The notes under the pieces were generated by a model that was not told the DNA's origin, did no database searches, and worked only from the letters and a program-made list of their open reading frames with translations. A stretch of DNA of 64,000 bases from Rufibacter roseolus (GTDB lineage Bacteria > Bacteroidota > Bacteroidia > Cytophagales > Hymenobacteraceae), in contig NZ_JAFMSU010000002.1 in the NCBI RefSeq assembly GCF_017916365.1, positions 620,001 through 684,000 on the forward strand, written 5' to 3'. This document shows positions 1 to 64,000 of this stretch, one piece after another. The stretch's first letter is position 1; the number at the start of each line of letters is the position of its first letter. The position numbers and the translations under genes were made by a program.

Positions 1-1
1 T

Positions 2-592
2 TCTCTGGAGGCGGGCTACAAGGGCCATTACCTTAACTCGCAGCTGCAGTACACCAACCTGCAGAATTACGTTTACTACCAGGACTCTTTACAGGGCAGG
101 AAAACGGTTTGGGCCACGCCGGCGCAGGAGACCAGCGGGATCAACCTGGTGCAGGCTAGCGTGCGCTATAAATTCAATGTAAAATCCTTCGTGCTGGACA
201 ACACCGTCTACTACAACAAAGTATCGGGGCCGGATGTGATTAGGATGCCGGAATGGTACGTCAACTCCAAGGCCTATGTGCAGGGACCGCTTTTCAAAGG
301 TGCCATCAACGTGCAGACTGGGGTGGAGATGAACTGGCACTCCAGCTACTACGCCGAGGGGTACATGCCCGTGACCCAGCAGTTCCACCTGCAGAACACC
401 TTCCTGGTTACCCGTTACCCCACCCTGGACCTGTTCCTGAACACTGACATCAAAACTGTTAACCTGTTCCTAAAGCTGAGTAACCTTAACACCGTGACCA
501 GTGCCTGGGAACAAGGCTACTTCACCACGCCTTACTACCCAGCCAACCCCTTCAGCTTCATCTTCGGTCTGCAGTGGAACTTTTACGACTAA
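2..592 (+). CDS. putative outer-membrane porin, C-terminal part (5' end outside window)
   Basis: The reading frame is open from the first bases of the window, so only the last ~196 residues are present and the first in-frame GTG at 149 is not a real start. The protein is rich in aromatic residues and in alternating hydrophobic/polar strands (for example VRYKFNV, FNGxxLQWNFYD-like ending) and finishes in WNFYD, a terminal aromatic pattern typical of outer-membrane beta-barrels. It resembles the putative porin family widespread in Bacteroidota (Porin_10 type). No downstream partner lies in the same operon: a 256-bp AT-rich spacer with simple repeats follows. The family assignment rests on overall strand pattern and is moderately sure; substrate is unknown. 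Confidence 0.6.
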   Translation, partial: SLEAGYKGHYLNSQLQYTNLQNYVYYQDSLQGRKTVWATPAQETSGINLVQASVRYKFNVKSFVLDNTVYYNKVSGPDVIRMPEWYVNSKAYVQGPLFKGAINVQTGVEMNWHSSYYAEGYMPVTQQFHLQNTFLVTRYPTLDLFLNTDIKTVNLFLKLSNLNTVTSAWEQGYFTTPYYPANPFSFIFGLQWNFYD

Positions 593-600
593 GTTTTTCA

Positions 601-840
601 GATTTGAAGATTGGGCAATTGGGAGATGTGGAGATTAGAAGATTTGAAGATGTGGAAATAATTAGATGGCTTTTTCTAACCTAAATCCGTCTGGCCTAGC
701 TTTGTTTTTGAGCCGTTTATATAAAATATGCTTTAAAACATCAGGCCTTCATAATTTAACTTCTGATCCGAGAAACAAACACATTTGAGTTAACCAATCA
801 TCCTGCATCTTCTAATTTCCAAATCTTCTAATTTTCAAAT
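601..840. repeat. spacer bracketed by inverted simple-sequence repeats (locus A)
   Basis: The porin-side end carries repeated units of the type GATTTGAAGAT / GATTAGAAGATTTG (about 603-655). The miaE-side end carries the complementary form, CATCTTCTAAT and CAAATCTTCTAAT (about 804-840). The two ends are therefore imperfect inverted repeats made of a short reiterated word. A single-sided block of the same word, CTTCAAATC-like, lies at about 3335-3372. No gene is seen in the spacer. Confidence 0.6.
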
Positions 841-848
841 CAACCAAA

Positions 849-1442
849 GTGGCCAAGTCAATTCTTAAACTTCAACTACCCACCGATCCCCGCTGGGTGA
901 ACATCGCGGAGATGAACATCCAGGATATTCTGGTGGACCATGCGTATTGTGAGCAGAAAGCCGCCACCTCAGGCATTTCCCTTATAGTAAAGTACCCAGA
1001 CAAGACGAAGCTGGTGGAGGAGATGACTGCCCTTGTGGCCGAGGAATGGAGCCACTTTGAGCGGGTGTTGGAGGAGCTGAAAAAACGTGGTTACGAGCTA
1101 GGCCGCAACCGCCCCGATGAGTACGTGGTGCAACTGAGCAAACACATCCGGAAAGGAGACAAACGAGAACGTCAGCTCATGGACCACCTGTTGGTCAATG
1201 CCCTCATTGAGGCACGTTCCTGCGAGCGTTTCAAGCTGCTCTGGAAGAACCTCAAAGACGAGGACCTGCAAAAGTTTTATTATGAACTCATGGTCTCAGA
1301 AGCCGGCCATTACGTGAGCTTTGTGAAACTGGCCAAAGAATACATGCCCAAAGAAACCGTAGACGCCCGCCTCCAGGAACTACTACAAATTGAAGCAGAC
1401 ATTATCGCCAACCTGGAGCACCGCCCAGACAGGATTCATTAA
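849..1442 (+). CDS. miaE: tRNA-(ms2io6A)-hydroxylase MiaE
   Basis: MiaE hydroxylates the isopentenyl group of ms2i6A at position 37 of tRNAs that read UNN codons; it is a cytoplasmic, oxygen-dependent non-haem diiron enzyme. The 197-residue product matches the family length. The helical-bundle iron ligands are visible as EEWSHF (about residues 66-71), EARSCERF (about 115-122) and SEAGHY (about 152-157). The start is a GTG at 849 (VAKSILKLQL...); no in-frame ATG lies closer to the conserved N-terminus. It stands alone, with AT-rich spacers on both sides. Together with mtaB in this window it shows extensive A37 modification. Family assignment is secure. Confidence 0.92.
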   Translation: MAKSILKLQLPTDPRWVNIAEMNIQDILVDHAYCEQKAATSGISLIVKYPDKTKLVEEMTALVAEEWSHFERVLEELKKRGYELGRNRPDEYVVQLSKHIRKGDKRERQLMDHLLVNALIEARSCERFKLLWKNLKDEDLQKFYYELMVSEAGHYVSFVKLAKEYMPKETVDARLQELLQIEADIIANLEHRPDRIH

Positions 1443-1533
1443 ACTAGATTCGGGGGAAGAATAGGGGATGAACTTTTAGAAATACCTAACAGATTTAATG
1501 AACAATAGGGGCAAGCCGTTGTAAAATTGTCTC

Positions 1534-1541
1534 TATATTTG
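1534..1541 (+). promoter_or_regulatory. -7 promoter element TATATTTG of the ABC-F leader
   Basis: TATATTTG is an exact match to the Bacteroidota -7 consensus TAnnTTTG. A TTG at 1519-1521 is closer than the usual 19-21 bp, so the -33 box is uncertain. Transcription would begin near 1548 and give a leader of about 110 nt before the ABC-F start. Confidence 0.5.
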
Positions 1542-1569
1542 CCAGCACACCATTAGCCACCTCCTACAG

Positions 1570-1638
1570 ATGTAATAAACAATTTCTTTCAGAAGTGTGA
1601 AAGCCACCAACTGCTTAGCGGTTTAGGGGGCTGTTTTT
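1570..1638 (+). promoter_or_regulatory. attenuator-like leader with start-stop ORF and terminator hairpin
   Basis: The leader has ATG-TAA-TAA at 1570-1578, a minimal start-stop ORF. It then has an imperfect stem between 1602-1613 (AGCCACCAACTG) and 1619-1632, followed by TTTTT at 1634-1638, only 20 nt before the ABC-F start codon. An intrinsic terminator inside a leader is the arrangement known from antibiotic-responsive ABC-F and erm genes, where ribosome stalling lets transcription continue. The pairing was done by eye. Confidence 0.5.
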
Positions 1639-1657
1639 ACCATTTAAGAAAGAAATC

Positions 1658-3244
1658 ATGTTGATTTTACAGAACATCTCCTACACTCATCCCAATAAGG
1701 ATTTACTGTTTTCTGATATAAATCTGACAGTAAATGCCCACCAGAAAATCGCTTTAATCGGGAATAACGGCTCAGGGAAGTCTACGTTGCTGCGGATTAT
1801 CGCGCAAGAACTAAAGCCTTCAGGCGGACAGGTACAGGTGGAGGCTGAGCCATACTATGTGCCTCAGGTATTCGGGCAGTTCAACCAACTCACCGTCGCT
1901 CAGGCATTAAGGATAGAACCCAAATTGAAGGCCTTACACGAAATCCTGGAAGGGAACACGTCTGAAGAAAATTTCCATCTGCTGAACGATGACTGGACGG
2001 TTGAAGACCGATGCCGGGAAGCGCTGGATTCCTGGCAGCTTCATGAGGTGGAATTATGCCAACCAATGGAAACCCTGAGTGGCGGGCAAAAAACCAAAGT
2101 GTTTCTGGCCGGTATTTCCATTCATCAACCCGAACTGGTTTTACTGGATGAACCCAGCAACCACCTGGATGTGGCCGGCCGTGAACTGCTCTACAACTTT
2201 GTGCAATCCACCAAAAGCACCTTGCTCATAGTAAGCCATGACCGGAAACTCCTGAACCTCCTGGACACTGTATGTGAATTAAGTAAGCACGGGATTAAGG
2301 TGTACGGCGGTAACTATGATTTTTTTGCCGACCAGAAGCAGATAGAAAGCGAGGTGTTGGGACATGACATCCAAAGCAAAGAAAAAGCCCTCCGGAAAGC
2401 CAAAGAGAAGGAACGCGAAACCTTGGAGCGGCAGCAAAAACTGGACAACCGGGGGAAAGGAAAGCAGGAAAAAGCCGGAGTGGCTCGCATCATGATGAAC
2501 ACCCTCCGGAACAACGCCGAAAACAGTTCCTCCAGATTGAAAAGCGTACATGCGGAGAAGATCGGCGGCATATCCCAGGAATTACACGAGCTGCGTGCTG
2601 CCTTACCAAACATAGACAAAATGAAGTTCGGCTTTGACTCTTCGGGGCTGCACAAGGGCAAAGTCCTGTTCTCCGCAGACAACCTTAACTTCAGCTACGG
2701 CCAAAAGCCTCTTTGGCGAGAAAGCCTTCAATTACAGATCACCAGTGGCGAACGAATTGCTTTGAAAGGGCTAAACGGATCAGGAAAAACAACTTTGATT
2801 AACCTTATCCTCGGGAATTTACCTGCCCAAACCGGTAATGTTTTCAGGGCGGTGAACAAAGCCATTTACATTGACCAGGATTATTCTTTGCTCAATGACA
2901 AACTCAAAGTTTACGAACAGGCCCAACAATTCAATACCACTGCCTTACAGGAACATGAAATTAAGATAAGACTAAACCGTTTTCTGTTTACCAAAGAAGA
3001 CTGGGACAAGCCCTGTGGTACCTTAAGCGGGGGAGAAAGAATGCGGCTAATGCTTTGTTGCCTGACAATCAGCAGCCAATCACCGGACCTGATCATTTTG
3101 GATGAACCCACCAACAACCTGGACATCCAAAACATTGAAATCCTAACCGCCGCCATAAACGAGTACCAGGGAACCCTTCTGGTTGTATCCCACGATACTT
3201 ATTTCCTGGAGCAGATCCACATTGAGAGAACCATTAACCTTTAG
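1658..3244 (+). CDS. ABC-F family ATPase (ribosome-acting, possible antibiotic protection)
   Basis: This soluble protein has two ABC ATPase domains and no membrane segment. Domain 1 has Walker A GNNGSGKST (about residue 37) and signature LSGGQKTK (about 141), with Walker B LVLLDEPSNHLD. Domain 2 has GLNGSGKTT (about 370), LSGGERMRL (about 450) and LIILDEPTNNLD. The two are joined by a long, charged, coiled-coil-like linker (about 225-320) such as ABC-F proteins insert into the ribosome near the E/P site and peptidyl-transferase centre. Known members are either housekeeping translation factors or resistance proteins (Vga, Lsa, Msr, VmlR). The preceding attenuator-like leader favours an inducible protective role; the antibiotic class cannot be read from sequence. 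Monocistronic. Confidence 0.85.
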   Translation: MLILQNISYTHPNKDLLFSDINLTVNAHQKIALIGNNGSGKSTLLRIIAQELKPSGGQVQVEAEPYYVPQVFGQFNQLTVAQALRIEPKLKALHEILEGNTSEENFHLLNDDWTVEDRCREALDSWQLHEVELCQPMETLSGGQKTKVFLAGISIHQPELVLLDEPSNHLDVAGRELLYNFVQSTKSTLLIVSHDRKLLNLLDTVCELSKHGIKVYGGNYDFFADQKQIESEVLGHDIQSKEKALRKAKEKERETLERQQKLDNRGKGKQEKAGVARIMMNTLRNNAENSSSRLKSVHAEKIGGISQELHELRAALPNIDKMKFGFDSSGLHKGKVLFSADNLNFSYGQKPLWRESLQLQITSGERIALKGLNGSGKTTLINLILGNLPAQTGNVFRAVNKAIYIDQDYSLLNDKLKVYEQAQQFNTTALQEHEIKIRLNRFLFTKEDWDKPCGTLSGGERMRLMLCCLTISSQSPDLIILDEPTNNLDIQNIEILTAAINEYQGTLLVVSHDTYFLEQIHIERTINL

Positions 3245-3375
3245 ATAAGCAAAGAAGTAATTTCCACCTCTTTAAATGCCTGAGGGGTTTAGAAGCCATT
3301 TTCAAAAAACGGCCTCCAAACCCCTCAATCATTTCTCAATCTTCACATCTTCAAACCTTCAAATCTCCAAATATA

Positions 3376-4647
3376 TTAGGTCTTCTGTTTCTTCTTCTTG
3401 GCGGCCGGGAACAGGATATTGTTCAAAATCAACCGATAGCCGGGGGAGTTGGGGTAGAGGGAGAGGTCGGTGGGTTCCTCTTCCACAAAGTGTTGGTAGT
3501 CCTCTGGGTCGTGGCCACCGTAAAAGGTCCAGGTGCCTTTCCCGAAGGTGCCGTGGATGTAGCGGGCCTCGTCTATGGACTTGGTCTCGCCCATGATCAC
3601 CACCTCAGATTTGATCAGCTTTTTCTTGAAACCAGTGGTTAAGCCCATGAACCCTTTAATTGTTTTCTCGTGGTTCTGGGTGAGCATGGTAGGAATGGGG
3701 TCCCACTTGGCGGAGTAGGTGAAAAGCTGGAAAAAGTCATTGTTCTCGCGCAGGCCCCGTTCCAGTTGGGAGTTGTCAATGTTGGAAAACTCTGGGTGGT
3801 AAGGGTCTCTTATTAGCGTGAAGTCTTTAAAAGCAAAGGTGTTGGTGAAGTTCAGCTTCTGTTGGGCTTGAGGATCGGCGGGGTCGCCGTCAAACATGTT
3901 CTCGGTGATGTCCAGGCCCACGGCGGCCAGGGCAATGTCATAGGTATCGGTGGCAGAGCACATGGCAAACATAAAGCCGCCGCCCGCGCAGAAGTCCCGG
4001 ATGCGCTGGGCTACCGCGCTTTTCAGCTGTGGCACTTTGGCAAACCCGAACCGCTTGGCAATGGCCTCAGATTCCCGTTTCTGCTCAATGTACCAGGGTG
4101 CGTTCCGGAAAGCGGTATAAAATTTCCCGTACTGACCAGTGAAATCCTCATGGTGCAGGTGCAGCCAGTCGTACTTGGGTAGTTTGTCTTCCAGGATCTC
4201 GGGGTCATAGATGATGTCGTAGGGGATCTCGGCGTAGGTGAGCACCAAAGTAACGGCATCGTCCCAGGGCTGTTTGGACTTGGGCGAGTACACCGCAATC
4301 TTGGGCGCCTTCTCCAGTTTCATCACGTCCATGTTAGACTCCGGCGCTGCAATCTCGGTGAGAATCTGGCTGTACTGCGCGTCTGAGATGGTCTGGTAAC
4401 TGATGCCCCGCACCACCAATTCATTTTCCAAGGCGGTGGCCTGCTTCATAGCAAAGGCACCGCCTTTGTAGTTCAGGAGCCATTCAACCTCTACTTGCCG
4501 CTGCAGGGCCCAATATGCTACCCCATAGGATTTTAAGTGGTTCTTCTGCGTCTTGTCCATGGGCAGGAGCAGGTAAGAAGCCCAACTGGCTGGCGCAATA
4601 GCCATCAGCAGAAGCAGAAGAAATAAATTCCGGCACAAATTCTTCAT
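3376..4647 (-). CDS. secreted protein of the Bacteroidota family often labelled asparagine synthetase B
   Basis: An exported protein of about 423 residues. I place the start at 4647 (MKNLCRNLF) because it opens a clean signal peptide (hydrophobic LFLLLLLMAIAP, cleavage near SWAS); the upstream in-frame ATG at 4686 would add 13 residues in front of it. The mature protein begins YLLLPMDKTQKNHLKSYG and contains conserved-looking blocks LLNYKGGAF, DWLHLHHEDFTG and FCAGGGFMFAMCSATD. Databases commonly name this family asparagine synthetase B, but I see neither an N-terminal catalytic Cys2 nor the SGGxDS ATP-pyrophosphatase loop, and a signal peptide is incompatible with that enzyme. The real function is unknown; the FCAGGGFMFAMCSA block resembles a glutamine-amidotransferase-like nucleophile turn. 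Divergent from the permease gene at 4775. Confidence 0.6.
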   Translation of the reverse strand: MKNLCRNLFLLLLLMAIAPASWASYLLLPMDKTQKNHLKSYGVAYWALQRQVEVEWLLNYKGGAFAMKQATALENELVVRGISYQTISDAQYSQILTEIAAPESNMDVMKLEKAPKIAVYSPKSKQPWDDAVTLVLTYAEIPYDIIYDPEILEDKLPKYDWLHLHHEDFTGQYGKFYTAFRNAPWYIEQKRESEAIAKRFGFAKVPQLKSAVAQRIRDFCAGGGFMFAMCSATDTYDIALAAVGLDITENMFDGDPADPQAQQKLNFTNTFAFKDFTLIRDPYHPEFSNIDNSQLERGLRENNDFFQLFTYSAKWDPIPTMLTQNHEKTIKGFMGLTTGFKKKLIKSEVVIMGETKSIDEARYIHGTFGKGTWTFYGGHDPEDYQHFVEEEPTDLSLYPNSPGYRLILNNILFPAAKKKKQKT

Positions 4648-4774
4648 CAGTAATCGGTTTGGAACGAATTTAAGAAAATAGGGCAATAAACGGGAAAACC
4701 ATTACTTTTATATCAGTAAGAAAGCGCTCAGTTGTACGACAGATAGTAGACTGGGTACTGGTTACAGAGAAAAC

Positions 4775-6010
4775 ATGGATCTTGTAGAAAACACGAAAGA
4801 AGGCTTCCGCTCCATCCAGGGCAATTTGCTTAGGACGGTGCTCACTGCCCTGATCATCTCCATTGGCATAATGTCTTTGGTAGGTATTCTAACGGCAATT
4901 GAGGGCATCAAGTATTCCGTTTCCAGCACATTTTCTACGTTGGGGGCCAATTCTTTTGATATAGAGAAAAAATGGGACGGGGGCGGACAGCGGGGCGGCC
5001 GTCAGAACAAAGTGTATCCCAACATCACTGAGTTCCAGGCCCGGCAATACAAAGAACTCATGGCCGATAAAGCCCGGGTGAGTTTGTCTACCTGGGTGAG
5101 CGGGAACGTCTCTGTGAAAGCGGGCAGCATCAAAACCAACCCTAACATGAGTTTGATAGGGGGAGACGAGAATTACCTGGTGAACGAGAACTATGACCTG
5201 GAACTGGGCCGGCCTTTCTCTAACCTGGAGATTGAAAGCGGCGCCCCTGTGGCCATCATAGGCGAGGAAGTAGCCGACAAGCTGTTCCCCAAACAAAGCC
5301 CCGAGGGCAAGAGCATGGTGCTGATGGGCCGGAGGTTCAAGGTCATTGGCAAAATCAAAAGCACTGGCGGAGGCCTGGGCGGGGGCGGAAGCAATCGCCG
5401 GATCATCATCCCCCTGGAAACCGCCACCCAGATTCCCACCCCAGAACCATTAACGTATGAGATCAAATCTGCTATCCTGAACGGGAGCAGCCTGGCATTT
5501 GCCATGGAGGAGGCAACCGGTATTATGCGCAAAGTACGGCAGGACCGGCTAGGTCAGGAAGATTCCTTCAGGATAACCCGCAGCGACTCTGTGGAGCAGG
5601 AGTTAAACAAAATCACGGGTTACCTGAAAACCGGCGGCTTTCTGGTGGGTTTCATCACCTTGCTGGGTGCCTCCATCGGGTTGATGAACATCATGATGGT
5701 GAGCGTAACCGAAAGAACCCGGGAGATTGGCATCAGAAAGGCTTTGGGCGCCACTATAAAGCAAATAAGGCTGCAGTTCCTCATTGAGGCCATTGTTATC
5801 TGTGTGCTGGGGGGGATTGTAGGCATAGTCCTAGGCATTCTCATGGGCAATGGCATTGCCATGCTCATAGGCAAGGGCGACTTCTTTGTGCCCTGGCTTT
5901 GGATGATTGTGGGTATGGCCATCTGTATCACAGTAGGGCTGGTTTCTGGTTACTACCCGGCTTACAAAGCCTCTAAACTGGACCCTATTGAATCTTTAAG
6001 ATACGAATAG
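4775..6010 (+). CDS. MacB/FtsX-type ABC transporter permease
   Basis: A 411-residue permease with the classic MacB layout: one N-terminal membrane helix (about 20-45), a large periplasmic MacB_PCD domain (about 46-280) with a glycine-rich loop near 210, then three C-terminal helices forming the FtsX domain (about 285-305, 335-360, 372-395). The motifs [23 protein letters not shown] and the ending [13 protein letters not shown] are diagnostic. Family members use ATP hydrolysis by a separate ATPase to drive lipoprotein or small-molecule transfer across the periplasm. No ATPase gene is adjacent, so it must pair with an ATPase encoded elsewhere. It reads divergently from the gene at 3376-4647. 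Confidence 0.88.
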
Positions 6011-6116
6011 CAAAAACCAGCCTTGGGGTAAGGACATTACAAAGAAGCTGGCGCCTTTTTCCTTTCTGCCGCGAGTGGAATAGCCGGACCTGGGAGGGAG
6101 AAGCAATTGAAGTAGT

Positions 6117-7442
6117 ATGACTTTTTTCAAGAAGCCCGTTTTCTCCTTTTCCTCATTCTCCGGGCGTTCTTTTCCCCTGGATTTTTTTATCAATTCAAAA
6201 TACCTGTTCCGCTGGCTGGGTCTGGCTTTGCTGGTGGGCATTATGGCCGGCAGCGCCTCAGCCTTGTTTCTGGTCTTGCTGGATTGGGTCACCCATTACC
6301 GCGAAACCCATACCTGGATCATCTGGCTTTTGCCCGTGGGTGGCTTCTTGGTAGGTTATGCCTACCACAAGTGGGGCCGCGAGGCAGAAGGCGGCAACAA
6401 CCTGCTTTTGCAGTCCATTCAAACGCCTTCCTCCAATAAGATCCCCTTGGTTATGGCACCATTGGTGCTTTTTGGCACCGTACTTACACACTTGGTGGGT
6501 GGCTCGGCGGGTCGGGAGGGAACGGCCGTGCAGATGGGCGGCGCCCTGGCAGATCAACTCTCGCCCATATTCAGGCTTCGGCCGCGGGACCGTAAAATGA
6601 TATTGATTTGCGGGGTGAGTGCCGGCTTTGCCTCGGTGTTCGGGACGCCGTTGGCGGGAGCGGTGTTTGCTTTGGAGGTTTTCCTGTTGGGGCAACTCCG
6701 CTACAATGCACTGCTACCTTCTTTTCTGGCGGCCATCATCGCCAATGCGGTTACCTCAGCATGGGGTGTTGGGCATACAGTTTACCCGGTAGTGGAGGTT
6801 CCACCCATGACCGTCTGGACTTTAAGCGCGACCTTGCTGGCTGGCATCTGTTTTGCCTTGGCGGCCCGGCTTTTCTCGCTAGCCTCCCATGCCGTGGGTA
6901 GCACCTTCAGGAAATATGTATCTTATCCGCCCCTACAGCCGGTGCTTGGAGGTGTGATACTTGCGGTGGTCATCTGGGCTTTGGGTACTACCAAATACAT
7001 CGGGTTGGGGATTCCTACCATTTTGGCGTCCTTTTCAACACCGCTGCCTACCTATGATTTCTTGCTGAAGCTGGCGCTTACTGCTTTTACTTTGGGCTGC
7101 GGCTTTAAGGGTGGGGAGGTAACGCCATTGTTCTTCATCGGGGCTACTTTGGGGAACGCGCTTTTCCCCTGGCTTCCTTTGCCGTTGGAGTTGCTGGCGG
7201 CTATGGGTTTTGTGGCCGTATTTGCGGGCGCGGCCAATACGCCGCTGGCCTGCCTGCTTATGGCCATGGAATTATTTGGGGGCAGCTGTGGCCTCTATGC
7301 CGGATTGGCCTGTGTGGTGGCTTACCTCTTCTCGGGCCACACCGGTATCTATGGGGCACAGGTGGTGGAGAACAGCAAACACCCGTACTACGCCAGAGAG
7401 GCAGGAACCCGATTGGCGGGGATCAAGCGCCGCCTCTTCTGA
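6117..7442 (+). CDS. CLC family anion channel/antiporter, fluoride (CLC-F) type motifs
   Basis: A 441-residue integral membrane protein with about ten or more hydrophobic segments. Instead of the chloride signatures GSGIP, GREGP and GxFxP it shows GGNNLL (about residue 91), GREGTAVQ (about 133) and GGEVTPLF (about 332). GREGT, the altered helix-D loop and the Glu/Thr pair in the last block are features described for CLC-F fluoride/proton antiporters. The expected role is therefore fluoride export at the inner membrane. No recognisable fluoride riboswitch precedes it in the 106-bp gap from the permease gene. The family is certain; the substrate is inferred from motifs. Confidence 0.85.
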   Translation: MTFFKKPVFSFSSFSGRSFPLDFFINSKYLFRWLGLALLVGIMAGSASALFLVLLDWVTHYRETHTWIIWLLPVGGFLVGYAYHKWGREAEGGNNLLLQSIQTPSSNKIPLVMAPLVLFGTVLTHLVGGSAGREGTAVQMGGALADQLSPIFRLRPRDRKMILICGVSAGFASVFGTPLAGAVFALEVFLLGQLRYNALLPSFLAAIIANAVTSAWGVGHTVYPVVEVPPMTVWTLSATLLAGICFALAARLFSLASHAVGSTFRKYVSYPPLQPVLGGVILAVVIWALGTTKYIGLGIPTILASFSTPLPTYDFLLKLALTAFTLGCGFKGGEVTPLFFIGATLGNALFPWLPLPLELLAAMGFVAVFAGAANTPLACLLMAMELFGGSCGLYAGLACVVAYLFSGHTGIYGAQVVENSKHPYYAREAGTRLAGIKRRLF

Positions 7443-7469
7443 GCCGTTATTCTCAAAAGGAAACAAAAA

Positions 7470-7489
7470 AGCCTGACCGAAGCCAGGCT
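7470..7489. terminator. bidirectional terminator between the CLC and Skp-like genes
   Basis: Stem AGCCTG (7470-7475) / CAGGCT (7484-7489) with an 8-nt loop. A-run on the left and T-run on the right serve both convergent genes. Confidence 0.75.
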
Positions 7490-7514
7490 TTTCTATCTCA
7501 ACCCTTTTATAAGA

Positions 7515-8165
7515 TTATTTCTTTGTTCCGGGTTTGTTCGCTTTGTACTCCTCGTTGAGGCCCTTAACGGTCTCGTCCGTGATGTCAAGGGAAGCATCTC
7601 CGTACAGGATGGCGCTGTTGCCGCGGGTATAGGTCAGGACCATTTTGTAGCCTTTCTCCTTGCTGATTTTCTTGAGGTGCGCCTCTACTTTCTCGTAGAT
7701 CTTCTTCATCTCATCGTTCTCGTCCTTGGCCAGTTGGTTTCCGGAGGTCTGCTGCTGGGCGGCTAGTTGTTGCTCTTTCTGGGCCAGGCGCTGCTCAGTG
7801 GCGGCCCGTTGTTCCTGGGTCATGCCAGCACCGGTCTGGCGGTACTGCTCCACTTCCTTCTGGAAACTAGAGGCTTTGCCTCTAAGGTCAGATTCCATTC
7901 TTTTACCTTTGGCTTCCAGGCGGGCTTTCACGTCTTTGAAGTACTGGTATCTGTTCAGAAGGGTATCTGAGTTCACAAACACAATCTCGGCAGTGGGTGA
8001 AGCTACGGCTGGGGCATCCTCATCTTCTTCGGCAGCGGTTGTGGCGGCGGCTGGAGTGGTCTCCGTAGTAGCGGCAGTGGTAGGTTTGGATGCCTTGTCG
8101 TTGTTGCAGGCGGCAAAGGAAGCTGAAATGACAGCCAGTAAAATAAGCTTTTTAGATACGCTCAC
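7515..8165 (-). CDS. OmpH/Skp-like periplasmic chaperone, lipoprotein
   Basis: A 216-residue exported protein. The N-terminus MSVSKKLILLAVISASFAAC contains a lipobox (SFAAC), so the mature protein is probably a lipoprotein, unlike soluble Skp of Proteobacteria. An Ala/Thr-rich low-complexity linker (about 27-50) follows. After it come the OmpH features: AEIVFVNSDTLLNRYQYF, then a long coiled coil (about 80-160) rich in Gln/Glu/Lys, and a C-terminal strand region KMVLTYTRGNSAILYGD and DITDETVKGLNEEY. The likely role is holding unfolded outer-membrane proteins, which fits the receptor gene next to it, although that gene has its own promoter. Family assignment is good. Confidence 0.82.
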   Translation of the reverse strand: MSVSKKLILLAVISASFAACNNDKASKPTTAATTETTPAAATTAAEEDEDAPAVASPTAEIVFVNSDTLLNRYQYFKDVKARLEAKGKRMESDLRGKASSFQKEVEQYRQTGAGMTQEQRAATEQRLAQKEQQLAAQQQTSGNQLAKDENDEMKKIYEKVEAHLKKISKEKGYKMVLTYTRGNSAILYGDASLDITDETVKGLNEEYKANKPGTKK

Positions 8166-8295
8166 AGTCTATAATTAATTGATGTAAAATGGGTTGAACA
8201 TGGGCCACGATTTGGTTTTCGCGGCCCATGTTCATGGGTTAAGGCCTCAATTTAAGAAAATTAATTGTAAGCCGGAGAAAGTGCAGGTCAAGAGA

Positions 8296-10737
8296 TTAAT
8301 TTACACCGGCCCGGTTCACCTCATCCAGGCTGCCGTTGCGGCGTTTCATTTCAAATTTCTCGCCTTTGTTGAAGCGGTACCGCAGGTTCAAACGCACGCT
8401 CTGGCCAAACTGGTACATGTTGATATGGTTGATGTTGCCGTTTACCTCAGAGGTTCCTTTCATTCGCTGGGTCCGGAAGATATCGGTAACGGCCAGGTTC
8501 ACTTCCAGTTGGTCTTTCAGGAAAGAGCGTTTCACCGCTACATCTACCCAGCCGGCAGGGTCTGTTTTGTACACGTTGAACACCCCTTTGCCGCGGTAAG
8601 AACCGTTCACCTCCATTTTAAAGTTGTTGGGCAACATGATGTTGTGGCTGGTTTGGGCCATGACCATGGTCTGGGCGTTACGAATGATTTTCTTGTCTAC
8701 TTCGGTGTTAAAGATCTGGTAAGCGATGGTCACGTTGTTGTTCATGTTCCATTTTGAGGTGATGGTCACCGGCGCTACCAGGGTGGCGTTCCAGGCTTCG
8801 CTTTCTACGTTGCGCTGCTGGAAAACCATGGTGTTAGTCTCTGGGTAGAAGGCGGGCACCTCAGAAATATCGTCTTTGGTGTGGGCGTACCCAAAGATCA
8901 GGTTGTAGTTCTGTCTGAAGGTCTGGGTCACCTGGAAAGAGTTGGTGTACTCAGGTTTCAGGTAAGGGTTGCCCTGGGCGTAGGTGTTGGCGTCAATGTA
9001 GAACCGGAAGGGGTTCAGGTTGCTGTAGCGCGGACGGTAGATGCGGCGGCTGTAGTTATACCCAATGGTGTAGTTATCTGAGATTTTCTGCTGCACAAAC
9101 ACGCTGGGGAAAAGATCCAGGTAAGAGCGGGGTGTCACTTTCTGCTCTGGGATGGAGTTGCCTTCAGAGTCGGTGTACTCGGCACGCAGACCGGCCTGAA
9201 GGGTTACTTTTGGGGTAAGGGTGGCGCTGAAGTTGGAATAGGCGGCATAGATGTTCTCGTCATAGATGAAGTGGTCGCCTTTACGTTTGGCATCGGGGAT
9301 GCGCTGCGAGCCTTCCAGGGTGTAGAAGTCTATCTGGTTGTCAGACTCCACGTAGCTGGCCTTGGCGCCCAGTTCCAGCTTGCCTTTGATAGACGGGAAA
9401 GGTCTCACATAGTCCATTTTGGCCGAGTAGATCTGGTAAGAGGTAGGGTTGAGGGTCTCAAAGTACTCAGATTCAATGGCGCCGGTTGCAGCGTGGGTCT
9501 TATAGTTCAGGAAATCGCTAGGGCTGTTGTCTTTGATGCGGGCCACATCAAAATCTGCCGATAAGGTGGTGCCCAGGGTATCTAGTTTGCCTACGTAGTG
9601 GGCGTTGAGAGAAGCGCTGTTAAATTTGCCTCTGTTGTGGGTGGTGGTCTGGTTGTAAATGGGGCCGTCCTCGGTGGGGTCTAGGAGGGTAGAGTTGGTG
9701 TTCACGCCGGAGTTGGTGCGGGAACTGGACAAGCTCACGGTAGCGCCCACGCTGTGGTTTTTGTTCAGGTCATAGTCGGTGGTGAGGCGGGCCGAGGGGG
9801 CGAAGGTGGTGCCTTCTTCTTTGCCGGATTGGTTCAGGTAAGAATTCTCGCCTTCCTGCTCAAAGGTGCGGTTCATGCTGAAGGTTCTTTTGCGGGGACG
9901 CTGGGCCAGGTCCAGGGTGGCAGAGGAGCTCCATTTACCTTGTTTCAGGTTAAGGTTCACGCCGCCGTTGGCTGTGGTTTTGGTGTTGTACTGATAACCG
10001 CCGTACACACTGCCGTTCAGGCCATTCAGGTTGTTTTTCTTCAGGTTGATGTTGATGATCCCGGCGGTACCCTCGGCATCGAACTTAGAGCTTGGGTTGG
10101 CGATGATCTCCAGGTTCTTCAGGTTGTCGGCGGGCATGCCCTGTAACATGGTTTGCAGCTGTTTGCCGTCCAGGTAAGTCAGTTTACCGTCTATCATCAC
10201 CTTCACCCCTTGTTTGCCGTTCAGCTGGATGTTGCCGTCCTGGTCCACCCACACGCCCGGCGATTTGGCCAGCACCTCATAAGCCGTATTGCCGGCGGCC
10301 ATGGCGGTTCCTTCCACACTCACTACCATTTTATCGGCCTGCACGTCAACGGCGGGGCGCAGGTTGTTCACGGTCACTTCCTTCAGCACCTTACTATCCT
10401 GTTTCAGGGCTATTTTTCCGAAATCATGCGAAAAACCGGCACCCTTCACTTCCACAACTGGCAGGTCCTGGTTGGCGAAGCCCATCGCGCTGATGCGCAC
10501 CAGGTATTTCCCTGGGGCCGGGGTTTTCATTTTAAAGGTCCCGTCCAGTTCAATAGCTGCGCCGGAAAAGAGGGAGGCATCGGCGGCTTTGAGCAGGGCC
10601 ACGGTTCCGTAAGGAAGCGGTTGGCCTTTTTCATCCACCACCAAACCGGTGATAGCGCCAGGGGTTTGGGCCAGGGCGGCCTGGGTCAGGAAGGCCAGAG
10701 CGGCCAATAAGAGGAGGAAGTGATAGAACTTTTTCAT
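8296..10737 (-). CDS. outer-membrane beta-barrel receptor (carboxypeptidase-regulatory-like + OMP_b-brl_3 type)
   Basis: The 813-residue product starts with a signal peptide (MKKFYHFLLLLAALAFLTQAALAQ). A carboxypeptidase-regulatory-like beta-sandwich follows (about 28-110, GAITGLVVDEKGQPLPYGTV). Then comes a plug-like region (about 125-235) with DVQADKMVVSVEGTA, LNGKQGVKVMIDGKLTYLDG and NPSSKFDAEGTAGIINI, and a long aromatic-rich beta-barrel to the end. This is the TonB-dependent-receptor-like family PF14905 of Bacteroidota; ligands are mostly unknown and no SusD partner is nearby. It is a paralogue of the receptor at 51448-53922, with collinear motifs over the whole length. The promoter at 10764-10794 carries a 17-bp-spaced GTAC direct repeat shared with the small gene upstream. 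Confidence 0.85.
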   Translation of the reverse strand: MKKFYHFLLLLAALAFLTQAALAQTPGAITGLVVDEKGQPLPYGTVALLKAADASLFSGAAIELDGTFKMKTPAPGKYLVRISAMGFANQDLPVVEVKGAGFSHDFGKIALKQDSKVLKEVTVNNLRPAVDVQADKMVVSVEGTAMAAGNTAYEVLAKSPGVWVDQDGNIQLNGKQGVKVMIDGKLTYLDGKQLQTMLQGMPADNLKNLEIIANPSSKFDAEGTAGIININLKKNNLNGLNGSVYGGYQYNTKTTANGGVNLNLKQGKWSSSATLDLAQRPRKRTFSMNRTFEQEGENSYLNQSGKEEGTTFAPSARLTTDYDLNKNHSVGATVSLSSSRTNSGVNTNSTLLDPTEDGPIYNQTTTHNRGKFNSASLNAHYVGKLDTLGTTLSADFDVARIKDNSPSDFLNYKTHAATGAIESEYFETLNPTSYQIYSAKMDYVRPFPSIKGKLELGAKASYVESDNQIDFYTLEGSQRIPDAKRKGDHFIYDENIYAAYSNFSATLTPKVTLQAGLRAEYTDSEGNSIPEQKVTPRSYLDLFPSVFVQQKISDNYTIGYNYSRRIYRPRYSNLNPFRFYIDANTYAQGNPYLKPEYTNSFQVTQTFRQNYNLIFGYAHTKDDISEVPAFYPETNTMVFQQRNVESEAWNATLVAPVTITSKWNMNNNVTIAYQIFNTEVDKKIIRNAQTMVMAQTSHNIMLPNNFKMEVNGSYRGKGVFNVYKTDPAGWVDVAVKRSFLKDQLEVNLAVTDIFRTQRMKGTSEVNGNINHINMYQFGQSVRLNLRYRFNKGEKFEMKRRNGSLDEVNRAGVN

Positions 10738-10763
10738 AACGGTATGTGGTATGGATTTGGAGA

Positions 10764-10800
10764 GGTGGATACTTTATAGTACTGGGTAATGCAAGGTACA
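10764..10800 (-). promoter_or_regulatory. promoter plus direct-repeat operator of the outer-membrane receptor gene
   Basis: On the minus strand TTG (10792-10794) is followed after exactly 20 bp by TATCCACC (10764-10771), a degenerate TAnnTTTG box. Two half-sites, ATAGTACT (10776-10783) and AAGGTACA (10793-10800), lie 17 bp apart and overlap the -33 region. The same layout is present at 11023-11060. Confidence 0.6.
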
Positions 10801-10824
10801 TGCAGAAAAAAAAAGCCTCAGGGG

Positions 10825-10980
10825 CTACAGCTGGAAAGGTCCAGGGGCGGTGAATGCCTTTTTGTGGCGTGATGCTCCATGACCTGACAGCAGGAACACA
10901 TAGGCGAAAACCAAGGCTGTGAAGGAGCCTAGGAAGAACAATACCTGAAAGAGAAGCTGAAAGACGGTTAAAGTTTCCAT
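10825..10980 (-). CDS. 51-residue single-pass membrane protein
   Basis: A short ORF with a normal ATG at 10980 and TAG at 10825. It encodes METLTVFQLLFQVLFFLGS followed by more hydrophobic residues to about position 32 (one membrane helix), then a basic tail with GASRHKKAFTAP. A promoter with a 20-bp spacer and an operator identical in layout to that of the downstream receptor gene lies 43-80 bp upstream. A short GC stem followed by nine Ts on the minus strand (about 10809-10828) could terminate it. Function is unknown. The matching regulatory sites indicate that it belongs to the same regulon as the receptor. Evidence for its being a gene is the promoter-ORF-terminator order plus the membrane helix. 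Confidence 0.5.
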   Translation of the reverse strand: METLTVFQLLFQVLFFLGSFTALVFAYVFLLSGHGASRHKKAFTAPGPFQL

Positions 10981-11022
10981 GGCTATTGAATGATTTAGTT
11001 GGATTTTTCTCTAAGGACGAAA

Positions 11023-11060
11023 CAAAGATATAATAAGGTACTATGTAAAGCAAGGTACTG
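11023..11060 (-). promoter_or_regulatory. promoter plus direct-repeat operator of the small membrane protein gene
   Basis: On the minus strand TTG (11051-11053), a 20-bp spacer and TATCTTTG (11023-11030) form a canonical Bacteroidota promoter. AAGGTACT occurs twice (11035-11042 and 11052-11059) at a 17-bp offset across the -33 box, so a bound protein would compete with polymerase. Confidence 0.65.
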
Positions 11061-11472
11061 TTACGTTTTTTTTGAAAATAATTTTATCTCCTGCCAAATT
11101 GTGCCTTTCTAGCGTTTACAGGGCGATTTCGTTAAATCAGGTCTAAAACTGTTCTCTGTGAAAAGAGCGTTTAGCTTCCTTTTTCCTCGCCAAAGCCGTG
11201 GTTGCGCCATTACTTAGCGCCCATACAAGAAGCGGTGAGATGCTTTACCCGAAAGATGCACAGCCTTACCAAAGGGTTGCCTGAGCAAGCCAGAATTTCT
11301 TTTGACCAGACTAAAAAATCCCAGACCCAAAAAGAAGCCCAATCCTGTCTCTATTTATTAGATCAAAAACTTTACCCTGGTAATTCGTACTCCTATTTTT
11401 GGGCTGAATCATAAAAAAGAGACTTGAATCAGGTTTTGAAAGCAAACCTGATTCTGGGCTGGAGGAATAGCT
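11061..11472. other. spacer with an 11-bp perfect hairpin
   Basis: No convincing gene. The only strong structure is a perfect 11-bp stem, GAATCAGGTTT (11426-11436) / AAACCTGATTC (11444-11454), 7-nt loop, ending 18 bp before the TTG start of the next gene. It has an A-run on its left, so it would terminate minus-strand rather than plus-strand transcription, or act as a 5'-UTR structure. Confidence 0.5.
11460..11466 (+). promoter_or_regulatory. ribosome binding site that fixes a TTG start
   Basis: TGGAGGA lies 7 nt before the TTG at 11473. Clear Shine-Dalgarno sites are uncommon in this genome, so this one is informative for the start. Confidence 0.6.
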
Positions 11473-12522
11473 TTGAATACTAAAAACAACGGAGTAGCCC
11501 TGGTTCCGGTGCGGGAGCGGGGAAGTAAATTTTTGAAACGCCTAGGACTGGACAACTTTCTGCTGGCGCTTCTGGCCATGATTCTGCTGGCCTACCTTTG
11601 GCCCCACATAGGCGAGGAAAATGGGCCTTTGCCCCTTGAAGAGATCACCACCTACGGCGTTTCTCTTATTTTCTTTTTCTATGGTATGCGTCTGAGCCCC
11701 GCCAAACTAAAAGCCGGCCTCAGCGACTGGCGCTTGCACCTGGTGGTGCAATTGAGTACGTTTTTGCTGTTTCCCTTGCTGGTGTTACTGGCGAATCTGG
11801 TGGTGGGCGCAGGAGAAAACCAATTGCTTTGGCTGGGGGTGTTCTACGTGGCGGCCCTGCCGTCTACGGTTTCTTCCTCGGTGGTGATGGTCTCTATTGC
11901 GGGAGGCAACATTCCGGGGGCTATCTTCAACGCCAGCATCTCAAGTTTGATTGGGGTGTTCATGACACCGCTCTTAATGGGCCTTTTCATGAGCACCAGC
12001 TCAGCGGCCGAGATGGACTTGGGTAGCATTATCCTCAAGCTCATGTTGCAGGTGCTCTTGCCTGTGACGCTGGGTGTGCTGCTGAACAAACGTTTCGGGG
12101 AGTTTGCCGAGCGGCAGAAGGCCCGGCTACGCCTGTTTGACCAAACCATAATCCTGCTCATCGTGTACTCCTCTTTCTGTGATTCCTTCGCGCGGGAAAT
12201 GTTCAAAGGCTTCAGCGCTTTGGAACTGCTTTTGTTGGGAGGGGCTATGGTGGCGCTCTTTTTCCTGGTTTTCGGGCTAATTCACCTTTTGGGCAATCTG
12301 CTGGGATTCTCGCGTGAGAACCGGATCACGGCCATTTTCTGCGGCTCCAAGAAATCATTGGTGCATGGCACAGTCATGTCAAAAGTCATCTTCCCTGATG
12401 CCAATATTGTGGGCATTATTCTTCTGCCGCTCATGTTGTACCACGCTTTGCAATTGATTGCCGCCAGTATCCTGGCCCAGCGCATGGCCCGGCAGGGGAC
12501 TAGCCTTGAAGTGTCGGCTTAA
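11473..12522 (+). CDS. bile acid:sodium symporter-like (SBF-like, PF13593) transporter
   Basis: A 349-residue inner-membrane protein with about nine to ten hydrophobic helices. The family features are an N-terminal LGLDNFLLALLAMILLAYL helix, the FFFYGMRLSPAKLKAGL segment, ALPSTVSSSVVMVSIAGGN, the unwound helix motif in the sodium-coupled fold, and IFCGSKKSLVHGTVMSK near the end. It matches the YfeH/SBF-like branch rather than the ASBT branch; substrates are not established. The start is TTG at 11473, supported by an unusually clear Shine-Dalgarno sequence GGAGGA at 11461-11466. Followed by a strong terminator. Confidence 0.85.
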   Translation: MNTKNNGVALVPVRERGSKFLKRLGLDNFLLALLAMILLAYLWPHIGEENGPLPLEEITTYGVSLIFFFYGMRLSPAKLKAGLSDWRLHLVVQLSTFLLFPLLVLLANLVVGAGENQLLWLGVFYVAALPSTVSSSVVMVSIAGGNIPGAIFNASISSLIGVFMTPLLMGLFMSTSSAAEMDLGSIILKLMLQVLLPVTLGVLLNKRFGEFAERQKARLRLFDQTIILLIVYSSFCDSFAREMFKGFSALELLLLGGAMVALFFLVFGLIHLLGNLLGFSRENRITAIFCGSKKSLVHGTVMSKVIFPDANIVGIILLPLMLYHALQLIAASILAQRMARQGTSLEVSA

Positions 12523-12565
12523 GCCTTTACCTTTACTGCTTACCTTATTTTTTCTAAACCCATAG

Positions 12566-12607
12566 ACAGAAATGCCCTACCTGGTTCATCCAGCAAGGCA
12601 TTTCTGT
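12566..12607 (+). terminator. terminator of the SBF-like gene
   Basis: Perfect 11-bp stem ACAGAAATGCC (12566-12576) / GGCATTTCTGT (12597-12607). The loop contains a second small stem, CTGG-CCAG, and a T/A-rich tail follows. Confidence 0.65.
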
Positions 12608-12650
12608 TTATAATAAATACAGCCTGTTTAGTGTGCCAGTATCCCTTGTT

Positions 12651-12682
12651 GTGCGGAGAGTTAGCGACAGCGCTCTCCGCAC
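12651..12682. repeat. REP-like GC-rich palindrome
   Basis: Perfect 10-bp stem GTGCGGAGAG (12651-12660) / CTCTCCGCAC (12673-12682) with a 12-nt loop and no T-tract. This looks like a REP-type palindrome rather than a terminator. No second copy was found in this window. Confidence 0.45.
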
Positions 12683-12819
12683 CATTGGACCGCCAATCTC
12701 CTGACTTGCATGTTCTTTTCCAAAGTAAAAGCGTTTTTCCCAAGCCATTGCCGTTCGCCCACAAGATGCTTTCAGGCTGACAAAAGAGAGAGAAGGCGAT
12801 CTTACATTCTTATAAAACT

Positions 12820-12856
12820 AAAAGGTCCAGCTATGTCATGCATAACTGGACCTTTT
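12820..12856 (-). terminator. terminator of mtaB
   Basis: Perfect 11-bp stem AAAAGGTCCAG (12820-12830) / CTGGACCTTTT (12846-12856); on the minus strand it ends in a T-run. Confidence 0.75.
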
Positions 12857-12899
12857 GCTTTTCTTGGGCCTTTATAAAACTGATTATCTAATCTTCTTC

Positions 12900-14219
12900 T
12901 TAATGCGCCAGCATCTCATGATAGGTTTCTTCAGCCTCCATTAATCCAGCGGAAGTAATATTCGTCAAGCGGACGTGTTTCTGTTCGTTCACCAGTACCG
13001 GATCGTATTTGGCCACTACGCGGACGTAGTTCTCGGTGAAGCCTTCCATATAGCCATCGGTAATATCAGCCTCAAACAATACGCGGCCTTCGTACCCGAT
13101 CTGGCTTTCGTAGAAGGCGCGTTTCTTCTTCTCAGACAGGATGCGCAGCATATCGGCGCGGCGGTTACGCTCTTTCTGCGGAACAACCCCAGGCAGGTCC
13201 AAGGCCAGGGTGTTGGCGCGCTCAGAGTACGGGAACACGTGCAGGTAGCTGATGTCCAATCCGTTCAGGAAGCTGTAGGTCTCCAGGAAATCCTCCTCGG
13301 TCTCGCCGGGGAAGCCCACAATAACGTCCACCCCGATGCATGCGTGCGGCATGGCAGTCTTGATCCATTCAACCCGCTGGGCGTACAGTTCCCGCAGGTA
13401 ACGGCGGCGCATGAGCTTCAAAATCTTGTTACTACCCGACTGCAATGGCACATGGAAGTGCGGCATAAAGCGTTGAGAACCCGCTACGAACCTGATGATC
13501 TCTTCACTCAAAAGATTAGGTTCAATAGACGAAATCCGGAAGCGGCTCACGTTCTCCACCTGGTCCAGTTCCTGCACCAATTGGAAGAAATTCTCCACGC
13601 GCACGCCTTCCTGCAACCCGAAATCGCCGGTGTTCACCCCGGTAAGCACAATTTCCTTCACGCCGGAGTCGCCTATGGTGCGGGCCTCGGCTACTACTTT
13701 CTCAATGGTGTTGCTGCGGCTTTTGCCGCGGGCCTGCGGAATGGTGCAGAAGGTGCAGGAGTAATCGCAGCCGTCCTGTACTTTCAGGAACGTGCGGGTG
13801 CGGTCCCCGAAGGAATAGGCGTTCACGAAGGTATTAGCTTCAGATACCGGGCTGGCATGCACCTGCGGGGCGTCTTTCTTATCAAACGTCTCCAGAATGT
13901 CTACCAACTGAAACTTCTCGGCAGCGCCCAAAACGGCATCCACACCAGGGATCTCGGAGATTTCCTTGGGCTTCAATTGGGCGTAGCAGCCCACAATGGT
14001 AATGAAGGCGTTAGGCGAGTGCTTAAGGGCTTCCTTCACCACTTTCCGGCATTTCTTGTCGGCATTGTCCGTGACGGAGCACGTGTTGATGACGTAAATA
14101 TCTGGGGTGTCTGTAAACTCCACCTTCTCAAACCCACGCTCCTGAAAAATCCTGGAGAGGGTAGAAGTCTCAGAGAAATTGAGCTTACAGCCTAATGTAT
14201 AGAATGCTACCTTTTTCAT
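12900..14219 (-). CDS. mtaB: tRNA t6A37 methylthiotransferase MtaB
   Basis: MtaB is a radical-SAM enzyme with two iron-sulfur clusters that adds a methylthio group at C2 of t6A37 in tRNAs reading ANN codons. The N-terminal MTTase domain supplies three cluster cysteines (TLGCKLN, VINTCSVT and IVGCYAQ). The radical-SAM triad CxxxCxxC is in DGCDYSCTFCTIPQARGK (about residue 152). A C-terminal TRAM-like region (about 375-440) includes GFTENYVRV. Length (439 residues from the ATG at 14219) is typical. I prefer this ATG to the one 6 bp upstream because MKKVAFYTLGCKLN aligns with the family start. KVEFTD and the ANTLALDLPG block place it in MtaB rather than MiaB or RimO. Confidence 0.93.
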   Translation of the reverse strand: MKKVAFYTLGCKLNFSETSTLSRIFQERGFEKVEFTDTPDIYVINTCSVTDNADKKCRKVVKEALKHSPNAFITIVGCYAQLKPKEISEIPGVDAVLGAAEKFQLVDILETFDKKDAPQVHASPVSEANTFVNAYSFGDRTRTFLKVQDGCDYSCTFCTIPQARGKSRSNTIEKVVAEARTIGDSGVKEIVLTGVNTGDFGLQEGVRVENFFQLVQELDQVENVSRFRISSIEPNLLSEEIIRFVAGSQRFMPHFHVPLQSGSNKILKLMRRRYLRELYAQRVEWIKTAMPHACIGVDVIVGFPGETEEDFLETYSFLNGLDISYLHVFPYSERANTLALDLPGVVPQKERNRRADMLRILSEKKKRAFYESQIGYEGRVLFEADITDGYMEGFTENYVRVVAKYDPVLVNEQKHVRLTNITSAGLMEAEETYHEMLAH

Positions 14220-14225
14220 AATCAA

Positions 14226-14532
14226 GGCACAAAGGTACGGAGAAACCGGAAATAGTTAATAGTGTTTAGTTTTTAGTGATTAGTGTTTGATTTCTAGAGT
14301 TTTGAGGTTGTTTTAAGAAATAAAGCTTAAAACGGGATTTCGGTTTATGATCTGGTGGGTAACTCCCAAAGCATTATGGATACGTTTAACAAAGGAAAAG
14401 GGCACCCACAAGAGGTGCCCCTACATTGATCGCTTAACCAAGAGCTAAATTCCGGAAAATGTTTTAGGGCTGATTTTTTATAACAGACCCGAAACAACTA
14501 AAGACTAATCACTAACAACTAATCACTAGGGA
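14226..14532. repeat. spacer bracketed by inverted simple-sequence repeats (locus C), with an ltaS-side terminator
   Basis: Left edge (about 14254-14288) reiterates TAGTGATTAGTG-like words; right edge (about 14494-14528) carries the complement, ACTAATCACTAACAACTAAT. Inside lies the terminator at 14400-14420. No gene is visible. Confidence 0.6.
14400..14420 (-). terminator. terminator of the LtaS-like gene
   Basis: GGGCACC (14400-14406) / GGTGCCC (14414-14420), 7-nt loop; on the minus strand it is followed by TTTTCCTTT. The same GGGCACC/GGTGCCC stem reappears at 63967-63987. Confidence 0.65.
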
Positions 14533-16380
14533 CTACTTCTTAAGGAAATCCCCGAAACTGGTTTGCATGTAGGCTTTGCCTTGTTGTACCTGTTTGTCGG
14601 TAACTCCGGGGGAGCGGAGGATAGGTTTTTGCGAAACGTTGTCAAAGGTGACGGCGCCCTGCGGCGAGACCATCCCGAAGCCATCGTTGAAGACGTAGAA
14701 GGCGAAGGGGGTAGCCTTGGCATCCAAGAGGTTCTTGCTCCAGGCAAACTGGTGGGTGGGTTGCCCCATTTGTTGCAGAATGGTAGGCACCAGATCTGTT
14801 TGGGAACCTATGTTAGTGACTACGGAGTCTTTTACGGCCAGGGCGCCCCCGGTCATCAGGAGCGGAACCCGGAACTTGCTGGGTGCATCGTTCTGGTCGC
14901 GGCCGGGGAAATGGTGCCCGTGGTCGGCTACCAGCACAACCAGCGTATTCTGCCACCAGGGCATCTTCTTCGCGGCAGAGATGAATCGGCCTAAAGCATA
15001 ATCTGTGTAGTAGAAGGCGTTCTTGAATCTGGTTTCCTCATCTGTGCCCGGGAATTTCGCCGGAATAGGAATGTCATACGGCTCATGGCTGCTGAGGGTA
15101 TATACCGTAGTGAAGAACGGCTGTTTGGGGTTCTGGTGCTCGGCCAGTACGCGGTCAAACAGGATGTGGTCATGCACGCCCCACTTGGAGTTGTAATCCT
15201 CGCTAGGGAAATCTGACTTCTCCAGCAGTTTGTCATACTGCCCGTTGATGAGGTAAGACTTGATATTGGCAAAGGCCAGTTCCCCGCCGTAATAATAGCT
15301 GGTGGCGTACCCCAGTCTTTTCAGTTCCGAGGCCAATTGGGGCAGGCGCTCCGTTTTCTTCGGGGTTTTGATGATGGAGGTGGTGGTCTGCACGGGATAG
15401 CCGCTCAGCAGCGCCACCATGCCTTTTTCACTTCGGTCCCCGGCGGCGTAGATGTTCTGGAACAGGATGCCTTCTTTGGCCAGTGCATTGAAGTTAGGCG
15501 TCACCTCGGCCGGGCCACCCAGCGCGCCAATGAACTTGGCGGTGTAGCTTTCTAGGATGATAAATAGCACGTTAGGCCTTTTCACCCGAAGCAAAGAAGG
15601 AACAGAATCGCTCTTGGGCTGGTACAACTCCTGCACCATGGCCTGCGCCTGTTTCTCGTCCAGGAACTGGTAGGGGTTCTTGGTGTTGTGGTTCTTTTTA
15701 AGCAAGGAATGCATCACGTTCCAGGGCACGTTCACGCCGGCGTGGTTCGCGAAAAGCTTGGAAGAGAAGTAAACATCGCTTTGGTTCAGGGGAATCTGTT
15801 GCCAACCGCCCCGAATGGGCAGCACCAGCAAAGCCAGCAGGAAAAGACTGAGCAGTAGTTCACCGGATAGTTGTTTTACGCCTCTTTTTGGAGAAACAGA
15901 CCAATTCTGGCTGATGAACCTAAAGCCCACTATGCCTATAAACAGCAGCAAGAGATAAAGGAGCGCCAGAAGCCAGACCGGGGCCGAGGCCGTGGAAGCC
16001 AGCATCTCGGCGGGCGTGTTGAGGTATTGCAGGGGAGTGGAGTCCAGCCTAAATCCCCAGGCAGAGTACAGTTCCAGGTCAATGGTTACCATCAGTACCA
16101 GGATGGGCAACAGCACATAGGTGAAAACAGAGACAATTTTCAGGAAGACCCTTTTTCTGAAGGCCACTTCGTTTAAAAAGAGCAGAAACGGGATCACGCT
16201 CAGGTAAGCGGCAAAGGAAAGGTCCATCCGGAGACCGTACCAGAACACTTTCCCAATCTCAGTAGAGGTTAAGGCATCGGTTTTGGTAGAATGGTAGAGG
16301 AGGAAAACGGCCCGGCATATCTCAAAGAAGAGGGTCCAGAAGATAAAATACCCGAAGGCTTTGAATAGTATTCTTTTCAC
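14533..16380 (-). CDS. LtaS-like membrane sulfatase/phosphoglycerol transferase
   Basis: A 615-residue protein with about five N-terminal membrane helices (within residues 1-195) followed by a periplasmic alkaline-phosphatase-fold sulfatase domain (about 265-560). Metal and catalytic motifs are visible: NVLFIILESYTAKFIGALGG (metal-binding Glu), DRSEKGMVALLSGYP (nucleophile position, Ser or Thr in this family), VVLVADHGHHFPG (metal Asp-His) and VPLLMTGG. In Firmicutes such enzymes polymerise glycerol phosphate. In Bacteroidota, which lack teichoic acid, they probably transfer phosphoglycerol or phosphoethanolamine to envelope glycans or lipids; the acceptor is unknown. The protein stands alone in its transcription unit. 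Confidence 0.82.
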   Translation of the reverse strand: MKRILFKAFGYFIFWTLFFEICRAVFLLYHSTKTDALTSTEIGKVFWYGLRMDLSFAAYLSVIPFLLFLNEVAFRKRVFLKIVSVFTYVLLPILVLMVTIDLELYSAWGFRLDSTPLQYLNTPAEMLASTASAPVWLLALLYLLLLFIGIVGFRFISQNWSVSPKRGVKQLSGELLLSLFLLALLVLPIRGGWQQIPLNQSDVYFSSKLFANHAGVNVPWNVMHSLLKKNHNTKNPYQFLDEKQAQAMVQELYQPKSDSVPSLLRVKRPNVLFIILESYTAKFIGALGGPAEVTPNFNALAKEGILFQNIYAAGDRSEKGMVALLSGYPVQTTTSIIKTPKKTERLPQLASELKRLGYATSYYYGGELAFANIKSYLINGQYDKLLEKSDFPSEDYNSKWGVHDHILFDRVLAEHQNPKQPFFTTVYTLSSHEPYDIPIPAKFPGTDEETRFKNAFYYTDYALGRFISAAKKMPWWQNTLVVLVADHGHHFPGRDQNDAPSKFRVPLLMTGGALAVKDSVVTNIGSQTDLVPTILQQMGQPTHQFAWSKNLLDAKATPFAFYVFNDGFGMVSPQGAVTFDNVSQKPILRSPGVTDKQVQQGKAYMQTSFGDFLKK

Positions 16381-16501
16381 AGGTCAAATATACCGCATAA
16401 AGGGCATCCTCAAAAAAGAGACACTTTGTAGAAGACTATGTGTTTTGAGGGGGTATGTAGGAAAATCCAATGCTTGTTTGGAAAATTGGGTATCAAAATA
16501 G

Positions 16502-16574
16502 AGGGGTATTCTCTTGAAAGTAGTTAGTAAATTTAAAAAAGTGGTTCAAAAAATTAGGGGTAATGCTTGAAAGT
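16502..16574 (+). repeat. tandem AGGGGTA...CTTGAAAGTA repeats in the glnN promoter
   Basis: AGGGGTATTC-T-CTTGAAAGTA (16502-16522) and AGGGGTAATG-CTTGAAAGTA (16556-16574) are near-identical direct repeats about 54 bp apart. The second copy contains the TTG of the -33 box. A weaker GGGGGTATGTAGG lies near 16447. They may be activator sites for nitrogen control. Confidence 0.5.
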
Positions 16575-16596
16575 AAGATTTTCTGCCCTACATTTG
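16567..16596 (+). promoter_or_regulatory. glnN promoter
   Basis: TTG (16567-16569), 19-bp spacer, TACATTTG (16589-16596): an exact Bacteroidota promoter. Predicted transcription start near 16603, giving a leader of about 22 nt. Confidence 0.75.
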
Positions 16597-16624
16597 ATCC
16601 ATCTTTTAAAAACAAACAAATTTC

Positions 16625-18817
16625 ATGGCCATTCTTCGTTTTAAGGCGCTTGAGTTGGTAAACCAACGCACGCCAGTAGAGGTGAAGCTACCTTCTGACA
16701 AAATCTCTGATTATTATGGAAGTAACGTATTTGGTTTAGAGGCCATGCGCGCTACTTTGGCTGGAGATTATTTCAAACGCCTGCAGTTTGCCATTAAGAC
16801 CGGCAGCAAAGTAGACCGTAACCTAGCCGATGCCGTGGCGGGAGCCATGAAGACCTGGGCTCTTAGCCGCGGAGCTACCCACTACACCCACTGGTTTCAG
16901 CCGTTGACCGGTGAGACCGCCGAGAAACACGACTCTTTCTTTGACCTGAGCTCAGACGGACGCGCCATTGAGGTTTTCAAAGGCAGCGCCCTGGTACAAC
17001 AGGAGCCAGATGCCTCTTCTTTCCCAAGCGGCGGTATCCGTAACACCTTTGAGGCCCGCGGTTATACCGCCTGGGACCCAACCTCTCCGGCCTTCATCAT
17101 TGAAAACGCCGGGGCCAAAACCCTTTGTATCCCTACCATCTTCGTTTCCTATACCGGTGAGGCCCTTGACTATAAAGCGCCTTTGCTCAAAAGCCTTGGC
17201 CTGGTGGAGAAAGCCGCCGTTGACGTTTGCCAGTACTTTGACAAAGACGTTACCAAGGTAACCGCCACTTTGGGTATTGAGCAGGAATACTTCCTGGTGG
17301 ACCGTGCTTTGTACGAAGCCCGTCCAGACCTGGTAATGACCGGCAGAACCGTATTCGGGCATGAGCCGGCCAAAGGCCAGCAGCTGGAGGACCACTACTT
17401 CGGGGCTATCCCATCAAGAGTGCACGCCTTCATGATTGACTTCGAGGCCGAGTCGCATAAGCTGGGGATTCCTCTGCGTACCCGTCACAACGAGGTGGCT
17501 CCAAACCAGTTTGAGTGCGCTCCTACCTTTGAAGAGGCTAACTTGGCAGTTGACCATAACCAATTGTTAATGGACCTGTTAGACCGCGTTGCCGAGAAGC
17601 ACCACTTTAAGGTATTGCTGCACGAGAAGCCTTACAAAGGTGTGAACGGAAGCGGCAAGCACAACAACTGGGCCCTAAGTACCGACACCGGCGTGAACCT
17701 GTTCGCCCCGGGTCGTCGCCCGAAGGAGAACCTGCAGTTCCTTACTTTCTTCATCACCACCGTGAAAGCGGTACACCGCTACGCCGATTTGCTACGCGCT
17801 TCTATCGCGTCTGCCAGCAACGACCACCGTCTGGGTGCCAACGAAGCGCCGCCGGCTATCATGTCCGTGTTCATCGGGAAGAAACTGACCGAGGTGCTGG
17901 ATGAACTGGAGCGTACCGCTAAATTGCCATTAGACAAAGGCGATAACGTGTACCTGAAACTGGGCATCGACAAGATCCCTGAAATTCTGTTGGACAACAC
18001 CGACCGTAACCGTACCTCGCCTTTCGCCTTTACTGGTAACAAGTTTGAGTTCCGCGCAGTAGGTTCCTCGGCCAACAGCTCCAACGCCATGACCACCCTC
18101 AACGCCATTGTTGCTGATCAATTGATCGACTTCAAAAACAGCGTGGATGCTTTGATGGCCCAGGGCAAGAAAAAAGAAGTAGCTATCATTGATGTGCTAC
18201 GTGAGTACGTGATCTCTTCCAAAGCCGTGCGTTTTGAAGGAAATGGTTACTCAAAAGAGTGGGAAGAAGAAGCAGAGCGCCGTGGGTTGAGCAACATCCG
18301 CAAGACGCCGCAGGCTTTGGACAAACTGGTTGATGAGACCGCTATGGAGATCTTTACCAAGCACAACATCTTCAGCCCCCGTGAGTTACACGCCCGTCAT
18401 GACATTCTGCTTGAAGACTATATCAAGCGCGTACAGATTGAGGCCCGCGTGATGGGTGACCTGGCCATGAACCACATCATCCCTACCGCCATCGCTTACC
18501 AGACTACTCTGGTGGAGAACATCAAAGGTCTCCGTGACATCGGGTTGGAGGACAATGAGTACACACAGACCACGCTGGACACCATCAAAACCATCTCCGG
18601 TCACCTGACTACCATCAAGACGAACGTAGATGCCATGATTGAGAAGCGCAAGGTGGCCAACAAGATTGAAGACACCCGTGAGCGGGCCATCATGTACACA
18701 GATGAAGTACTTTCTTTCTTTGACACCATCCGTTACAGCGTTGACAAGCTTGAGCTGATCGTTGCCGATGAGCAATGGCCATTGGTGAAATACCGCGAGA
18801 TGATGTTCCGTCATTAA
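16625..18817 (+). CDS. glnN: glutamine synthetase, class III
   Basis: GlnN makes glutamine from glutamate, ammonia and ATP as the main ammonia-assimilation step; class III enzymes are large (~83 kDa) dodecamers typical of Bacteroidota and cyanobacteria. The 730-residue length fits. The N-terminal GSIII region precedes the catalytic core, where TLGIEQEYFLVDR, RHNEVAPNQFECAPTFEEAN, the ATP-binding segment EKPYKGVNGSGKHNNWAL and NRTSPFAFTGNKFEFRAVGSSAN carry the metal- and substrate-binding residues. The start follows a canonical promoter by about 30 bp. Strong terminator downstream, so it is monocistronic. Repeats upstream of the promoter suggest regulation. Assignment is secure. Confidence 0.96.
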   Translation: MAILRFKALELVNQRTPVEVKLPSDKISDYYGSNVFGLEAMRATLAGDYFKRLQFAIKTGSKVDRNLADAVAGAMKTWALSRGATHYTHWFQPLTGETAEKHDSFFDLSSDGRAIEVFKGSALVQQEPDASSFPSGGIRNTFEARGYTAWDPTSPAFIIENAGAKTLCIPTIFVSYTGEALDYKAPLLKSLGLVEKAAVDVCQYFDKDVTKVTATLGIEQEYFLVDRALYEARPDLVMTGRTVFGHEPAKGQQLEDHYFGAIPSRVHAFMIDFEAESHKLGIPLRTRHNEVAPNQFECAPTFEEANLAVDHNQLLMDLLDRVAEKHHFKVLLHEKPYKGVNGSGKHNNWALSTDTGVNLFAPGRRPKENLQFLTFFITTVKAVHRYADLLRASIASASNDHRLGANEAPPAIMSVFIGKKLTEVLDELERTAKLPLDKGDNVYLKLGIDKIPEILLDNTDRNRTSPFAFTGNKFEFRAVGSSANSSNAMTTLNAIVADQLIDFKNSVDALMAQGKKKEVAIIDVLREYVISSKAVRFEGNGYSKEWEEEAERRGLSNIRKTPQALDKLVDETAMEIFTKHNIFSPRELHARHDILLEDYIKRVQIEARVMGDLAMNHIIPTAIAYQTTLVENIKGLRDIGLEDNEYTQTTLDTIKTISGHLTTIKTNVDAMIEKRKVANKIEDTRERAIMYTDEVLSFFDTIRYSVDKLELIVADEQWPLVKYREMMFRH

Positions 18818-18840
18818 TAGGACCTTTCTCCATAAACAAA

Positions 18841-18866
18841 AAGCCCCTGCCGGTGCGCAGGGGCTT
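18841..18866 (+). terminator. glnN terminator
   Basis: 10-bp stem AAGCCCCTGC (18841-18850) / GCAGGGGCTT (18857-18866), 6-nt loop, T-run. Confidence 0.85.
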
Positions 18867-18939
18867 TTTGTTTATACGCTGTTTAAGGCTCTGTTTTCTG
18901 GAATCAGCCTTGAAACGGAATTTTGGTCAGGTACTTTTA

Positions 18940-19431
18940 TTAAATAAACAGCGGCTGGTCATTAGAGGGGTTGGTGCGGTTAGGGGAGAAGCTTTGCCCC
19001 AGTTCCTTGATCCTTGATTTAATTTGGCTGATGGTAGGCATCTGCTCGCGCCATTCCTGTTCCCGCCACCAGGCCTGCATTTTGGGATTCTGCCTGGCCA
19101 GGTCAAAGATGCGCTTCAGCACGAAGGGCAGGATGAGGGTGGCAATATTGGTGGCCATCGCGCTTTTGATGCCCAGGTGCAACATGAGCCTTACCAGCAG
19201 CATGTCCTTCAGTTTATCAAACAGCAGTTTAGGGCCTTTCTCCTGCACATGGCCTTTCAGAACCTCCAGCACTTGCTGGGCATTGCCGCTTTCCATCTCT
19301 TTCTGCAGCCATTGCTCCACGGTTTCGCGGGTGACCTGAATGGCCTGCGGAATCTGGGTGGCCTTTAAACCGGCTTTGTGCAACAATTGCGCCGCAAAGG
19401 CATGACTTCTCTGTAGAAACGGAACGGGCAT
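18940..19431 (-). CDS. uncharacterised 163-residue protein, paralogue of 20017-20499
   Basis: Not recognised. It is clearly homologous to the 160-residue product at 20017-20499. Shared blocks are LLxKAG, TIQxTRETxExWLxxEMExGN, LLFDxLKD, ILPFxLK, QxNPMxxxWW and a C-terminal IRSKIRxxGxSFSxN-type tail. Residues 15-50 look like a helix-turn-helix-like pair of helices (IPQAIQVTRETVEQWLQKEM), and 80-120 is hydrophobic-helical (ATNIATLILPFVLKRIF). No signal peptide. The two genes are on the same strand and flank the oppositely oriented 19556-19930 gene, which suggests a local duplication. Its start ATG at 19431 faces that gene. Confidence 0.65.
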   Translation of the reverse strand: MPVPFLQRSHAFAAQLLHKAGLKATQIPQAIQVTRETVEQWLQKEMESGNAQQVLEVLKGHVQEKGPKLLFDKLKDMLLVRLMLHLGIKSAMATNIATLILPFVLKRIFDLARQNPKMQAWWREQEWREQMPTISQIKSRIKELGQSFSPNRTNPSNDQPLFI

Positions 19432-19555
19432 AGATGGTTTTATAAAGTTTTCTTGGGGCTACGGCCATAAAGGCAAATGGTTTTGATGCAGGACTTAACT
19501 CAGGGCCGGATAACACGTATCCGGTCTACGAGTGTGCCATCAAAAAACACCTACT

Positions 19556-19930
19556 ATGGACTTTGATATCCCTGAATTCAAGAAACGGTTAGACCACGAG
19601 CGCTTGAAAGGAACCCAGCCCGAAACCATCATCCAGCATGAGATCCGACAGGCCGAAGAGGTCAAAGAGGGCCTCTCGGAGGAAAATGACCACGCCAGCG
19701 AGTTCGTCTCTGAGGCCATTAACCGCATTGACACCTATATTTTCCAGCTCCATGAACTGGCCCAAGAGTTCAACCCTGAAGAATTCGATCTAGACCAGCA
19801 AACATATCTGCAGGATGACCGCGTTCACGACCGGATCGCTAACCGGATAGACCGCCTGAAAGAACAGGGAGAGGCCAATGCTTCCACGGAGGACCCATTG
19901 TTAAGGCAGGGAGAAGCGGAGCAGGAATAA
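19556..19930 (+). CDS. uncharacterised acidic 124-residue helical protein
   Basis: Not recognised. The start is taken as ATG at 19556 (MDFDIPEFKKRLDHERL), since the upstream in-frame ATG at 19532 adds eight residues of no family character. The protein is acidic, entirely helical-looking, with no membrane segment, and ends in a low-complexity Glu/Gln/Ala tail. The segment EAINRIDTYIFQLHELAQEFNPEEF could form an amphipathic helix pair. It sits between the two paralogues on the opposite strand, head-to-head with the one at 18940-19431, with which it shares a ~124-bp divergent promoter region. Role unknown. Confidence 0.6.
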   Translation: MDFDIPEFKKRLDHERLKGTQPETIIQHEIRQAEEVKEGLSEENDHASEFVSEAINRIDTYIFQLHELAQEFNPEEFDLDQQTYLQDDRVHDRIANRIDRLKEQGEANASTEDPLLRQGEAEQE

Positions 19931-20016
19931 ACAGAAGTTGGTTTACAGGTGAAGAAAGCACCGAACCTTTTTATAGTCTTTTTTTCCTGAAACGGCTTTA
20001 AAACAGACGCTAGTCT

Positions 20017-20499
20017 TTAAGCGAACGCGCCGTTTTCAGAAGACTGGTTACCGGAAAAGGATTTCCCCACAGTTCTTATTTTTGACCTGATATCTTCCTT
20101 GCTGGGAAGGTGTTTGCGCAGGTCCAGGTTGTCCCACCAATTCTTGAACATGGGATTTTTCTGGAGCAGCTCTACCATGGCCTTCAGAATGAAGGGCAAA
20201 ATCACCGATGCGGTCTTGGAGGCGGCATCATAGGCCATGCCCATGCGCATAATGTACTTGGCCACTACCACATCCTTCAGTTCATCAAACAAAAGCTGGG
20301 AGTCTTTTTCCAGGCATTCACCTTTTACCATCTGGAACACCAACGGCAGATTGCCCTGCTCCATTTCCTGGTAAAGCCAGTTCTCGGCGGTCTCGCGGGT
20401 GGTCTGAATGGTGTTGGGGATATTGATGTTGTCCATGCCTGCTTTCCGGAGCAAGGCAGTTACCTGGCGTTGGCTTTGGGATAAAAACAGTAGAGACAT
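20017..20499 (-). CDS. uncharacterised 160-residue protein, paralogue of 18940-19431
   Basis: Not recognised. It is collinear with the product at 18940-19431 (see the shared blocks given there) but diverged, with MGMAYDAASKTASVILPFILKAMVELL replacing the central hydrophobic helices. No signal peptide and no catalytic motif visible. The N-terminal MSLLFLSQSQRQVTALLRKAGM followed by NIPNTIQTTRETAENWLYQEME again looks like a small helical, possibly helix-turn-helix, unit. Preservation of both copies suggests related but distinct functions. Confidence 0.65.
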   Translation of the reverse strand: MSLLFLSQSQRQVTALLRKAGMDNINIPNTIQTTRETAENWLYQEMEQGNLPLVFQMVKGECLEKDSQLLFDELKDVVVAKYIMRMGMAYDAASKTASVILPFILKAMVELLQKNPMFKNWWDNLDLRKHLPSKEDIRSKIRTVGKSFSGNQSSENGAFA

Positions 20500-20865
20500 A
20501 GTTGCAGTTAGTTTAGCATAATATTGTACGCCTTATTTAACATAGGTGTTTTCTGTTCACTGCAATTAGATGCCGACCACCTGACGCATTGTGGCCAAAT
20601 AAACTAGGCAACCCACGTAAAGAAAGCATCTTTAAATATGTTAGTGCTTTATTATTAAGCAGTTAATGTAGGTGAAAATCCTGTAATGTGCCTGTGTCTG
20701 GGTTCTGACTTACCTAAAAAGAAATTGATCATCTATTCAGTTTTGTGAAGGAGAAAACTGTCTAGAATATATGCCTGCAGACCCATAGCTGCTCAGGTCA
20801 AAAAAACGTCGTACTTTTACAAATGCTACGCTGAACAATCTGGTTTAGCCGTTGGTTAAAGAAAT
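20500..20865. other. divergent spacer upstream of ispG
   Basis: AT-rich and apparently non-coding. GTACTTTTAC at about 20810-20819 is a weak TAnnTTTG-like box for ispG. Nothing else is recognisable. Confidence 0.4.
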
Positions 20866-22875
20866 ATGGAAACATCATTTCCCATGAATACAGAATCCCT
20901 TTCCCTGGGCGGAATCTATTGTCCTAGCCTTACTGATTATACCCGCCGCTTGAGCCGCGAAGTGCGTATTGGCGACTTGGCAATGGGGGGCGAGAACCCA
21001 ATCAGGGTACAGTCCATGACCACCGTAGACACCATGGATACGCTGGGTTCAGTGGAGCAGGTGATCAGGATGGTGGAGGCCGGCTGTGAGTACGTGCGTA
21101 TTACCGCACCCAGCGTGAAAGAGGCCGAGAACCTGGGCAACATCAAGCAAGAACTTCGGGCCCGCGGCTATACCGTTCCGCTCATCGCAGATATTCATTT
21201 CACTCCCAATGCCGCCGAGCTGGCCGCCCGTCTGGTAGAGAAAGTGCGCGTGAACCCCGGGAACTACGCCGATAAAAAGAAATTCCAGACCATTGAATAT
21301 ACTGATGCCACTTACCAGGCTGAGCTGGACCGTATCAGGGAGCGCTTCACGCCTTTGGTGAACATCTGCAAGGAGTACGGTACGGCCATGCGCATAGGCA
21401 CCAATCACGGTTCTTTGTCTGATCGCATCCTGAGCCGCTACGGTGATACCCCACTGGGCATGGTGGAAAGCGCGCTGGAGTTCCTGCGCATTTGCGAAGA
21501 CCTCAACTACTATGACGTAGTGCTTTCCATGAAGGCGAGCAATACCCAGGTGATGGTGCAGGCCTACCGTTTGCTCGTGCAGAAACTGGAAGAAGAGAAA
21601 CTGCAGCCTTACCCGCTGCACCTGGGCGTGACCGAGGCCGGCGAAGGCGAAGACGGTCGCGTGAAATCTGCGGTGGGAATCGGTACTTTGCTGGAAGACG
21701 GCTTAGGTGATACCGTACGGGTTTCCCTCACGGAAGCCCCTGAGCTGGAAGCGCCAGTGGCTAAAATGCTCATTGACCGCTATACCACCCGGGCCGGGCA
21801 CACGCCCATCAAACCCATCTGCAACCTGCCGTACAACCCGTTCCAGTATCACCGCCGCGAAACCCGCGAGGTCCTGAACCTGGGCGGCCACAACGTGCCC
21901 CGCGTGGTAGCCGACCTGAGCCGACTGGAAGAAATCACTTACGAGGATCTTCGGCCGGTGGGCCACATCTACTCGGCTGCGCTGGACAAATTCCATATGT
22001 CTGACCAAGGCGCGGATTACGTGTACACCGGCAGTTCACCCATTACGTTCATGCTACCCAACGGCTTAAAGGAGATAGTGGACTACACCGTTTGGCTGGA
22101 AGCCGAGCAGCGCGAGGAGCGTTATCCTTTGTTTACAGCCGTACAGTTTGAAACCGCCAGTAGCTGGCATCCGCAATTGAACTTCGTACAGGTGACGCTG
22201 GGCCAGTTAACGAACGATTTCATAGAAACACTGCATAATCGGCCGGATGTGATTCTCATCCTGGAGACACAGAACGAGCACGCCATGCCCGAGCAGCGCA
22301 AGGCTTTAATCCGCCTCATGAACCAGGGACAGCCGGTACCGGTCATTATCAAGCGCTCCTATGAAGACCTCACCGATGAACAGGTGCAGCTCTACGCCGC
22401 CACTGATGTGGGTGGCCTTTTGATTGATGGGTTCGGGGACGGAGTGCTGCTCAGCACCCAGGACCTGAGCCACCGCAGCAAAGAAGATTGGCTCTTCACC
22501 CTGGAAAGTCTGAACAAACTCTCCTTCGGCATTCTGCAGGCGGCCCGCACGCGCATGAGCAAGACGGAGTACATCAGCTGCCCTAGCTGCGGCCGTACTC
22601 TGTTCGATCTGCAGGAAACCACCGCCATGATACGTAAGCGCACCGATCACCTCAAGGGCGTGAAAATCGGGATCATGGGCTGTATTGTGAACGGCCCCGG
22701 CGAGATGGCCGATGCCGACTACGGTTACGTGGGTGTGGGCAAAGGCAAAATTGCGTTGTACCGTGGCCAGCAGGTGATCAAGAAATCGGTGCCGGAGGAA
22801 CGCGCCGTAGACGAGCTCATTGAACTCATCAGGGAAGACGGAAACTGGAATGAGCCGGTAGGGGTAGAGGCCTAA
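20866..22875 (+). CDS. ispG: 4-hydroxy-3-methylbut-2-enyl diphosphate synthase, long form
   Basis: IspG (GcpE) converts MEcPP to HMBPP in the non-mevalonate isoprenoid pathway using a [4Fe-4S] cluster. The product (669 residues, or 663 from the second ATG at 20884) has the N-terminal TIM barrel (GDLAMGGENPIRVQSMTTVDT, YVRITAPSVKEAENL, LIADIHFTPNAAELAA) and the C-terminal cluster domain with SCPSCGRTLFDL and GIMGCIVNGPGEMADADYGYVG. A domain of about 250 residues sits between them, as in plant, Chlamydia and Bacteroidota enzymes. It feeds carotenoid and quinone synthesis, relevant to the crtA-like gene at 29.1 kb. A small membrane protein follows at 22963 before the terminator. Confidence 0.95.
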   Translation: METSFPMNTESLSLGGIYCPSLTDYTRRLSREVRIGDLAMGGENPIRVQSMTTVDTMDTLGSVEQVIRMVEAGCEYVRITAPSVKEAENLGNIKQELRARGYTVPLIADIHFTPNAAELAARLVEKVRVNPGNYADKKKFQTIEYTDATYQAELDRIRERFTPLVNICKEYGTAMRIGTNHGSLSDRILSRYGDTPLGMVESALEFLRICEDLNYYDVVLSMKASNTQVMVQAYRLLVQKLEEEKLQPYPLHLGVTEAGEGEDGRVKSAVGIGTLLEDGLGDTVRVSLTEAPELEAPVAKMLIDRYTTRAGHTPIKPICNLPYNPFQYHRRETREVLNLGGHNVPRVVADLSRLEEITYEDLRPVGHIYSAALDKFHMSDQGADYVYTGSSPITFMLPNGLKEIVDYTVWLEAEQREERYPLFTAVQFETASSWHPQLNFVQVTLGQLTNDFIETLHNRPDVILILETQNEHAMPEQRKALIRLMNQGQPVPVIIKRSYEDLTDEQVQLYAATDVGGLLIDGFGDGVLLSTQDLSHRSKEDWLFTLESLNKLSFGILQAARTRMSKTEYISCPSCGRTLFDLQETTAMIRKRTDHLKGVKIGIMGCIVNGPGEMADADYGYVGVGKGKIALYRGQQVIKKSVPEERAVDELIELIREDGNWNEPVGVEA

Positions 22876-22962
22876 ATATATTTGCCCACAGGTAAATCAT
22901 TCCTGGCCTGAGATTGTTCTAATTATATACAGAAGCACACTTAACTGCAGATATAAACCTAT

Positions 22963-23136
22963 ATGAAAGGCCTATTTGATTTCACCGAAGTGGCAACCTA
23001 CTTCTTCCGCAAGAAGGACCCAAACCGCAAAACCAATTTCAACCTGCGCACCATGCACACCATCAACAAGGTGTCAATGATCATGTTCCTATGCGGGTTG
23101 ATCTACCTGGTGTTCAAACTGATGACCCGTTCCTGA
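22963..23136 (+). CDS. 57-residue membrane protein (DUF6728-like)
   Basis: A short ORF starting with ATG at 22963 and ending with TGA at 23134-23136. The product begins MKGLFDFTEVATYFFRKKD, continues with a polar stretch NRKTNFNLRTMHTINKV, and ends in one membrane helix (MIMFLCGLIYLVFKL). From memory it resembles a small conserved Bacteroidota family (DUF6728), but I cannot verify that. It lies 87 bp after ispG and before a strong terminator, so it is probably cotranscribed. The charged-then-hydrophobic organisation and normal codon use support a real gene. Function unknown. Confidence 0.65.
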   Translation: MKGLFDFTEVATYFFRKKDPNRKTNFNLRTMHTINKVSMIMFLCGLIYLVFKLMTRS

Positions 23137-23156
23137 TTTCCCCGCGATAAAGATAT

Positions 23157-23203
23157 ATTCCCATTTAGGAGGCGATTTTAGAAAGTAGCCCCTAAATGGG
23201 AAT
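23157..23203 (+). terminator. terminator after ispG and the small membrane gene
   Basis: 13-bp perfect stem ATTCCCATTTAGG (23157-23169) / CCTAAATGGGAAT (23191-23203), followed by TTTTCATTTT. Confidence 0.75.
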
Positions 23204-23225
23204 TTTCATTTTAGGAAAGCGCTAA

Positions 23226-23683
23226 ACCTTGAATTCCATCTGGGATATGCACATGTTGCCTGGCATCAAGAAAGATATTCCGGCGCTGCTGGCCAGCGTG
23301 AGGCTCAACGAAGAAAACCAGTAGGCCGACTTCAATCTTTCTTTGGTAAAGTGGCGACCTACGGAATAGGAGGGCTGATTGCTGGTGAGGTGTTATACAA
23401 AGTTGGTATCCTGGCCTTCGTGGCCAAGTTCTATTAAGTGATTCTGCTGACCGGCGTTAAGTTCTGGAAGCTGATTGCCCTGGCCCTTGTAGCTTTGTTC
23501 AGCGGCTTAAAAAGGTTCTTCAGTTGTAAAAAAGAATCTGAATCTCACGTTGCTTTTGCTAAAGAAGGTGCAGAATTAGCCTTGGAAGCATCACAAATCT
23601 TTGAACACATCATCGCCAATGAGCAGGAGCCAGTGACCGCGCAAGCAGAAGAGGCAGCTTATGAAATGGAAACCAAAGCGTAA
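23226..23683 (+). pseudogene. decayed DUF2167 membrane protein gene (3' part)
   Basis: Three fragments of one protein follow one another in different states. First, from 23226, a frame reading WDMHMLPGIKKDIPALLASV and VRLNEENQ ends at a TAG. Second, after a frame change, GKVATYGIGGLIAG and VGILAFVAKFY end at a TAA (23435-23437). Third, in the same frame, VKFWKLIALALVALFSGLK and RFF continue to 23683. The order and motifs match the C-terminal half of DUF2167 integral membrane proteins. The N-terminal half is absent. A strong terminator follows at 23711-23743. The later frame (23438-23683) may still be open by chance; I see no start signal for it. Confidence 0.6.
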
Positions 23684-23710
23684 TCTTTTATAGAAGTTAC
23701 AATAAATAGA

Positions 23711-23743
23711 AGAGCCGCTTTCCCACTTTGGGAAGGCGGCTCT
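23711..23743 (+). terminator. terminator downstream of the DUF2167 remnant
   Basis: 14-bp stem AGAGCCGCTTTCCC (23711-23724) / GGGAAGGCGGCTCT (23730-23743) with a G-U pair, followed by a T-run. It is also 20 bp before the next gene. Confidence 0.8.
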
Positions 23744-23763
23744 TTTTATTACCTTCAGGCCCT

Positions 23764-24117
23764 ATGAACATAGAGGAATTAAGAGAGTATTGCCTAAGCA
23801 AACCGCACGTAGAGGAAACCCTTCCCTTTGACCAGGACACGCTGGTCTTCAAAGTGGCCGGTAAAATGTTTGCCCTTTGCAGCCTGTCTGACTACGCCGC
23901 TGGCGTTGCCCTGAAATGTGACCCGGAGAGGGCGGTTGAATTAAGAGAACAGTACCCCGCCATAAAGGAAGGTTACCACATGAGCAAGAAACACTGGAAC
24001 ACCGTCCTCCCTGAGGCTTTCCTGCCTATGGGTTTAATGACCGAACTCATTGACCACTCTTATGATCTGGTGGTGGCCGGAATGACGAAGAAGGTGAGAG
24101 CGGAGTTAGGGCTGTAA
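23764..24117 (+). CDS. MmcQ/YjbR family DNA-binding-fold protein
   Basis: A 117-residue protein, with the start at ATG 23764 (MNIEELREYCLSKPHVEE); the earlier in-frame start at 23728 lies inside the preceding terminator. Family hallmarks are EETLPFDQDTLVFKVAGKMFAL, ALKCDPERAVELREQYPAI, YHMSKKHWNTV and IDHSYDLVVAGM. The fold resembles a double-stranded-DNA-binding domain, but the cellular role of YjbR/CyaY-like proteins is not established. It reads convergently with the gene at 24134-24409. Confidence 0.88.
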   Translation: MNIEELREYCLSKPHVEETLPFDQDTLVFKVAGKMFALCSLSDYAAGVALKCDPERAVELREQYPAIKEGYHMSKKHWNTVLPEAFLPMGLMTELIDHSYDLVVAGMTKKVRAELGL

Positions 24118-24133
24118 AGGAAACCGGAACAAA

Positions 24134-24409
24134 TCAGCTTACCCTGAAGACTCTTCTTCGGTTTCTTCCAGCCACCCCAAAAAGGATCAACCCAAGGCCA
24201 AGGGTAGCGACTCCGGCAGTAGAGCCAGGCTCATAGTTAAAGTGCCATTCTACCCGCCATTTGGCTTTATTCTCAAAGCCTGCATAAACTACTTTGCTGA
24301 CTTCTTCGCCCGAGGTGATATGAAAATACCTGTTCTGGTTGAAGAAGTAGCCGGTTGCTACGGCCGCTAACAAGGCTAAGCCCAGGAGAATATCATAGCG
24401 TTTGTTCAT
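24134..24409 (-). CDS. small two-helix membrane protein with a PEP-CTERM-like tail
   Basis: I place the start at 24409 (MNKRYDILLGLALLAAVATG), giving 91 residues. An N-terminal membrane helix (about 7-23) is followed by a soluble segment of about 40 residues with SGEEVSKVVYAGFENKAKW. The C-terminus reads YEPGSTAGVATLGLGLILF then GVAGRNRRR: a Glu-Pro-Gly, a hydrophobic helix and an arginine cluster. That is the arrangement of a PEP-CTERM sorting signal, though short and in a protein whose N-terminal helix may not be cleaved. No exosortase gene is in the window. Function unknown. Confidence 0.5.
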   Translation of the reverse strand: MNKRYDILLGLALLAAVATGYFFNQNRYFHITSGEEVSKVVYAGFENKAKWRVEWHFNYEPGSTAGVATLGLGLILFGVAGRNRRRVFRVS

Positions 24410-24496
24410 GGACGTAAAATTTAATGTTGTATAGGTATGAAATTTTATGGAATGCAAGGAAGGATAGCATCCTTTTTTTGAACTGCATTTTACAAA

Positions 24497-24949
24497 ATGA
24501 TACTAAAAACTACTGCTACACTCTTAATTATCCTATCTGTTTTTCTTTCCTCCGGGAGTACCTTGGGGCAAAAAAGGCAAACGGAGCAGTCAACCATCCA
24601 GAAGGCAAAAGGGGAAGTAACAGATACACTGTTCTGTATTTTTCCAATTGAACAACTGCCTGAATACAAACATGGCGGGTTGCCTTCCATGTTAAAGTTT
24701 ATGCAAAGTAATTTAAGATATAAGGAGTGTGTGGAGGGGATGGTAGTAGTGCAGTTTGTAATTGATACCACTGGTCAGGTAATAGAGCCATTTCTATTGA
24801 AAAGCCTTACAAAGGAAACCGATGCGGAGGCGATGCGGGTAGTTCAATTACTGGAGTTTACTCCTGGTATGCAAAACGGAAAGAAAATGCCCATCAGGTA
24901 TGTTTTACCCATTCGGTTTGGGGTGGTCAAGGGAAACCAGAAGAAGTAA
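24497..24949 (+). CDS. secreted protein with TonB C-terminal-like domain
   Basis: A 150-residue exported protein. The signal peptide MILKTTATLLIILSVFLSSG is cleaved near GQKR. Residues about 55-145 form a TonB-C-like domain: PEYKHGGLPSMLKFMQSNLRY, VEGMVVVQFVIDTTGQV and FTPGMQNGKKMPIRYVLPIRF are the family blocks. Such stand-alone domains occur widely in Bacteroidota; they may act in energy transduction to receptors or in the periplasm with M56 sensors. There is no membrane anchor of canonical TonB. Bidirectional terminator shared with leuS. Confidence 0.8.
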   Translation: MILKTTATLLIILSVFLSSGSTLGQKRQTEQSTIQKAKGEVTDTLFCIFPIEQLPEYKHGGLPSMLKFMQSNLRYKECVEGMVVVQFVIDTTGQVIEPFLLKSLTKETDAEAMRVVQLLEFTPGMQNGKKMPIRYVLPIRFGVVKGNQKK

Positions 24950-24963
24950 GACGGTGTATGTGA

Positions 24964-25000
24964 ACAGAAAAGGCCAGCTACTGTAGCTGGCCTTTTCTGT
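24964..25000. terminator. bidirectional terminator between the TonB-domain gene and leuS
   Basis: Near-perfect 18-bp palindrome, ACAGAAAAGGCCAGCTAC (24964-24981) / GTAGCTGGCCTTTTCTGT (24983-25000), with A- and T-runs on both sides. Confidence 0.85.
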
Positions 25001-25034
25001 TTTAAAGGTAATTTTAGGAAATAAGGCAATAACC

Positions 25035-27806
25035 CTATATCACCACGTTCACGATTTTACCCGGAACCACGATCACCTTTTTCACCGGTTTGCCTTCCAG
25101 AAGTTTCTGCACCTGTTCAGAGGCTAGTACTTCTTTCTCCACTTCTTCCTTAGAGGTTTTAAGGTCGAAGGTGATTTTGGTTTTCACTTTTCCGTTCACC
25201 GAGATAGGGTAGTCAAAGGTGCTTTCGGTGAGGAATTCCTCTTTCCATTCTGGGTAAGCGGCGTAGGTGATGCTTTCATTGTGGCCTAATCTGCTCCAAA
25301 GTTCCTCGGCAATGTGCGGCGCGAAAGGTGCCAGTACCACGGTCAAGGGCTCCAGGATAGCGCGCTTCTTCGTTTTAAGGGCGGTAAGCTCGTTCACGCA
25401 GATCATGAACTGGCTCACGCTGGTCCCGAAGGAGAAACGCTCAATGTCTTCCTCCACCTTTTTGATGGTCTTGTGCAACGACTTCAGCTCAGCTGGAGTG
25501 GGTGCCTCCTCGGTCAGTGCCCAGTTGCCTTGCTCATCAAAGAACAGTTTCCAGAAACGCCGCAGGAACTTGTACACCCCGTCCATGCCGTTGGTGTTCC
25601 AGGGCTTGAACTGCTCCAAAGGTCCCAGGAACATCTCGTACATGCGCAGGGTATCGGCGCCGTATTCCTCCACCAGCACATCGGGGTTCACTACGTTATG
25701 CTTGGATTTGGACATCTTCTCAATCTCCACGCCCACCACGTATTTGCCATCCTCCAGAATGAACTCCGCATCTGCGAAATCAGGTCTCCAGGCTTTGAAT
25801 CTTTCCAGGTCCAGCACATCGTTCTCCACGATGTTCACGTCTACGTGCAGGGCAGTGATTTCATGCTGGTCTTTCAGGCCAAATGAAACAAACGTATTGG
25901 AATCCTTGATGCGGTACACGAAGTTAGACCGACCCTGAATCATCCCCTGGTTGATGAGCTTCTTGAACGGCTCCTCCTGGTTTACTAGCCCCAGGTCAAA
26001 AAGGAACTTGTTCCAGAAGCGGGAGTAGAGGAGGTGACCGGTGGCGTGCTCCGATCCTCCGATGTACAGGTCCACGTTCTGCCAGTAGTCAATAGCTTCT
26101 TTGCTGGCGAATTCCAGGTCGTTCTGAGGGTCCATATAGCGGTACCAGTACCAGCTGGAGCCGGCCCAACCGGGCATGGTGCTTAGTTCGTACTCAAACT
26201 CCCCGCGGTATTTCCAATCGTGGGCGCGGCCCAAAGGCGGTTCTCCGGTCTCGGTGGGCAGGTACGCGTCTACCTCAGGCAACACCAAAGGCAGTTCACT
26301 TTCCTCCAGCAGGTCAGGAATTCCGTCTTTGTAATAAACGGGCACCGGCTCGCCCCAATAACGCTGACGACCGAACACGGCATCGCGCATGCGGTAGTTC
26401 ACGCGGGCTTTTCCTACGCCTAATTCTTCGGCGCGCTGGATGCCGGCCTTGATGGCGTCTTTCACGTCCAGGCCGTTCAGGAAACCGGAGTTGATGATCT
26501 TGCCTTCTTTGGCCGCGTGGGCTTCTTTGGAAAGATCACCGCCTTCCACTACTTCTGGTATAGGCAGGTTGAATTTCTTCGCGAAGGCGTAGTCGCGGGT
26601 ATCGTGGCCGGGAACGGCCATTACGGCACCAGTTCCGTAGCCCGCCAACACGTAATCAGCGATCCATACCGGGATTTTCTCCCCTGAGATCGGGTTAATG
26701 GCATAAGAACCTGTGAAAGTTCCGGTCACGTGCTTCACATCAGACATGCGGTCGCGCTCTGAGCGGTTCTTGGCCCAGGTCACGTATTCCTCTACTTCGG
26801 TGCGTTGCTCCGGTGTGGTGATTTCCTCTACATATTCGTGCTCAGGGGCCAGGACCACAAAGCTCGCCCCGAAGATGGTGTCAATGCGGGTGGTGAACAC
26901 GGTGATGTGTTTGTGCTCGTGGCCGTCCAGTTGGAAATGCAATTCAGCCCCCACGGATTTCCCGATCCAGTTGCGTTGCATCTCTTTTACAGGCTCAGGC
27001 CAATCAATGGTGTCCAGGCCTTGGAGCAGGCGCTCCGCATAAGCTGTGATGCGCATCATCCATTGCTTCATCAACTTCCGCTCCACCGGATAGCCCCCCC
27101 GCTCCGATACGCCGTCTTTCACCTCATCGTTCGCCAGAACGGTTCCTAGTTGCGGGCACCAGTTCACCACGGCTTCGGAGAGGAAAGTCAGGCGGTATTT
27201 TAGTAGAAAGTCTTGTTGTTCTTTCTCAGATAAGCGGGCCCAGGCATCAGCAGTCACGTGCGGGGTGTCCTCATCGCAGGCGGCGTTCACGTGGGTGTTG
27301 CCGCGTATTTTGAACTCGGCTACCAGCGTGTCAATTGGCTCGGCTTTGTCGGTATCGTAATTGTACCAACTGTTAAAAAGCTGCATGAAGATCCATTGGG
27401 TCCACTTATAGTAATCTGGATCTGAGGTACGCACCTCGCGGTCCCAGTCAAAGGAGAAGCCAAGGTTGTTCAGCTGCTCAATGTAACGCTCAATGTTCTG
27501 TTTGGTGGTCACGGCCGGGTGCTGTCCGGTCTGGATGGCGTACTGCTCGGCCGGCAAGCCAAACGAATCGAAACCCATGGGATGCAGCACATTGAAGCCT
27601 TTGAGGCGCTTGTACCGGCTCACGATGTCAGAGGCGATGTAGCCCAGCGGGTGCCCTACGTGCAGACCTGCCCCGGACGGGTACGGGAACATATCCAACG
27701 AGTAGAACTTGGGTTTACTTAGGTTGATATCGGTCTTGAACGTTTTGTTCTCACTCCAGAAGCGCTGCCACTTCTGCTCAATATTCCGGTAATCGTACTC
27801 TGACAT
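25035..27806 (-). CDS. leuS: leucyl-tRNA synthetase
   Basis: A 923-residue class Ia aminoacyl-tRNA synthetase that charges tRNA-Leu. The HIGH signature appears as HVGHPLGY (about residue 48) after PYPSGAGL. The CP1 editing domain (about 240-430) contains [17 protein letters not shown] and [15 protein letters not shown], whose Thr-rich and Asp residues edit mischarged t[16 protein letters not shown] is the second ATP-binding loop (about 698). [19 protein letters not shown] opens the anticodon-binding helical region. The start at ATG 27806 gives the standard N-terminus [23 protein letters not shown] box on the minus strand at 27878-27885 matches TAnnTTTG and is a likely promoter. Confidence 0.97.
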
Positions 27807-27877
27807 CAGTTTTTATGGTTGTTTGCTGTGGGAGCAGGGTTTAGGTACACTGTTTTCTTTGCCGCAAGGGCTATCTG

Positions 27878-27885
27878 CAAAAGTA
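27878..27885 (-). promoter_or_regulatory. -7 promoter element of leuS
   Basis: TACTTTTG on the minus strand fits TAnnTTTG, about 72 nt before the start codon; no clear -33 TTG at 19-21 bp. Confidence 0.4.
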
Positions 27886-28288
27886 AGGAATTTCTTTTTA
27901 GCCTGTTCTATGCGATTAGGGGCCGTTTTAGTGAAAAATGCTCAAAAGTATTTGGCTACAGTTGAGAGAAAGTAGAACTACTGAAGGAAAATTTGAAATA
28001 AAATAGTAAAATTGAAAAAAGGATAACTGGTGACTTTAGTCATTGATATTGGTTAAAGAATAAACTGAGAGGGAGCAAAAAGGTAGGAGTTACTTTAGTG
28101 AAATTTAGAGACTAATAAAAAGTTCTAAGTTGGCTTGGTTAATTGTGGTTAAACCTCTAGTTTTAAGAAGCCATTCTAATTTAAATTAGGAAATATTTGA
28201 GCCGTAACATAAAACCTCTTTTATAAGAGGCTTAATACTATATAAAAAAACATTTTAAAAGATATTGATTTATAATAACGTTCAATTT
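27886..28288. other. AT-rich intergenic stretch
   Basis: Noticeably richer in A+T than its surroundings. A small hairpin CCTCTTTTATAAGAGG sits at about 28212-28228. No gene recognised. Base composition is continuous with the PKD gene that follows, so the whole 27.9-29.1 kb block may be acquired DNA. Confidence 0.45.
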
Positions 28289-28944
28289 ATGAATATTAAA
28301 AACAGTCCCTGTTTATTTATTTTTATAATTTCTTACTTTTTACTTTTTGTAAAGACAAATACGAAGATATAAAACAATATAACGCCACTTTTATAGTTCA
28401 GAAAGAATCAAATTATTTGCACAGTGATGTTGAATTTGTCGCAACTGATACAGTAAAAGGTATAAATTACAATTGGAATTTTGGAGATGGTACATCATCT
28501 GATGTCGGTTATAAGGTAATTCATAAGTATACAAAGGCAGGGAACTATACTGTTTCCCTAAAAGTAGGAAATAAGAGTAGCTCTAAAGAAGTGCAAATAT
28601 TTCCAGGTACGTTAAGTTACCAAATAAAAAACGGCAGCCGGAGCGAAGTGAATCTCGAAACTTATATTGATAATCCAGAAAATTTTGGTTCAGTGAGCCT
28701 TAACCTTGCCCTTGGAACTACCTCTGATCAAATCTTTTCAAAGTCTAATTTTATTGGTGGTCTCAACGGAGGAGCCTTAGCAGGTATTATTCTGACTTTT
28801 AATAATATAAAATATATTAATAGACCCACTATTTGGCTGAAATTATTCCAAAACCACGTGATAGATTTGAATGATGATTCAGAGTTCCTGAAAATGTCTA
28901 GCAATGATGTTGGGCCGGATAGAATAAAATTGGGAGAATTGTAA
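28289..28944 (+). pseudogene. PKD-domain lipoprotein gene, frameshifted in the signal peptide
   Basis: The downstream frame encodes a PKD domain (FVATDTVKGINYNWNFGDGT through YTVSLKVGN) and a C-terminal region of about 100 residues of unknown type. Read upstream, that frame continues to FCKDKYEDIKQYNATFIVQK, a perfect lipobox cysteine context, but has no start codon before the stop at 28297-28299. An ATG at 28289 in another frame encodes MNIKNSPCLFIFIISYFLLF, a typical lipoprotein signal. A one-base change in the T-runs around 28335-28348 would join them. It is therefore a one-base frameshift, a sequencing error or a slippage site. Base use is AT-rich compared with neighbours. If translated, it would be a surface or periplasmic lipoprotein. 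Confidence 0.55.
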
Positions 28945-29126
28945 AAAAGTTTAGTTGGCTATCGTCCATATTAACTTCCAAGAGTATTAACCAATTGCTA
29001 AAACTCCAAAGTATTTGTTTAAACAAGATGTTTGTCTCTCTGAATTCATCATCAAGTTACATTTGATTTAAAAATACCTGGTTAGAATATTTATTTGATT
29101 AGCCGTTTTTAATAACCCAATTTAAC

Positions 29127-29852
29127 CTACAGCAACCTTGCCAACGGATCAACACCGTTCCAGGTGCCTTGACTGGAAAGAGGCGTAAAACGCGCGAACA
29201 GTTCCTCTGAGTACCAGCCGCGGGCGCGCGTGTTTTTAATGACCTCTCGGTGAGCAGCCATCCGGTAAGCATACTCTTTCATGCAGGCTTCATCGCGCCA
29301 GAGGCTGAAGGTGGCTTGCCGTAGAAAGGGAGCCTCGCCTAAACCGATGGAGGCCAACAAACCTTGGGCATGATCTAAACTGGCACTAGCTTGGGGTACG
29401 TGCCGCCAGAAATCAATGGCTTTGGTAAGCCGGATAGAGGCGCGGGTTAATACGGCAATAGGGGCATTGGCAGGGGCCGGTATGGTTTGGGTGGTAAACG
29501 GATTTTGGCCGCTCCAAAGGCCGTGCGCCTGCAGCGGTTGTAAGGTGAGGTTGTACTGTTCAAAGGTGTGCTGCCGGTATTCCTCTAATAGGGGATGGCC
29601 CATGTAAAAGTCCTCAGCCGCAGCAGGGCTCTCCCAAGTGGCCATTAGGCCGTACCGGAACCAATTAGGTTTCAGGCTGAAGCCCCGACCTTGTCCGCTG
29701 CCTAGCAGCTTAAAGAAATTCAACCCCTTCACTTTCTGCAATGTGGGTACCGAGGTGCCCATCTGGGCCAGTCCCCAGCGCCAGTGACCGGGCTTCACGC
29801 CGAATAATGAAAGGGTAGTATGTGCAGGAGCAGAAGGTGAGGAAAGTGCCAA
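29127..29852 (-). CDS. spheroidene monooxygenase-like (CrtA family) carotenoid oxygenase
   Basis: A 241-residue protein of the CrtA family, which inserts a keto group at C-2 of acyclic carotenoids. Family blocks are LFGVKPGHWRWGLAQMG, LLGSGQGRGFSLKPNW, YGLMATWESPAAAEDFY, RASIRLTKAIDFWRHVP and the characteristic RGWYSEELFARFTP near the end. The start is a TTG at 29852: the frame is closed by TAA 24 bp upstream and has no ATG. No other carotenoid genes are adjacent, so it acts in a pathway encoded elsewhere, consistent with a pink or red pigmented cell. The exact carotenoid substrate is not deducible. Confidence 0.82.
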   Translation of the reverse strand: MALSSPSAPAHTTLSLFGVKPGHWRWGLAQMGTSVPTLQKVKGLNFFKLLGSGQGRGFSLKPNWFRYGLMATWESPAAAEDFYMGHPLLEEYRQHTFEQYNLTLQPLQAHGLWSGQNPFTTQTIPAPANAPIAVLTRASIRLTKAIDFWRHVPQASASLDHAQGLLASIGLGEAPFLRQATFSLWRDEACMKEYAYRMAAHREVIKNTRARGWYSEELFARFTPLSSQGTWNGVDPLARLL

Positions 29853-29970
29853 GTCGGAAATAAAGATGATGGTTTATGCCTGTTTTCTTAAAAGTAGCCC
29901 AAAAGCGGATGCGGCACAAGCCTTAGCGGGGGCATGAAAAAAGGGAGCCGAAACTCCCTTTCCTTAATAA

Positions 29971-30474
29971 CTATAGATTGATCTTTTTGTTTTCGCCGGG
30001 CCGGGCAGGCTCACCCGTGATGGCGGCTTTTACCATTCCATACAGATGGACCACCGCGCTGCTCGGTGAATCCCAGAACTCGGCCTGATCAATGGTCACT
30101 TTCAGCAATCCTATGTTCGGGTCATCCTTCCCCTCGGGGAACCAGGCTTTCATGGCAGGGTTCCAAAGCTCGTCTATTTTCTGCTGATCACGGAGTACTT
30201 GTGCCCGTCCGGATACCGACACGTATAGCTGGTCACCTGGTTTGGAGTAACTCAGATTTACGTGGCTGTCATTTCTGATCTCGTGGGTTTTAGCCGAGTG
30301 GTGGCTGTTGAAGAACCAGATCACCCCGTCTTCGGCTACCTGCATGTGGCGCATGGGCCGTGACCGGATGGTGCCATCGGGCTCCACCGTGCTCAGCATG
30401 GCCGTGTCAATGTCTTTGATCTTGTCTATAAGGGCCTTTAAATCGCCCTGGTTTTGGTTTTGTTGATTTTCCAT
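29971..30474 (-). CDS. pyridoxamine 5'-phosphate oxidase-fold (general stress protein 26-like) protein
   Basis: A 167-residue soluble split-barrel flavin-binding protein. Family features are LIDKIKDIDTAMLSTVEPDG, RSRPMRHMQVAEDGVIWFF, the stress-protein motif KTHEIRNDSHVNLSYSKPGD, YVSVSGRAQVLRDQQKIDELW and the C-terminal LLKVTIDQAEFWDSPSS. These match the Bacillus GSP26/PNPOx-like group, which bind FMN or F420-type flavins and have poorly known substrates, rather than true PdxH. It probably takes part in oxidative or general stress. It is oppositely oriented to acpH and has its own promoter region. Confidence 0.85.
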   Translation of the reverse strand: MENQQNQNQGDLKALIDKIKDIDTAMLSTVEPDGTIRSRPMRHMQVAEDGVIWFFNSHHSAKTHEIRNDSHVNLSYSKPGDQLYVSVSGRAQVLRDQQKIDELWNPAMKAWFPEGKDDPNIGLLKVTIDQAEFWDSPSSAVVHLYGMVKAAITGEPARPGENKKINL

Positions 30475-30570
30475 AGTTTAGATGAGGTCGTTAAACGCTT
30501 TACAGGAATACGGGTGGTCCCCGGGTAGGGTTCTTTTTGGGGCCAATCGTAGTTTCATAACCAGAATACG

Positions 30571-30578
30571 TACCTTTG
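30571..30578 (+). promoter_or_regulatory. -7 promoter element of acpH
   Basis: TACCTTTG fits TAnnTTTG exactly. It lies 16 bp before the TTG start at 30595, implying a very short leader. No TTG at the -33 spacing. Confidence 0.4.
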
Positions 30579-30594
30579 GTTTAAACCCGATGCT

Positions 30595-31188
30595 TTGAAT
30601 TACCTGGCCCACTTATTTCTTTCTGGTAACGATGAGGACCTGCGCCTGGGTAACTTCATTGCCGATGGTGTGCGCGGTGCCCAGATCCTGCTCTACCCGG
30701 CGCGCGTGCAGGAGGGCATTAGGCTCCACCGTCTCATTGACTCTTTCACCGATTCTCACCCCGTAGTCACCCATACAAAGGAACGCCTGCGGCCCAAATT
30801 CCGGAAGTATGCCGGCGTGGTCGCCGATGTCTTCTATGACCATTTCCTGGCCTCTGACTTCCACCTCTACAGCCAGGTTTCCTTACAGCACTTTGCCGCC
30901 GAGGCTTACGCCCAGATCCAGGCTAAACCAGACCTGCTGCCCGAGCGGGTACAACATTTCCTGCCGTACATGGTCACCCACAACTGGCTTGTGTCTTACG
31001 CCCAGATCTCCGGCATATCTAAAGCCCTGCGCGGCCTAAGTAGCCGGGCCACCTTTGAGTCGGGCATGGAAAAAGCCGGCGAAGAACTGGAACTCAATTA
31101 CCCTTTCTACCGCCAGGATTTTGAACAGTTCTTCCCTGATTTGCAGGCGTATGTTGCCCAACAAATTGAATTAAGAATTAAGAATTAA
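30595..31188 (+). CDS. acpH: acyl carrier protein phosphodiesterase
   Basis: AcpH removes 4'-phosphopantetheine from holo-ACP; it belongs to the HD-like all-helical ACP hydrolase family. The 197-residue product begins NYLAHLFLSGNDEDLRLGNFIADGV and contains GIRLHRLIDSFTDSHPVV, KYAGVVADVFYDHFLASDF and MVTHNWLVSY, whose His and Asp residues form the metal site. The start is a TTG at 30595: no ATG or GTG lies nearby in frame and the family N-terminus starts here. A short simple-sequence run follows the stop directly. Confidence 0.88.
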   Translation: MNYLAHLFLSGNDEDLRLGNFIADGVRGAQILLYPARVQEGIRLHRLIDSFTDSHPVVTHTKERLRPKFRKYAGVVADVFYDHFLASDFHLYSQVSLQHFAAEAYAQIQAKPDLLPERVQHFLPYMVTHNWLVSYAQISGISKALRGLSSRATFESGMEKAGEELELNYPFYRQDFEQFFPDLQAYVAQQIELRIKN

Positions 31189-31290
31189 GAATTAGATTTT
31201 CTTTGACACGGTAGTTACGTCAGTCCCTTCCTGACTTAACTAAGTGGTATTGGGGAATTTAGATCCTAAAAGGTTTATCAGCTATAGTTA

Positions 31291-31359
31291 GTATGAGGCT
31301 TATGCCTCATGGAAGTTGCAAACTTACTGCAATTTAGGTCCAAGTTATAAACTTGAACC
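31291..31359 (-). repeat. three-hairpin repeat, copy 1
   Basis: On the minus strand the order is GGTTCAAGTTTATAACTTGG (hairpin 1), then a central element around GTTTGCAAC (hairpin 2) and TGAGGCATAAGCCTCA (hairpin 3). This matches copies at 54198 and 61277 but is the most diverged, with a weakened central stem. Confidence 0.65.
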
Positions 31360-31441
31360 AGGGTCGTCTGAGAGGATTAATTTATAGGGTAGTGTAAAGG
31401 AAATAATTAGATTATTAGCCCTTTTGCCAAAAATGTCCTAA

Positions 31442-31477
31442 AAACAAAGGCCGTCCCACGAGAGACGGCCTTTGTTT
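31442..31477 (-). terminator. slyD terminator
   Basis: 14-bp perfect stem AAACAAAGGCCGTC (31442-31455) / GACGGCCTTTGTTT (31464-31477), 8-nt loop. Confidence 0.85.
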
Positions 31478-31525
31478 GGTATCAGAAAAAGAAGAAGTCA
31501 ATTCTTAATTCCTAATTCTTAATTA

Positions 31526-32038
31526 TTAATGATGGTGTCCGCCTTCGCCGTGCACGTGGCCGTGGGCGATTTCTTCCTTGGTGGCTTCGCGTACGCTGAT
31601 CACTTTGCCTTCAAAGTGCATGTCCATGCCGGCCAGGGGGTGGTTGAAGTCCATGAGTACGTGCTCTGGCTCTACGCTTACAATGCGGCCCTGCATGTGG
31701 TTTCCTTCGTTGTCAGACATGGGAATGTAGTTGCCCACCTGCACCATCTCCTCGTCAATTTTGCCGTCTATCTCAAACACATTCTTAGGTACCGGTACAA
31801 TGGCAGACTCGTCTAGGTCACCATATCCTTCATCAGAGGCCACGGTGAATTTGAACGTATCGCCCGCAGATTTGCCTTCCAGTTCCTGCTCAAATTTCTC
31901 GGGCAGGCCGCTCACACCAAACAAAAAGACCATTGGATTTTCTTCGTCGGCGGTTTCCACCAGGGTGTCTTCGCCTTCTTCGTCGGTAACACGTAGCTCG
32001 TAGGTGAGCGACACCACTTTGTTCTCTTCTATTTTCAT
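31526..32038 (-). CDS. slyD: FKBP-type peptidyl-prolyl isomerase, SlyD-like
   Basis: A 170-residue cytoplasmic folding helper. The FKBP part (about 1-70 and 120-150) includes VVSLTYELRVTDEEG and GVSGLPEKFEQELEGKSAGD. The insert-in-flap chaperone domain (about 70-120) contains DEGYGDLDESAIVPVPKNVF. The domain ends in VLMDFNHPLAGMDMHFEGKV. The C-terminal tail HGHVHGEGGHHH is histidine-rich, as in SlyD proteins that bind nickel and support metalloenzyme assembly. Length and order of domains match SlyD rather than FkpA or trigger factor. No signal peptide is present. Confidence 0.92.
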   Translation of the reverse strand: MKIEENKVVSLTYELRVTDEEGEDTLVETADEENPMVFLFGVSGLPEKFEQELEGKSAGDTFKFTVASDEGYGDLDESAIVPVPKNVFEIDGKIDEEMVQVGNYIPMSDNEGNHMQGRIVSVEPEHVLMDFNHPLAGMDMHFEGKVISVREATKEEIAHGHVHGEGGHHH

Positions 32039-32194
32039 TTGGTGAACCGTTTATGGTTGATAGATGTAAAGGTAGAAATTCAGCGGAAAGTATCACGCAT
32101 TTTAGCCGGAGCCAAAAGGAGAGACCAGCGTTTATCAGGTAGTTTTGTAAAAAGCCTCTTTATTGCCTCTAACGTGGCAGAAGCGCCAAAGGAT

Positions 32195-34159
32195 TTATTC
32201 AGTATCAGTAGAAATAAGCTCCCAGGCGCTGCGGTAAGCCCCAATGTTCTCGGCGTAAGCCAGGAATTCCTGGTAGAAGGGGTGTTGCCCTAGTGTGGCA
32301 CTGTCGCCCACAATCACCATCTTCTTTTTGGCCCTGGTCATAGCCACGTTCATGCGCCTGATATCCGCCAGGAAACCTATCTCACCCTCGGGGTTGCTGC
32401 GCACCATGCTGATGTAGATGATGTCACGCTCCTGTCCCTGGAAAGAGTCTACGGTACCCACTGAGAGTTGCCGACGGGCTTGCATAGCCGCCAGTTTGGG
32501 CTGATGCTCTACCTGGTCATTGAGGTAGTTAATCTGGGCCCGGTACGGCGAGATGATGCCAATGCGCAGCGGTCTCTCGGGTAGTTCCTCGTCTTTGCCA
32601 ACGGGTTCATATGGCATAAGCAGGTTCACCAAGTGCTTGATCAGAATATCGGCTTCTTCTGGGTTGGCGGTGGAGCTGCCTTCACCAATGGTCTGGTCGT
32701 TGAAGCCGCAGCCGGCCGTGTCAATGAACTCAACAATGAGCCCTGGCTGGAACACAGGGTGCACATCTGGCAGGGTAGCCGAGGCAACACTCTCGTGGGC
32801 CAGCAGCTCGCCGCGGTAGAACTGTCCGTTGGAGAAACCCATGATGTGCTCGTGCATGCGGTACTGGGTAGTGAGCATCACCGCGGTCTCCGGTTGGCGT
32901 TCAATGCACTTCTCAAACAGGGTTCTGGCCAATCCCCCGCGTTCTGCGGCTATTGATTTGACAGTGGGCGGCAACTGATGGTGGTCACCGGCCAGCACTA
33001 CGCGGTTAGCCCGGGTGATGGGAATCCAGCAGGCAGGCTCCAGGGCTTGCGCGGCCTCGTCAATGAACACGGTGTCATACTGAAGGTGGCGGATGGCACG
33101 GTTCGCGGAGCCCACCAGGGTGCAGGTAATCACCTCCACGTGGTCCAGCAGATCCTCGGTAATGTAGTCTTCTATGTCATCGGCCTGGGACAGGATGCGC
33201 TTGCTTTCCTCTTTCATGAACTGGCGCTGCTGCCTTTCCTCGTGCCCGAAGTTGCGCTTGTACTGCCCGGCCATGGCCTTGTATTCCTGGGCCTGTTTCC
33301 GGAGTTTCTTCAGTTGCTTGTAATCGCGGTGGTGCATGATCTGGGAGTCCAGCGTATGCTCCAGCAGCACCTCAGACACCCTTGACGGGTTCCCAATCCG
33401 GATGACGTTCACGCCCTGTTCGGCCAGTTTTTCGGTGATCAGATCCACAGCCGTGTTGCTGGGGGCGGTGACCAGTAGTTTGCGCTCGCCGGCGGCCAGG
33501 GTCTGCAGAATGGCCTGCACCAGGGTAGTGGTTTTGCCGGTGCCCGGAGGTCCGTGGATGATGGCCACATCTTTGGCTTGCATGATGTTCTTGACGGCCG
33601 CATTTTGCGAGTCATTGAGCGCCGGAATAGGAGAGAAGTCGCGCTCGCGGCGGAAGATGGCAGGCTCAGCACCCAGGATGATATCGCGTAGTTGGGCCAG
33701 GCGGGATTTCTCCGCTTCCATCACCTTCATAAGGGCGAACTCCATCTCGCGGTAACTCACCTCGTCAAAGGTCAGTTCCACGCCCAGGCGGGCACCACCT
33801 TCAATCCAGTCGGGGAGGTCTTCGCGAGAGGTAGCCAGGCGCAGTTTGTTGCGTTTCACCTCCAATACCACGCCATTCAAAGAGCCGCCTTCGCCGTTAG
33901 TGAACAAGGCCGCCGAGGAGCCAGCCTGGAACATGTGCAGTTGGTCACGGCCCGAGATACGCTCCAGTTCCACCACCATCTTGTTCCCGAAACCCACCTG
34001 CTGTTTGATCACGTTCACCGGATACCAGCAGATGCCCAAGCGCTTGCGCTCGGTAATGCTGGTCTGGGCGTTTTTGAGTTGGTATTGCTTGCGGTCCTCG
34101 TCCTGCTCCAGTTTCAGGAGCGCCCGCACATCTAATAATTCGTTCAGAATTTTATCCAT
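32195..34159 (-). CDS. superfamily 1 Upf1-like (IGHMBP2/DNA2-NAM7) helicase
   Basis: A 654-residue ATP-dependent nucleic-acid helicase. An N-terminal OB-like region (about 30-140) is followed by a complete set of SF1 motifs: Q-motif-like ALNDSQNAAVKN, motif I IHGPPGTGKTTTL (about 205), Ia VTAPSNTAVDLI, II FIDEAAQALEP (about 365), III LAGDHHQLPPT, IV-like TTQYRMHE, V VGTVDSFQGQERD and VI NVAMTRAKKKMVIVGD. It belongs with bacterial relatives of IGHMBP2, whose substrates (RNA or DNA) are not settled. A short bracketed spacer separates it from the DUF2007 gene upstream. Confidence 0.9.
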   Translation of the reverse strand: MDKILNELLDVRALLKLEQDEDRKQYQLKNAQTSITERKRLGICWYPVNVIKQQVGFGNKMVVELERISGRDQLHMFQAGSSAALFTNGEGGSLNGVVLEVKRNKLRLATSREDLPDWIEGGARLGVELTFDEVSYREMEFALMKVMEAEKSRLAQLRDIILGAEPAIFRRERDFSPIPALNDSQNAAVKNIMQAKDVAIIHGPPGTGKTTTLVQAILQTLAAGERKLLVTAPSNTAVDLITEKLAEQGVNVIRIGNPSRVSEVLLEHTLDSQIMHHRDYKQLKKLRKQAQEYKAMAGQYKRNFGHEERQQRQFMKEESKRILSQADDIEDYITEDLLDHVEVITCTLVGSANRAIRHLQYDTVFIDEAAQALEPACWIPITRANRVVLAGDHHQLPPTVKSIAAERGGLARTLFEKCIERQPETAVMLTTQYRMHEHIMGFSNGQFYRGELLAHESVASATLPDVHPVFQPGLIVEFIDTAGCGFNDQTIGEGSSTANPEEADILIKHLVNLLMPYEPVGKDEELPERPLRIGIISPYRAQINYLNDQVEHQPKLAAMQARRQLSVGTVDSFQGQERDIIYISMVRSNPEGEIGFLADIRRMNVAMTRAKKKMVIVGDSATLGQHPFYQEFLAYAENIGAYRSAWELISTDTE

Positions 34160-34164
34160 GTAAA

Positions 34165-34255
34165 AGGTTAGACGCTAGATGTTAGAATTTAGATGTTAGA
34201 CTTGTCTCAATTTTAAGTTTTTGGTCTTCGTCTAATATCCAGCGTCTTGTTACTT
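34165..34255. repeat. spacer with inverted simple-sequence repeats (locus E)
   Basis: GTTAGACGCTAGATGTTAG and related GATGTTAGA words (34167-34203) face GTCTAATATCCAGCGTCTTG (34229-34248) on the other edge, an imperfect inverted pair. Confidence 0.45.
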
Positions 34256-34261
34256 ATTTTT

Positions 34262-34627
34262 TTAGGCGAAAAACGAATGGCCGCAGTCCTGGCATTTGTA
34301 CACGGTGGTGCCGGCGTACACCAGCTTTTTCCACCAGGCCAAATCGCGCTCTGGCCATACGTATACGGAGCCGCAGTGGGGGCAGGTTTGCGCCTCTTCG
34401 CTGATTTGAGCTTGTTTTTGGGAAAACTCCTCTAAAACGGGCTGGGCCGTTTCGAGGTCTTTTTGCTGGAGCTGAAGCTGGTAATATAACCCGTCACCGA
34501 AGGGAAGACTGGGCGGCCCGCAGGTTTTAACCAGGGCCACCACGCCTACCTGGGTGAGGGCATTGTACAACCCGATGGCCTCGGTATAGGTGAGGTATTT
34601 GGCCGCGGGCACCAGGCGTTCACTCAT
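34262..34627 (-). CDS. DUF2007-like protein with a zinc ribbon
   Basis: A 121-residue soluble protein. The first two thirds resemble DUF2007 (putative signal-transducing, ferredoxin-like fold): YTEAIGLYNALTQVGVVALV and YYQLQLQQKDLETAQPVLEEF. The C-terminus has paired cysteines CPHCG (about 82) and CQDCG (about 112) about 27 residues apart, a zinc-ribbon pattern. The start codon overlaps the stop of the upstream gene by four bases (ATGA at 34624-34627), so the two are translationally coupled. Function is unknown; DUF2007 domains are usually assumed to bind other proteins. Confidence 0.65.
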   Translation of the reverse strand: MSERLVPAAKYLTYTEAIGLYNALTQVGVVALVKTCGPPSLPFGDGLYYQLQLQQKDLETAQPVLEEFSQKQAQISEEAQTCPHCGSVYVWPERDLAWWKKLVYAGTTVYKCQDCGHSFFA

Positions 34628-35469
34628 GCTTTCACGTGCTTCTGGTCACGTATGTTTGTCAACTGGCCTCTTAGCCGCACAATATAACCTACCAACACCA
34701 GGCACAGCATCGCAAAGAAAGCGGCAATGGCGTCATGGTCAAACTTGGCATCTTTAGACGCTTGCAGTTGCTCTTCCAGGTCTTTTATCTTGCGGTCTTT
34801 GTTCCGGAGCAGGTTCTGGGCGTTGGCCAAAGAGGTTTTAAGGTCGTAGATGTTGTCGGTGATCACGCGTTTGTCGCCGCGCACCTGGCTGTTGAGTTTC
34901 TTGGATTCGGCCTCCAGCTCGGCAGCGCGTTTGGCCACAGCGCGCCGGGTCTCCAGGTTTGACTGCTCTACCGCCTGAATGATCTGCTCATCTTTCTGCA
35001 ACACCTCTTTCAAGGCATCCACCACGGCCAGCAAATCCTCTTTAGAGGCTTTACCCCAGAAATTGTTGCTCTGGGTTTTGAGGTAGTCATACTTAAGCAC
35101 CAACTGCTCCCGCTCAATAATAAGCCGGTCTACTTTGCTTAACCTTTGGGTTACGGCAGATGGTTTGCTGGCCGCCGCCATAGCCTCCGCTCCAGCCGCC
35201 GCGGTAGTGGGGTTGGTCTGGCCCGCCGGGGTCTGAGTAGTAGTGGCTGCGGAAGTAGACACTGCCGTACTTGGCTTAGCCGGAAGGGTAGTAGTCTGTG
35301 GTTTCTGGTTCTTTATAATAGCATTCACTTTAGAACCCAGATTAGAGTCTTGCTTCTTAGAGGCAGGGGGCTGGCTGCTGGCCGGAGGCGTAGCAAGGGT
35401 TTGGGCCACGGCCGATCCAGCGGTTTGCAGCAAACTCAAAACGATCAAGGCAGGGAATACGATCTTCAT
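34624..35469 (-). CDS. uncharacterised exported coiled-coil protein with a C-terminal membrane helix
   Basis: Not recognised. The 281-residue product has a signal peptide (MKIVFPALIVLSLLQTAGSA, then VAQ), a low-complexity Ser/Thr/Ala/Pro linker (about 25-105), a long coiled coil (about 110-240, rich in Leu heptads, ending KDRKIKDLEEQLQASKDAK) and a final membrane helix (AIAAFFAMLCLVLVGYIVRLRG). This gives a periplasm-spanning rod anchored at the inner membrane by its C-terminus with a cytoplasmic tail RGQLTNIRDQKHVKA. First gene of a two-gene operon with the DUF2007-like gene. A structural role is possible, but nothing in the sequence proves it. Confidence 0.6.
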   Translation of the reverse strand: MKIVFPALIVLSLLQTAGSAVAQTLATPPASSQPPASKKQDSNLGSKVNAIIKNQKPQTTTLPAKPSTAVSTSAATTTQTPAGQTNPTTAAAGAEAMAAASKPSAVTQRLSKVDRLIIEREQLVLKYDYLKTQSNNFWGKASKEDLLAVVDALKEVLQKDEQIIQAVEQSNLETRRAVAKRAAELEAESKKLNSQVRGDKRVITDNIYDLKTSLANAQNLLRNKDRKIKDLEEQLQASKDAKFDHDAIAAFFAMLCLVLVGYIVRLRGQLTNIRDQKHVKA

Positions 35470-36026
35470 AAATAAGAGATGCTAATATAAATACTTGCAC
35501 TTAAGGTGGTTATCCGTTTTCCAGCTTCCTGGTTATGGATTGAATTGGTAAAAATACGCCAAAAACGACAGATGACTCACATTAATCCTGCCAGATCTTA
35601 CTTCAGGTGCTACAACTTACCTGTTTGGAGACCTTAACCAGGAACAACACTTCCTTGGCAGCTTATGACACACTCTTTGTAAATGAATCTAATATATGAA
35701 AATATTTCAATTAACAGCTGTGAATCATCTGCCAACTCCAGAGGCAGTTCTAACGGGTTCAACAGTACCCTACATTTTTGTTTTTCAAATAAACAGGTAA
35801 TCTGTAGCAGCGTGGGGGAAGTGCCTACCCGTATTCTCTTCATACGGAAAACGCCCGGCCGGCGGTTAAATATGATAGGAAGTTTAAATAGCCGCAGAAA
35901 CAGCCAAAAACCTTTGTTCAAACCTGGGATGATAAAAATAAAAGCCTGCAGAGAGGTGTCTGCAGGCTTTTAGATTAATAATTCATGAGATCAATGAAAC
36001 ATGATTAGTTTGACTGGATTCCGGAT
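35470..36026. other. 557-bp spacer
   Basis: It contains the strong terminator of the DUF885 gene at 35940-35971. The remainder shows no convincing gene: the open frames of ~95 codons here run through the terminator and lack any protein-like pattern. Confidence 0.55.
35940..35971 (-). terminator. terminator of the DUF885 gene
   Basis: 13-bp perfect stem AAAAGCCTGCAGA (35940-35952) / TCTGCAGGCTTTT (35959-35971), 6-nt loop. Confidence 0.85.
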
Positions 36027-37820
36027 TTACTTTTTCTGGGATTTCGCCCAGTTGTCCATTTTCTTTTCCAGTACACTCAACGGCATGTTTCCGTCTTTGA
36101 GTAGTTCATCATGGAAGGAGGAAAGCTTGAACTGGTCACCTAATTCTTTCTCGTACTTGTCGCGCAGTTCCCTGATCTTCAACTGCCCGATTTTATAGGA
36201 GAGGGCCTGCCCGGGAATGGCCATGTAGCGTTCTATCTCGGCAATGGCACCTTCCTCAGAAATGGCCTCGTTGGCCATCATGTACTGGATGGCTTCCTCG
36301 CGGGTCATTCCTTTGGTGTGCATGCCAACGTCTACCACCAGCCGGATGGCCCGGTGCATCTCGTCGCCCAGGGCACCCATGTATTGGTACGGATCGGTGT
36401 AGAGACCAAGTTCCTTGCCCAGTGACTCAGTGTAAAGCGCCCAGCCTTCGCCGTAGGCCCCGTACCAGTTGAAGCGGCGGAACTTAGGCAGATTCTCGTT
36501 TTCCTGCTGCAATGAGATCTGGTAATGGTGACCCGGAATGGCTTCATGCAGGAACAGTGACTCCATGCCCGAGGTGGTGTTGAACTTGGTGGCATCTAAG
36601 ATGGGCACGTAGAAGATACCGGGGCGCGATCCGTCAGGAGAGCCCTGGTTGTATTCAGCGGAGGCGGAGGCAGCCCGGAAAGCCTCAGTCTGGCGGATTT
36701 CAAATGGGGTTTTAGGCGTGCGGCCGAACATCTTCTGCAGGTTGGGCGCTATCTTGGCTTGGATAGATCGGAAGGCGTTCAGAACCTCCTCCGGATTCTT
36801 GTAAGGTGTGAATTTGGGGTCATTGCGGAGGTAGGTGAAGAACTCCTCCATGTTGCCCTTGAAGCCCACCTGGTCTTTCACCTTCACCATTTCACCGTGG
36901 ATGCGCTTCACTTCCTGCTGACCCGTTTTGTAGATTTCGTTTGGTGTCTGGTCAGTGGTGGTCCAGTACTTTACGTAATAGGTGTACAGGTCCTTGCCGC
37001 CGGGAATATCCTGGATGCCCGTGTTGGTGCGGGATTTGGGTAAATACTCCTGCTGCAGAAAAGTGGCCAGTTTCTGGTAAGTGGGCACTAACTGGGTGCT
37101 GATGGCCTGTTTGTAGGCCTGGGTCAGGCGCTGACGGTCTGCCGCCGGAACCTCCGCTGGGAAATTCTGGATAGGCCCGTAAAACAAGCTTTTGGTAGGA
37201 TCAGACACCACCATGCTTTTCATCTGCGGGATCATCTTGGTTACAAGGGGTTTGGGCAGCACCACGCCCGCAGCCATACCTCTTCTGAGATTACTGATGG
37301 CGCTATCTGCCCAGACGGTGAAGCCCTGCACGCGGCCTAACCAGTTCTCGTAGTCTTTGGTGTTTTTGAACGGCTGGTTTCCGGTGCCCGAGCCCAACTG
37401 GCCCATGGTAAGCGGCAAGCCCCAAAACTGCTGGAACGGGATCATCCAGGTGTTAAGCTTAAGCCCTTCCAGCCGGGTCTTGGTTTCGTATTCGAAGATG
37501 TCGTAGCTGATCTGGTCGTTGGCGTTCAGGTCCTCCCGCTTGAACTGGTGCAGCTTGCCCTGGTACTGCTGGTAGAAGGTTCTGAGGCTGTCCCTAAAGG
37601 CTTGGGTGTTATCGTTGGGCAGGAGGTGGTTGTACCGGTTATCGCCCTGGGCGGTGGCCTCCAGGGGGAAGAACCGGGCATTCTGATCCCAGTACTGCTC
37701 AAACATGGTGGTAAGCTGCGGGTTATTGGCCACGTTGGCGGCCGAGGTTGAATCTGCCTTTTTTTGGCAGGAAGAAAGCAGCGCTCCGGCCAATACAGCC
37801 GATAGCATCAATTTTTTCAT
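36027..37820 (-). CDS. DUF885 family lipoprotein, predicted zinc peptidase
   Basis: A 597-residue exported protein. I take ATG at 37820 (MKKLMLSAVLAGALLSSC) because it begins a lipoprotein signal with lipobox LSSC; the upstream in-frame ATG at 37877 would put a 19-residue extension before it. The DUF885 hallmark HEAIPGHHYQ (in SLFLHEAIPGHHYQ, about residue 430) supplies a gluzincin-like HExxxGH zinc site. Other blocks are YFVPILDATKF-like, GWALYTESLGKELGLY and AEIERYMAIPGQALSYKIGQ. Many Bacteroidota have several such proteins; substrates are probably peptides in the periplasm, unproven. Confidence 0.85.
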   Translation of the reverse strand: MKKLMLSAVLAGALLSSCQKKADSTSAANVANNPQLTTMFEQYWDQNARFFPLEATAQGDNRYNHLLPNDNTQAFRDSLRTFYQQYQGKLHQFKREDLNANDQISYDIFEYETKTRLEGLKLNTWMIPFQQFWGLPLTMGQLGSGTGNQPFKNTKDYENWLGRVQGFTVWADSAISNLRRGMAAGVVLPKPLVTKMIPQMKSMVVSDPTKSLFYGPIQNFPAEVPAADRQRLTQAYKQAISTQLVPTYQKLATFLQQEYLPKSRTNTGIQDIPGGKDLYTYYVKYWTTTDQTPNEIYKTGQQEVKRIHGEMVKVKDQVGFKGNMEEFFTYLRNDPKFTPYKNPEEVLNAFRSIQAKIAPNLQKMFGRTPKTPFEIRQTEAFRAASASAEYNQGSPDGSRPGIFYVPILDATKFNTTSGMESLFLHEAIPGHHYQISLQQENENLPKFRRFNWYGAYGEGWALYTESLGKELGLYTDPYQYMGALGDEMHRAIRLVVDVGMHTKGMTREEAIQYMMANEAISEEGAIAEIERYMAIPGQALSYKIGQLKIRELRDKYEKELGDQFKLSSFHDELLKDGNMPLSVLEKKMDNWAKSQKK

Positions 37821-38039
37821 AGAATCTTGTTTGTAGTTGGGTAAGGGCTCTAAGATAAGTAACAAAAGGCTTGGCACGCTACTTCTCCCACTTAGCCGAG
37901 GGAAAATTTAGGTTCTACGTTTAAACCCTCTGTTTTTGAGGTGTTTTCCGGAAAATGCCTTTAAAACAGGTTGAAGTCAGAGGGCATTAATAGGTTCTCC
38001 TTTCACAGGACAGGAGGGAGCACTTTTAGAGTATCGGCT

Positions 38040-38068
38040 TTGGGAATGGTCACTTTTTGCTATCTTCA
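38040..38068 (+). promoter_or_regulatory. probable thyA promoter
   Basis: TTG (38040-38042), 18-bp spacer and TATCTTCA (38061-38068) resemble the Bacteroidota promoter with a degenerate -7 box, 45 bp before the thyA ATG. Confidence 0.4.
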
Positions 38069-38112
38069 GGCTTATAATCACTATTTCCTAATTGCCATTT
38101 CTTTTTGATCAT

Positions 38113-38907
38113 ATGCAGGCTTACCTTGATTTAATGCGCCACATTCTGGACAACGGCGTGAAGAAAGAAGACCGTACCGGCACTGGTACGCTGAGTGTGT
38201 TCGGTTATCAGATGCGGTTCAACCTGCAGGAAGGTTTTCCGCTGGTGACTACCAAAAAGGTTCACCTGAAGTCTATTATCTACGAGCTGCTGTGGTTTCT
38301 GCGCGGAGAGACCAATGTGCGCTGGCTGCAGGAGCGGGGCGTGAGCATCTGGAACGAGTGGGCCGATGAGAACGGCGACCTGGGTCCAGTTTATGGGTCG
38401 CAGTGGCGCTCCTGGCCAACTCCGGACGGGGGGCACATTGACCAGATCACCCAGGTAATCAACCAGATCAAAAACAACCCCGACTCCCGCCGCCTAATAG
38501 TGAGTGCCTGGAACGTGGCCGAGGTCAACAATATGAAACTGCCGCCTTGCCATGCGTTCTTCCAGTTCTACGTAGCCGAGGGCAAACTCTCCTGCCAACT
38601 CTACCAACGCTCTGCCGATGTGTTCCTGGGTGTGCCTTTTAACATCGCCTCTTATGCGCTGCTCACCATGATGGTAGCCCAGGTGTGCGACCTGGAACCC
38701 GGCGAGTTCATCTGGACCGGCGGCGACACGCACCTCTACACCAATCACCTGGAGCAAACTGAGTTGCAGCTTTCCCGAGAGCCGCGGCCTTTACCTAAAA
38801 TGATACTGAACCCTGAGGTGAAAGATATCTTCGGGTTCTCTTTTGAGGACTTCACACTGAAAGCCTATGAGCCTTGGCCGGGCATAAAAGCGCCGGTGGC
38901 GGTGTGA
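38113..38907 (+). CDS. thyA: thymidylate synthase
   Basis: ThyA methylates dUMP to dTMP with methylene-tetrahydrofolate. From the ATG at 38113 ([16 protein letters not shown]) the product has 264 residues, the same length as the E. coli enzyme; a TTG at 38092 would only add a non-conserved extension. Visible active-site elements are [19 protein letters not shown], the catalytic cysteine in [31 protein letters not shown] and the dUMP-binding [10 protein letters not shown]. An [12 protein letters not shown] ending is typical. The gene stands alone, with no folA (dihydrofolate reductase) after it. Confidence 0.96.
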
Positions 38908-39063
38908 CCGAGCTTACAGAACAAAGCGTTTTGGGTTTGTACGCTTGGCCAGGGTTTTTCTCATCAGAGCCTTCGTTCATGGCACACTGAGAGGCATGGC
39001 GCAACCAGTACTTGTGAGACCAAATGACTGTTTAAGATTATCTAAACGTTTAATCATGCTCAC

Positions 39064-40089
39064 ATGAACCCAAACCTTGTCAGAAAATTCAAGACCCTTG
39101 GCTTGATCTGTCTCTTTACGAGCTTTGCCGGGGTCCTTTACCAGCTCATTGATGAGGAGCGCCTGGATTATAACAGCGTTATGGTTGGTTTCCCATTAGG
39201 CTTGTTTTTTGGCCTTCTGGAAATGTTTATTTTTCCAAACGCCGAGACCTTGTTCAGGCGGTGGTCCTTTACCACTATTCTGGTGGTCAAAACCGTCCTT
39301 TATACCGTAGTCATTTACATGATCACCATTGCACTTCTCATTGTATATGGTTTATCTGAAGGGCGTGAATTTAGTGAGCTCCCGGGTGCTTTGGCCTCTT
39401 TGCATCAAGCAGTTTTAGTCATTTATACCCTTGTCATCTACGGGCTGCTCGTGTTCTTTCTTCAGATCAACCATTTGTTGGGAGAAGGTGTACTATGGAA
39501 GTTCATCAGAGGTAAATACCACCGGCCAAGGGAGGAGGAGCGGATCTTTATGTTCCTGGACATGAAATCTTCCACTACCATTGCGGAGAAGTTAGGGCAC
39601 GTGCGTTTTTACAAGCTGTTGAATGAGGTATTCCATGAGATTTCGCAACCCGTTCTTCAGACCAGGGCCGAAATCTACCAATACATAGGCGACGAGGTAG
39701 TGCTTACCTGGAAGGTGGCGCATGGCCTGGAGAACTCTAATTGCCTCAAGGCATTTTTCCTGTTCAAGGAAAGGTTGCAAAGAAACAGCGAGTATTACCT
39801 CAGGGATTTTGGCATCAATCCGGAGTTCAAGGCCGGTCTGCATTTTGGTAAAGTCATCAGCGCTCAGATTGGGGATCTGAAAAGGGAGATCGTGTACAAC
39901 GGGGATGTGCTCAATACTACCTCCCGCATCCAGAATGAATGCAATAAATATCAGCGGGATTGCTTAGTTTCCGGGCTTCTCAGAAGCCAACTTGACCAAA
40001 TGAATGGTTTCCATTGGGAGAAATTGGATACTGTAATCCTGCGGGGTAAAGAATCTGAAGTTGAGCTTTTCAGTGTGATGGCAAGCTAA
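39064..40089 (+). CDS. membrane-anchored class III nucleotide cyclase
   Basis: A 341-residue protein with four membrane helices (about 12-30, 38-60, 70-97, 115-138) followed by an adenylate/guanylate cyclase domain (about 160-340). The metal-binding aspartates are in FMFLDMKSSTTIAEKLG and YIGDEVVLTWKV. The strand-loop GLHFGKVISAQIGDLKREIVYNGDVLNTTSRIQ is the substrate and transition-state-binding segment, with the Asn-xxx-Arg pair visible (NTTSR). It should make cAMP (or cGMP) at the inner membrane. Sequence alone does not distinguish the purine because the usual Lys/Asp specificity pair is not clear. No receptor partner adjoins. Confidence 0.85.
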   Translation: MNPNLVRKFKTLGLICLFTSFAGVLYQLIDEERLDYNSVMVGFPLGLFFGLLEMFIFPNAETLFRRWSFTTILVVKTVLYTVVIYMITIALLIVYGLSEGREFSELPGALASLHQAVLVIYTLVIYGLLVFFLQINHLLGEGVLWKFIRGKYHRPREEERIFMFLDMKSSTTIAEKLGHVRFYKLLNEVFHEISQPVLQTRAEIYQYIGDEVVLTWKVAHGLENSNCLKAFFLFKERLQRNSEYYLRDFGINPEFKAGLHFGKVISAQIGDLKREIVYNGDVLNTTSRIQNECNKYQRDCLVSGLLRSQLDQMNGFHWEKLDTVILRGKESEVELFSVMAS

Positions 40090-40157
40090 TAATGGAGGGC
40101 CGCCTTCATCTTGCTTCGTTATTTGGATGATGATCTGCGACTAAATCTTATTTCCTT

Positions 40158-40346
40158 TTGATAGCTGTTTTCTCTTCCTGCAAAGCCGCCAATTATATAG
40201 ATAATCAAACAGATGCCTTGGAAATCAGCCTAAATCACCAGAAAAGATTTAGATGGGAAAACTTTTGGAGACGATTTAATACGGAGGGGATATCTCCTGG
40301 TAAACAGGCCAAAGAAATAAACGCAAGGCAATGGGCTGACGAGTAG
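40158..40346 (+). CDS. possible small lipoprotein or remnant
   Basis: A frame open from about 40134 reads KSYFLLIAVFSSCKAANYID, which looks like a lipoprotein signal ending in SSC, but has no ATG or GTG; only TTG at 40158 is available, which would leave a signal too short. The mature part (about 50 residues, DALEISLNHQKRFRWENFWR and so on) is not recognised. A terminator starts at its last codons. Either a start codon has been lost or the start is noncanonical. Confidence 0.3.
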   Translation: MIAVFSSCKAANYIDNQTDALEISLNHQKRFRWENFWRRFNTEGISPGKQAKEINARQWADE

Positions 40347-40360
40347 TTTCTGGTCAGCCC
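40333..40360 (+). terminator. terminator before the MFS gene
   Basis: 8-bp stem GGGCTGAC (40333-40340) / GTCAGCCC (40353-40360), followed by CTTTTT. Confidence 0.7.
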
Positions 40361-40454
40361 CTTTTTATACATTTGGGCTGGAATCAAGTGCTAGCCATTT
40401 CAAAAGCGATGTGGTACCGCACAAATTGCTTTCCGCATTAACCCTAACAGCCAT

Positions 40455-41639
40455 TTGAAGCATCCGTCACCAATAATTTCAAAACGCATTCTCCCTACCA
40501 TCGTGCTGGCCCAGTTTGCCTGCACCTCTTTGTGGTTTGCGGGAAATGCCGTGCTACCTAACCTTATTCCGCTGTTTCATCTGGAGGCCAGTTCTCTGAG
40601 TCATGTAACATCGGCGGTGCAGTTGGGCTTTATCTTGGGTACGCTGGTTTTTGCCGTCTTTACCATTTCTGACCGTTTTTCGCCTTCTAAGGTGTTCCTG
40701 GTCTGCGCCATGGCAGGAGCGGGGTTCAACCTGAGCCTTTTGCTAGCCAATGGTTTTCCGGCCCTGGTGCTTTCCCGATTTTTAACGGGCTTCTTCCTGG
40801 CTGGCATTTATCCCGTGGGCATGAAAATAGCTGCAGATTACCACCAGAAAGGCTTGGGCAAAGCTTTAGGTTTTTTGGTGGGAGCTTTGGTGCTGGGTAC
40901 GGCGTTCCCGCATCTGCTCAAGAGCCTTACCCAGGGACTACCCTGGCGATATGTGATCTGGGCTACCTCAGGTTTAGCCGTGCTAGGCGGCTTCAGTTTG
41001 TTTGCGGTGGTGCCGGATGGACCCTTCAGAAGCCGCAGCAGCCAGCCGGATTTCAGGGCCTTTTTCCAGATCTTCCGGCAAAAAGAGTTTCGGGCGGCCG
41101 CCTTTGGGTACTTTGGGCATATGTGGGAGCTGTACACATTCTGGGCTTTTGTGCCCGTCATCTTGGCCCTCTACGCTGAGGCGCACCCAGAAACGCCCCT
41201 CAACAATCCTTTCCTCTCCTTTACCATAATTGCGGTGGGTGCCCTTGCCTGCGTGGCCGGTGGTTTTTTGGCCGGAAGCATCGGGAGCGCCAAAACAGCT
41301 TTCGGGGCATTGGCGGTTTCCATGGGGTGCTGCCTGTTATCTCCGTGGTTGTTCCAGATGTCCCTGCCGTTATTCCTGGGCTTGTTGTTGGTGTGGGGGC
41401 TCGCCGTGGTCATGGATTCACCCCAGTTCTCCACGCTGGTGGCCCAATTTGCCCCGGCGCAAGTTAAAGGTACGGCGCTAACCATCGTGAACTCCCTGGG
41501 GTTTGCCATTACCATCGTGAGTATTCAGTTCCTGCGCAGCCTTCAAAATGAGGTTTCTCCCTGCTACTGGTTTCTGTTCCTGGCCCTAGGACCGCTTCTG
41601 GGTTTGCTGGCCATGCGCCGGTTGGTAGGAAGAAAGTAA
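40455..41639 (+). CDS. MFS transporter
   Basis: A 394-residue major-facilitator protein with about twelve membrane helices in two bundles. Family features: the first-helix segment TIVLAQFACTSLWFAGNAVL, an A-motif-like loop ISDRFSPSKVFL between helices 2 and 3, ARFLTGFFLAGIYPVGMKI and, in the second half, GGFLAGSIGSAKTA. It looks like the branch of putative nitrate/sugar-like or drug exporters, but no substrate motif decides. The start is TTG at 40455; no ATG is nearby in frame. It follows a terminator and is monocistronic. Confidence 0.85.
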   Translation: MKHPSPIISKRILPTIVLAQFACTSLWFAGNAVLPNLIPLFHLEASSLSHVTSAVQLGFILGTLVFAVFTISDRFSPSKVFLVCAMAGAGFNLSLLLANGFPALVLSRFLTGFFLAGIYPVGMKIAADYHQKGLGKALGFLVGALVLGTAFPHLLKSLTQGLPWRYVIWATSGLAVLGGFSLFAVVPDGPFRSRSSQPDFRAFFQIFRQKEFRAAAFGYFGHMWELYTFWAFVPVILALYAEAHPETPLNNPFLSFTIIAVGALACVAGGFLAGSIGSAKTAFGALAVSMGCCLLSPWLFQMSLPLFLGLLLVWGLAVVMDSPQFSTLVAQFAPAQVKGTALTIVNSLGFAITIVSIQFLRSLQNEVSPCYWFLFLALGPLLGLLAMRRLVGRK

Positions 41640-42147
41640 GCTAATTGAGAAAAGACAATGTCAACCCAATGCTTGCTTCTGCGATCCTATTTTAAGGCTG
41701 TTTTTGTAAAAAGAGGCTGAAAAGGAAAGCATCACCTGTACGGAAGAACCTACCTTGAGCGCAGATCAATCACCGTCATGTTTTTAAGGATTCAATTTTT
41801 AATATAAAACTCTCCTGATCTGAGCTTCCAATTCCCTTTCCCTTTCCTTGAGCTGTATCCTGACAGCCAAAAACAGCACACAATTCTTTTAGTAGAGGTT
41901 TCGGTCTGTCGGGTGACTGAAAGATATAGAGGAATTGCTGTTTAAATCTGATAATGAAAAATTGGACCCTAGCCGGAGGCATCTACATCCGTGCCAGCTT
42001 ACGGATCTTCAAACTTAAATAGCCCTTGTTTGCAGGACGTCTTCTAGCCCAATAGCCATTTCTCATAAACCTTTCAAGTTTAAGGTGGTTTAGAAAAGAG
42101 GTCTGTCAGAAAGGCAGGCGTTTCCTGTTTTATTTAATCTAGATAGT
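41640..42147. other. 508-bp spacer
   Basis: No gene, strong hairpin or repeat was recognised. The 68-codon minus-strand frame at 41776-41982 has no protein-like features. The region presumably holds the promoter of the following Gfo/Idh/MocA gene. Confidence 0.45.
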
Positions 42148-43551
42148 ATGTTTCCCCTAGACAGACTGTTGACACTGGTACCAGATGAATTCACCCAACC
42201 GGTAAGCCGGAAAAGTTTCCTGCAGATGGCCGGCAAAGGCATGGCTGCCGGCGTGGTAGGAGGGCTCATGGCTTCCTGCCAAACCACCAAAACGGCTCCC
42301 TCGGGGCAAGCCACCGGTTCAGGAGGTAATGCCACACCCACCGACCAGAACGTACCCAAACTCCCCGCGGTCTCACCCCCGGCGCAGGTACCTTCCAAGC
42401 CAGACGAGCCCATCAAACTTGAAGCTTGGAAATCAGATGCCGACCGTCAGTCCGGACCCACACCTACGCCCATGCCCCCGGATCAGCGGGTGGGCTATGC
42501 TCTGGTAGGACTGGGCCATTTAACCTTGGAAGAGTTGCTGCCCGCCTTTGGGCAGTGCAAGAAATCAAAACCGGTGGCGCTGGTGAGCGGCAGTCCCGAG
42601 AAAATGCGCAAGGTAGCCCAGCAGTACGGCATCAAACCAGAGAACTGTTACAGCTACGAGACCTACGACCAGCTCAAAGACAACCCCGAGGTGCAGGTCA
42701 TTTACATTGTGCTGCCCAACGCCCTCCACGCCGAGTACACCATCAGGGGCGCCAAAGCGGGCAAACACATCCTCTGCGAGAAACCCATGGCCAACTCCTC
42801 GGCAGAATGCCAGGCCATGATTGACGCTTGCCGCAAAGCCAACCGCAAACTCATGGTGGCTTACCGTATCCAGTACGAGCCATACAACCGGCACGTGCGG
42901 CAGTTGGTGCAGGACAAGAAGTTTGGCGAAGTGAAGTTCATCGAAGCCTTCAACTGCCAGAGCTCGGCTAACCCAGAGCACTGGCGGCACAAGAAAGCCC
43001 TTGCCGGGGGCGGCGCCCTGCCCGATATTGGCTTGTACTGCCTCAACACGTTGCGTTTTTTGCTAGGCACAGAACCCACTGAGGTCTCAGCCTACCAATA
43101 CAGCACGCCGGGTAACCCACTGTTCAAGGAAGTGGAAGAACTGATGTCCTGGCAGATGAAGTTCCCCAACGGGGTCTACGCCTCTTGTGCCACCCACTAC
43201 AACACCCACGAGAGCCGCCGCTACCGGGTGCTTTGCGAGCGCGGCTGGATCAACATGGACCCGGCTTTCTCTTACACCGGCCAGCAAATGAAAACCTCCC
43301 GCGCCGACGGAATGCTGGTCCGGAAGGAAGACATAGACATTGCCCACAAAAACCAATTTGCCACCGAGATGGATCATTTCTCTGAGTGCGTGCTGAAAGA
43401 CCTAACACCCTACACCCCCGGTGAAGAAGGCCTGCAGGATCACCGCATCATGGAAGCTATCTATCAATCCGCTAAAGAAGGTCGCCCGGTGAGATTGCCT
43501 GCCATAGCCAAAAAAGACGCATTCAGAGGACCAGAGCCTAAGTTGGAGTAA
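42148..43551 (+). CDS. Gfo/Idh/MocA family oxidoreductase, Tat-exported lipoprotein type
   Basis: A 467-residue protein. The N-terminus contains SRKSFLQMAGKG (about residue 21), a Tat-signal-like motif with RK in place of RR, then a hydrophobic run and a lipobox LMASC (about residue 44), followed by a Pro/Gly/Thr linker. The mature part has a Rossmann NAD(P) domain (VGYALVGLGHLTLEELLPAF) and the family blocks YIVLPNALHAEYTIRGAKAG, CEKPMANSS, YRIQYEPYN and GGALPDIGLYCLNTLRFLLG. The catalytic EKP motif and the Asp/His region (PDIGLYC) are present. Expected role: cofactor-dependent sugar or inositol oxidoreductase in the periplasm. The ligand is unknown. Confidence 0.85.
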   Translation: MFPLDRLLTLVPDEFTQPVSRKSFLQMAGKGMAAGVVGGLMASCQTTKTAPSGQATGSGGNATPTDQNVPKLPAVSPPAQVPSKPDEPIKLEAWKSDADRQSGPTPTPMPPDQRVGYALVGLGHLTLEELLPAFGQCKKSKPVALVSGSPEKMRKVAQQYGIKPENCYSYETYDQLKDNPEVQVIYIVLPNALHAEYTIRGAKAGKHILCEKPMANSSAECQAMIDACRKANRKLMVAYRIQYEPYNRHVRQLVQDKKFGEVKFIEAFNCQSSANPEHWRHKKALAGGGALPDIGLYCLNTLRFLLGTEPTEVSAYQYSTPGNPLFKEVEELMSWQMKFPNGVYASCATHYNTHESRRYRVLCERGWINMDPAFSYTGQQMKTSRADGMLVRKEDIDIAHKNQFATEMDHFSECVLKDLTPYTPGEEGLQDHRIMEAIYQSAKEGRPVRLPAIAKKDAFRGPEPKLE

Positions 43552-43882
43552 ATTGTAGGAACTAGGACATTACCATCCATCATGGCAATATTTTAAACCC
43601 CCTTACTTTGCTGGACACGCATATCGTCCCCTTTTGAAGGGGGTAGGGGGATGAATACACCTGCTGAAAAGGGATGTTTGAAATGAAGGGGCAATCCCTT
43701 GTGGTTGCCCTTAAGCTTGACAATCCATTTATTCAATATAATGATCAGCTGAAGTAAACCTCCTGTGTAAACACCCCTCTTTATCTCCCCTCAAGGGGAG
43801 AATCCCTTGTAACAACGAATTTTTAAGAGGCAACTTCATTGACTTCCTTCTTACATAAACCTAAAGCCGTTTTAAGCACGAT
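43552..43882. repeat. spacer with GC-rich inverted repeats (locus F)
   Basis: GTCCCCTTTTGAAGGGGG with a GGGGG...ATACAC tail (43626-43660) and GTGTAAACACCCC with CTCCCCTCAAGGGGAG (43765-43800) are imperfect inverted copies. Between them lies a hairpin AAGGGGCAA (43686-43694) / TTGCCCTT (43705-43712). No gene is visible. Confidence 0.55.
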
Positions 43883-45235
43883 TTACTTAAAGAACAGGAA
43901 AAACGAGGTGCCTTTGCCTTCTTCAGACTGTACCTGGATGGTGCCTTTGTGAAGCATGATTATTTGTTTGCAGAGGCTCAGGCCAATGCCGCTGCCGTTT
44001 TTCTTGCTGCTGAAGAACGGAATAAAGATTTTCTCCTGCACTTGCTTTGACATGCCGCTGCCATTGTCGGAGATTTTGAGTACTACTTTTCCCTCTGAGG
44101 AGGCGTAGGCAGACAGGGTGATTTCGGGGGCGGGTTGGTCTTTTACGGCATCCACGGCGTTGACCAGCAGGTTGATCAGTACCTGGTCTAGCAGGTTGGG
44201 ATCTGCTTCTAAGGTCAGGTTTTCGTCCTGGAGAAGTAGGTTAAGCTGGATGTTCTTCTGGGCCAGGGAAGGTAGCATAAGCCGGCGCAGGTTCTGGAAA
44301 ATGTCCTGTACCAAAAGACGTTCTTTATTCAGGTGCGTGATCTTGCTCAGGTTGCGGTACGTCTGCGCAAACTTCAGCAAGCCCTGGCTGCGGTATTTGA
44401 TCGTACTTATGCCTTCTTCCAGATCCTCCAGATCAGTGGCCGATACGCCATTGGGTACTGTGATTTGCAGCCGATCTTTCAAGGTATCAGCGAGGGAGGA
44501 GATGGGCGCAATGGAGTTCATGATCTCGTGGGTCATCACGTTCAAAAGCTTCTGCCAGGCCGCCGATTCGGTTTCTTCCAAGGCATCGTTCACGTTCTGG
44601 AAAGCCACCAGCTTGTACCTTCTGCCTTCATTCTGGAAAACCGTGGCCGAGAGCATGAACTTGTAGGTGCTTCGTTCCAGGCTGGGCGTTTGGATTAGGG
44701 CAATCTTGGGGTGGCCTGGCGGCAGGCTCTGCACTTCGGCGTACAGGCTGGGGTCCCGTCTCTCCAGCGCATGCACCGATTTCAGGAACGGCATCTGCAA
44801 AAGCTTCTTCAACGATTCGTTCATTAAGACTACCTCGCCGCTGTCAAGGTCATAAGACATGATGCCCGTGTCTACCAGCTCCAGAATACGTTGTAGGTGC
44901 TGGTGTTGGGTTTCTTTTTCCTGGTTAATGGTCTTGAAGGTGGTGTTGATCTGGTTGAAGCCTTTTCTCAGGTGCAGCAACTGCGGCGAGGTAGGCTTCT
45001 CACTGAAGTAGCGGTTAAAGTCGCGGTAGTGGATGGCCTCAATGAACAGGTTCAGCTCTTCCTGGGCTTTTTTCAGGAAATGGTACAACTCATATACCTG
45101 GTAGAGTAGCAGCGGCACCAAAAACACCAGCAACTCGGACCAACCTTTGACAATGACAATGGAAGGCGTGCTCAACGTCAGGAGCAGCAGGAAAACCCGC
45201 AGCAGCAGCTTGGCCTCAAAATTCTTAAAGCTCAT
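43883..45235 (-). CDS. PAS-containing sensor histidine kinase (NtrB/NtrY type)
   Basis: The 450-residue kinase has two N-terminal membrane helices (about 10-27 and 30-46) with almost no periplasmic loop, a PAS-like domain (about 110-225; GIMSYDLDSGEVVLMNESL), then HisKA with the phospho-accepting His in LLNVMTHEIMNSIAPI. The ATPase domain shows N box LLVNAVDAVKDQ, G1 ISDNGSGMS and G2 SGIGLSLCKQI. It senses intracellular or membrane signals and should phosphorylate the response regulator whose gene overlaps it by 11 bp immediately upstream. Such pairs commonly control ABC exporters, here the pair at 46976-50200. Confidence 0.9.
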   Translation of the reverse strand: MSFKNFEAKLLLRVFLLLLTLSTPSIVIVKGWSELLVFLVPLLLYQVYELYHFLKKAQEELNLFIEAIHYRDFNRYFSEKPTSPQLLHLRKGFNQINTTFKTINQEKETQHQHLQRILELVDTGIMSYDLDSGEVVLMNESLKKLLQMPFLKSVHALERRDPSLYAEVQSLPPGHPKIALIQTPSLERSTYKFMLSATVFQNEGRRYKLVAFQNVNDALEETESAAWQKLLNVMTHEIMNSIAPISSLADTLKDRLQITVPNGVSATDLEDLEEGISTIKYRSQGLLKFAQTYRNLSKITHLNKERLLVQDIFQNLRRLMLPSLAQKNIQLNLLLQDENLTLEADPNLLDQVLINLLVNAVDAVKDQPAPEITLSAYASSEGKVVLKISDNGSGMSKQVQEKIFIPFFSSKKNGSGIGLSLCKQIIMLHKGTIQVQSEEGKGTSFFLFFK

Positions 45236-46580
45236 ACTTGCCCAATCTTCTATAAAGCGCGGTGCGGGTGATACCCAGTTCCTTGGCGGCTTTGGTCATG
45301 ACCCCGTTGTGTTTCTCCAGTACCCTGATGATGGTGGCTTTCTCCAGTTCCTCCAGGTTAGTAGCGGTAGTTTGAGTGCTAATCTCTGGGGCCGATTCAA
45401 TAGGGGAGAAGATGATGTCCTTTGCGTCCAGGGCGTGGTCATCGGCCATGATCACGGCGCGCTCAATGGCGTATTGCAACTCACGCACGTTGCCGGGGAA
45501 AGGATAACTTTTTAGTTTCTCTATGGCCCGACTAGTGAGGTCCAGCTGTGGTTTCAGGTACTTTTCTGAGTAGACTTTGATGTAGTGGCGGGCCAGCAAG
45601 ATCACATCATTGCCCCGTTTGCGCAGGGGCGGCACCACAATCTCCACGGTATTGATGCGGTAGATCAAGTCTTTCCGGAAACGGGCATCGCTGGCCAGGT
45701 CGGCTAAGGAAACGTTGGTGGCGCACAAAAGCCGCACATCCACGTTGATGGGCTCGTTAGAGCCTACGCGTATCACCTGCCGGTTTTGCAGCACGCTCAA
45801 AAGTTTGGCCTGCTGCTGCAAGGAGATGTTTCCTATCTCATCCAGGAAAATGGTGCCTTTGTTCGCTGCCTCAAACCGACCGGCGCGTTCTTCGCGGGCA
45901 TCGGTGAAGGCGCCTTTCTTGTGCCCGAACAACTCACTTTCAAACAACGACTCGGTGAGCGCGCCTACGTCTACTTTGATGAACGGCTGGCTGGCCCTGA
46001 GAGAATGTTGGTGCAGTGCCTTGGCGATGAGTTCTTTGCCCGTACCATTTTCACCCAGAATAAGGATGTTGGCATCGGTGGGTGCTACTTTCTTTATCTT
46101 GTAGAAAATGTCCTGCATGGCCTCCGACTCGCCCAGCAGTTCCATTCCAAAGCCAGCGTTTTTGTCGGGAGCCGCCGATTGCGTAGCGCCTTTTACTTGC
46201 CCGCTTACCGCTTCCTGCAGGGTGTTCAGGAGTTTTTCATTGTGCCAGGGCTTTACTACAAAATCATAGGCGCCTTCCTTGAGCGACCTGATGGCCAGGT
46301 CAATATCGCCGTAGGCGGTGATCATGATCACGGCGGCGCTGGATTTGAGGCGTTTTATCTCTTTTAGCCAGAAAATGCCCTCGTTGCCCGTGTTGATGGA
46401 AGAGGCGAAATTCATGTCCAGCAAGATCACGTCAAAGCTGTGCTGCTTTAAAAGGGAGGGAATGTTCTCGGGGTTTTTATCAACCACAATCTCTTTTACC
46501 TGAGGCCGCAGCAGGAGCCGGACCGCGGTCAGCACATCGGGGTCATCATCTATCACCAGAACGGAGGCCTTCTTTAATTG
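45225..46580 (-). CDS. sigma-54-dependent response regulator, NtrC family
   Basis: The product has 451 residues from the ATG at 46580 (MQLKKASVLVIDDDPDVLTA); a start at 46640 would prepend 20 non-conserved residues. Receiver domain (1-120) has the acidic pair DDD and the phospho-acceptor Asp in FDVILLDMNFA. The AAA+ domain (about 145-380) shows Walker A GENGTGKE, Walker B GTIFLDEIGN and the sigma-54 contact loop as GAFTDA, not the classical GAFTGA, as seen in several Bacteroidota homologues. A Fis-type helix-turn-helix closes the protein (TKAAKELGITRTALYRRLG). Operon with the histidine kinase. Candidate binding sites for it lie at 46834-46920. Confidence 0.92.
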   Translation of the reverse strand, partial: QLKKASVLVIDDDPDVLTAVRLLLRPQVKEIVVDKNPENIPSLLKQHSFDVILLDMNFASSINTGNEGIFWLKEIKRLKSSAAVIMITAYGDIDLAIRSLKEGAYDFVVKPWHNEKLLNTLQEAVSGQVKGATQSAAPDKNAGFGMELLGESEAMQDIFYKIKKVAPTDANILILGENGTGKELIAKALHQHSLRASQPFIKVDVGALTESLFESELFGHKKGAFTDAREERAGRFEAANKGTIFLDEIGNISLQQQAKLLSVLQNRQVIRVGSNEPINVDVRLLCATNVSLADLASDARFRKDLIYRINTVEIVVPPLRKRGNDVILLARHYIKVYSEKYLKPQLDLTSRAIEKLKSYPFPGNVRELQYAIERAVIMADDHALDAKDIIFSPIESAPEISTQTTATNLEELEKATIIRVLEKHNGVMTKAAKELGITRTALYRRLGKYEL

Positions 46581-46833
46581 CATAGGTAAAAGGTATAAAG
46601 GGTAGGAAGGTTTGTCATCATTAAATCGCAGCCGTTTCACTGCCCAGACACTTGCCAGAAGAAATCAGTTTAAAGCCATTTTTAGAAAAATCGGCCTAAA
46701 ACAGGAAGCCGGATTGTGCATGTTTTAGAAAGGAAATCCGGCCTATCTTCTGCCAGACGAAAAAACGATAATTATGCCACTCTTACAACTGCCTGAAAGT
46801 GAATGTTTTTAGGTAGAGGCCTGGGTACAGCAC

Positions 46834-46938
46834 GTGCGAAAACGCACACATTGGGAGCGAATTTGCACGCGCGGTTGGTAAGTTAAACTTGTAAGTAATT
46901 GAAAATGTGCGAGAAGCGATTCTGGCATTTGTTCTGTA
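46834..46938 (+). promoter_or_regulatory. enhancer-like palindromes and sigma-54-type promoter of the ABC operon
   Basis: Three related sites stand upstream: GTGCGAAAACGCAC (46834-46847, perfect), GAGCGAATTTGCAC (46855-46868, 21 bp later, two helical turns) and GTGCGAGAAGCGAT (46907-46920). TGGCATTTGTTCTGTA (46923-46938) fits the -24 GG and, weakly, -12 of a sigma-54 promoter. The start codon is at 46976. This is the expected architecture for activation by the divergent NtrC-type regulator. Confidence 0.55.
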
Positions 46939-46975
46939 TATTCTGTGGTAGGAATCTCAAACCAGACCTACACCT

Positions 46976-47680
46976 ATGATACAGACCCAGAACTTAGAGA
47001 AAGTGTACCGCACCGATGAAATCCATACCACCGCCCTGAACAAGGTGAACCTGGAGGTAAAAGCCGGAGAATTTGTGGCGGTCATGGGCCCCTCGGGCTG
47101 CGGAAAATCTACCCTGCTGAACCTGCTGGGCTTGCTGGACGACCCGGATGCCGGCAGCCTGGTGTTCAACGGCACCGAGGTAGCCCGTTTCTCTGAGCGC
47201 CAGCGGGCCGACCTGCGCAAACGCAGCATCGGGTTTGTGTTCCAGAGCTTCAACCTCATTGACGAACTCACCGTGTTAGAGAACGTGGAGCTGCCTTTGA
47301 TCTACCTGGGCATGAAGAACCCAGAGCGCCGCCGCCGGGTAGAGGAGGTGCTGGAGAAAGTGCAGATCACCCACCGCATGAACCATTACCCGCAACAGCT
47401 CTCGGGTGGGCAGCAGCAACGGGTGGCCGTGGCCCGGGCCGTGGTGAACCAGCCGCCGCTCATCCTCGCCGATGAACCTACCGGAAACCTGGATTCCAGC
47501 AACGGCAACGAGGTCATGGACCTGCTCTCTGAACTCAACCGCCAGGGCACCACCATCATTATGGTCACCCACTCAGAGCACGACGCCCGTAATACCCACC
47601 GCATCATCAGAATGCTGGACGGCCAGACCATCATGACCGAAGCCACGGTTAGCCAAGCCCAGGCATCCATGGTTCTGTAG
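46976..47680 (+). CDS. ABC transporter ATP-binding protein (LolD/MacB type)
   Basis: A 234-residue ATPase of the MacB/LolD group. Motifs in order: Walker A GPSGCGKST (about residue 37), Q-loop GFVFQSFNLI, signature LSGGQQQRVAVARA, Walker B LILADEPTGNLDS and the switch His in IMVTHSEHD. It energises the large permease encoded 93 bp downstream, and both are downstream of the candidate sigma-54 promoter. It probably powers an export or extraction function in the inner membrane; the substrate is unknown. Assignment of the family is firm. Confidence 0.93.
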   Translation: MIQTQNLEKVYRTDEIHTTALNKVNLEVKAGEFVAVMGPSGCGKSTLLNLLGLLDDPDAGSLVFNGTEVARFSERQRADLRKRSIGFVFQSFNLIDELTVLENVELPLIYLGMKNPERRRRVEEVLEKVQITHRMNHYPQQLSGGQQQRVAVARAVVNQPPLILADEPTGNLDSSNGNEVMDLLSELNRQGTTIIMVTHSEHDARNTHRIIRMLDGQTIMTEATVSQAQASMVL

Positions 47681-47773
47681 AATGCTTCAGGCCAATGGAA
47701 GGTAACAGAACTACCTCTACCTTTACTAACTCCTCTATATTTTCTTTACTAGACCTTTTGAAAGACCAGTTAT

Positions 47774-50200
47774 ATGTTCCAGAACTACTTTAAGATAGCC
47801 TATAGAAACCTCCTGCGGCACAAGGGTTTCAGCTTCATCAATATCGCCGGGTTGGCTTTAGGCCTGACGGCCTGCCTGCTGCTGGGTTTGTTTGTGTACG
47901 ATGAACTGCAGTATGACAAATTTTTGCCAGAGGGAGACCGGGTTTACCGGGTCTACAACAATGTGACCTCTGAGGAATCTACCGACCAGATCACCTGTGT
48001 GCCGCCTATGTTTGGTACCACCATTCAGGAGAACTTCCCTGAGGCCGAGACGGTCCTGCGCATCATTATGCAGCCGTGGGAAGGAAAGAGCCTGGTGGAG
48101 TTTGGCGACAAGCGGATGTATGAAAAAGGCGGCTTGATTTCTGACCCTACTTTCTTCCAGGTGTTTCCGCTAAAGTTTATTTACGGCTCCCCGGAGAAAG
48201 CCCTTGATGATCCAACCTCGGTAGTGATCTCAGACAAGTTCGCTGACCGGGTGTTCGGGAATGTGGACCCAGTGGGCAAGAAAATCTCCATTGACAAGTC
48301 CTCCTTTCTGGTGAAGGGGGTATTTGAAAGCAACCCCAAGTTTCATATACCGGTTAACTTTGTGGTAAATCTGGCCATTATGCAGCTTGAGCCGGAACGC
48401 ATGAAAAGCTGGGGTTGGCAACAGTTTTATACTTATGTTAAGTTGAAAAAAGGGACCGATGCCAATTTGCTGCAAACCAAGTTCAGGGCAGAGGTTAAAA
48501 AGCAGATAGACCCCGAGACCCATAAGCCGCACAACTATGAGCCGGTTTTCCAGCCTTTGAAGGAGGTGCACTTGTACTCGGCCAGTTTCAAGTTTGACCA
48601 GTCTTTACGCGGGAATATCACCTATGTGAAGGCGCTGAGCGTGATTGCCGTCTTCATCCTGGTCATCGCTTGCTTTAACTTCGTGAACCTTGCCACCGCC
48701 AAATCTTTGCAGCGGGCCAAGGAGGTGGGGGTACGCAAAACCATCGGCGCCAGCCGAGGCCAGCTCATGCTTCAGTTCCTGGGCGAGACCTTGCTGCTCA
48801 CCTTCATCAGTGTGGTGTTCGCGGCCGCACTTACCTCGCTGCTGCTGCCTTCACTAAATGCCTTCACCGAGAAGGAAATGAGCTTCAATGTTTTCTCCAG
48901 TCCGGGTCTGTTGCTGTTGTTGCTTGGTCTTTTACTGATAGTAGGCATTCTGGCTGGACTGTACCCGGCCCTTGTGCTGGCGAACTTTAAACCGGTGAGC
49001 GTGCTCAAGGGCGGCCTGGCGAGTACGAATGGTCCGGGTAAAACGCCCTGGTTACGCCATAGCCTCATTGTGCTGCAGTTCTCCTTGTCTGTGTTCCTCA
49101 TTATCTGCGCCGTGGTGGTGTACCAGCAGGTGAGTTTCCTGCACAACAAAGACCTGGGGTTCAACAAAGACCAGATCATGTTCTTTGAGATGCGGGGCAA
49201 TAACATGTACCAGAACTATGAGACTTTTAAAACCGAGTTGCTGAAAAGCCCGGATATAGCGAGTGTCTCTATCGGGTACGGGTTTCCGGGCGATGCCACT
49301 GCCGGCGATGGCATCTACATCACCAAGGATGGCCAACGGGTGAACCATTCCATTACGCACCTGATGGTGGACTATGATTACATCAAAACCCTGGGGCTGG
49401 AAATGCAGGCGGGCCGCTGGCTATCAAAAGACCACCCAACCGACAAAGACGCCGCTTTCGTGATCAATGAAACCGCGGTAAAGGAACTGGGATTCGGGAC
49501 CCCGGAGAAAGCCCTGGGTCAGAAAATGGAATGGCCTATCTGGGGAGCCACCCGGAAGGACTCCACCAAAAAAGGCGAGGTGATTGGCGTGGTGAAAGAC
49601 TTCCATTTTAAGAGTCTTTTTGACAAAGTAGACCCCGCCATCCTGCAGATTTTCCCGGGCGCCAACTGGAAAGTGGCCGTGAAAATGAAAGGAGGTAATG
49701 TGGCCGGGGCCATCAACCACGTGAAAGCAGTTTGGGACAATTTCTCACCAGAGTACCCAGTGGAGTACAAGTTCATGGACGATAACTTTGAGGTGATGTA
49801 CAAGGCTGAGGACAAGCTGAGAACGCTGCTCTGGATCTTTACCGGCATGGCCATTTTCGTAGGTTGCCTGGGACTGTTCGGGTTAGCGGCTTACGCAGCC
49901 GAGCGCCGGAAAAAGGAAATCGGCATCCGGAAAATCCTTGGAGCGGAGACTTCTTCCATTGTCACCCTGCTGTCCAAAGAGTTCCTGAAACTGGTATTGA
50001 TTGCCGCGGTGATCGCCATGCCTTTGGCCTGGTACGCCATGAGCAAATGGCTCCAGGATTTCGCTTACCGCATTGATATTCCGCTATGGGTATTTGGGGC
50101 CGCAGTGATTTTGGCCGGCGTGGTTGCTTTCCTTACTGTCAGTTACCAAGCCCTCAGAGCCGCCACCCTCAACCCTGTGAAAAACCTCCGGATGGATTGA
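47774..50200 (+). CDS. FtsX-type ABC transporter permease, large form
   Basis: The 808-residue permease contains two FtsX modules, each with a periplasmic MacB_PCD domain. First module: N-terminal helix LLRHKGFSFINIAGLALGLTAC, periplasmic part to about residue 270, then helices about 288-400, with RAKEVGVRKTIGASRGQLMLQFL. Second module: helix LIVLQFSLSVFLIICAVV, periplasmic region, and final helices about 690-800 with RRKKEIGIRKILGAETSSIV. The repeated EIGIRK-type loops contact the ATPase. Such proteins are common in Bacteroidota and often controlled by two-component systems. It forms an operon with the ATPase gene at 46976. Confidence 0.93.
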   Translation: MFQNYFKIAYRNLLRHKGFSFINIAGLALGLTACLLLGLFVYDELQYDKFLPEGDRVYRVYNNVTSEESTDQITCVPPMFGTTIQENFPEAETVLRIIMQPWEGKSLVEFGDKRMYEKGGLISDPTFFQVFPLKFIYGSPEKALDDPTSVVISDKFADRVFGNVDPVGKKISIDKSSFLVKGVFESNPKFHIPVNFVVNLAIMQLEPERMKSWGWQQFYTYVKLKKGTDANLLQTKFRAEVKKQIDPETHKPHNYEPVFQPLKEVHLYSASFKFDQSLRGNITYVKALSVIAVFILVIACFNFVNLATAKSLQRAKEVGVRKTIGASRGQLMLQFLGETLLLTFISVVFAAALTSLLLPSLNAFTEKEMSFNVFSSPGLLLLLLGLLLIVGILAGLYPALVLANFKPVSVLKGGLASTNGPGKTPWLRHSLIVLQFSLSVFLIICAVVVYQQVSFLHNKDLGFNKDQIMFFEMRGNNMYQNYETFKTELLKSPDIASVSIGYGFPGDATAGDGIYITKDGQRVNHSITHLMVDYDYIKTLGLEMQAGRWLSKDHPTDKDAAFVINETAVKELGFGTPEKALGQKMEWPIWGATRKDSTKKGEVIGVVKDFHFKSLFDKVDPAILQIFPGANWKVAVKMKGGNVAGAINHVKAVWDNFSPEYPVEYKFMDDNFEVMYKAEDKLRTLLWIFTGMAIFVGCLGLFGLAAYAAERRKKEIGIRKILGAETSSIVTLLSKEFLKLVLIAAVIAMPLAWYAMSKWLQDFAYRIDIPLWVFGAAVILAGVVAFLTVSYQALRAATLNPVKNLRMD

Positions 50201-50438
50201 TTTCGGTATTCCGTTTTTCTGATTCGCTCCAAATTCAAGGCTCCCGTGTTTTGAGTCTGTTTTCCAAATAACAGGCTTAAAGCGCGGGAGCTTTTTTAGG
50301 TGGCCTTCTCCTTATTTGCATTGAACCCCTAGGGCAGGTAGTACTTCTTTTAACCTTATCCGTACATCCTCAGAACAGCCGATGTTCTTCAACGCCTCGG
50401 CTTATAACGTAAGACAAGGTTCAACAAAAAGATAAACA

Positions 50439-50693
50439 ATGGCAAAGGAAAGCAGAATTCTGAAAGCAATGTATGCCCTGGTGAAAGATCAGGAAAGTAA
50501 AACGGGCTGGCCAATAGATGCCGCAGCTATTTCCCAGCAAACCCCGGGACTTTCCCTGGGGGAGATTGAACAGGAAATGCGGGATCTGCAGGTGAAGAAA
50601 CTGGTGCAGATTGACCACGCCCCAGACATGACCTTGTTCTGCCGCCTCACCGAAGCCGGGTTAGAAGAAGCTGAGAAAGCAGCCCGGCACTAA
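50439..50693 (+). CDS. small winged-helix-like protein of unknown function
   Basis: Not recognised. An 84-residue soluble protein. The order of segments (helix MAKESRILKAMYALVK, then GWPIDAAAISQQTPGLSLGEIEQEMRDL, then strand-like KKLVQIDH and MTLFCRLTEAGLEEAEK) is that of a winged helix with LTEAGLEEAEKA as a C-terminal helix as in MarR-like or phage regulators. No sensor domain. Monocistronic with its own terminator shared with the next gene. Confidence 0.6.
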   Translation: MAKESRILKAMYALVKDQESKTGWPIDAAAISQQTPGLSLGEIEQEMRDLQVKKLVQIDHAPDMTLFCRLTEAGLEEAEKAARH

Positions 50694-50744
50694 GCAAAAG
50701 CTTTTATTGAGCTGCTTTTATTCTAAATAGAGGCAGATGTAAAC

Positions 50745-50785
50745 AAAACGGCCCTGAAACGAAGTAGGTGTTTTGGGGCCGTTTT
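50745..50785. terminator. bidirectional terminator
   Basis: 16-position stem AAAACGGCCCTGAAAC (50745-50760) / GTTTTGGGGCCGTTTT (50770-50785) with two G-U pairs. Confidence 0.8.
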
Positions 50786-51133
50786 CTATTGGAACGATTC
50801 CAGGGGAAGGGGCAATTCCTCGCCGGTCATCACGAAGAAGAAGTTCTGGAGTTGGTGCACGTATTCTACCGGGGCGCTGGTGGCAATGTAGCCGCCGTTG
50901 AAGACAATCTCCTTGTACTCGGGGTCAAGCGCCCACTGGCTTAGCTGCGGGAAGGTGAACTCGTGCTCCAGGGGGTTGTAAGAGGCACCAGATAGCCATT
51001 CCTCCGTGAGGGGCATAGGTTCAAAAGCCGACCCGTCGCCGCTCAGGATAGAAATCAATCTGGGAGCATCCAGGGCAACTGGTTTGCCCGCTTCCAGAAT
51101 TATGTTGCCCAGCCGTAGTTCATTCGCAAACAT
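50786..51133 (-). CDS. uncharacterised protein of a Bacteroidota/phage-type family
   Basis: A 115-residue protein beginning MFANELRLGNIILEAGKPV and ending with YVHQLQNFFFVMTGEELPLP. Proteins of this pattern (NELRIGN start, PIPLTEEWL, then VHQLQNLYFALTGEEL) occur in many Bacteroidota, often in prophage-like neighbourhoods, and have no assigned function. No other phage gene is adjacent here. The start ATG is followed by a beta-rich, soluble protein with no signal peptide. Confidence 0.6.
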   Translation of the reverse strand: MFANELRLGNIILEAGKPVALDAPRLISILSGDGSAFEPMPLTEEWLSGASYNPLEHEFTFPQLSQWALDPEYKEIVFNGGYIATSAPVEYVHQLQNFFFVMTGEELPLPLESFQ

Positions 51134-51447
51134 GCTGCAATATAAGATTAAAACCTCTTTGGCCCTCTGACATTTGCAAGGCCGTGCTTGGAGGAACAGT
51201 ATTGCCTCAGCCGCTCGCCGGTTTTAATTAAGTTGAAGAATACGATTAGGAAAACGGAAATAAGGGAATAAAGGTATTAGGGCTTGAAGAGATTGTTCTT
51301 GCTAAAGATGTAAGTCATTGTCGGTTTGAGAAATATGAGTGGTTATTTATCTCTAAATAATTTTTGAGGTTCTCCTTAATCCAATAAAACGCCTGCTTCT
51401 AAAAGAAAGTAGCAGGCGTTTTATTGGGTGTTTTTAGACTACTACCC
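51134..51447. other. spacer carrying the receptor terminator
   Basis: The only structure is the strong terminator at 51381-51427. The rest shows no gene. Confidence 0.5.
51381..51427 (-). terminator. terminator of the outer-membrane receptor gene
   Basis: 17-bp perfect stem CCAATAAAACGCCTGCT (51381-51397) / AGCAGGCGTTTTATTGG (51411-51427). Confidence 0.85.
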
Positions 51448-53922
51448 CTAAGTGCGGTTTACTTCATCAATACTGTTTTGGCGTTTAGGATCAAATTTGG
51501 CGCCTCGGCTGAAATTGTACCGTAGGTTGATGCCTACGCTGCGCGCCCGGAAGTATTGGTCAAATTCATTGATGTTGCGGCCAATGGTTCCCACCTTGAT
51601 GCGCTGACCTTTGAAGATGTCATTGGCATTCACGCTCAGGTCCAGCTTGTCATTCAGGAAGCTTTTCTTGAAACCCACGTTTACCCACCACTGGCTATAT
51701 ACCTCGTACAATCCGTAAGCGGCCGGACCCCGGTACCCAGCATTGATCTCCATTTTCAGTTTGGCCGGCAGCAGCAGGTTGTGGTTGGTCTGAAAGGAGT
51801 AGAACACCTGGTCATTAGTGGCTTTTTGTTCGCCTACCATGGTCATGTATTTGCTATAGGATACCAGTGCGGTATTCTGGGTGTCCCAGTTCTTCATGAT
51901 CTTCACGGGCACGTTAGCGGTGAGGCTGAGGTTATGGCCATCATCCACGTTGCCGATGGTATAGATGGTGAGCGCCCGCTCTACATCCAGGATTGGGATC
52001 TCGGCCATCACGTCTCTGATCAGCTGGTAATTGGCTACCAATGAGTAATCTTTCTTGAAAGTTTGGGTTACCCCGAAAGCGTGGGTGTACTGGGGCCGCA
52101 GACCGGGATTTCCCTGCCAGTAGGTGTAAGGGTCACGGTAGGCGATGAACGGGTTCAGGTTCCCGTAGTTGGGGCGCTGCAGACGGCGGCTGTAGCTATA
52201 GTTGATCTGGTAGTTCTCACTCACCTTTTGTTGCAGGAACAAGCTGGGGAAGAAATCCAAGTATTCGCGTTTGTTCACCTGGTCATAGGTGAGGGACTCG
52301 CCCCGGGAAACGGTCTGCTCGGCTCGTAAACCCGCCTGAATGCTGTACCGCTCGCCTAACTTGCTGCTCCAGTTGGCATATAGTGCATAGATGTCCTCAT
52401 CATAGATGAAATGGTTTGTGCGTCTGGGGTCCAGAATTAGAGCCTCTGAGTTGTTGAAGTAGAAGCGCGAGTCATTGTCTGAGGCTACCCGGCTGGCTTT
52501 GGCCCCGAACTCCACTTTGCGGCCCCTGGAGAACGGATGGCTGTAATCTACCTTCGCCGAGTAAATGTTGTAACCGTTGGGCGTATCGGTGTAAAGGAAG
52601 TCTATGCTGTCGCGCTTGGTGCCGGTGAGGTCAAAATAGTAGTTGTAGAAGTTGGCATCGCCGCGGTTCGTGATCCGCACAAAGTCCAGGTTCGCCGATA
52701 GGGTAGTGCCGGCGGTATCCAGTTTGCCCAGGTAGTGCAGGTTGGTGGTAAAGTTGGTGAACCGGTTGGTATTGTAATTTTTGGCATCTATGTACTGCGT
52801 GGCTGCATTAGGAGCCCCGCCTATGTACGTATCAGTAAGGAAGTCTCCGTGTAGTTTGTTTGTGTTGAAATAAGTCATGAAGCCGATGCTGTGCTTATCG
52901 TTCAGGCTATAATCGGTGCCCTGACGCACGGCCGGCGGACCCTGCACCTCGAAGTTCCCTGTAGCTACCTGATCAAAATACGTGGTGTTCTGCTCGCCGT
53001 AAAAAACACGGGTAAAAGTAGCTTCGCGACCGCCCACACGCCGGGCCACGTCCAGATTTAAAAACGAGTTCCAGGGTCCAGTTTTATAGTTGAAGGTACT
53101 GCCTAACGTGAAGCCCACCTGCTTGAAATTATACGTAGAGCCCCCGTAGACACTGCCGTTCATGCCCTGCACCTCATTCTTCCTTAAGTTAATGTTCAGA
53201 ATACCAGAGGAGCCTTCCGCATCAAACTTCGCCGAGGGGTTGGTAATGATTTCAATGTTCTTGAGGTTCTCGGCGGGCATGCCCTCCAGCAAAGACCGCA
53301 AATCCCGCGCCGATAGGTACGTGAGTTTGCCGTCCAACATCACCGTCACGCCAGACCGGCCGTTGAGCTGGATGTTTCCTTCCTGGTCAATGAAAACGCC
53401 GGGTGCCCGGGTGAGTACGTCATAGGCGGTTCTACCGGCCGCCAGGGCAGTGCCCTGCACGCTCACCACCATTTTGTCGGCTTCCTGGGTAATGGTAGGC
53501 CTTAAACCCTGTACTGTGACCTCTTTCAACTTGGTAGCCGCTACCTTCAGCTTTATCGTGCCCACATGAACCTCAGGTTTCTGATCTGTGAGAACGATGT
53601 TGTGCCTGGAAACCGCCTCATACCCAATAAAGCTGAACGCTAGGTTGTATTCCCCGGCAGCTATCCCGGCAAAAGTGAAACGCCCTTGAGCATCGGTAAG
53701 GGTACCATCCAGCGAGGTGGTGGAACCTTTCCGCAGGAGAGAAACCGTAGTGTACTGCACTGGTTTTCCGGTTATGGAATCAGTCACCACTCCAGAAACT
53801 TTACCTAGGCTCTGGGCAGCAGCGGCAGGCGGGGTACCAGGATTGGTCTGCGCTTTCACCTCCACCAAAAAGTTTAGGCATAGGCATAGCAGCCCCATAA
53901 AAAAGAGGTATCTTTTTTTCAT
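51448..53922 (-). CDS. outer-membrane beta-barrel receptor, paralogue of 8296-10737
   Basis: 824 residues with the same order as the 813-residue receptor: signal peptide (MKKRYLFFMGLLCLCLNFLV...AQ), carboxypeptidase-regulatory-like domain (GKVSGVVTDSITGKPVQYTTV), plug-like region (TQEADKMVVSVQGTALAAG, LNGRSGVTVMLDGKLTYL, NPSAKFDAEGSSGILNINL) and a C-terminal barrel with NLNPFIAYRDPYTYWQGNPG. It ends SIDEVNRT, as does its paralogue (SLDEVNRAG). Ligand unknown. The upstream region does not carry the GTAC direct-repeat operator of the paralogue, so it is controlled differently. Confidence 0.85.
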   Translation of the reverse strand: MKKRYLFFMGLLCLCLNFLVEVKAQTNPGTPPAAAAQSLGKVSGVVTDSITGKPVQYTTVSLLRKGSTTSLDGTLTDAQGRFTFAGIAAGEYNLAFSFIGYEAVSRHNIVLTDQKPEVHVGTIKLKVAATKLKEVTVQGLRPTITQEADKMVVSVQGTALAAGRTAYDVLTRAPGVFIDQEGNIQLNGRSGVTVMLDGKLTYLSARDLRSLLEGMPAENLKNIEIITNPSAKFDAEGSSGILNINLRKNEVQGMNGSVYGGSTYNFKQVGFTLGSTFNYKTGPWNSFLNLDVARRVGGREATFTRVFYGEQNTTYFDQVATGNFEVQGPPAVRQGTDYSLNDKHSIGFMTYFNTNKLHGDFLTDTYIGGAPNAATQYIDAKNYNTNRFTNFTTNLHYLGKLDTAGTTLSANLDFVRITNRGDANFYNYYFDLTGTKRDSIDFLYTDTPNGYNIYSAKVDYSHPFSRGRKVEFGAKASRVASDNDSRFYFNNSEALILDPRRTNHFIYDEDIYALYANWSSKLGERYSIQAGLRAEQTVSRGESLTYDQVNKREYLDFFPSLFLQQKVSENYQINYSYSRRLQRPNYGNLNPFIAYRDPYTYWQGNPGLRPQYTHAFGVTQTFKKDYSLVANYQLIRDVMAEIPILDVERALTIYTIGNVDDGHNLSLTANVPVKIMKNWDTQNTALVSYSKYMTMVGEQKATNDQVFYSFQTNHNLLLPAKLKMEINAGYRGPAAYGLYEVYSQWWVNVGFKKSFLNDKLDLSVNANDIFKGQRIKVGTIGRNINEFDQYFRARSVGINLRYNFSRGAKFDPKRQNSIDEVNRT

Positions 53923-54197
53923 AAGCTAGAGTTGTAGTTTATTTAGATTTTGATGAGACCGGCTATTTGTATTCTAAAGACACCGGTTTATTTCATCAGT
54001 TGCATAGGCGCTAATATTTTTTTAGACAATTAGGGTAAGAGAGTTCTTTTTGGTGATTTAATGCTGGTTATATTTTCTAAAAGAATAAGTGCAAATAACT
54101 TGTCTTCTTGTTCTCGGGTTGTTTTATGAAAAAGAGGTATAAAGCTTAAAAACTGTATTGTGTTAAGATACTGTGATCCATTTTCATCTCTTTCTCT

Positions 54198-54265
54198 GGT
54201 TCAAGTCTGTGACTTGGACCTACCATGGTCTGCAGTTTGCAACTGCGGTGAGGCGTTAGCCTCAA
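54198..54265 (+). repeat. three-hairpin repeat, copy 2
   Basis: GGTTCAAGTCTGTGACTTGG (hairpin 1), GCAGTTTGCAACTGC (hairpin 2, perfect) and TGAGGCGTTAGCCTCA (hairpin 3, perfect) follow each other in 68 bp. Confidence 0.75.
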
Positions 54266-54372
54266 ACTACTATGGCAAGGGTTTACTTCCGTGACACTCT
54301 TTCTTCTGCCTATACTTCCTAATTCTTCCTTGCCAAGCCTCAGAACTGCAATGCGCTCTGCGGGCGTTTGTC

Positions 54373-54412
54373 ACTTTTCTCCTTGATGAGAAAAGTAACC
54401 AAAAGAATCAAG
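54373..54412 (+). ncRNA. H-type pseudoknot-like element
   Basis: Stem 1 pairs ACTTTTCTC (54373-54381) with GAGAAAAGT (54388-54396). Its six-base loop CTTGAT (54382-54387) is complementary to ATCAAG (54407-54412) across a 10-nt linker. Every loop base would be paired. Whether it is transcribed is unknown; it may be a mobile or RNA element. Pairing seen directly. Confidence 0.45.
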
Positions 54413-54897
54413 AAGAAAAGAAACTCGCTGACGCTCAAACAGTCTTTTCTTCAGTAAGGGTACCACCCCGCTGCCGTCCTCTGTTCCATAGCTAATGCAG
54501 GCTAATACTGCTTGAACTGTCCCTGCTTGCGTCAGGCCGGGCCTCGGCCTCACTTTAGGCCTTTGCCCCTGCCTGCCGCAGGAAACAGATGATTGTGGTG
54601 CCTTTACGGGTTATCTGATCATGTAGAGACAAGGCACGCCTTGTCTCCAACGGGTCCTCCGCAATAACCGGCAGCTACCCGAAAGGACGTCCCCATGCAA
54701 AACCTCTATTTTCTTTGGTTATACCTTTAAGGAACGCCAACCCTTGTTGGTGTTACCACCAACAAGCACAATGCAGGTGCCCAATTAACGAAGTTAGCTT
54801 AGAAAACCAGCCTCTGCAAGCAGGTGTTTTAAGCCTAATTTATCAAAATCAGCCTCAAAACACCTGCCTGCATTTACTGCCATTAAACCTATTGCAC

Positions 54898-57309
54898 TTA
54901 GTCGCGTTTTGATCTGCGGGCCATGCCCATAATCTTCACGTTGATGTATTCGTCCAGGGTTTTGAGGTTGTAGCCTTCCTGGCGGGCTTTTTTGATGAAG
55001 TCGCTGTTGACACCGTGGATTTTGGCTTCAATGGCTTTGTCCGCTGGCAGGTTTTTGAAACCGGCGTTGGCTAGATCATCCAAATAGGCTTTGTTGACGC
55101 CATGGATTCTCAGTTCCATGTACTTGTCTAAAGACAGGTCTTTGAAGCCGTAGGCTCTCAGCTCTTCTACGGCCTTGGCGTTCACCCCATGGATTTTAGC
55201 ATCCACCACTTTGTCCAGGCTCAGGTTGTTGAACCCCGCTGATTTCAGGTCCTTCACGTAGGCGGCATTGATGCCGTGGATTTTCAGTTGGATGTATTTG
55301 TCCAGGGTAAAGTCGCCGAAGCCCATGGATTTCACTTCGGTCAGGTAAGAAGGAGTGATGCCGTGGATTTTAGCCTCAATGAGTTTGTCAATGGAAAGGT
55401 CATTGAACCCAGCTTTCCGGAGTCCGTCTGCGTAGGCCGGGGTTACGCCGTGGATTTTTGCTTCCATCATTTTGTCCATGGAAAGGTTTTTGAAGCCCAT
55501 TTCCTGCAGTTGCTGCACATATTCCTGGGTGATGCCGTGGATTCTGGCGGAGATCACGTCTTCCATAGAAGGTTTCTTGTCGCTGTGTTTCTTGAACATA
55601 GCCAGGTAATTTTGGTAAGCGTCCATGGTGATGCCGTGGATGGCGATTTCCTGCAGGCGGTCACCGTCTACATCGTTATAGGTGGACTTCAGGAAATCGA
55701 CGTACTTTTTGTTCACATCCCCCAGGAAAAGGTGGAAAAGGAAGTTATCCTCAGGGTTGGCAATGCCTTTCTTGAACAGGTAATCTCTGAAATTATCATC
55801 CTGCGTGAAGACGTATTTGCCCTGGCTTACCTCCTCAGAAAGGTTGCCGGTTAGTTTCAGCGTGCCTGCATCGCGGGTGATCTGGTACACGTTGTCGCCT
55901 TGTTTGGTGAAGGCGTTTTTAGGGTAGCACCGGGAAATGTTCCAGTTAGAGGTATTGGTTTTGCCTCTCAGGTCCAGGCAGTACTCGTTTTGGTTGGCAT
56001 GGCCGTACCAGAAACCTTCAGTCATATCGGCGCTGCCGATGATGTTCATTCGGTTCCGGAACCTGGGTGGTGCGGGAAGGATGTTGCCCGGATTGTCTGC
56101 TTCCAGGACAGATTCAGCGGCCTGCGGATTGCCGGGATGCGGCGGCAGGTTTTCATCTGCCAGGATGGATTTTTGTCCGCCGGGGAGCGGCGAGGGTTCT
56201 GCCTCAGGACTGCTTAGAGGTGCTGGGTCAGATGATAATAAAGGAACCTGCGGCAATCTGCTGGCCACGGTGGAATAGGCGTCAGAAACGTCTTCCAGAA
56301 TGGTTTGACTGGTGGCGGGCTTGTTCAACAACAGCAGCGTCCCGAAGACCATCGGCGCCAGGAAGGTGTATTTCCAAAAGGCATGCGGGGTAGATTTCTT
56401 GGCGTTCATCATGAATATGCGTTGTTTGAGAAGTGACTGGTTATAGTTGGTGGTGATGGAAAGCGGTTTGTTGGGGCAGGCAATCTGCAGCAGGTTGAAC
56501 TGGTACTGGGTTTTACTTACCTCTTCTTTCTCCAGCAGCAGGGCATCTGTCTGGTACTCCAGGTTCTTTTCAACCTCTTTTTTGAAATACCACATGAAAG
56601 GGTTGAACCACAGCAGGATAACAGCCACCTCGGCTAAAAGTAGGTCTAGGGTGTGGTTCTGCCGCACATGTATTTTCTCGTGCGCGATGATCTGCTCATA
56701 GGTCTCAAAGTCATAGTCGTCTGGGTGGATGAAGATGTATTTGAAGAAGGAGCAGGGGGCTTGTTTGCTTTCTACATTCACAATCACGTAGTCGCCGTCT
56801 TCAATGCGGTCCTGGCTACGAATGGCTTTCAAGAGGGTACCCGCGATCTGGAACAGTAGGTTGAGTCCGCAGACCGCCACCCCGAACAGGTACAGCAACA
56901 CGAGCCAGAAAACCCAGGTGGTGGGTGCTTCAACCTCGGCGGTAGGAGTGGTAGCCGTTACAACCGGTTGTCTTGGGCTGAGTACCTCCTCGGGTGCAGT
57001 TTCCCGGTTGGGAGCCAGGTTTTCTTTCCCGGTGCTTAACCTGTTTTGAGCCTGATTTTCAGATTTCGGGCGCAAAACAGAGGCGGCTTCAGCCTCGGCT
57101 GTCTGGGTCACTTTAAGCGCTTCGGAGATAAACCCCTGGTTGTCTACCAGTTTAGGTAGCGTGACAAAAGGTAGGGCAAATGCCAGCGTGATGCCGCACA
57201 GCAGGTACATCCGATTGGTGGAGAAAAAGCTTTCCTGCTGCAGCACCGTTTTGTAGAACAGGAAAACCACGCCAATCACGAAAGAAACTTTGAGGAGGTA
57301 TTCTATCAT
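54898..57309 (-). CDS. M56/BlaR1-type membrane peptidase with C-terminal IHG repeats
   Basis: An 803-residue protein. The N-terminal half (about 1-330) is an M56 domain with about four membrane helices and the zinc motif HEKIH (about residue 210) followed by NPFMWYFKKEVEKNLEYQTD. A disordered Pro/Ser/Glu-rich region follows (about 335-420), then a globular segment (about 425-550). The last ~250 residues are about eight tandem units of 29 residues of the form AKIHGVxxxYxxxLxxxGFxxLSxDKxxE, visible in DNA as an 87-bp periodicity (54.9-55.65 kb). No penicillin-binding sensor domain is present, so the repeats may be the sensing part. It should cleave the BlaI repressor encoded next to it on an unknown signal. 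Confidence 0.88.
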   Translation of the reverse strand: MIEYLLKVSFVIGVVFLFYKTVLQQESFFSTNRMYLLCGITLAFALPFVTLPKLVDNQGFISEALKVTQTAEAEAASVLRPKSENQAQNRLSTGKENLAPNRETAPEEVLSPRQPVVTATTPTAEVEAPTTWVFWLVLLYLFGVAVCGLNLLFQIAGTLLKAIRSQDRIEDGDYVIVNVESKQAPCSFFKYIFIHPDDYDFETYEQIIAHEKIHVRQNHTLDLLLAEVAVILLWFNPFMWYFKKEVEKNLEYQTDALLLEKEEVSKTQYQFNLLQIACPNKPLSITTNYNQSLLKQRIFMMNAKKSTPHAFWKYTFLAPMVFGTLLLLNKPATSQTILEDVSDAYSTVASRLPQVPLLSSDPAPLSSPEAEPSPLPGGQKSILADENLPPHPGNPQAAESVLEADNPGNILPAPPRFRNRMNIIGSADMTEGFWYGHANQNEYCLDLRGKTNTSNWNISRCYPKNAFTKQGDNVYQITRDAGTLKLTGNLSEEVSQGKYVFTQDDNFRDYLFKKGIANPEDNFLFHLFLGDVNKKYVDFLKSTYNDVDGDRLQEIAIHGITMDAYQNYLAMFKKHSDKKPSMEDVISARIHGITQEYVQQLQEMGFKNLSMDKMMEAKIHGVTPAYADGLRKAGFNDLSIDKLIEAKIHGITPSYLTEVKSMGFGDFTLDKYIQLKIHGINAAYVKDLKSAGFNNLSLDKVVDAKIHGVNAKAVEELRAYGFKDLSLDKYMELRIHGVNKAYLDDLANAGFKNLPADKAIEAKIHGVNSDFIKKARQEGYNLKTLDEYINVKIMGMARRSKRD

Positions 57310-57321
57310 GGCTTTCAGGGT

Positions 57322-57687
57322 TTAGGATGATTTCTTGGATTTGATGATCTGGATAAGCTCGTCTAACTCAGCATCAGAGAGGTTTTCCTCCTTCGCAAAA
57401 TGGGTGATCATCTTGGAGAAAGAATTCCCGAAGTACTTCTGCTTAATGCTGGCCACATCCTGGGTACGGTACTCAGCCAGGGGCACCAGCGGCGTGTACT
57501 GCAGGGTGTTGCCTACTTTCTCTGAGCGCAGGAAGCCTTTTTCGTCCAGGATCTTCACCATAGTGGCCACGGTGTTGTAGTGCGGTTTTGGTTCTGGCAG
57601 CGCGTCAATGATATCCTTGATGAAGGCTTTCTCTAACCGCCAAATGATCTGCATGATCTGCTCTTCCCTTTTCCCTAGTTTCTGCAT
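57322..57687 (-). CDS. BlaI/MecI/CopY family repressor
   Basis: A 121-residue winged-helix repressor. Family blocks: LGKREEQIMQIIWRLEKAFIKD, LPEPKPHYNTVATMVKILDEKGFL (recognition helix region), VGNTLQYTPLVPLAEY and a C-terminal dimerisation helix FSKMITHFAKEENLSDAELDEL. It represses until the M56 peptidase cleaves it. The gene is upstream of, and probably cotranscribed with, the M56 gene (12-bp gap). It probably autoregulates through the palindrome at 57710-57747. Confidence 0.93.
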   Translation of the reverse strand: MQKLGKREEQIMQIIWRLEKAFIKDIIDALPEPKPHYNTVATMVKILDEKGFLRSEKVGNTLQYTPLVPLAEYRTQDVASIKQKYFGNSFSKMITHFAKEENLSDAELDELIQIIKSKKSS

Positions 57688-57709
57688 AATGGTAATTGTT
57701 TAATCAATA

Positions 57710-57747
57710 CTACTAATAAGTTAGGAGAACTCCTAATGAATTAGTAG
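57710..57747. promoter_or_regulatory. BlaI-type operator palindrome
   Basis: CTACTAAT (57710-57717) and ATTAGTAG (57740-57747) flank a perfect inner palindrome TTAGGAG-AA-CTCCTAA (57721-57736). Both have the same centre, at 57728.5. TACTA/TAGTA arms are typical BlaI half-sites. It lies 23 bp upstream of the repressor start. Confidence 0.6.
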
Positions 57748-57989
57748 AAAAACTATTGCAGTAGGAGAGCAGATGTACTGAATGTCCTTGGAGGCACTTT
57801 TATCCTGGAAAAAAGAGGTTTCCCTATTCAGTGAATGGCCTTTGGCGTAGAAGAGGGCAAGCCTGCAGAAGACAATGACCTACTTCTTGTTGCGGGTGAG
57901 AATAAAGGCAACTGTACTCTTCAGTGAATTGCTTAAAAAGACCCTTAAATCAGCTTTTTTAAAGCAATTGCAGAGGTGACAGATAGTAG

Positions 57990-58021
57990 GCATGCAAACA
58001 ATATTCTATAAGTTTGCATGC
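57990..58021. repeat. 10-bp perfect inverted repeat upstream of corA
   Basis: GCATGCAAAC (57990-57999) / GTTTGCATGC (58012-58021), 12-nt AT-rich loop. Its left arm begins 87 bp before the corA start and its right arm ends 56 bp before it. There is no T-tract, so this is either a regulator site or a leader hairpin. Confidence 0.5.
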
Positions 58022-58076
58022 GTAATAGAACCGGGTTTGGGCTTGGCAGGCGCGGGTTAAATCTAGGAAAGCAGAG

Positions 58077-59027
58077 ATGATTAGAGGCTTCTATATAAAA
58101 GGGGGAGAGATACATTGGGAGAAAAACCCAGAGAGCTTCCATGACCCGGAGAAAGGGCGCATTATCTGGATAGACCTGCAATCGCCCACCGACCATGAGC
58201 AGCGCCTGGTGGAGGAGGAGTTTGGCATTGAGTTCTTCACCCAGCAGGAGGCCGCCGAGATTGAGAGTTCCTCGCGTTACTTTGAGGATGATAACATCTT
58301 TGAGGCCAACAGTGCCTTTGTCATGCACCAGGAGGGTTCCTACATCACCCGCCAGGTTTCTTTTATCCTGAAGAACGAGATACTGTTCACCCTGCGGCGC
58401 ACCGAGATGAAGTCCTTTGGGGAGACGGTGCGCAAGATGAAGACCTTCCGGAGCACCACCACCAAGGCCATTCAGATCTGGCTTCTGCTACTGGAAACCC
58501 AGATTGACTATGACGCCGACTTTATTGAGTTGCTCACCCGCACCACCAACGTGGTGAGTAAACGCCTGGTGAAAGAGCAGTCCATTGAGGAGGAAATCCT
58601 GATCAGGATTACGGAGCTCCAGGAAAATACCATCCTTATCAGGGAAAGCATCGTGGATAAGCAGCGCCTGGTATCCTCACTCTTACGTAGCTACGCCGTG
58701 GATGAACCCGAGAAAGAACGTCTGCGCACCATCATCAAAGACATTAACTCGCTTTTGCAGCATACTCAGTTCAGCTTTGAGCGTCTGGAGTACCTGCAGA
58801 ACACATTCCTTGGTTTGGTGAACATTGAGCAAAACCAGGTCATCAAGATCTTCACGGTAATGACCGTGGTGTTTATGCCACCCACCTTGATTGCCAGCAT
58901 CTACGGCATGAACTTCAAAGTAATGCCGGAGTTGGAATGGGTAGGAGGGTACCCGTTTGCTTTGATTATGATGGTGATCTCCTCGCTGGCGTTCCTGTGG
59001 TACTTCAAGCGGAAGAAGTGGCTGTAA
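58077..59027 (+). CDS. corA: CorA family magnesium/cobalt transporter
   Basis: A 316-residue protein with a large cytoplasmic N-terminal domain (about 1-250) and two C-terminal membrane helices (about 256-275 and 291-308). The universal YGMN signature (IASIYGMNFKVMPEL) at the end of helix 1 fixes the family and the pore loop. It probably forms a pentamer for magnesium uptake. The ATG at 58077 is the natural start (MIRGFYIKGGEIHW). A perfect inverted repeat upstream may regulate it. Whether it prefers Mg, Co, Ni or Zn is not deducible. Confidence 0.93.
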   Translation: MIRGFYIKGGEIHWEKNPESFHDPEKGRIIWIDLQSPTDHEQRLVEEEFGIEFFTQQEAAEIESSSRYFEDDNIFEANSAFVMHQEGSYITRQVSFILKNEILFTLRRTEMKSFGETVRKMKTFRSTTTKAIQIWLLLLETQIDYDADFIELLTRTTNVVSKRLVKEQSIEEEILIRITELQENTILIRESIVDKQRLVSSLLRSYAVDEPEKERLRTIIKDINSLLQHTQFSFERLEYLQNTFLGLVNIEQNQVIKIFTVMTVVFMPPTLIASIYGMNFKVMPELEWVGGYPFALIMMVISSLAFLWYFKRKKWL

Positions 59028-59068
59028 AACGTCTTGGGTGAACGGCTTGAGGAGAAAGTAACAAAAGG

Positions 59069-59833
59069 TTAACCGTACTCCTCAAAGTCATCTTCTCCAT
59101 AAAAGTCATCGTCTTCATAATCCTCCTCAGGTAAGTCGTCCTCCGGTTCTTCCTGGCCATAACCTTCCGGAAGCAATTGCTGGATGAGTTCCTGGTGGCT
59201 GGGTTCGTAAATCAGTTCGCCTCTAAGCAGGAACCTGTTGGCGTTCATCATTACCTCGTAAATAGGCGTGTGGATGTGCTTCGGGATTTTAAAGATACGT
59301 TCGTCGCGTTTCTCAAAAGGAGTGGGCACTTTGGCGTCGTACAGGAAGGGGAGCAGCGTTTTGGAACAGCTCAGCGCGATGCGGTGAATTTCATGGTCCT
59401 CAAAGTAGTCCTGCAGCCGCCCGTTGATGTTCTCGAAGAACTCCGCCGTATCGCCCAGCCGCACCCGGGAGCCCGCGCGTGATTTGCCCTTCGTCTTCAG
59501 GTATTTAATCTGGCTCTTGCCCTGCTTCTTCCGGACCATGTAAGACCGGAACACTTTGTGGTTCAGGTTCACGCCGTTTCTAAATAATCCCATCGCGCAG
59601 TTACCCGCCTGAATGAGCAGGATCACGTACTGTACCGGCTTGTCTGTACTGGGGGTGAGATCCTGCTTCAAAGGCGGCAGGGTGATGGGCAGCCTGAAAA
59701 ACACCTGTTCATCTCCTTTGGCGTCTACAAGATTCACCCGGTGCTTTTCATAGTCATAGGTGGCCCGTAAAGCCAAGTCCTTTATATTCTGCAACACCTG
59801 CGCAGCGGCATCTCGGGAGACAAATTGGTTCAT
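59069..59833 (-). CDS. VLRF1-like (Vms1/ANKZF1-type) release-factor domain protein
   Basis: A 254-residue soluble protein from the ATG at 59833 (MNQFVSRDAAAQVLQNIKDL); an upstream GTG/ATG start at 59872 adds 13 residues without family character. The block YMVRKKQGKSQIKYL followed by KGKSRAGSRVRLGDTAEFF matches the VLRF1 domain, a variant of eRF1-like release factors, including the Gly-rich loop with the catalytic Gln (QGKSQ). In eukaryotes Vms1/ANKZF1 cleaves tRNA from stalled nascent chains. In bacteria of this group the partners are unknown. The C-terminal ~45 residues are a strongly acidic tail ending in DDFEEYG. It would act on ribosome-stalled complexes. Confidence 0.7.
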   Translation of the reverse strand: MNQFVSRDAAAQVLQNIKDLALRATYDYEKHRVNLVDAKGDEQVFFRLPITLPPLKQDLTPSTDKPVQYVILLIQAGNCAMGLFRNGVNLNHKVFRSYMVRKKQGKSQIKYLKTKGKSRAGSRVRLGDTAEFFENINGRLQDYFEDHEIHRIALSCSKTLLPFLYDAKVPTPFEKRDERIFKIPKHIHTPIYEVMMNANRFLLRGELIYEPSHQELIQQLLPEGYGQEEPEDDLPEEDYEDDDFYGEDDFEEYG

Positions 59834-60077
59834 AGAAACGTTAAACGGAATTCCTGAACCACGAAGATGCACAATGTTTGGCTAAGCCTGGAGTGCTAAT
59901 GGTTTTTTGGGGTTTCTTCTCGCCTCTGTTTTGTTTAAAGCCTGATTTTATATAATTAGCCCTTAAACAAAATTCCTTGGATGGCAGGAAGGTACGTGCT
60001 TGTAAGATCTCCTGCTTTGCCAATGCACCCGCAAAAGCGTATATTTCCTTATCTGTTGAGCCTTAAACCCAAAGCTT

Positions 60078-60839
60078 ATGTGTGGCCGATACTCAGTGAG
60101 CAAGAAGAAAGTACCCCAGGAACACCGGTTTTCCTCCAAATTGGAAGGACTGGTGTTTGAGCCGAATTTTGATGCCCGGCCTTCCCAGAAACTGCCGGTC
60201 ATCATCCCCGATGCCGAGAAAGCAATCATGGCTACCTGGGCCTCGCCGGAGAAAGAACCAGATGGCAAGCCTACCTTACCCTTCAATGTAAGGCAAGAAA
60301 ATCTGCTGCGCATTCCGCGGTTTCGGGCGCTGTTGCCCCACCACCGGTGCATCATCCCCATTGACGGATTCTTCGAATGGAAAGAACTGGAGGAAGAACC
60401 AGAAGAACCCACGCCTTCTCCGCTGCCCGATCTTGGCTTAGACTTGTTTGGCAACCCCATCAGAAGCAAAGAGGAAAAAAGCCGGGCCAAGAAAACCAAG
60501 CCTCACAAACAGAAATACCGGTTCACACTTAAAAACGAGGAGCCTTTCGGGTTGGCCGGTCTATGGCGTGAGAGCCTGCTCCCCGATACCGATGAACTGG
60601 TCCCTTACTTCAGTATCATCACCACCCAGGCCAATAGCGCCGTCATGCCTTACCACGACCGCATGCCCGTTATCCTCTCGCCCCAAAGCGAGGACATCTG
60701 GCTCAACAACCGCTTGCAGGAACGCCAATGGTATGAAGTGCTGCAACCTTATGATCCCTACCAGATGCGGGTGATGGCCATTGATGAACGGGAGAGTATT
60801 TTAGGGAATTATGTAGCGCCAGCGCTGAATTCAAGATAA
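60078..60839 (+). CDS. SOS response-associated protease/YedK-HMCES family
   Basis: A 253-residue protein beginning MCGRYSVSKK. The Cys2 amine-reacting residue forms covalent DNA-protein crosslinks with abasic sites in single-stranded DNA, shielding them. Family hallmarks: PNFDARPSQKLPV, NVRQENLLRIPRFRALLPHHRCIIPIDGFFEWK, FGLAGLWRE and the catalytic triad parts HDRMPVIL. An insertion of about 50 charged residues (about 110-160) separates the WKEL block from YRFTLKNEEP, longer than the E. coli protein. A box resembling TAnnTTTG (TATATTTC, about 60040) precedes it. No lexA site was recognised. Confidence 0.9.
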   Translation: MCGRYSVSKKKVPQEHRFSSKLEGLVFEPNFDARPSQKLPVIIPDAEKAIMATWASPEKEPDGKPTLPFNVRQENLLRIPRFRALLPHHRCIIPIDGFFEWKELEEEPEEPTPSPLPDLGLDLFGNPIRSKEEKSRAKKTKPHKQKYRFTLKNEEPFGLAGLWRESLLPDTDELVPYFSIITTQANSAVMPYHDRMPVILSPQSEDIWLNNRLQERQWYEVLQPYDPYQMRVMAIDERESILGNYVAPALNSR

Positions 60840-61021
60840 GCTCCAGAGTTATTATTTTAATGGTGCTTTGTGGATTTAAGGCTCTAAACGGAAATCTACT
60901 TTTGGAGAGAGTCTTTCTTTTGATGGGTTAGGAGGATGATTACACAAGAAGATCTCTTCTGCTGATTTCTCCTTTGTCGCTAGGTTGTTTTGTGGTGCAT
61001 GCGTAGTCTGCTTGTGCTAGC

Positions 61022-61260
61022 GTGGGGCCGCTGTTTGCGTGGGTTCATAAACTGGGTTGTTTCATCGCTACTCTCCGTGCGCTCACGGCCGCGAGGCCCC
61101 GCCTTCCGGCCTCGCGCTGCGCCAGCTTCCTTTGCTCCCTAAAGGTCGCAATGCCTTCGGCACCGGAACCTGACAAGGCGCTCCACCGAAAGGCTGGAAA
61201 AAGGGAATTCGCCAGCAGGAACGCCTCAGACCTCGCAGCGTCCGGAGGTCCTGCGAGCGT
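61022..61260. repeat. GC-rich palindromic block
   Basis: Clearly higher GC than surroundings. It contains a perfect stem CGCGAGGCC / GGCCTCGCG (about 61090-61116) and GACCTC / GAGGTC (61228-61251). Possibly a mobile non-coding element. Confidence 0.4.
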
Positions 61261-61276
61261 CTTCTATTTATAACAT

Positions 61277-61344
61277 GGTTCAAGTCTGTAACTTGGACCT
61301 AAAATGACCGGCAGTTTGCAACTGCCGTGAGGCAATAGCCTTAA
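61277..61344 (+). repeat. three-hairpin repeat, copy 3
   Basis: GGTTCAAGTCTGTAACTTGG (hairpin 1), GGCAGTTTGCAACTGCC (hairpin 2, perfect) and TGAGGCAATAGCCTTA (hairpin 3). Confidence 0.75.
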
Positions 61345-61595
61345 AAGCATACTTTTCCGTAGCTGCAACTTAAGCATAAGACCAAAGTTGTTTAATCTGG
61401 CATTGCCCCTGTAATAGGAGTGATTATCCAAGCAGATCCTTCCATTCCTTTTCAAAGCCAGCAAACTAATCCCATTTTTCTGCCCAATTTTCAGTAAAAA
61501 GCCATAATATATGATATCAATAAAATAGGCCTTCAACTTTTTGCGTTATATTGGCCGGTTTCTTTTATATATTAGGACGTGACTATTTTTTTACG

Positions 61596-61637
61596 TACCT
61601 TTGCACCACAATACACGCCGAGACTCCGTTTGGTCTC
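61596..61637 (+). promoter_or_regulatory. -7 element and leader hairpin of the DEAD-box gene
   Basis: TACCTTTG (61596-61603) fits TAnnTTTG, giving a leader of about 150 nt. Immediately after it is a short hairpin GAGAC (61620-61624) / GTCTC (61633-61637) followed by ATTTTT, terminator-like. Long leaders are known for cold-shock helicase genes. Confidence 0.45.
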
Positions 61638-61758
61638 ATTTTTGGCAATAAGGCACTTCTCAAGCAATCCTCTGTGCGGATTCCCGCAACGAAATCTTGA
61701 TAAATGACGAATACCCTAGGGCAGGTGTATTGCATTTATATATCATACATAATAATTG

Positions 61759-63663
61759 ATGGAAAGAATTAAATTCCAGGAGCTTCCTCTATCGGAAGAA
61801 ATCCAGCGTGCGATCGTGGATTTAGGTTACGAAGAAGCTTCCCCCATCCAGACCGCCGCTATTCCGGTGTTGCTGGAAGGTCGTGACGTTATTGGTCAGG
61901 CCCAGACAGGTACCGGTAAAACGGCTGCTTTCGCTATCCCTACCATTGAGGCCATTGACCCAAACAACCGCGACGTGCAGGCTCTGATCCTGTGCCCCAC
62001 CCGCGAGTTGGCCATTCAGGTATCGGAAGAGATCCAAAAACTGGTTAAATACAAAAAAGGCATCAGCGTAGTGCCTATCTATGGTGGTCAGCCCTATGAG
62101 CGCCAGTTACGCGCCCTCAAACAAGGGGTACAGATCGTGATCGGGACGCCCGGCCGCGTGATGGACCATATTGAGCGGGGAACCCTGCAGTTGGAGAACA
62201 CCAAGAAGATCATTCTTGATGAGGCCGACGAAATGCTGGACATGGGTTTCAGAGAGGACATTGAGTTCGTGCTGAGCCACATGCCGGAAGATCGTCAGAC
62301 CATCTTCTTCTCTGCTACTATGAGTAAGCCCATCATGGAGCTGACGCGCAAGTACCAGACCAACCCAGAGGTGGTGAAGGTGACCCAGCAGCAGCTGACC
62401 GTGACCAACATTGAGCAGATCTACTTTGAAGTACGCAGCGGCGGCAAGATGGAAGTAACCACTCGCCTCATTGACATGTACAATTTCAAAGTGGTGATCA
62501 TCTTCTGTAATACCAAACGCATGGTAGACGAGCTGGTGAGCAACCTGCAGGCCCGTGGCTACTTCGCCGATGGTTTGCATGGAGACCTGAACCAGAACCA
62601 GCGGAACAACGTGATGACCAAGTTCAAAGCGGGTACCCTGGAAATCCTGGTTGCCACTGACGTAGCTGCCCGCGGTATTGACGTGGACAACGTGGAGGCC
62701 GTGATCAACTATGACCTACCGCAGGACGAAGAAAACTATGTACACCGCATAGGGCGTACTGGCCGTGCCGGTAAATCAGGAAAAGCGTTCTCATTTGTAG
62801 CGGGTCGTGACCTGTACAAACTGCGTGACATTGAGCGTTTCACCAAAGCCAAGATCGTTCGTCAGAACGTTCCTACCTATGAAGACGTGGCCGAAGTGCG
62901 CACCACCTTGGTGTTGGATCAGGTGAAAGAAGTTATTCAAAAAGGTGGGTTGTCTAAGCACATCCTTAAAATTGAGCGTCTTGTGGATCAGGATTTCACC
63001 ACCATTGACATTGCCGCGGCTTTGTTGAAACTGGTGATGAAAGACACCAAGAACAAAGAAAAGAGCGCCGAGGCCGCTGAAGGCAAAGGTGGTCCTAAAC
63101 CAGGTTTCGACCGTCTGTTCGTGACTCTGGGCAAGAAAGACCGTCTGCACCCCAAAGACCTGGTAGATATCCTCACCGATAACACCAGCATCCCGGGCGG
63201 CAAAGTAGGTGACATTGACCTGTATGACCGTTTCAGCTTCATTGAGGTACCAACCGAGTACACTTCTGAGATCCTGGAGCGCTTAGCGGTTACTGAAATC
63301 AACGGCATGACCGTGAAGTTCCAGAAAGCCGAGAAGAAAAACATGGATCCAGCTGAAGGTGGCCGTGAGCTGCAGGAACTGGAAGACCGTCCTAGAAAGA
63401 AATTCTACGATGGACCTTTCAACCGCGGTGGCGGAGACCGTGACCGTGGTGGCGACCGCGGAGGAAGCAGAGGCGGCTACGGCGGAGACCGTGGTGGCGA
63501 TCGTGGCGGCCGTTCTTACGGTGGCGACAGAGACCGCGGTGGCGACCGTGGCGGAAGAAGCTACGGTGGCGGTGACCGCGGTGGCAGAAGCTTCGGCGGA
63601 GGAGACCGTGACCGCGGTAACAGCGGTGGCGGCTTCCGGGAAAGAAAAAGAAGAGATTTCTAA
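61759..63663 (+). CDS. deaD: DEAD-box ATP-dependent RNA helicase (DeaD/CsdA type)
   Basis: A 634-residue helicase; the ATG at 61759 (MERIKFQELPLSEE) is preferred to the TTG directly before it. Motifs in order: Q motif SPIQTAAIP, motif I AQTGTGKT (about residue 47), Ia PTRELAIQ, II DEAD in ILDEADEMLDMGF (about 155), III SAT, IV-V region VATDVAARGIDV and VI HRIGRTGRAGKSG. A C-terminal domain (about 385-540) resembles the DbpA/CsdA-type RNA-binding fold. The last ~80 residues are Gly/Arg/Asp repeats (RGGDRGG type) that bind RNA nonspecifically. It remodels ribosomal precursors and mRNA, especially in the cold. The leader (61604-61758) may be thermoregulated. Confidence 0.95.
   Translation: MERIKFQELPLSEEIQRAIVDLGYEEASPIQTAAIPVLLEGRDVIGQAQTGTGKTAAFAIPTIEAIDPNNRDVQALILCPTRELAIQVSEEIQKLVKYKKGISVVPIYGGQPYERQLRALKQGVQIVIGTPGRVMDHIERGTLQLENTKKIILDEADEMLDMGFREDIEFVLSHMPEDRQTIFFSATMSKPIMELTRKYQTNPEVVKVTQQQLTVTNIEQIYFEVRSGGKMEVTTRLIDMYNFKVVIIFCNTKRMVDELVSNLQARGYFADGLHGDLNQNQRNNVMTKFKAGTLEILVATDVAARGIDVDNVEAVINYDLPQDEENYVHRIGRTGRAGKSGKAFSFVAGRDLYKLRDIERFTKAKIVRQNVPTYEDVAEVRTTLVLDQVKEVIQKGGLSKHILKIERLVDQDFTTIDIAAALLKLVMKDTKNKEKSAEAAEGKGGPKPGFDRLFVTLGKKDRLHPKDLVDILTDNTSIPGGKVGDIDLYDRFSFIEVPTEYTSEILERLAVTEINGMTVKFQKAEKKNMDPAEGGRELQELEDRPRKKFYDGPFNRGGGDRDRGGDRGGSRGGYGGDRGGDRGGRSYGGDRDRGGDRGGRSYGGGDRGGRSFGGGDRDRGNSGGGFRERKRRDF
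63424..63645 (+). repeat. Gly/Arg/Asp-rich coding repeats
   Basis: Tandem variants of GGCGACCGTGGTGGC-like DNA encoding RGG, DRGG and RSYGG units in the C-terminus of the helicase. Confidence 0.7.
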
Positions 63664-63759
63664 AAATATTTTCCCAATACTGTAACCTTGGCTACAGACC
63701 CTCCGTTTAAATGAGGGACAGAGCTTAAAAGTTAATAAAGGGTTTAGTATCTGTTTTAA

Positions 63760-63792
63760 AAAAATCGCGGTCCAGAAGAGACCGCGATTTTT
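63760..63792 (+). terminator. helicase terminator
   Basis: 13-bp stem AAAAATCGCGGTC (63760-63772) / GACCGCGATTTTT (63780-63792) and a T-run. Confidence 0.85.
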
Positions 63793-63965
63793 TTTTTGCC
63801 CCTACCTCAATGTTTTAGAGCAGGTTTTAGGAAAATAGCCTCTAAACAGGATTAGATTAGTATAAGCAAAAGGTTGAGGTTAGATCAAGCGTATACTTTG
63901 TGGTTATTAGTGAAAACACCAAAAATAGCAGGCAGGATATAAAGATTGCCGAACAACGATAATAT

Positions 63966-63988
63966 AGGGCACCTCTCATGGGTGCCCT
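63966..63988 (+). terminator. orphan terminator
   Basis: AGGGCACC (63966-63973) / GGTGCCCT (63981-63988), 7-nt loop, followed by a T-run; same stem as at 14400-14420. Confidence 0.65.
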
Positions 63989-64000
63989 TTTTTGTTGGTT

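Follow-up and report, generated by a model that had tools for sequence, protein, structure and literature searches.

BlaR1, the penicillin sensor of staphylococci, is the textbook membrane protease that reads a signal outside the cell and destroys a repressor. A different arrangement is found in FecR/FecA, where the periplasmic FecR reads the outer-membrane receptor FecA and the output is of the sigma/anti-sigma type. Elongated protein modules built from tandem units of two short helices are known as alpha-solenoid repeats, among them HEAT, TPR, PPR and TALE. According to the available text of PMC9834060, BlaR1 has an N-out C-out topology, cuts itself at Ser283-Phe284 and cleaves BlaI directly, the motifs being H201EXXH, E242XXXD and SLLKRR. 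The BlaR1 literature that we met concerns beta-lactams; in the locus presented here, a non-penicillin module sits on the same chassis, with BlaI and the operators intact. The features of this locus, in a window that is the whole analysed stretch of 64,000 nucleotides of Rufibacter roseolus DNA, are collected in Table 1.

Table 1. Features of the blaI-m56 locus and of the neighbouring gene; positions are those of the window.
Feature	Position	Strand	Basis
TonB-receptor-like outer-membrane protein (CarboxypepD_reg, Plug, OMP_b-brl_3)	51448..53922	-	Pfam scan
Long-looped inverted repeat directly past the M56 stop codon	54816..54871	-	by eye
M56/BlaR1-type membrane metallopeptidase with C-terminal beta domain and repeat array	54898..57309	-	803 aa ORF, PF05569 match
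Helical-repeat array, residues 532-792	54934..55716	-	IHG starts, unit profile, AlphaFold2, lag identity
GxW beta domain, residues 428-515	55765..56028	-	eight predicted strands and a helix
Pro-rich variable linker, residues 331-427	56029..56319	-	Pro content, low conservation, pLDDT <50
N-terminal membrane and protease part, residues 1-330	56320..57309	-	hydrophobic profile, Pfam, BlaR1 alignment
Zinc-site partner E251xxxD255 (EYQTD)	56545-56559	-	41 residues past HEKIH
Catalytic HEKIH, residues 210-214	56668..56682	-	motif and BlaR1 alignment
BlaI/MecI-family repressor, 121 aa	57322..57687	-	PF03965, 12 nt upstream of M56 start
Operator-like dyad TACTAATAAGTTAGGA	57711..57726	.	12/12 consensus positions
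Operator-like dyad, 20 nt from the first	57731..57746	.	12/12 consensus positions
Degenerate third dyad	57751..57766	.	9/12 consensus positions, by eye

The assignment of the 803-residue protein to the M56/BlaR1 type, made in a preliminary description of this DNA, is borne out by a match to PF05569 (Peptidase_M56) over residues 118-300, at 55.2 bits against a cut-off of 31 in the Pfam scan, and by the intact HExxH and ExxxD motifs. Three full-length relatives (L035-L037) are 82, 71 and 65% identical to it, and the nearest named relative is Rufibacter hautae, at 82% protein identity. Where BlaR1 has four transmembrane helices and a protease site towards the cytosol, the profile shows hydrophobic peaks near residues 1-23, 34-52, 133-151, 221-239 and 310-328, that is, four separate hydrophobic regions and one (221-239) directly after HExxH; in the full-length AlphaFold2 model the membrane part is of low confidence, with pLDDT below 50 for the M56 part. 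Residues 174-322 align with residues 159-317 of S. aureus BlaR1 (chain 8exs, E 4.4e-5), and the alignment pairs HEKIH with H201EXXH, EYQTD with E242XXXD and SLLKQR with SLLKRR, the SLLKxR segment being the one that follows the autocleavage loop. It also covers the loop of autocleavage and places His219 at the conserved Asp210 of BlaR1 and Thr287 at the autocleavage P1' residue Phe284 (Ala in chain 8exs), two residues that would count against a mechanism of the BlaR1 type. The HExxH...ExxxD pair is kept in all 29 M56-repeat proteins, 28 by pattern and one (L087, with HEKTH) by reading; HExxH is present in 17 of 17 full-length relatives of the family, and the HEKIH site is thus not missing in close relatives. 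With a protease of the BlaR1 family and a BlaI side by side, it could be supposed that the system is an ordinary sensor of beta-lactams or cell-wall stress whose penicillin-binding domain was lost or is hidden, all the more as a BlaR1 homologue of M. tuberculosis is also without a sensor domain according to the available text of PMC9834060. We consider this improbable, given that the Pfam scan detected no penicillin-binding domain in the 803-residue protein at E <= 1, that the BlaR1 models of NCBIfam stayed at 17.4 and 25.5 bits, far below their cut-offs of 400 and 1200, and that a conserved and specific module takes the place of this domain.

The module follows the last hydrophobic stretch, at the place that the sensor occupies in BlaR1. 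The earlier proposal that the repeats replace this sensor stands as to the position and to the missing penicillin-binding domain, but the array makes up only part of the module: in front of it lies a GxW beta domain that almost always accompanies it. Between the membrane part and the beta domain, 17 prolines fall within the 98 residues 330-427, the majority-residue fraction over 18 family members is 0.40 for residues 336-415, and the pLDDT of the linker is below 50; the full-length AlphaFold2 model is unreliable before residue 428 and agrees with the model of the module after it. The latter, obtained for residues 417-803 with three orthologues (mean pLDDT 83.5, pTM 0.69), predicts eight strands and a helix at residues 431-513, followed by paired short helices to the C-terminus. 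The G and W at the start of the beta domain are invariant in 13 of 13 rows. A Foldseek search of the PDB returned no match at E <= 0.001 for either the full-length or the module model, the best one being a designed nanocage (E 9.3e-3). For the beta domain, a lipocalin/calycin barrel with its GxW motif is a candidate fold: several lipocalins are among the matches of the module model, but only at E 0.14 or worse. Neither the beta domain nor the array of the window protein is covered by a convincing Pfam or NCBIfam model: the matches to HHH_5 (27.2 against a cut-off of 27, residues 618-659) and UBA_3 (23.6 against 20.4, with no stretch passing alone) are short and were judged accidental. The distant member L053 passes the cut-off of 45 of the Pfam model 'Decapeptide', with 68.6, as well as those of three further helical models. 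A profile of the beta domain matched in 14 of 395 genomes of the phylum. Twelve of these matches are solid (E <= 6.1e-10): 11 lie in the repeat proteins examined, and the twelfth, in G283, shares its frame with a match to the repeats. The two others are weak: that of G082 (5.2e-6) lies in a different, hydrolase-like secreted protein by eye, and that of G350 reaches 9.3e-4.

The array had been described as about eight tandem 29-residue IHG repeats, and this is what is found: eight IHG units start at residues 557, 590, 619, 648, 677, 706, 735 and 764 and are closed by IMG at 793, the first unit (557) having 33 residues and the seven others (590-792) 29. The unit profile places a degenerate earlier unit near residue 532. 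The units are homologous, the seven of 29 residues having a mean pairwise identity of 0.44, and comparison of the protein with itself gives an identity of 0.44 at lag 29 and of 0.46 at lag 58, against at most 0.159 for the best lag (15 to 59) in 2,000 shuffles. A word recurring about every 87 bp was initially noticed in the DNA; at that level, Tandem Repeats Finder calls only 2.2 copies of 87 bp (55355-55543, 75% matches), so that the duplication is old and best seen in the protein. The units, for which a solenoid had been raised as a question, are predicted by AlphaFold2 to form an alpha/alpha repeat rod, and the unit profile matches other M56 proteins, namely L035-L037 and further ones. The count and register of the units are identical in 18 aligned family proteins, and in 1636 of 2142 comparisons between genomes a unit is most similar to the one at its own position in the array, which argues for the rod being a fixed structure and not a drifting array. 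Repeat arrays are common and the DNA copies are diverged here, as might be expected of a passive spacer or a low-complexity expansion without specific function; this explanation is nevertheless very unlikely in view of the fixed number of units, their position-specific conservation in 18 orthologues, the confident prediction of a repeat rod and the existence of free-standing homologues. We also considered a metal-binding ladder formed by the IHG histidines and rejected it, the histidine being lost in several distant M56-repeat proteins (KYG, RYD, NGI, VLG, ALG; by eye), which makes a general metal role unlikely. A kinship with plasmid-borne repeats was likewise discarded: the secreted relative of L044, used as query, gave three weak matches that were judged to be chance similarity between repeats, one from Rhizobium with an ALSTxQIAALST repeat of another period and two from Xanthomonas annotated as AvrBs3.

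The repressor gene was identified at 112.1 bits by PF03965 (Penicillinase_R; cut-off 22.6, Pfam scan). That a BlaI-type repressor and its operator adjoin the M56 gene, as first reported, is reinforced by their joint conservation: BlaI lies directly upstream of the M56-repeat gene in 18 of 18 family loci, and the same is true of all 11 distant loci of the phylum, where the gap is -4 to 31 nt. The two window dyads are of the form TACTAANNNNTTAGGA, and in the family loci blaI is preceded by TMCTAANNNNTTAGKA-type dyads at a spacing of exactly 20 nt. All 18 family loci have at least two such dyads with at least 10 of the 12 positions, 20 nt apart, and 15 have a third; where the window has its degenerate third dyad, 15 of 17 family relatives have one that keeps 10-12 positions. 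Dyads of the same or a related type were recognised by eye before blaI in all 11 distant loci (for example TACTAATNNATTAGT and TGCTAGTATNCTAGCA), with a single dyad in L049 (by eye) and a TACGAA type, TACGAANNNNTTCGTA, in L053. The dyads are candidate sites at which BlaI would bind the promoter of its own operon. The exact operator pattern has two sites in the own genome, both at the blaI promoter, and sites with one mismatch show no excess there (33 against 43 in the reversed control). Among the matches listed in 18 genomes, there is no second tandem pair at 20 nt, all pairs being at the blaI promoter; single exact sites elsewhere number 20, in 7 of the 18 genomes, against 33 in the reversed control. 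Because no other tandem operator pair was listed and the single sites stay below the control, the circuit seems to control little but itself and to be mostly autoregulating.

In the family, the array occurs in 19 of 200 genomes, 18 of them with a full-length protein (own genome included) and one (G483) with a degenerate remnant of ~100 aa, which suggests that the pair was lost from an older arrangement; in the genus it is present in 5 of the 16 genomes listed. Loci L082-L084 were treated as the same sequences as L035-L037, contigs and proteins alike having the same lengths. The module is present once in the own genome, in the window, and blaI-m56-module is best read as a single-copy, patchily inherited set. 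An origin from mobile elements or phages was rejected, as no match to the array was found in plasmid or phage collections. A plasmid search with a second secreted relative (L045) gave no match, and no relative was found in viral contigs with two beta-domain peptides as patterns, a choice of patterns by which this negative result says little about the repeats.

In 14 of the 18 family loci, spread over two genera, the next gene on this strand is that for the TonB-receptor-like outer-membrane protein (OMP). In L084 a 109-aa ORF lies between m56 and this gene, and in L091 its frame is broken; the neighbour is missing in three loci of genus g174 and in L087. The OMP is a possible, if weakly supported, partner of the module. 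We envisage that the module could dock to this receptor, read its state as FecR does that of FecA and signal to BlaI by proteolysis, the tether and rod being perhaps long enough to span the periplasm. The conserved neighbourhood favours such a docking, which we nonetheless hold to be unlikely: the OMP gene is set off by 247-1040 nt in which no operator rises above background, its orthologues occur in many genomes without the repeat protein or blaI-m56, four family loci have no OMP neighbour, and the stretches covered for the 11 distant M56-repeat loci encode no OMP relative. None of 20 loci that have the OMP gene but lack the repeat protein contains a frame of at least 50 aa for BlaI, M56 or the module, so that the blaI-m56 pair comes and goes together. 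Control of the OMP gene by BlaI was rejected, the best sites in the gap scoring only 7-9 of 12 when a score of 9 is reached by 42 sites in the window by itself, and the gene is probably a separate transcription unit. The inverted repeat past the M56 stop codon may mark the end of the blaI-m56 unit; inverted repeats were also seen by eye downstream of the M56-repeat gene in L035 and L037. Between 54650 and 54990, no terminator-like or sigma-70 promoter-like sites were found, by a terminator scan whose loop limit of 8 is smaller than the loop of this inverted repeat.

At the level of the phylum, 55 of 395 genomes give a match to the C-terminal part of the protein (397 aa) at E <= 1e-6, as do none of 299 genomes of the phylum of Lawsonibacter, a set without a positive control. 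M56 proteins of a similar kind may also exist in Acidobacteriota. Loci were obtained for 30 of the 55 genomes (own included), with 20 wider stretches from 18 genomes, the weakest unit-profile match listed being 2.3e-5. An M56 domain was confirmed in 12 of these 55 genomes, the own one among them; the 11 distant loci that encode M56-repeat proteins are those with BlaI upstream described above, and the frames of G283 (1054-1073 aa, with the beta domain) resemble M56-repeat proteins. In 19 of the 29 other genomes with a locus, a repeat ORF of 144-349 aa without HExxH was found; most of these ORFs have 230-290 residues and one apparent membrane segment (e.g. L054, L056-L058, L060), and two (L045, L047) appear to be secreted. 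The repeats recur in other M56 proteins, as the initial view of them as a candidate M56 module would have it, but they also exist in proteins without M56 in these 19 genomes and are therefore not dedicated sensors. In three loci (L041, L042, L044), genes for additional beta-repeat proteins come after the M56 gene; these proteins lack M56 and carry, by eye, an apparent signal peptide or a hydrophobic segment at the N-terminus. The M56 proteins of L042 and L044 contain repeats, but no beta domain was found in them, and it is the free protein that combines the beta domain with IHG-type repeats; the free proteins match the window units at E 1.4e-65 and 1.8e-61, against 1.1e-27 and 9e-23 for the repeats of their own M56 proteins.

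The restriction of the operator pair to its own operon is compatible with the module being the regulated product instead of, or besides, the sensor. It can be hypothesised that the circuit holds a periplasmic scaffold, chaperone or binding protein constant, with the M56 protein reporting whether the module is free or bound and derepression simply raising its supply, in some species in the form of soluble secreted copies. The absence of operator sites beyond the own promoter, at the level of exact matches and of any excess with one mismatch, agrees with this proposal, as do the further beta-repeat genes after M56 and the closeness of the free proteins of L042 and L044 to the window units. We regard it as the strongest alternative, yet as rather unlikely: an extra module copy beside M56 is missing from 8 of the 11 distant loci with M56-repeat proteins and from the 18 loci of the family, single or diverged operators would escape the search pattern, and BlaR1, too, is both the sensor and a product of its own operon.

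A BlaR1-like, one-protein transmembrane signalling protease with a different periplasmic input module is the best-supported reading, to which we give about an even chance. According to this sensor model, BlaI would repress its own operon through the tandem promoter dyads, and the membrane part would hold a zinc protease site facing the cytosol, while the flexible Pro-rich tether would carry the GxW beta domain and the helical-repeat rod into the periplasm. Binding of a ligand would then move the module and open the protease, which would clip BlaI and derepress blaI-m56, together with the extra module copies where the operon has them. The ligand would most likely be a protein or another envelope component, because the surface of the repeats is extended; it is in this sense that we infer a sensing role for them. 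A broader and rather speculative proposal, which we consider doubtful, is that of an undescribed and widespread envelope system of the Bacteroidota, in which a BlaR1-type protease and BlaI would watch over and supply repeat-rod proteins of the periplasm. In Rufibacter-like genomes these would be joined to the protease, elsewhere they would be free secreted subunits, and the rod would bind a common envelope component. If true, this supply of repeat rods would constitute a proteolytic pathway of envelope homeostasis unrelated to antibiotics.

The module is real, conserved and undescribed in the libraries tested, and its protein is of the M56-BlaI kind and not a beta-lactam sensor. No paper on M56 proteins with such repeats was among those listed in searches of the open PMC literature. 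The presence of the module on the BlaR1 chassis, in some species with free copies besides, suggests that further envelope signals are read through the M56-BlaI switch, and it points to an unexplored class of envelope signals, or of envelope proteins, under the same switch. The beta-repeat M56 protein is a concrete and cloneable target for finding another signal of this kind.

Compared with the known systems, the array resembles the alpha-solenoid families in having two short helices per unit, in tandem, and differs from them by its 29-residue unit and its IHG...GF..LS.DK signature, with no convincing Pfam match and no PDB match at E <= 0.001. With FecR/FecA, the window protein shares a periplasmic domain that is possibly read against an adjacent gene for a TonB-type receptor; the partnership is putative, and the output in the window is a protease and a repressor instead of sigma/anti-sigma. 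Three other M56-BlaI pairs of the own genome (L001, L003, L004) also combine an M56 match with a preceding BlaI-like ORF (BlaI by eye), whereas the beta-repeat module belongs to the window locus alone. The closest systems are BlaR1/MecR1 of S. aureus (PDB 8EXP-8EXT) with BlaI/MecI. The window protein departs from them by its GxW beta domain and helical-repeat rod in place of a penicillin-binding domain, and the next gene encodes an outer-membrane protein and not a beta-lactamase or PBP. It has in common with them an M56 gluzincin core with HExxH and ExxxD, a comparable hydrophobic profile, a C-terminal extracytoplasmic module (predicted for the window protein) and an adjoining gene for a BlaI-family repressor with dyads at its promoter.

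Upstream of the gene for the TonB-receptor-like outer-membrane protein (OMP), which follows the M56 gene on the same strand, the word GTCTTTA recurs within 60 nt of the start in 10 of the 14 OMP upstream regions compared, and may possibly represent a promoter element. A small gene of unknown function (115 aa) is retained close to the OMP gene in several relatives.

Among the loci found elsewhere in the phylum with the C-terminal repeat part, L054 and L057, which belong to one family, each carry a repeat protein whose neighbours are a gene resembling a response regulator and a small protein that looks secreted. At a further such locus, L055, three adjoining proteins have N-termini alike in kind, and at least the first contains helical-looking repeats of ~30 residues of a diverged type.

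Features of the window and of related loci
Feature	Location	Strand	Basis
OMP upstream region with GTCTTTA (example)	window 53923-53982		
Small gene	window 50786-51133	-	
Dispersed element around AAGTCACAGACTTGAAC	window 54199-54215 and 61278-61294	- (both)	genome-wide pattern count
Tandem repeat encoding RGG-type tail of DEAD-box RNA helicase	window 63442-63608	+	named by eye
Repeat protein, 236 aa, one apparent membrane segment	L054 5583-6293		
Repeat protein, 286 aa, one apparent membrane segment	L057 4985-5845		
Trio of adjoining proteins	L055 5393-8297	-	

The dispersed element around AAGTCACAGACTTGAAC, whose neighbouring text includes GCAGTTGCAAACTGC, has 48 genome copies at ≤1 mismatch (0 for the reversed control), and is likewise present in the corresponding intergenic region of L035 and L037, loci of close relatives with the full-length M56-repeat protein. 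In appearance, it resembles a REP-type repeat.
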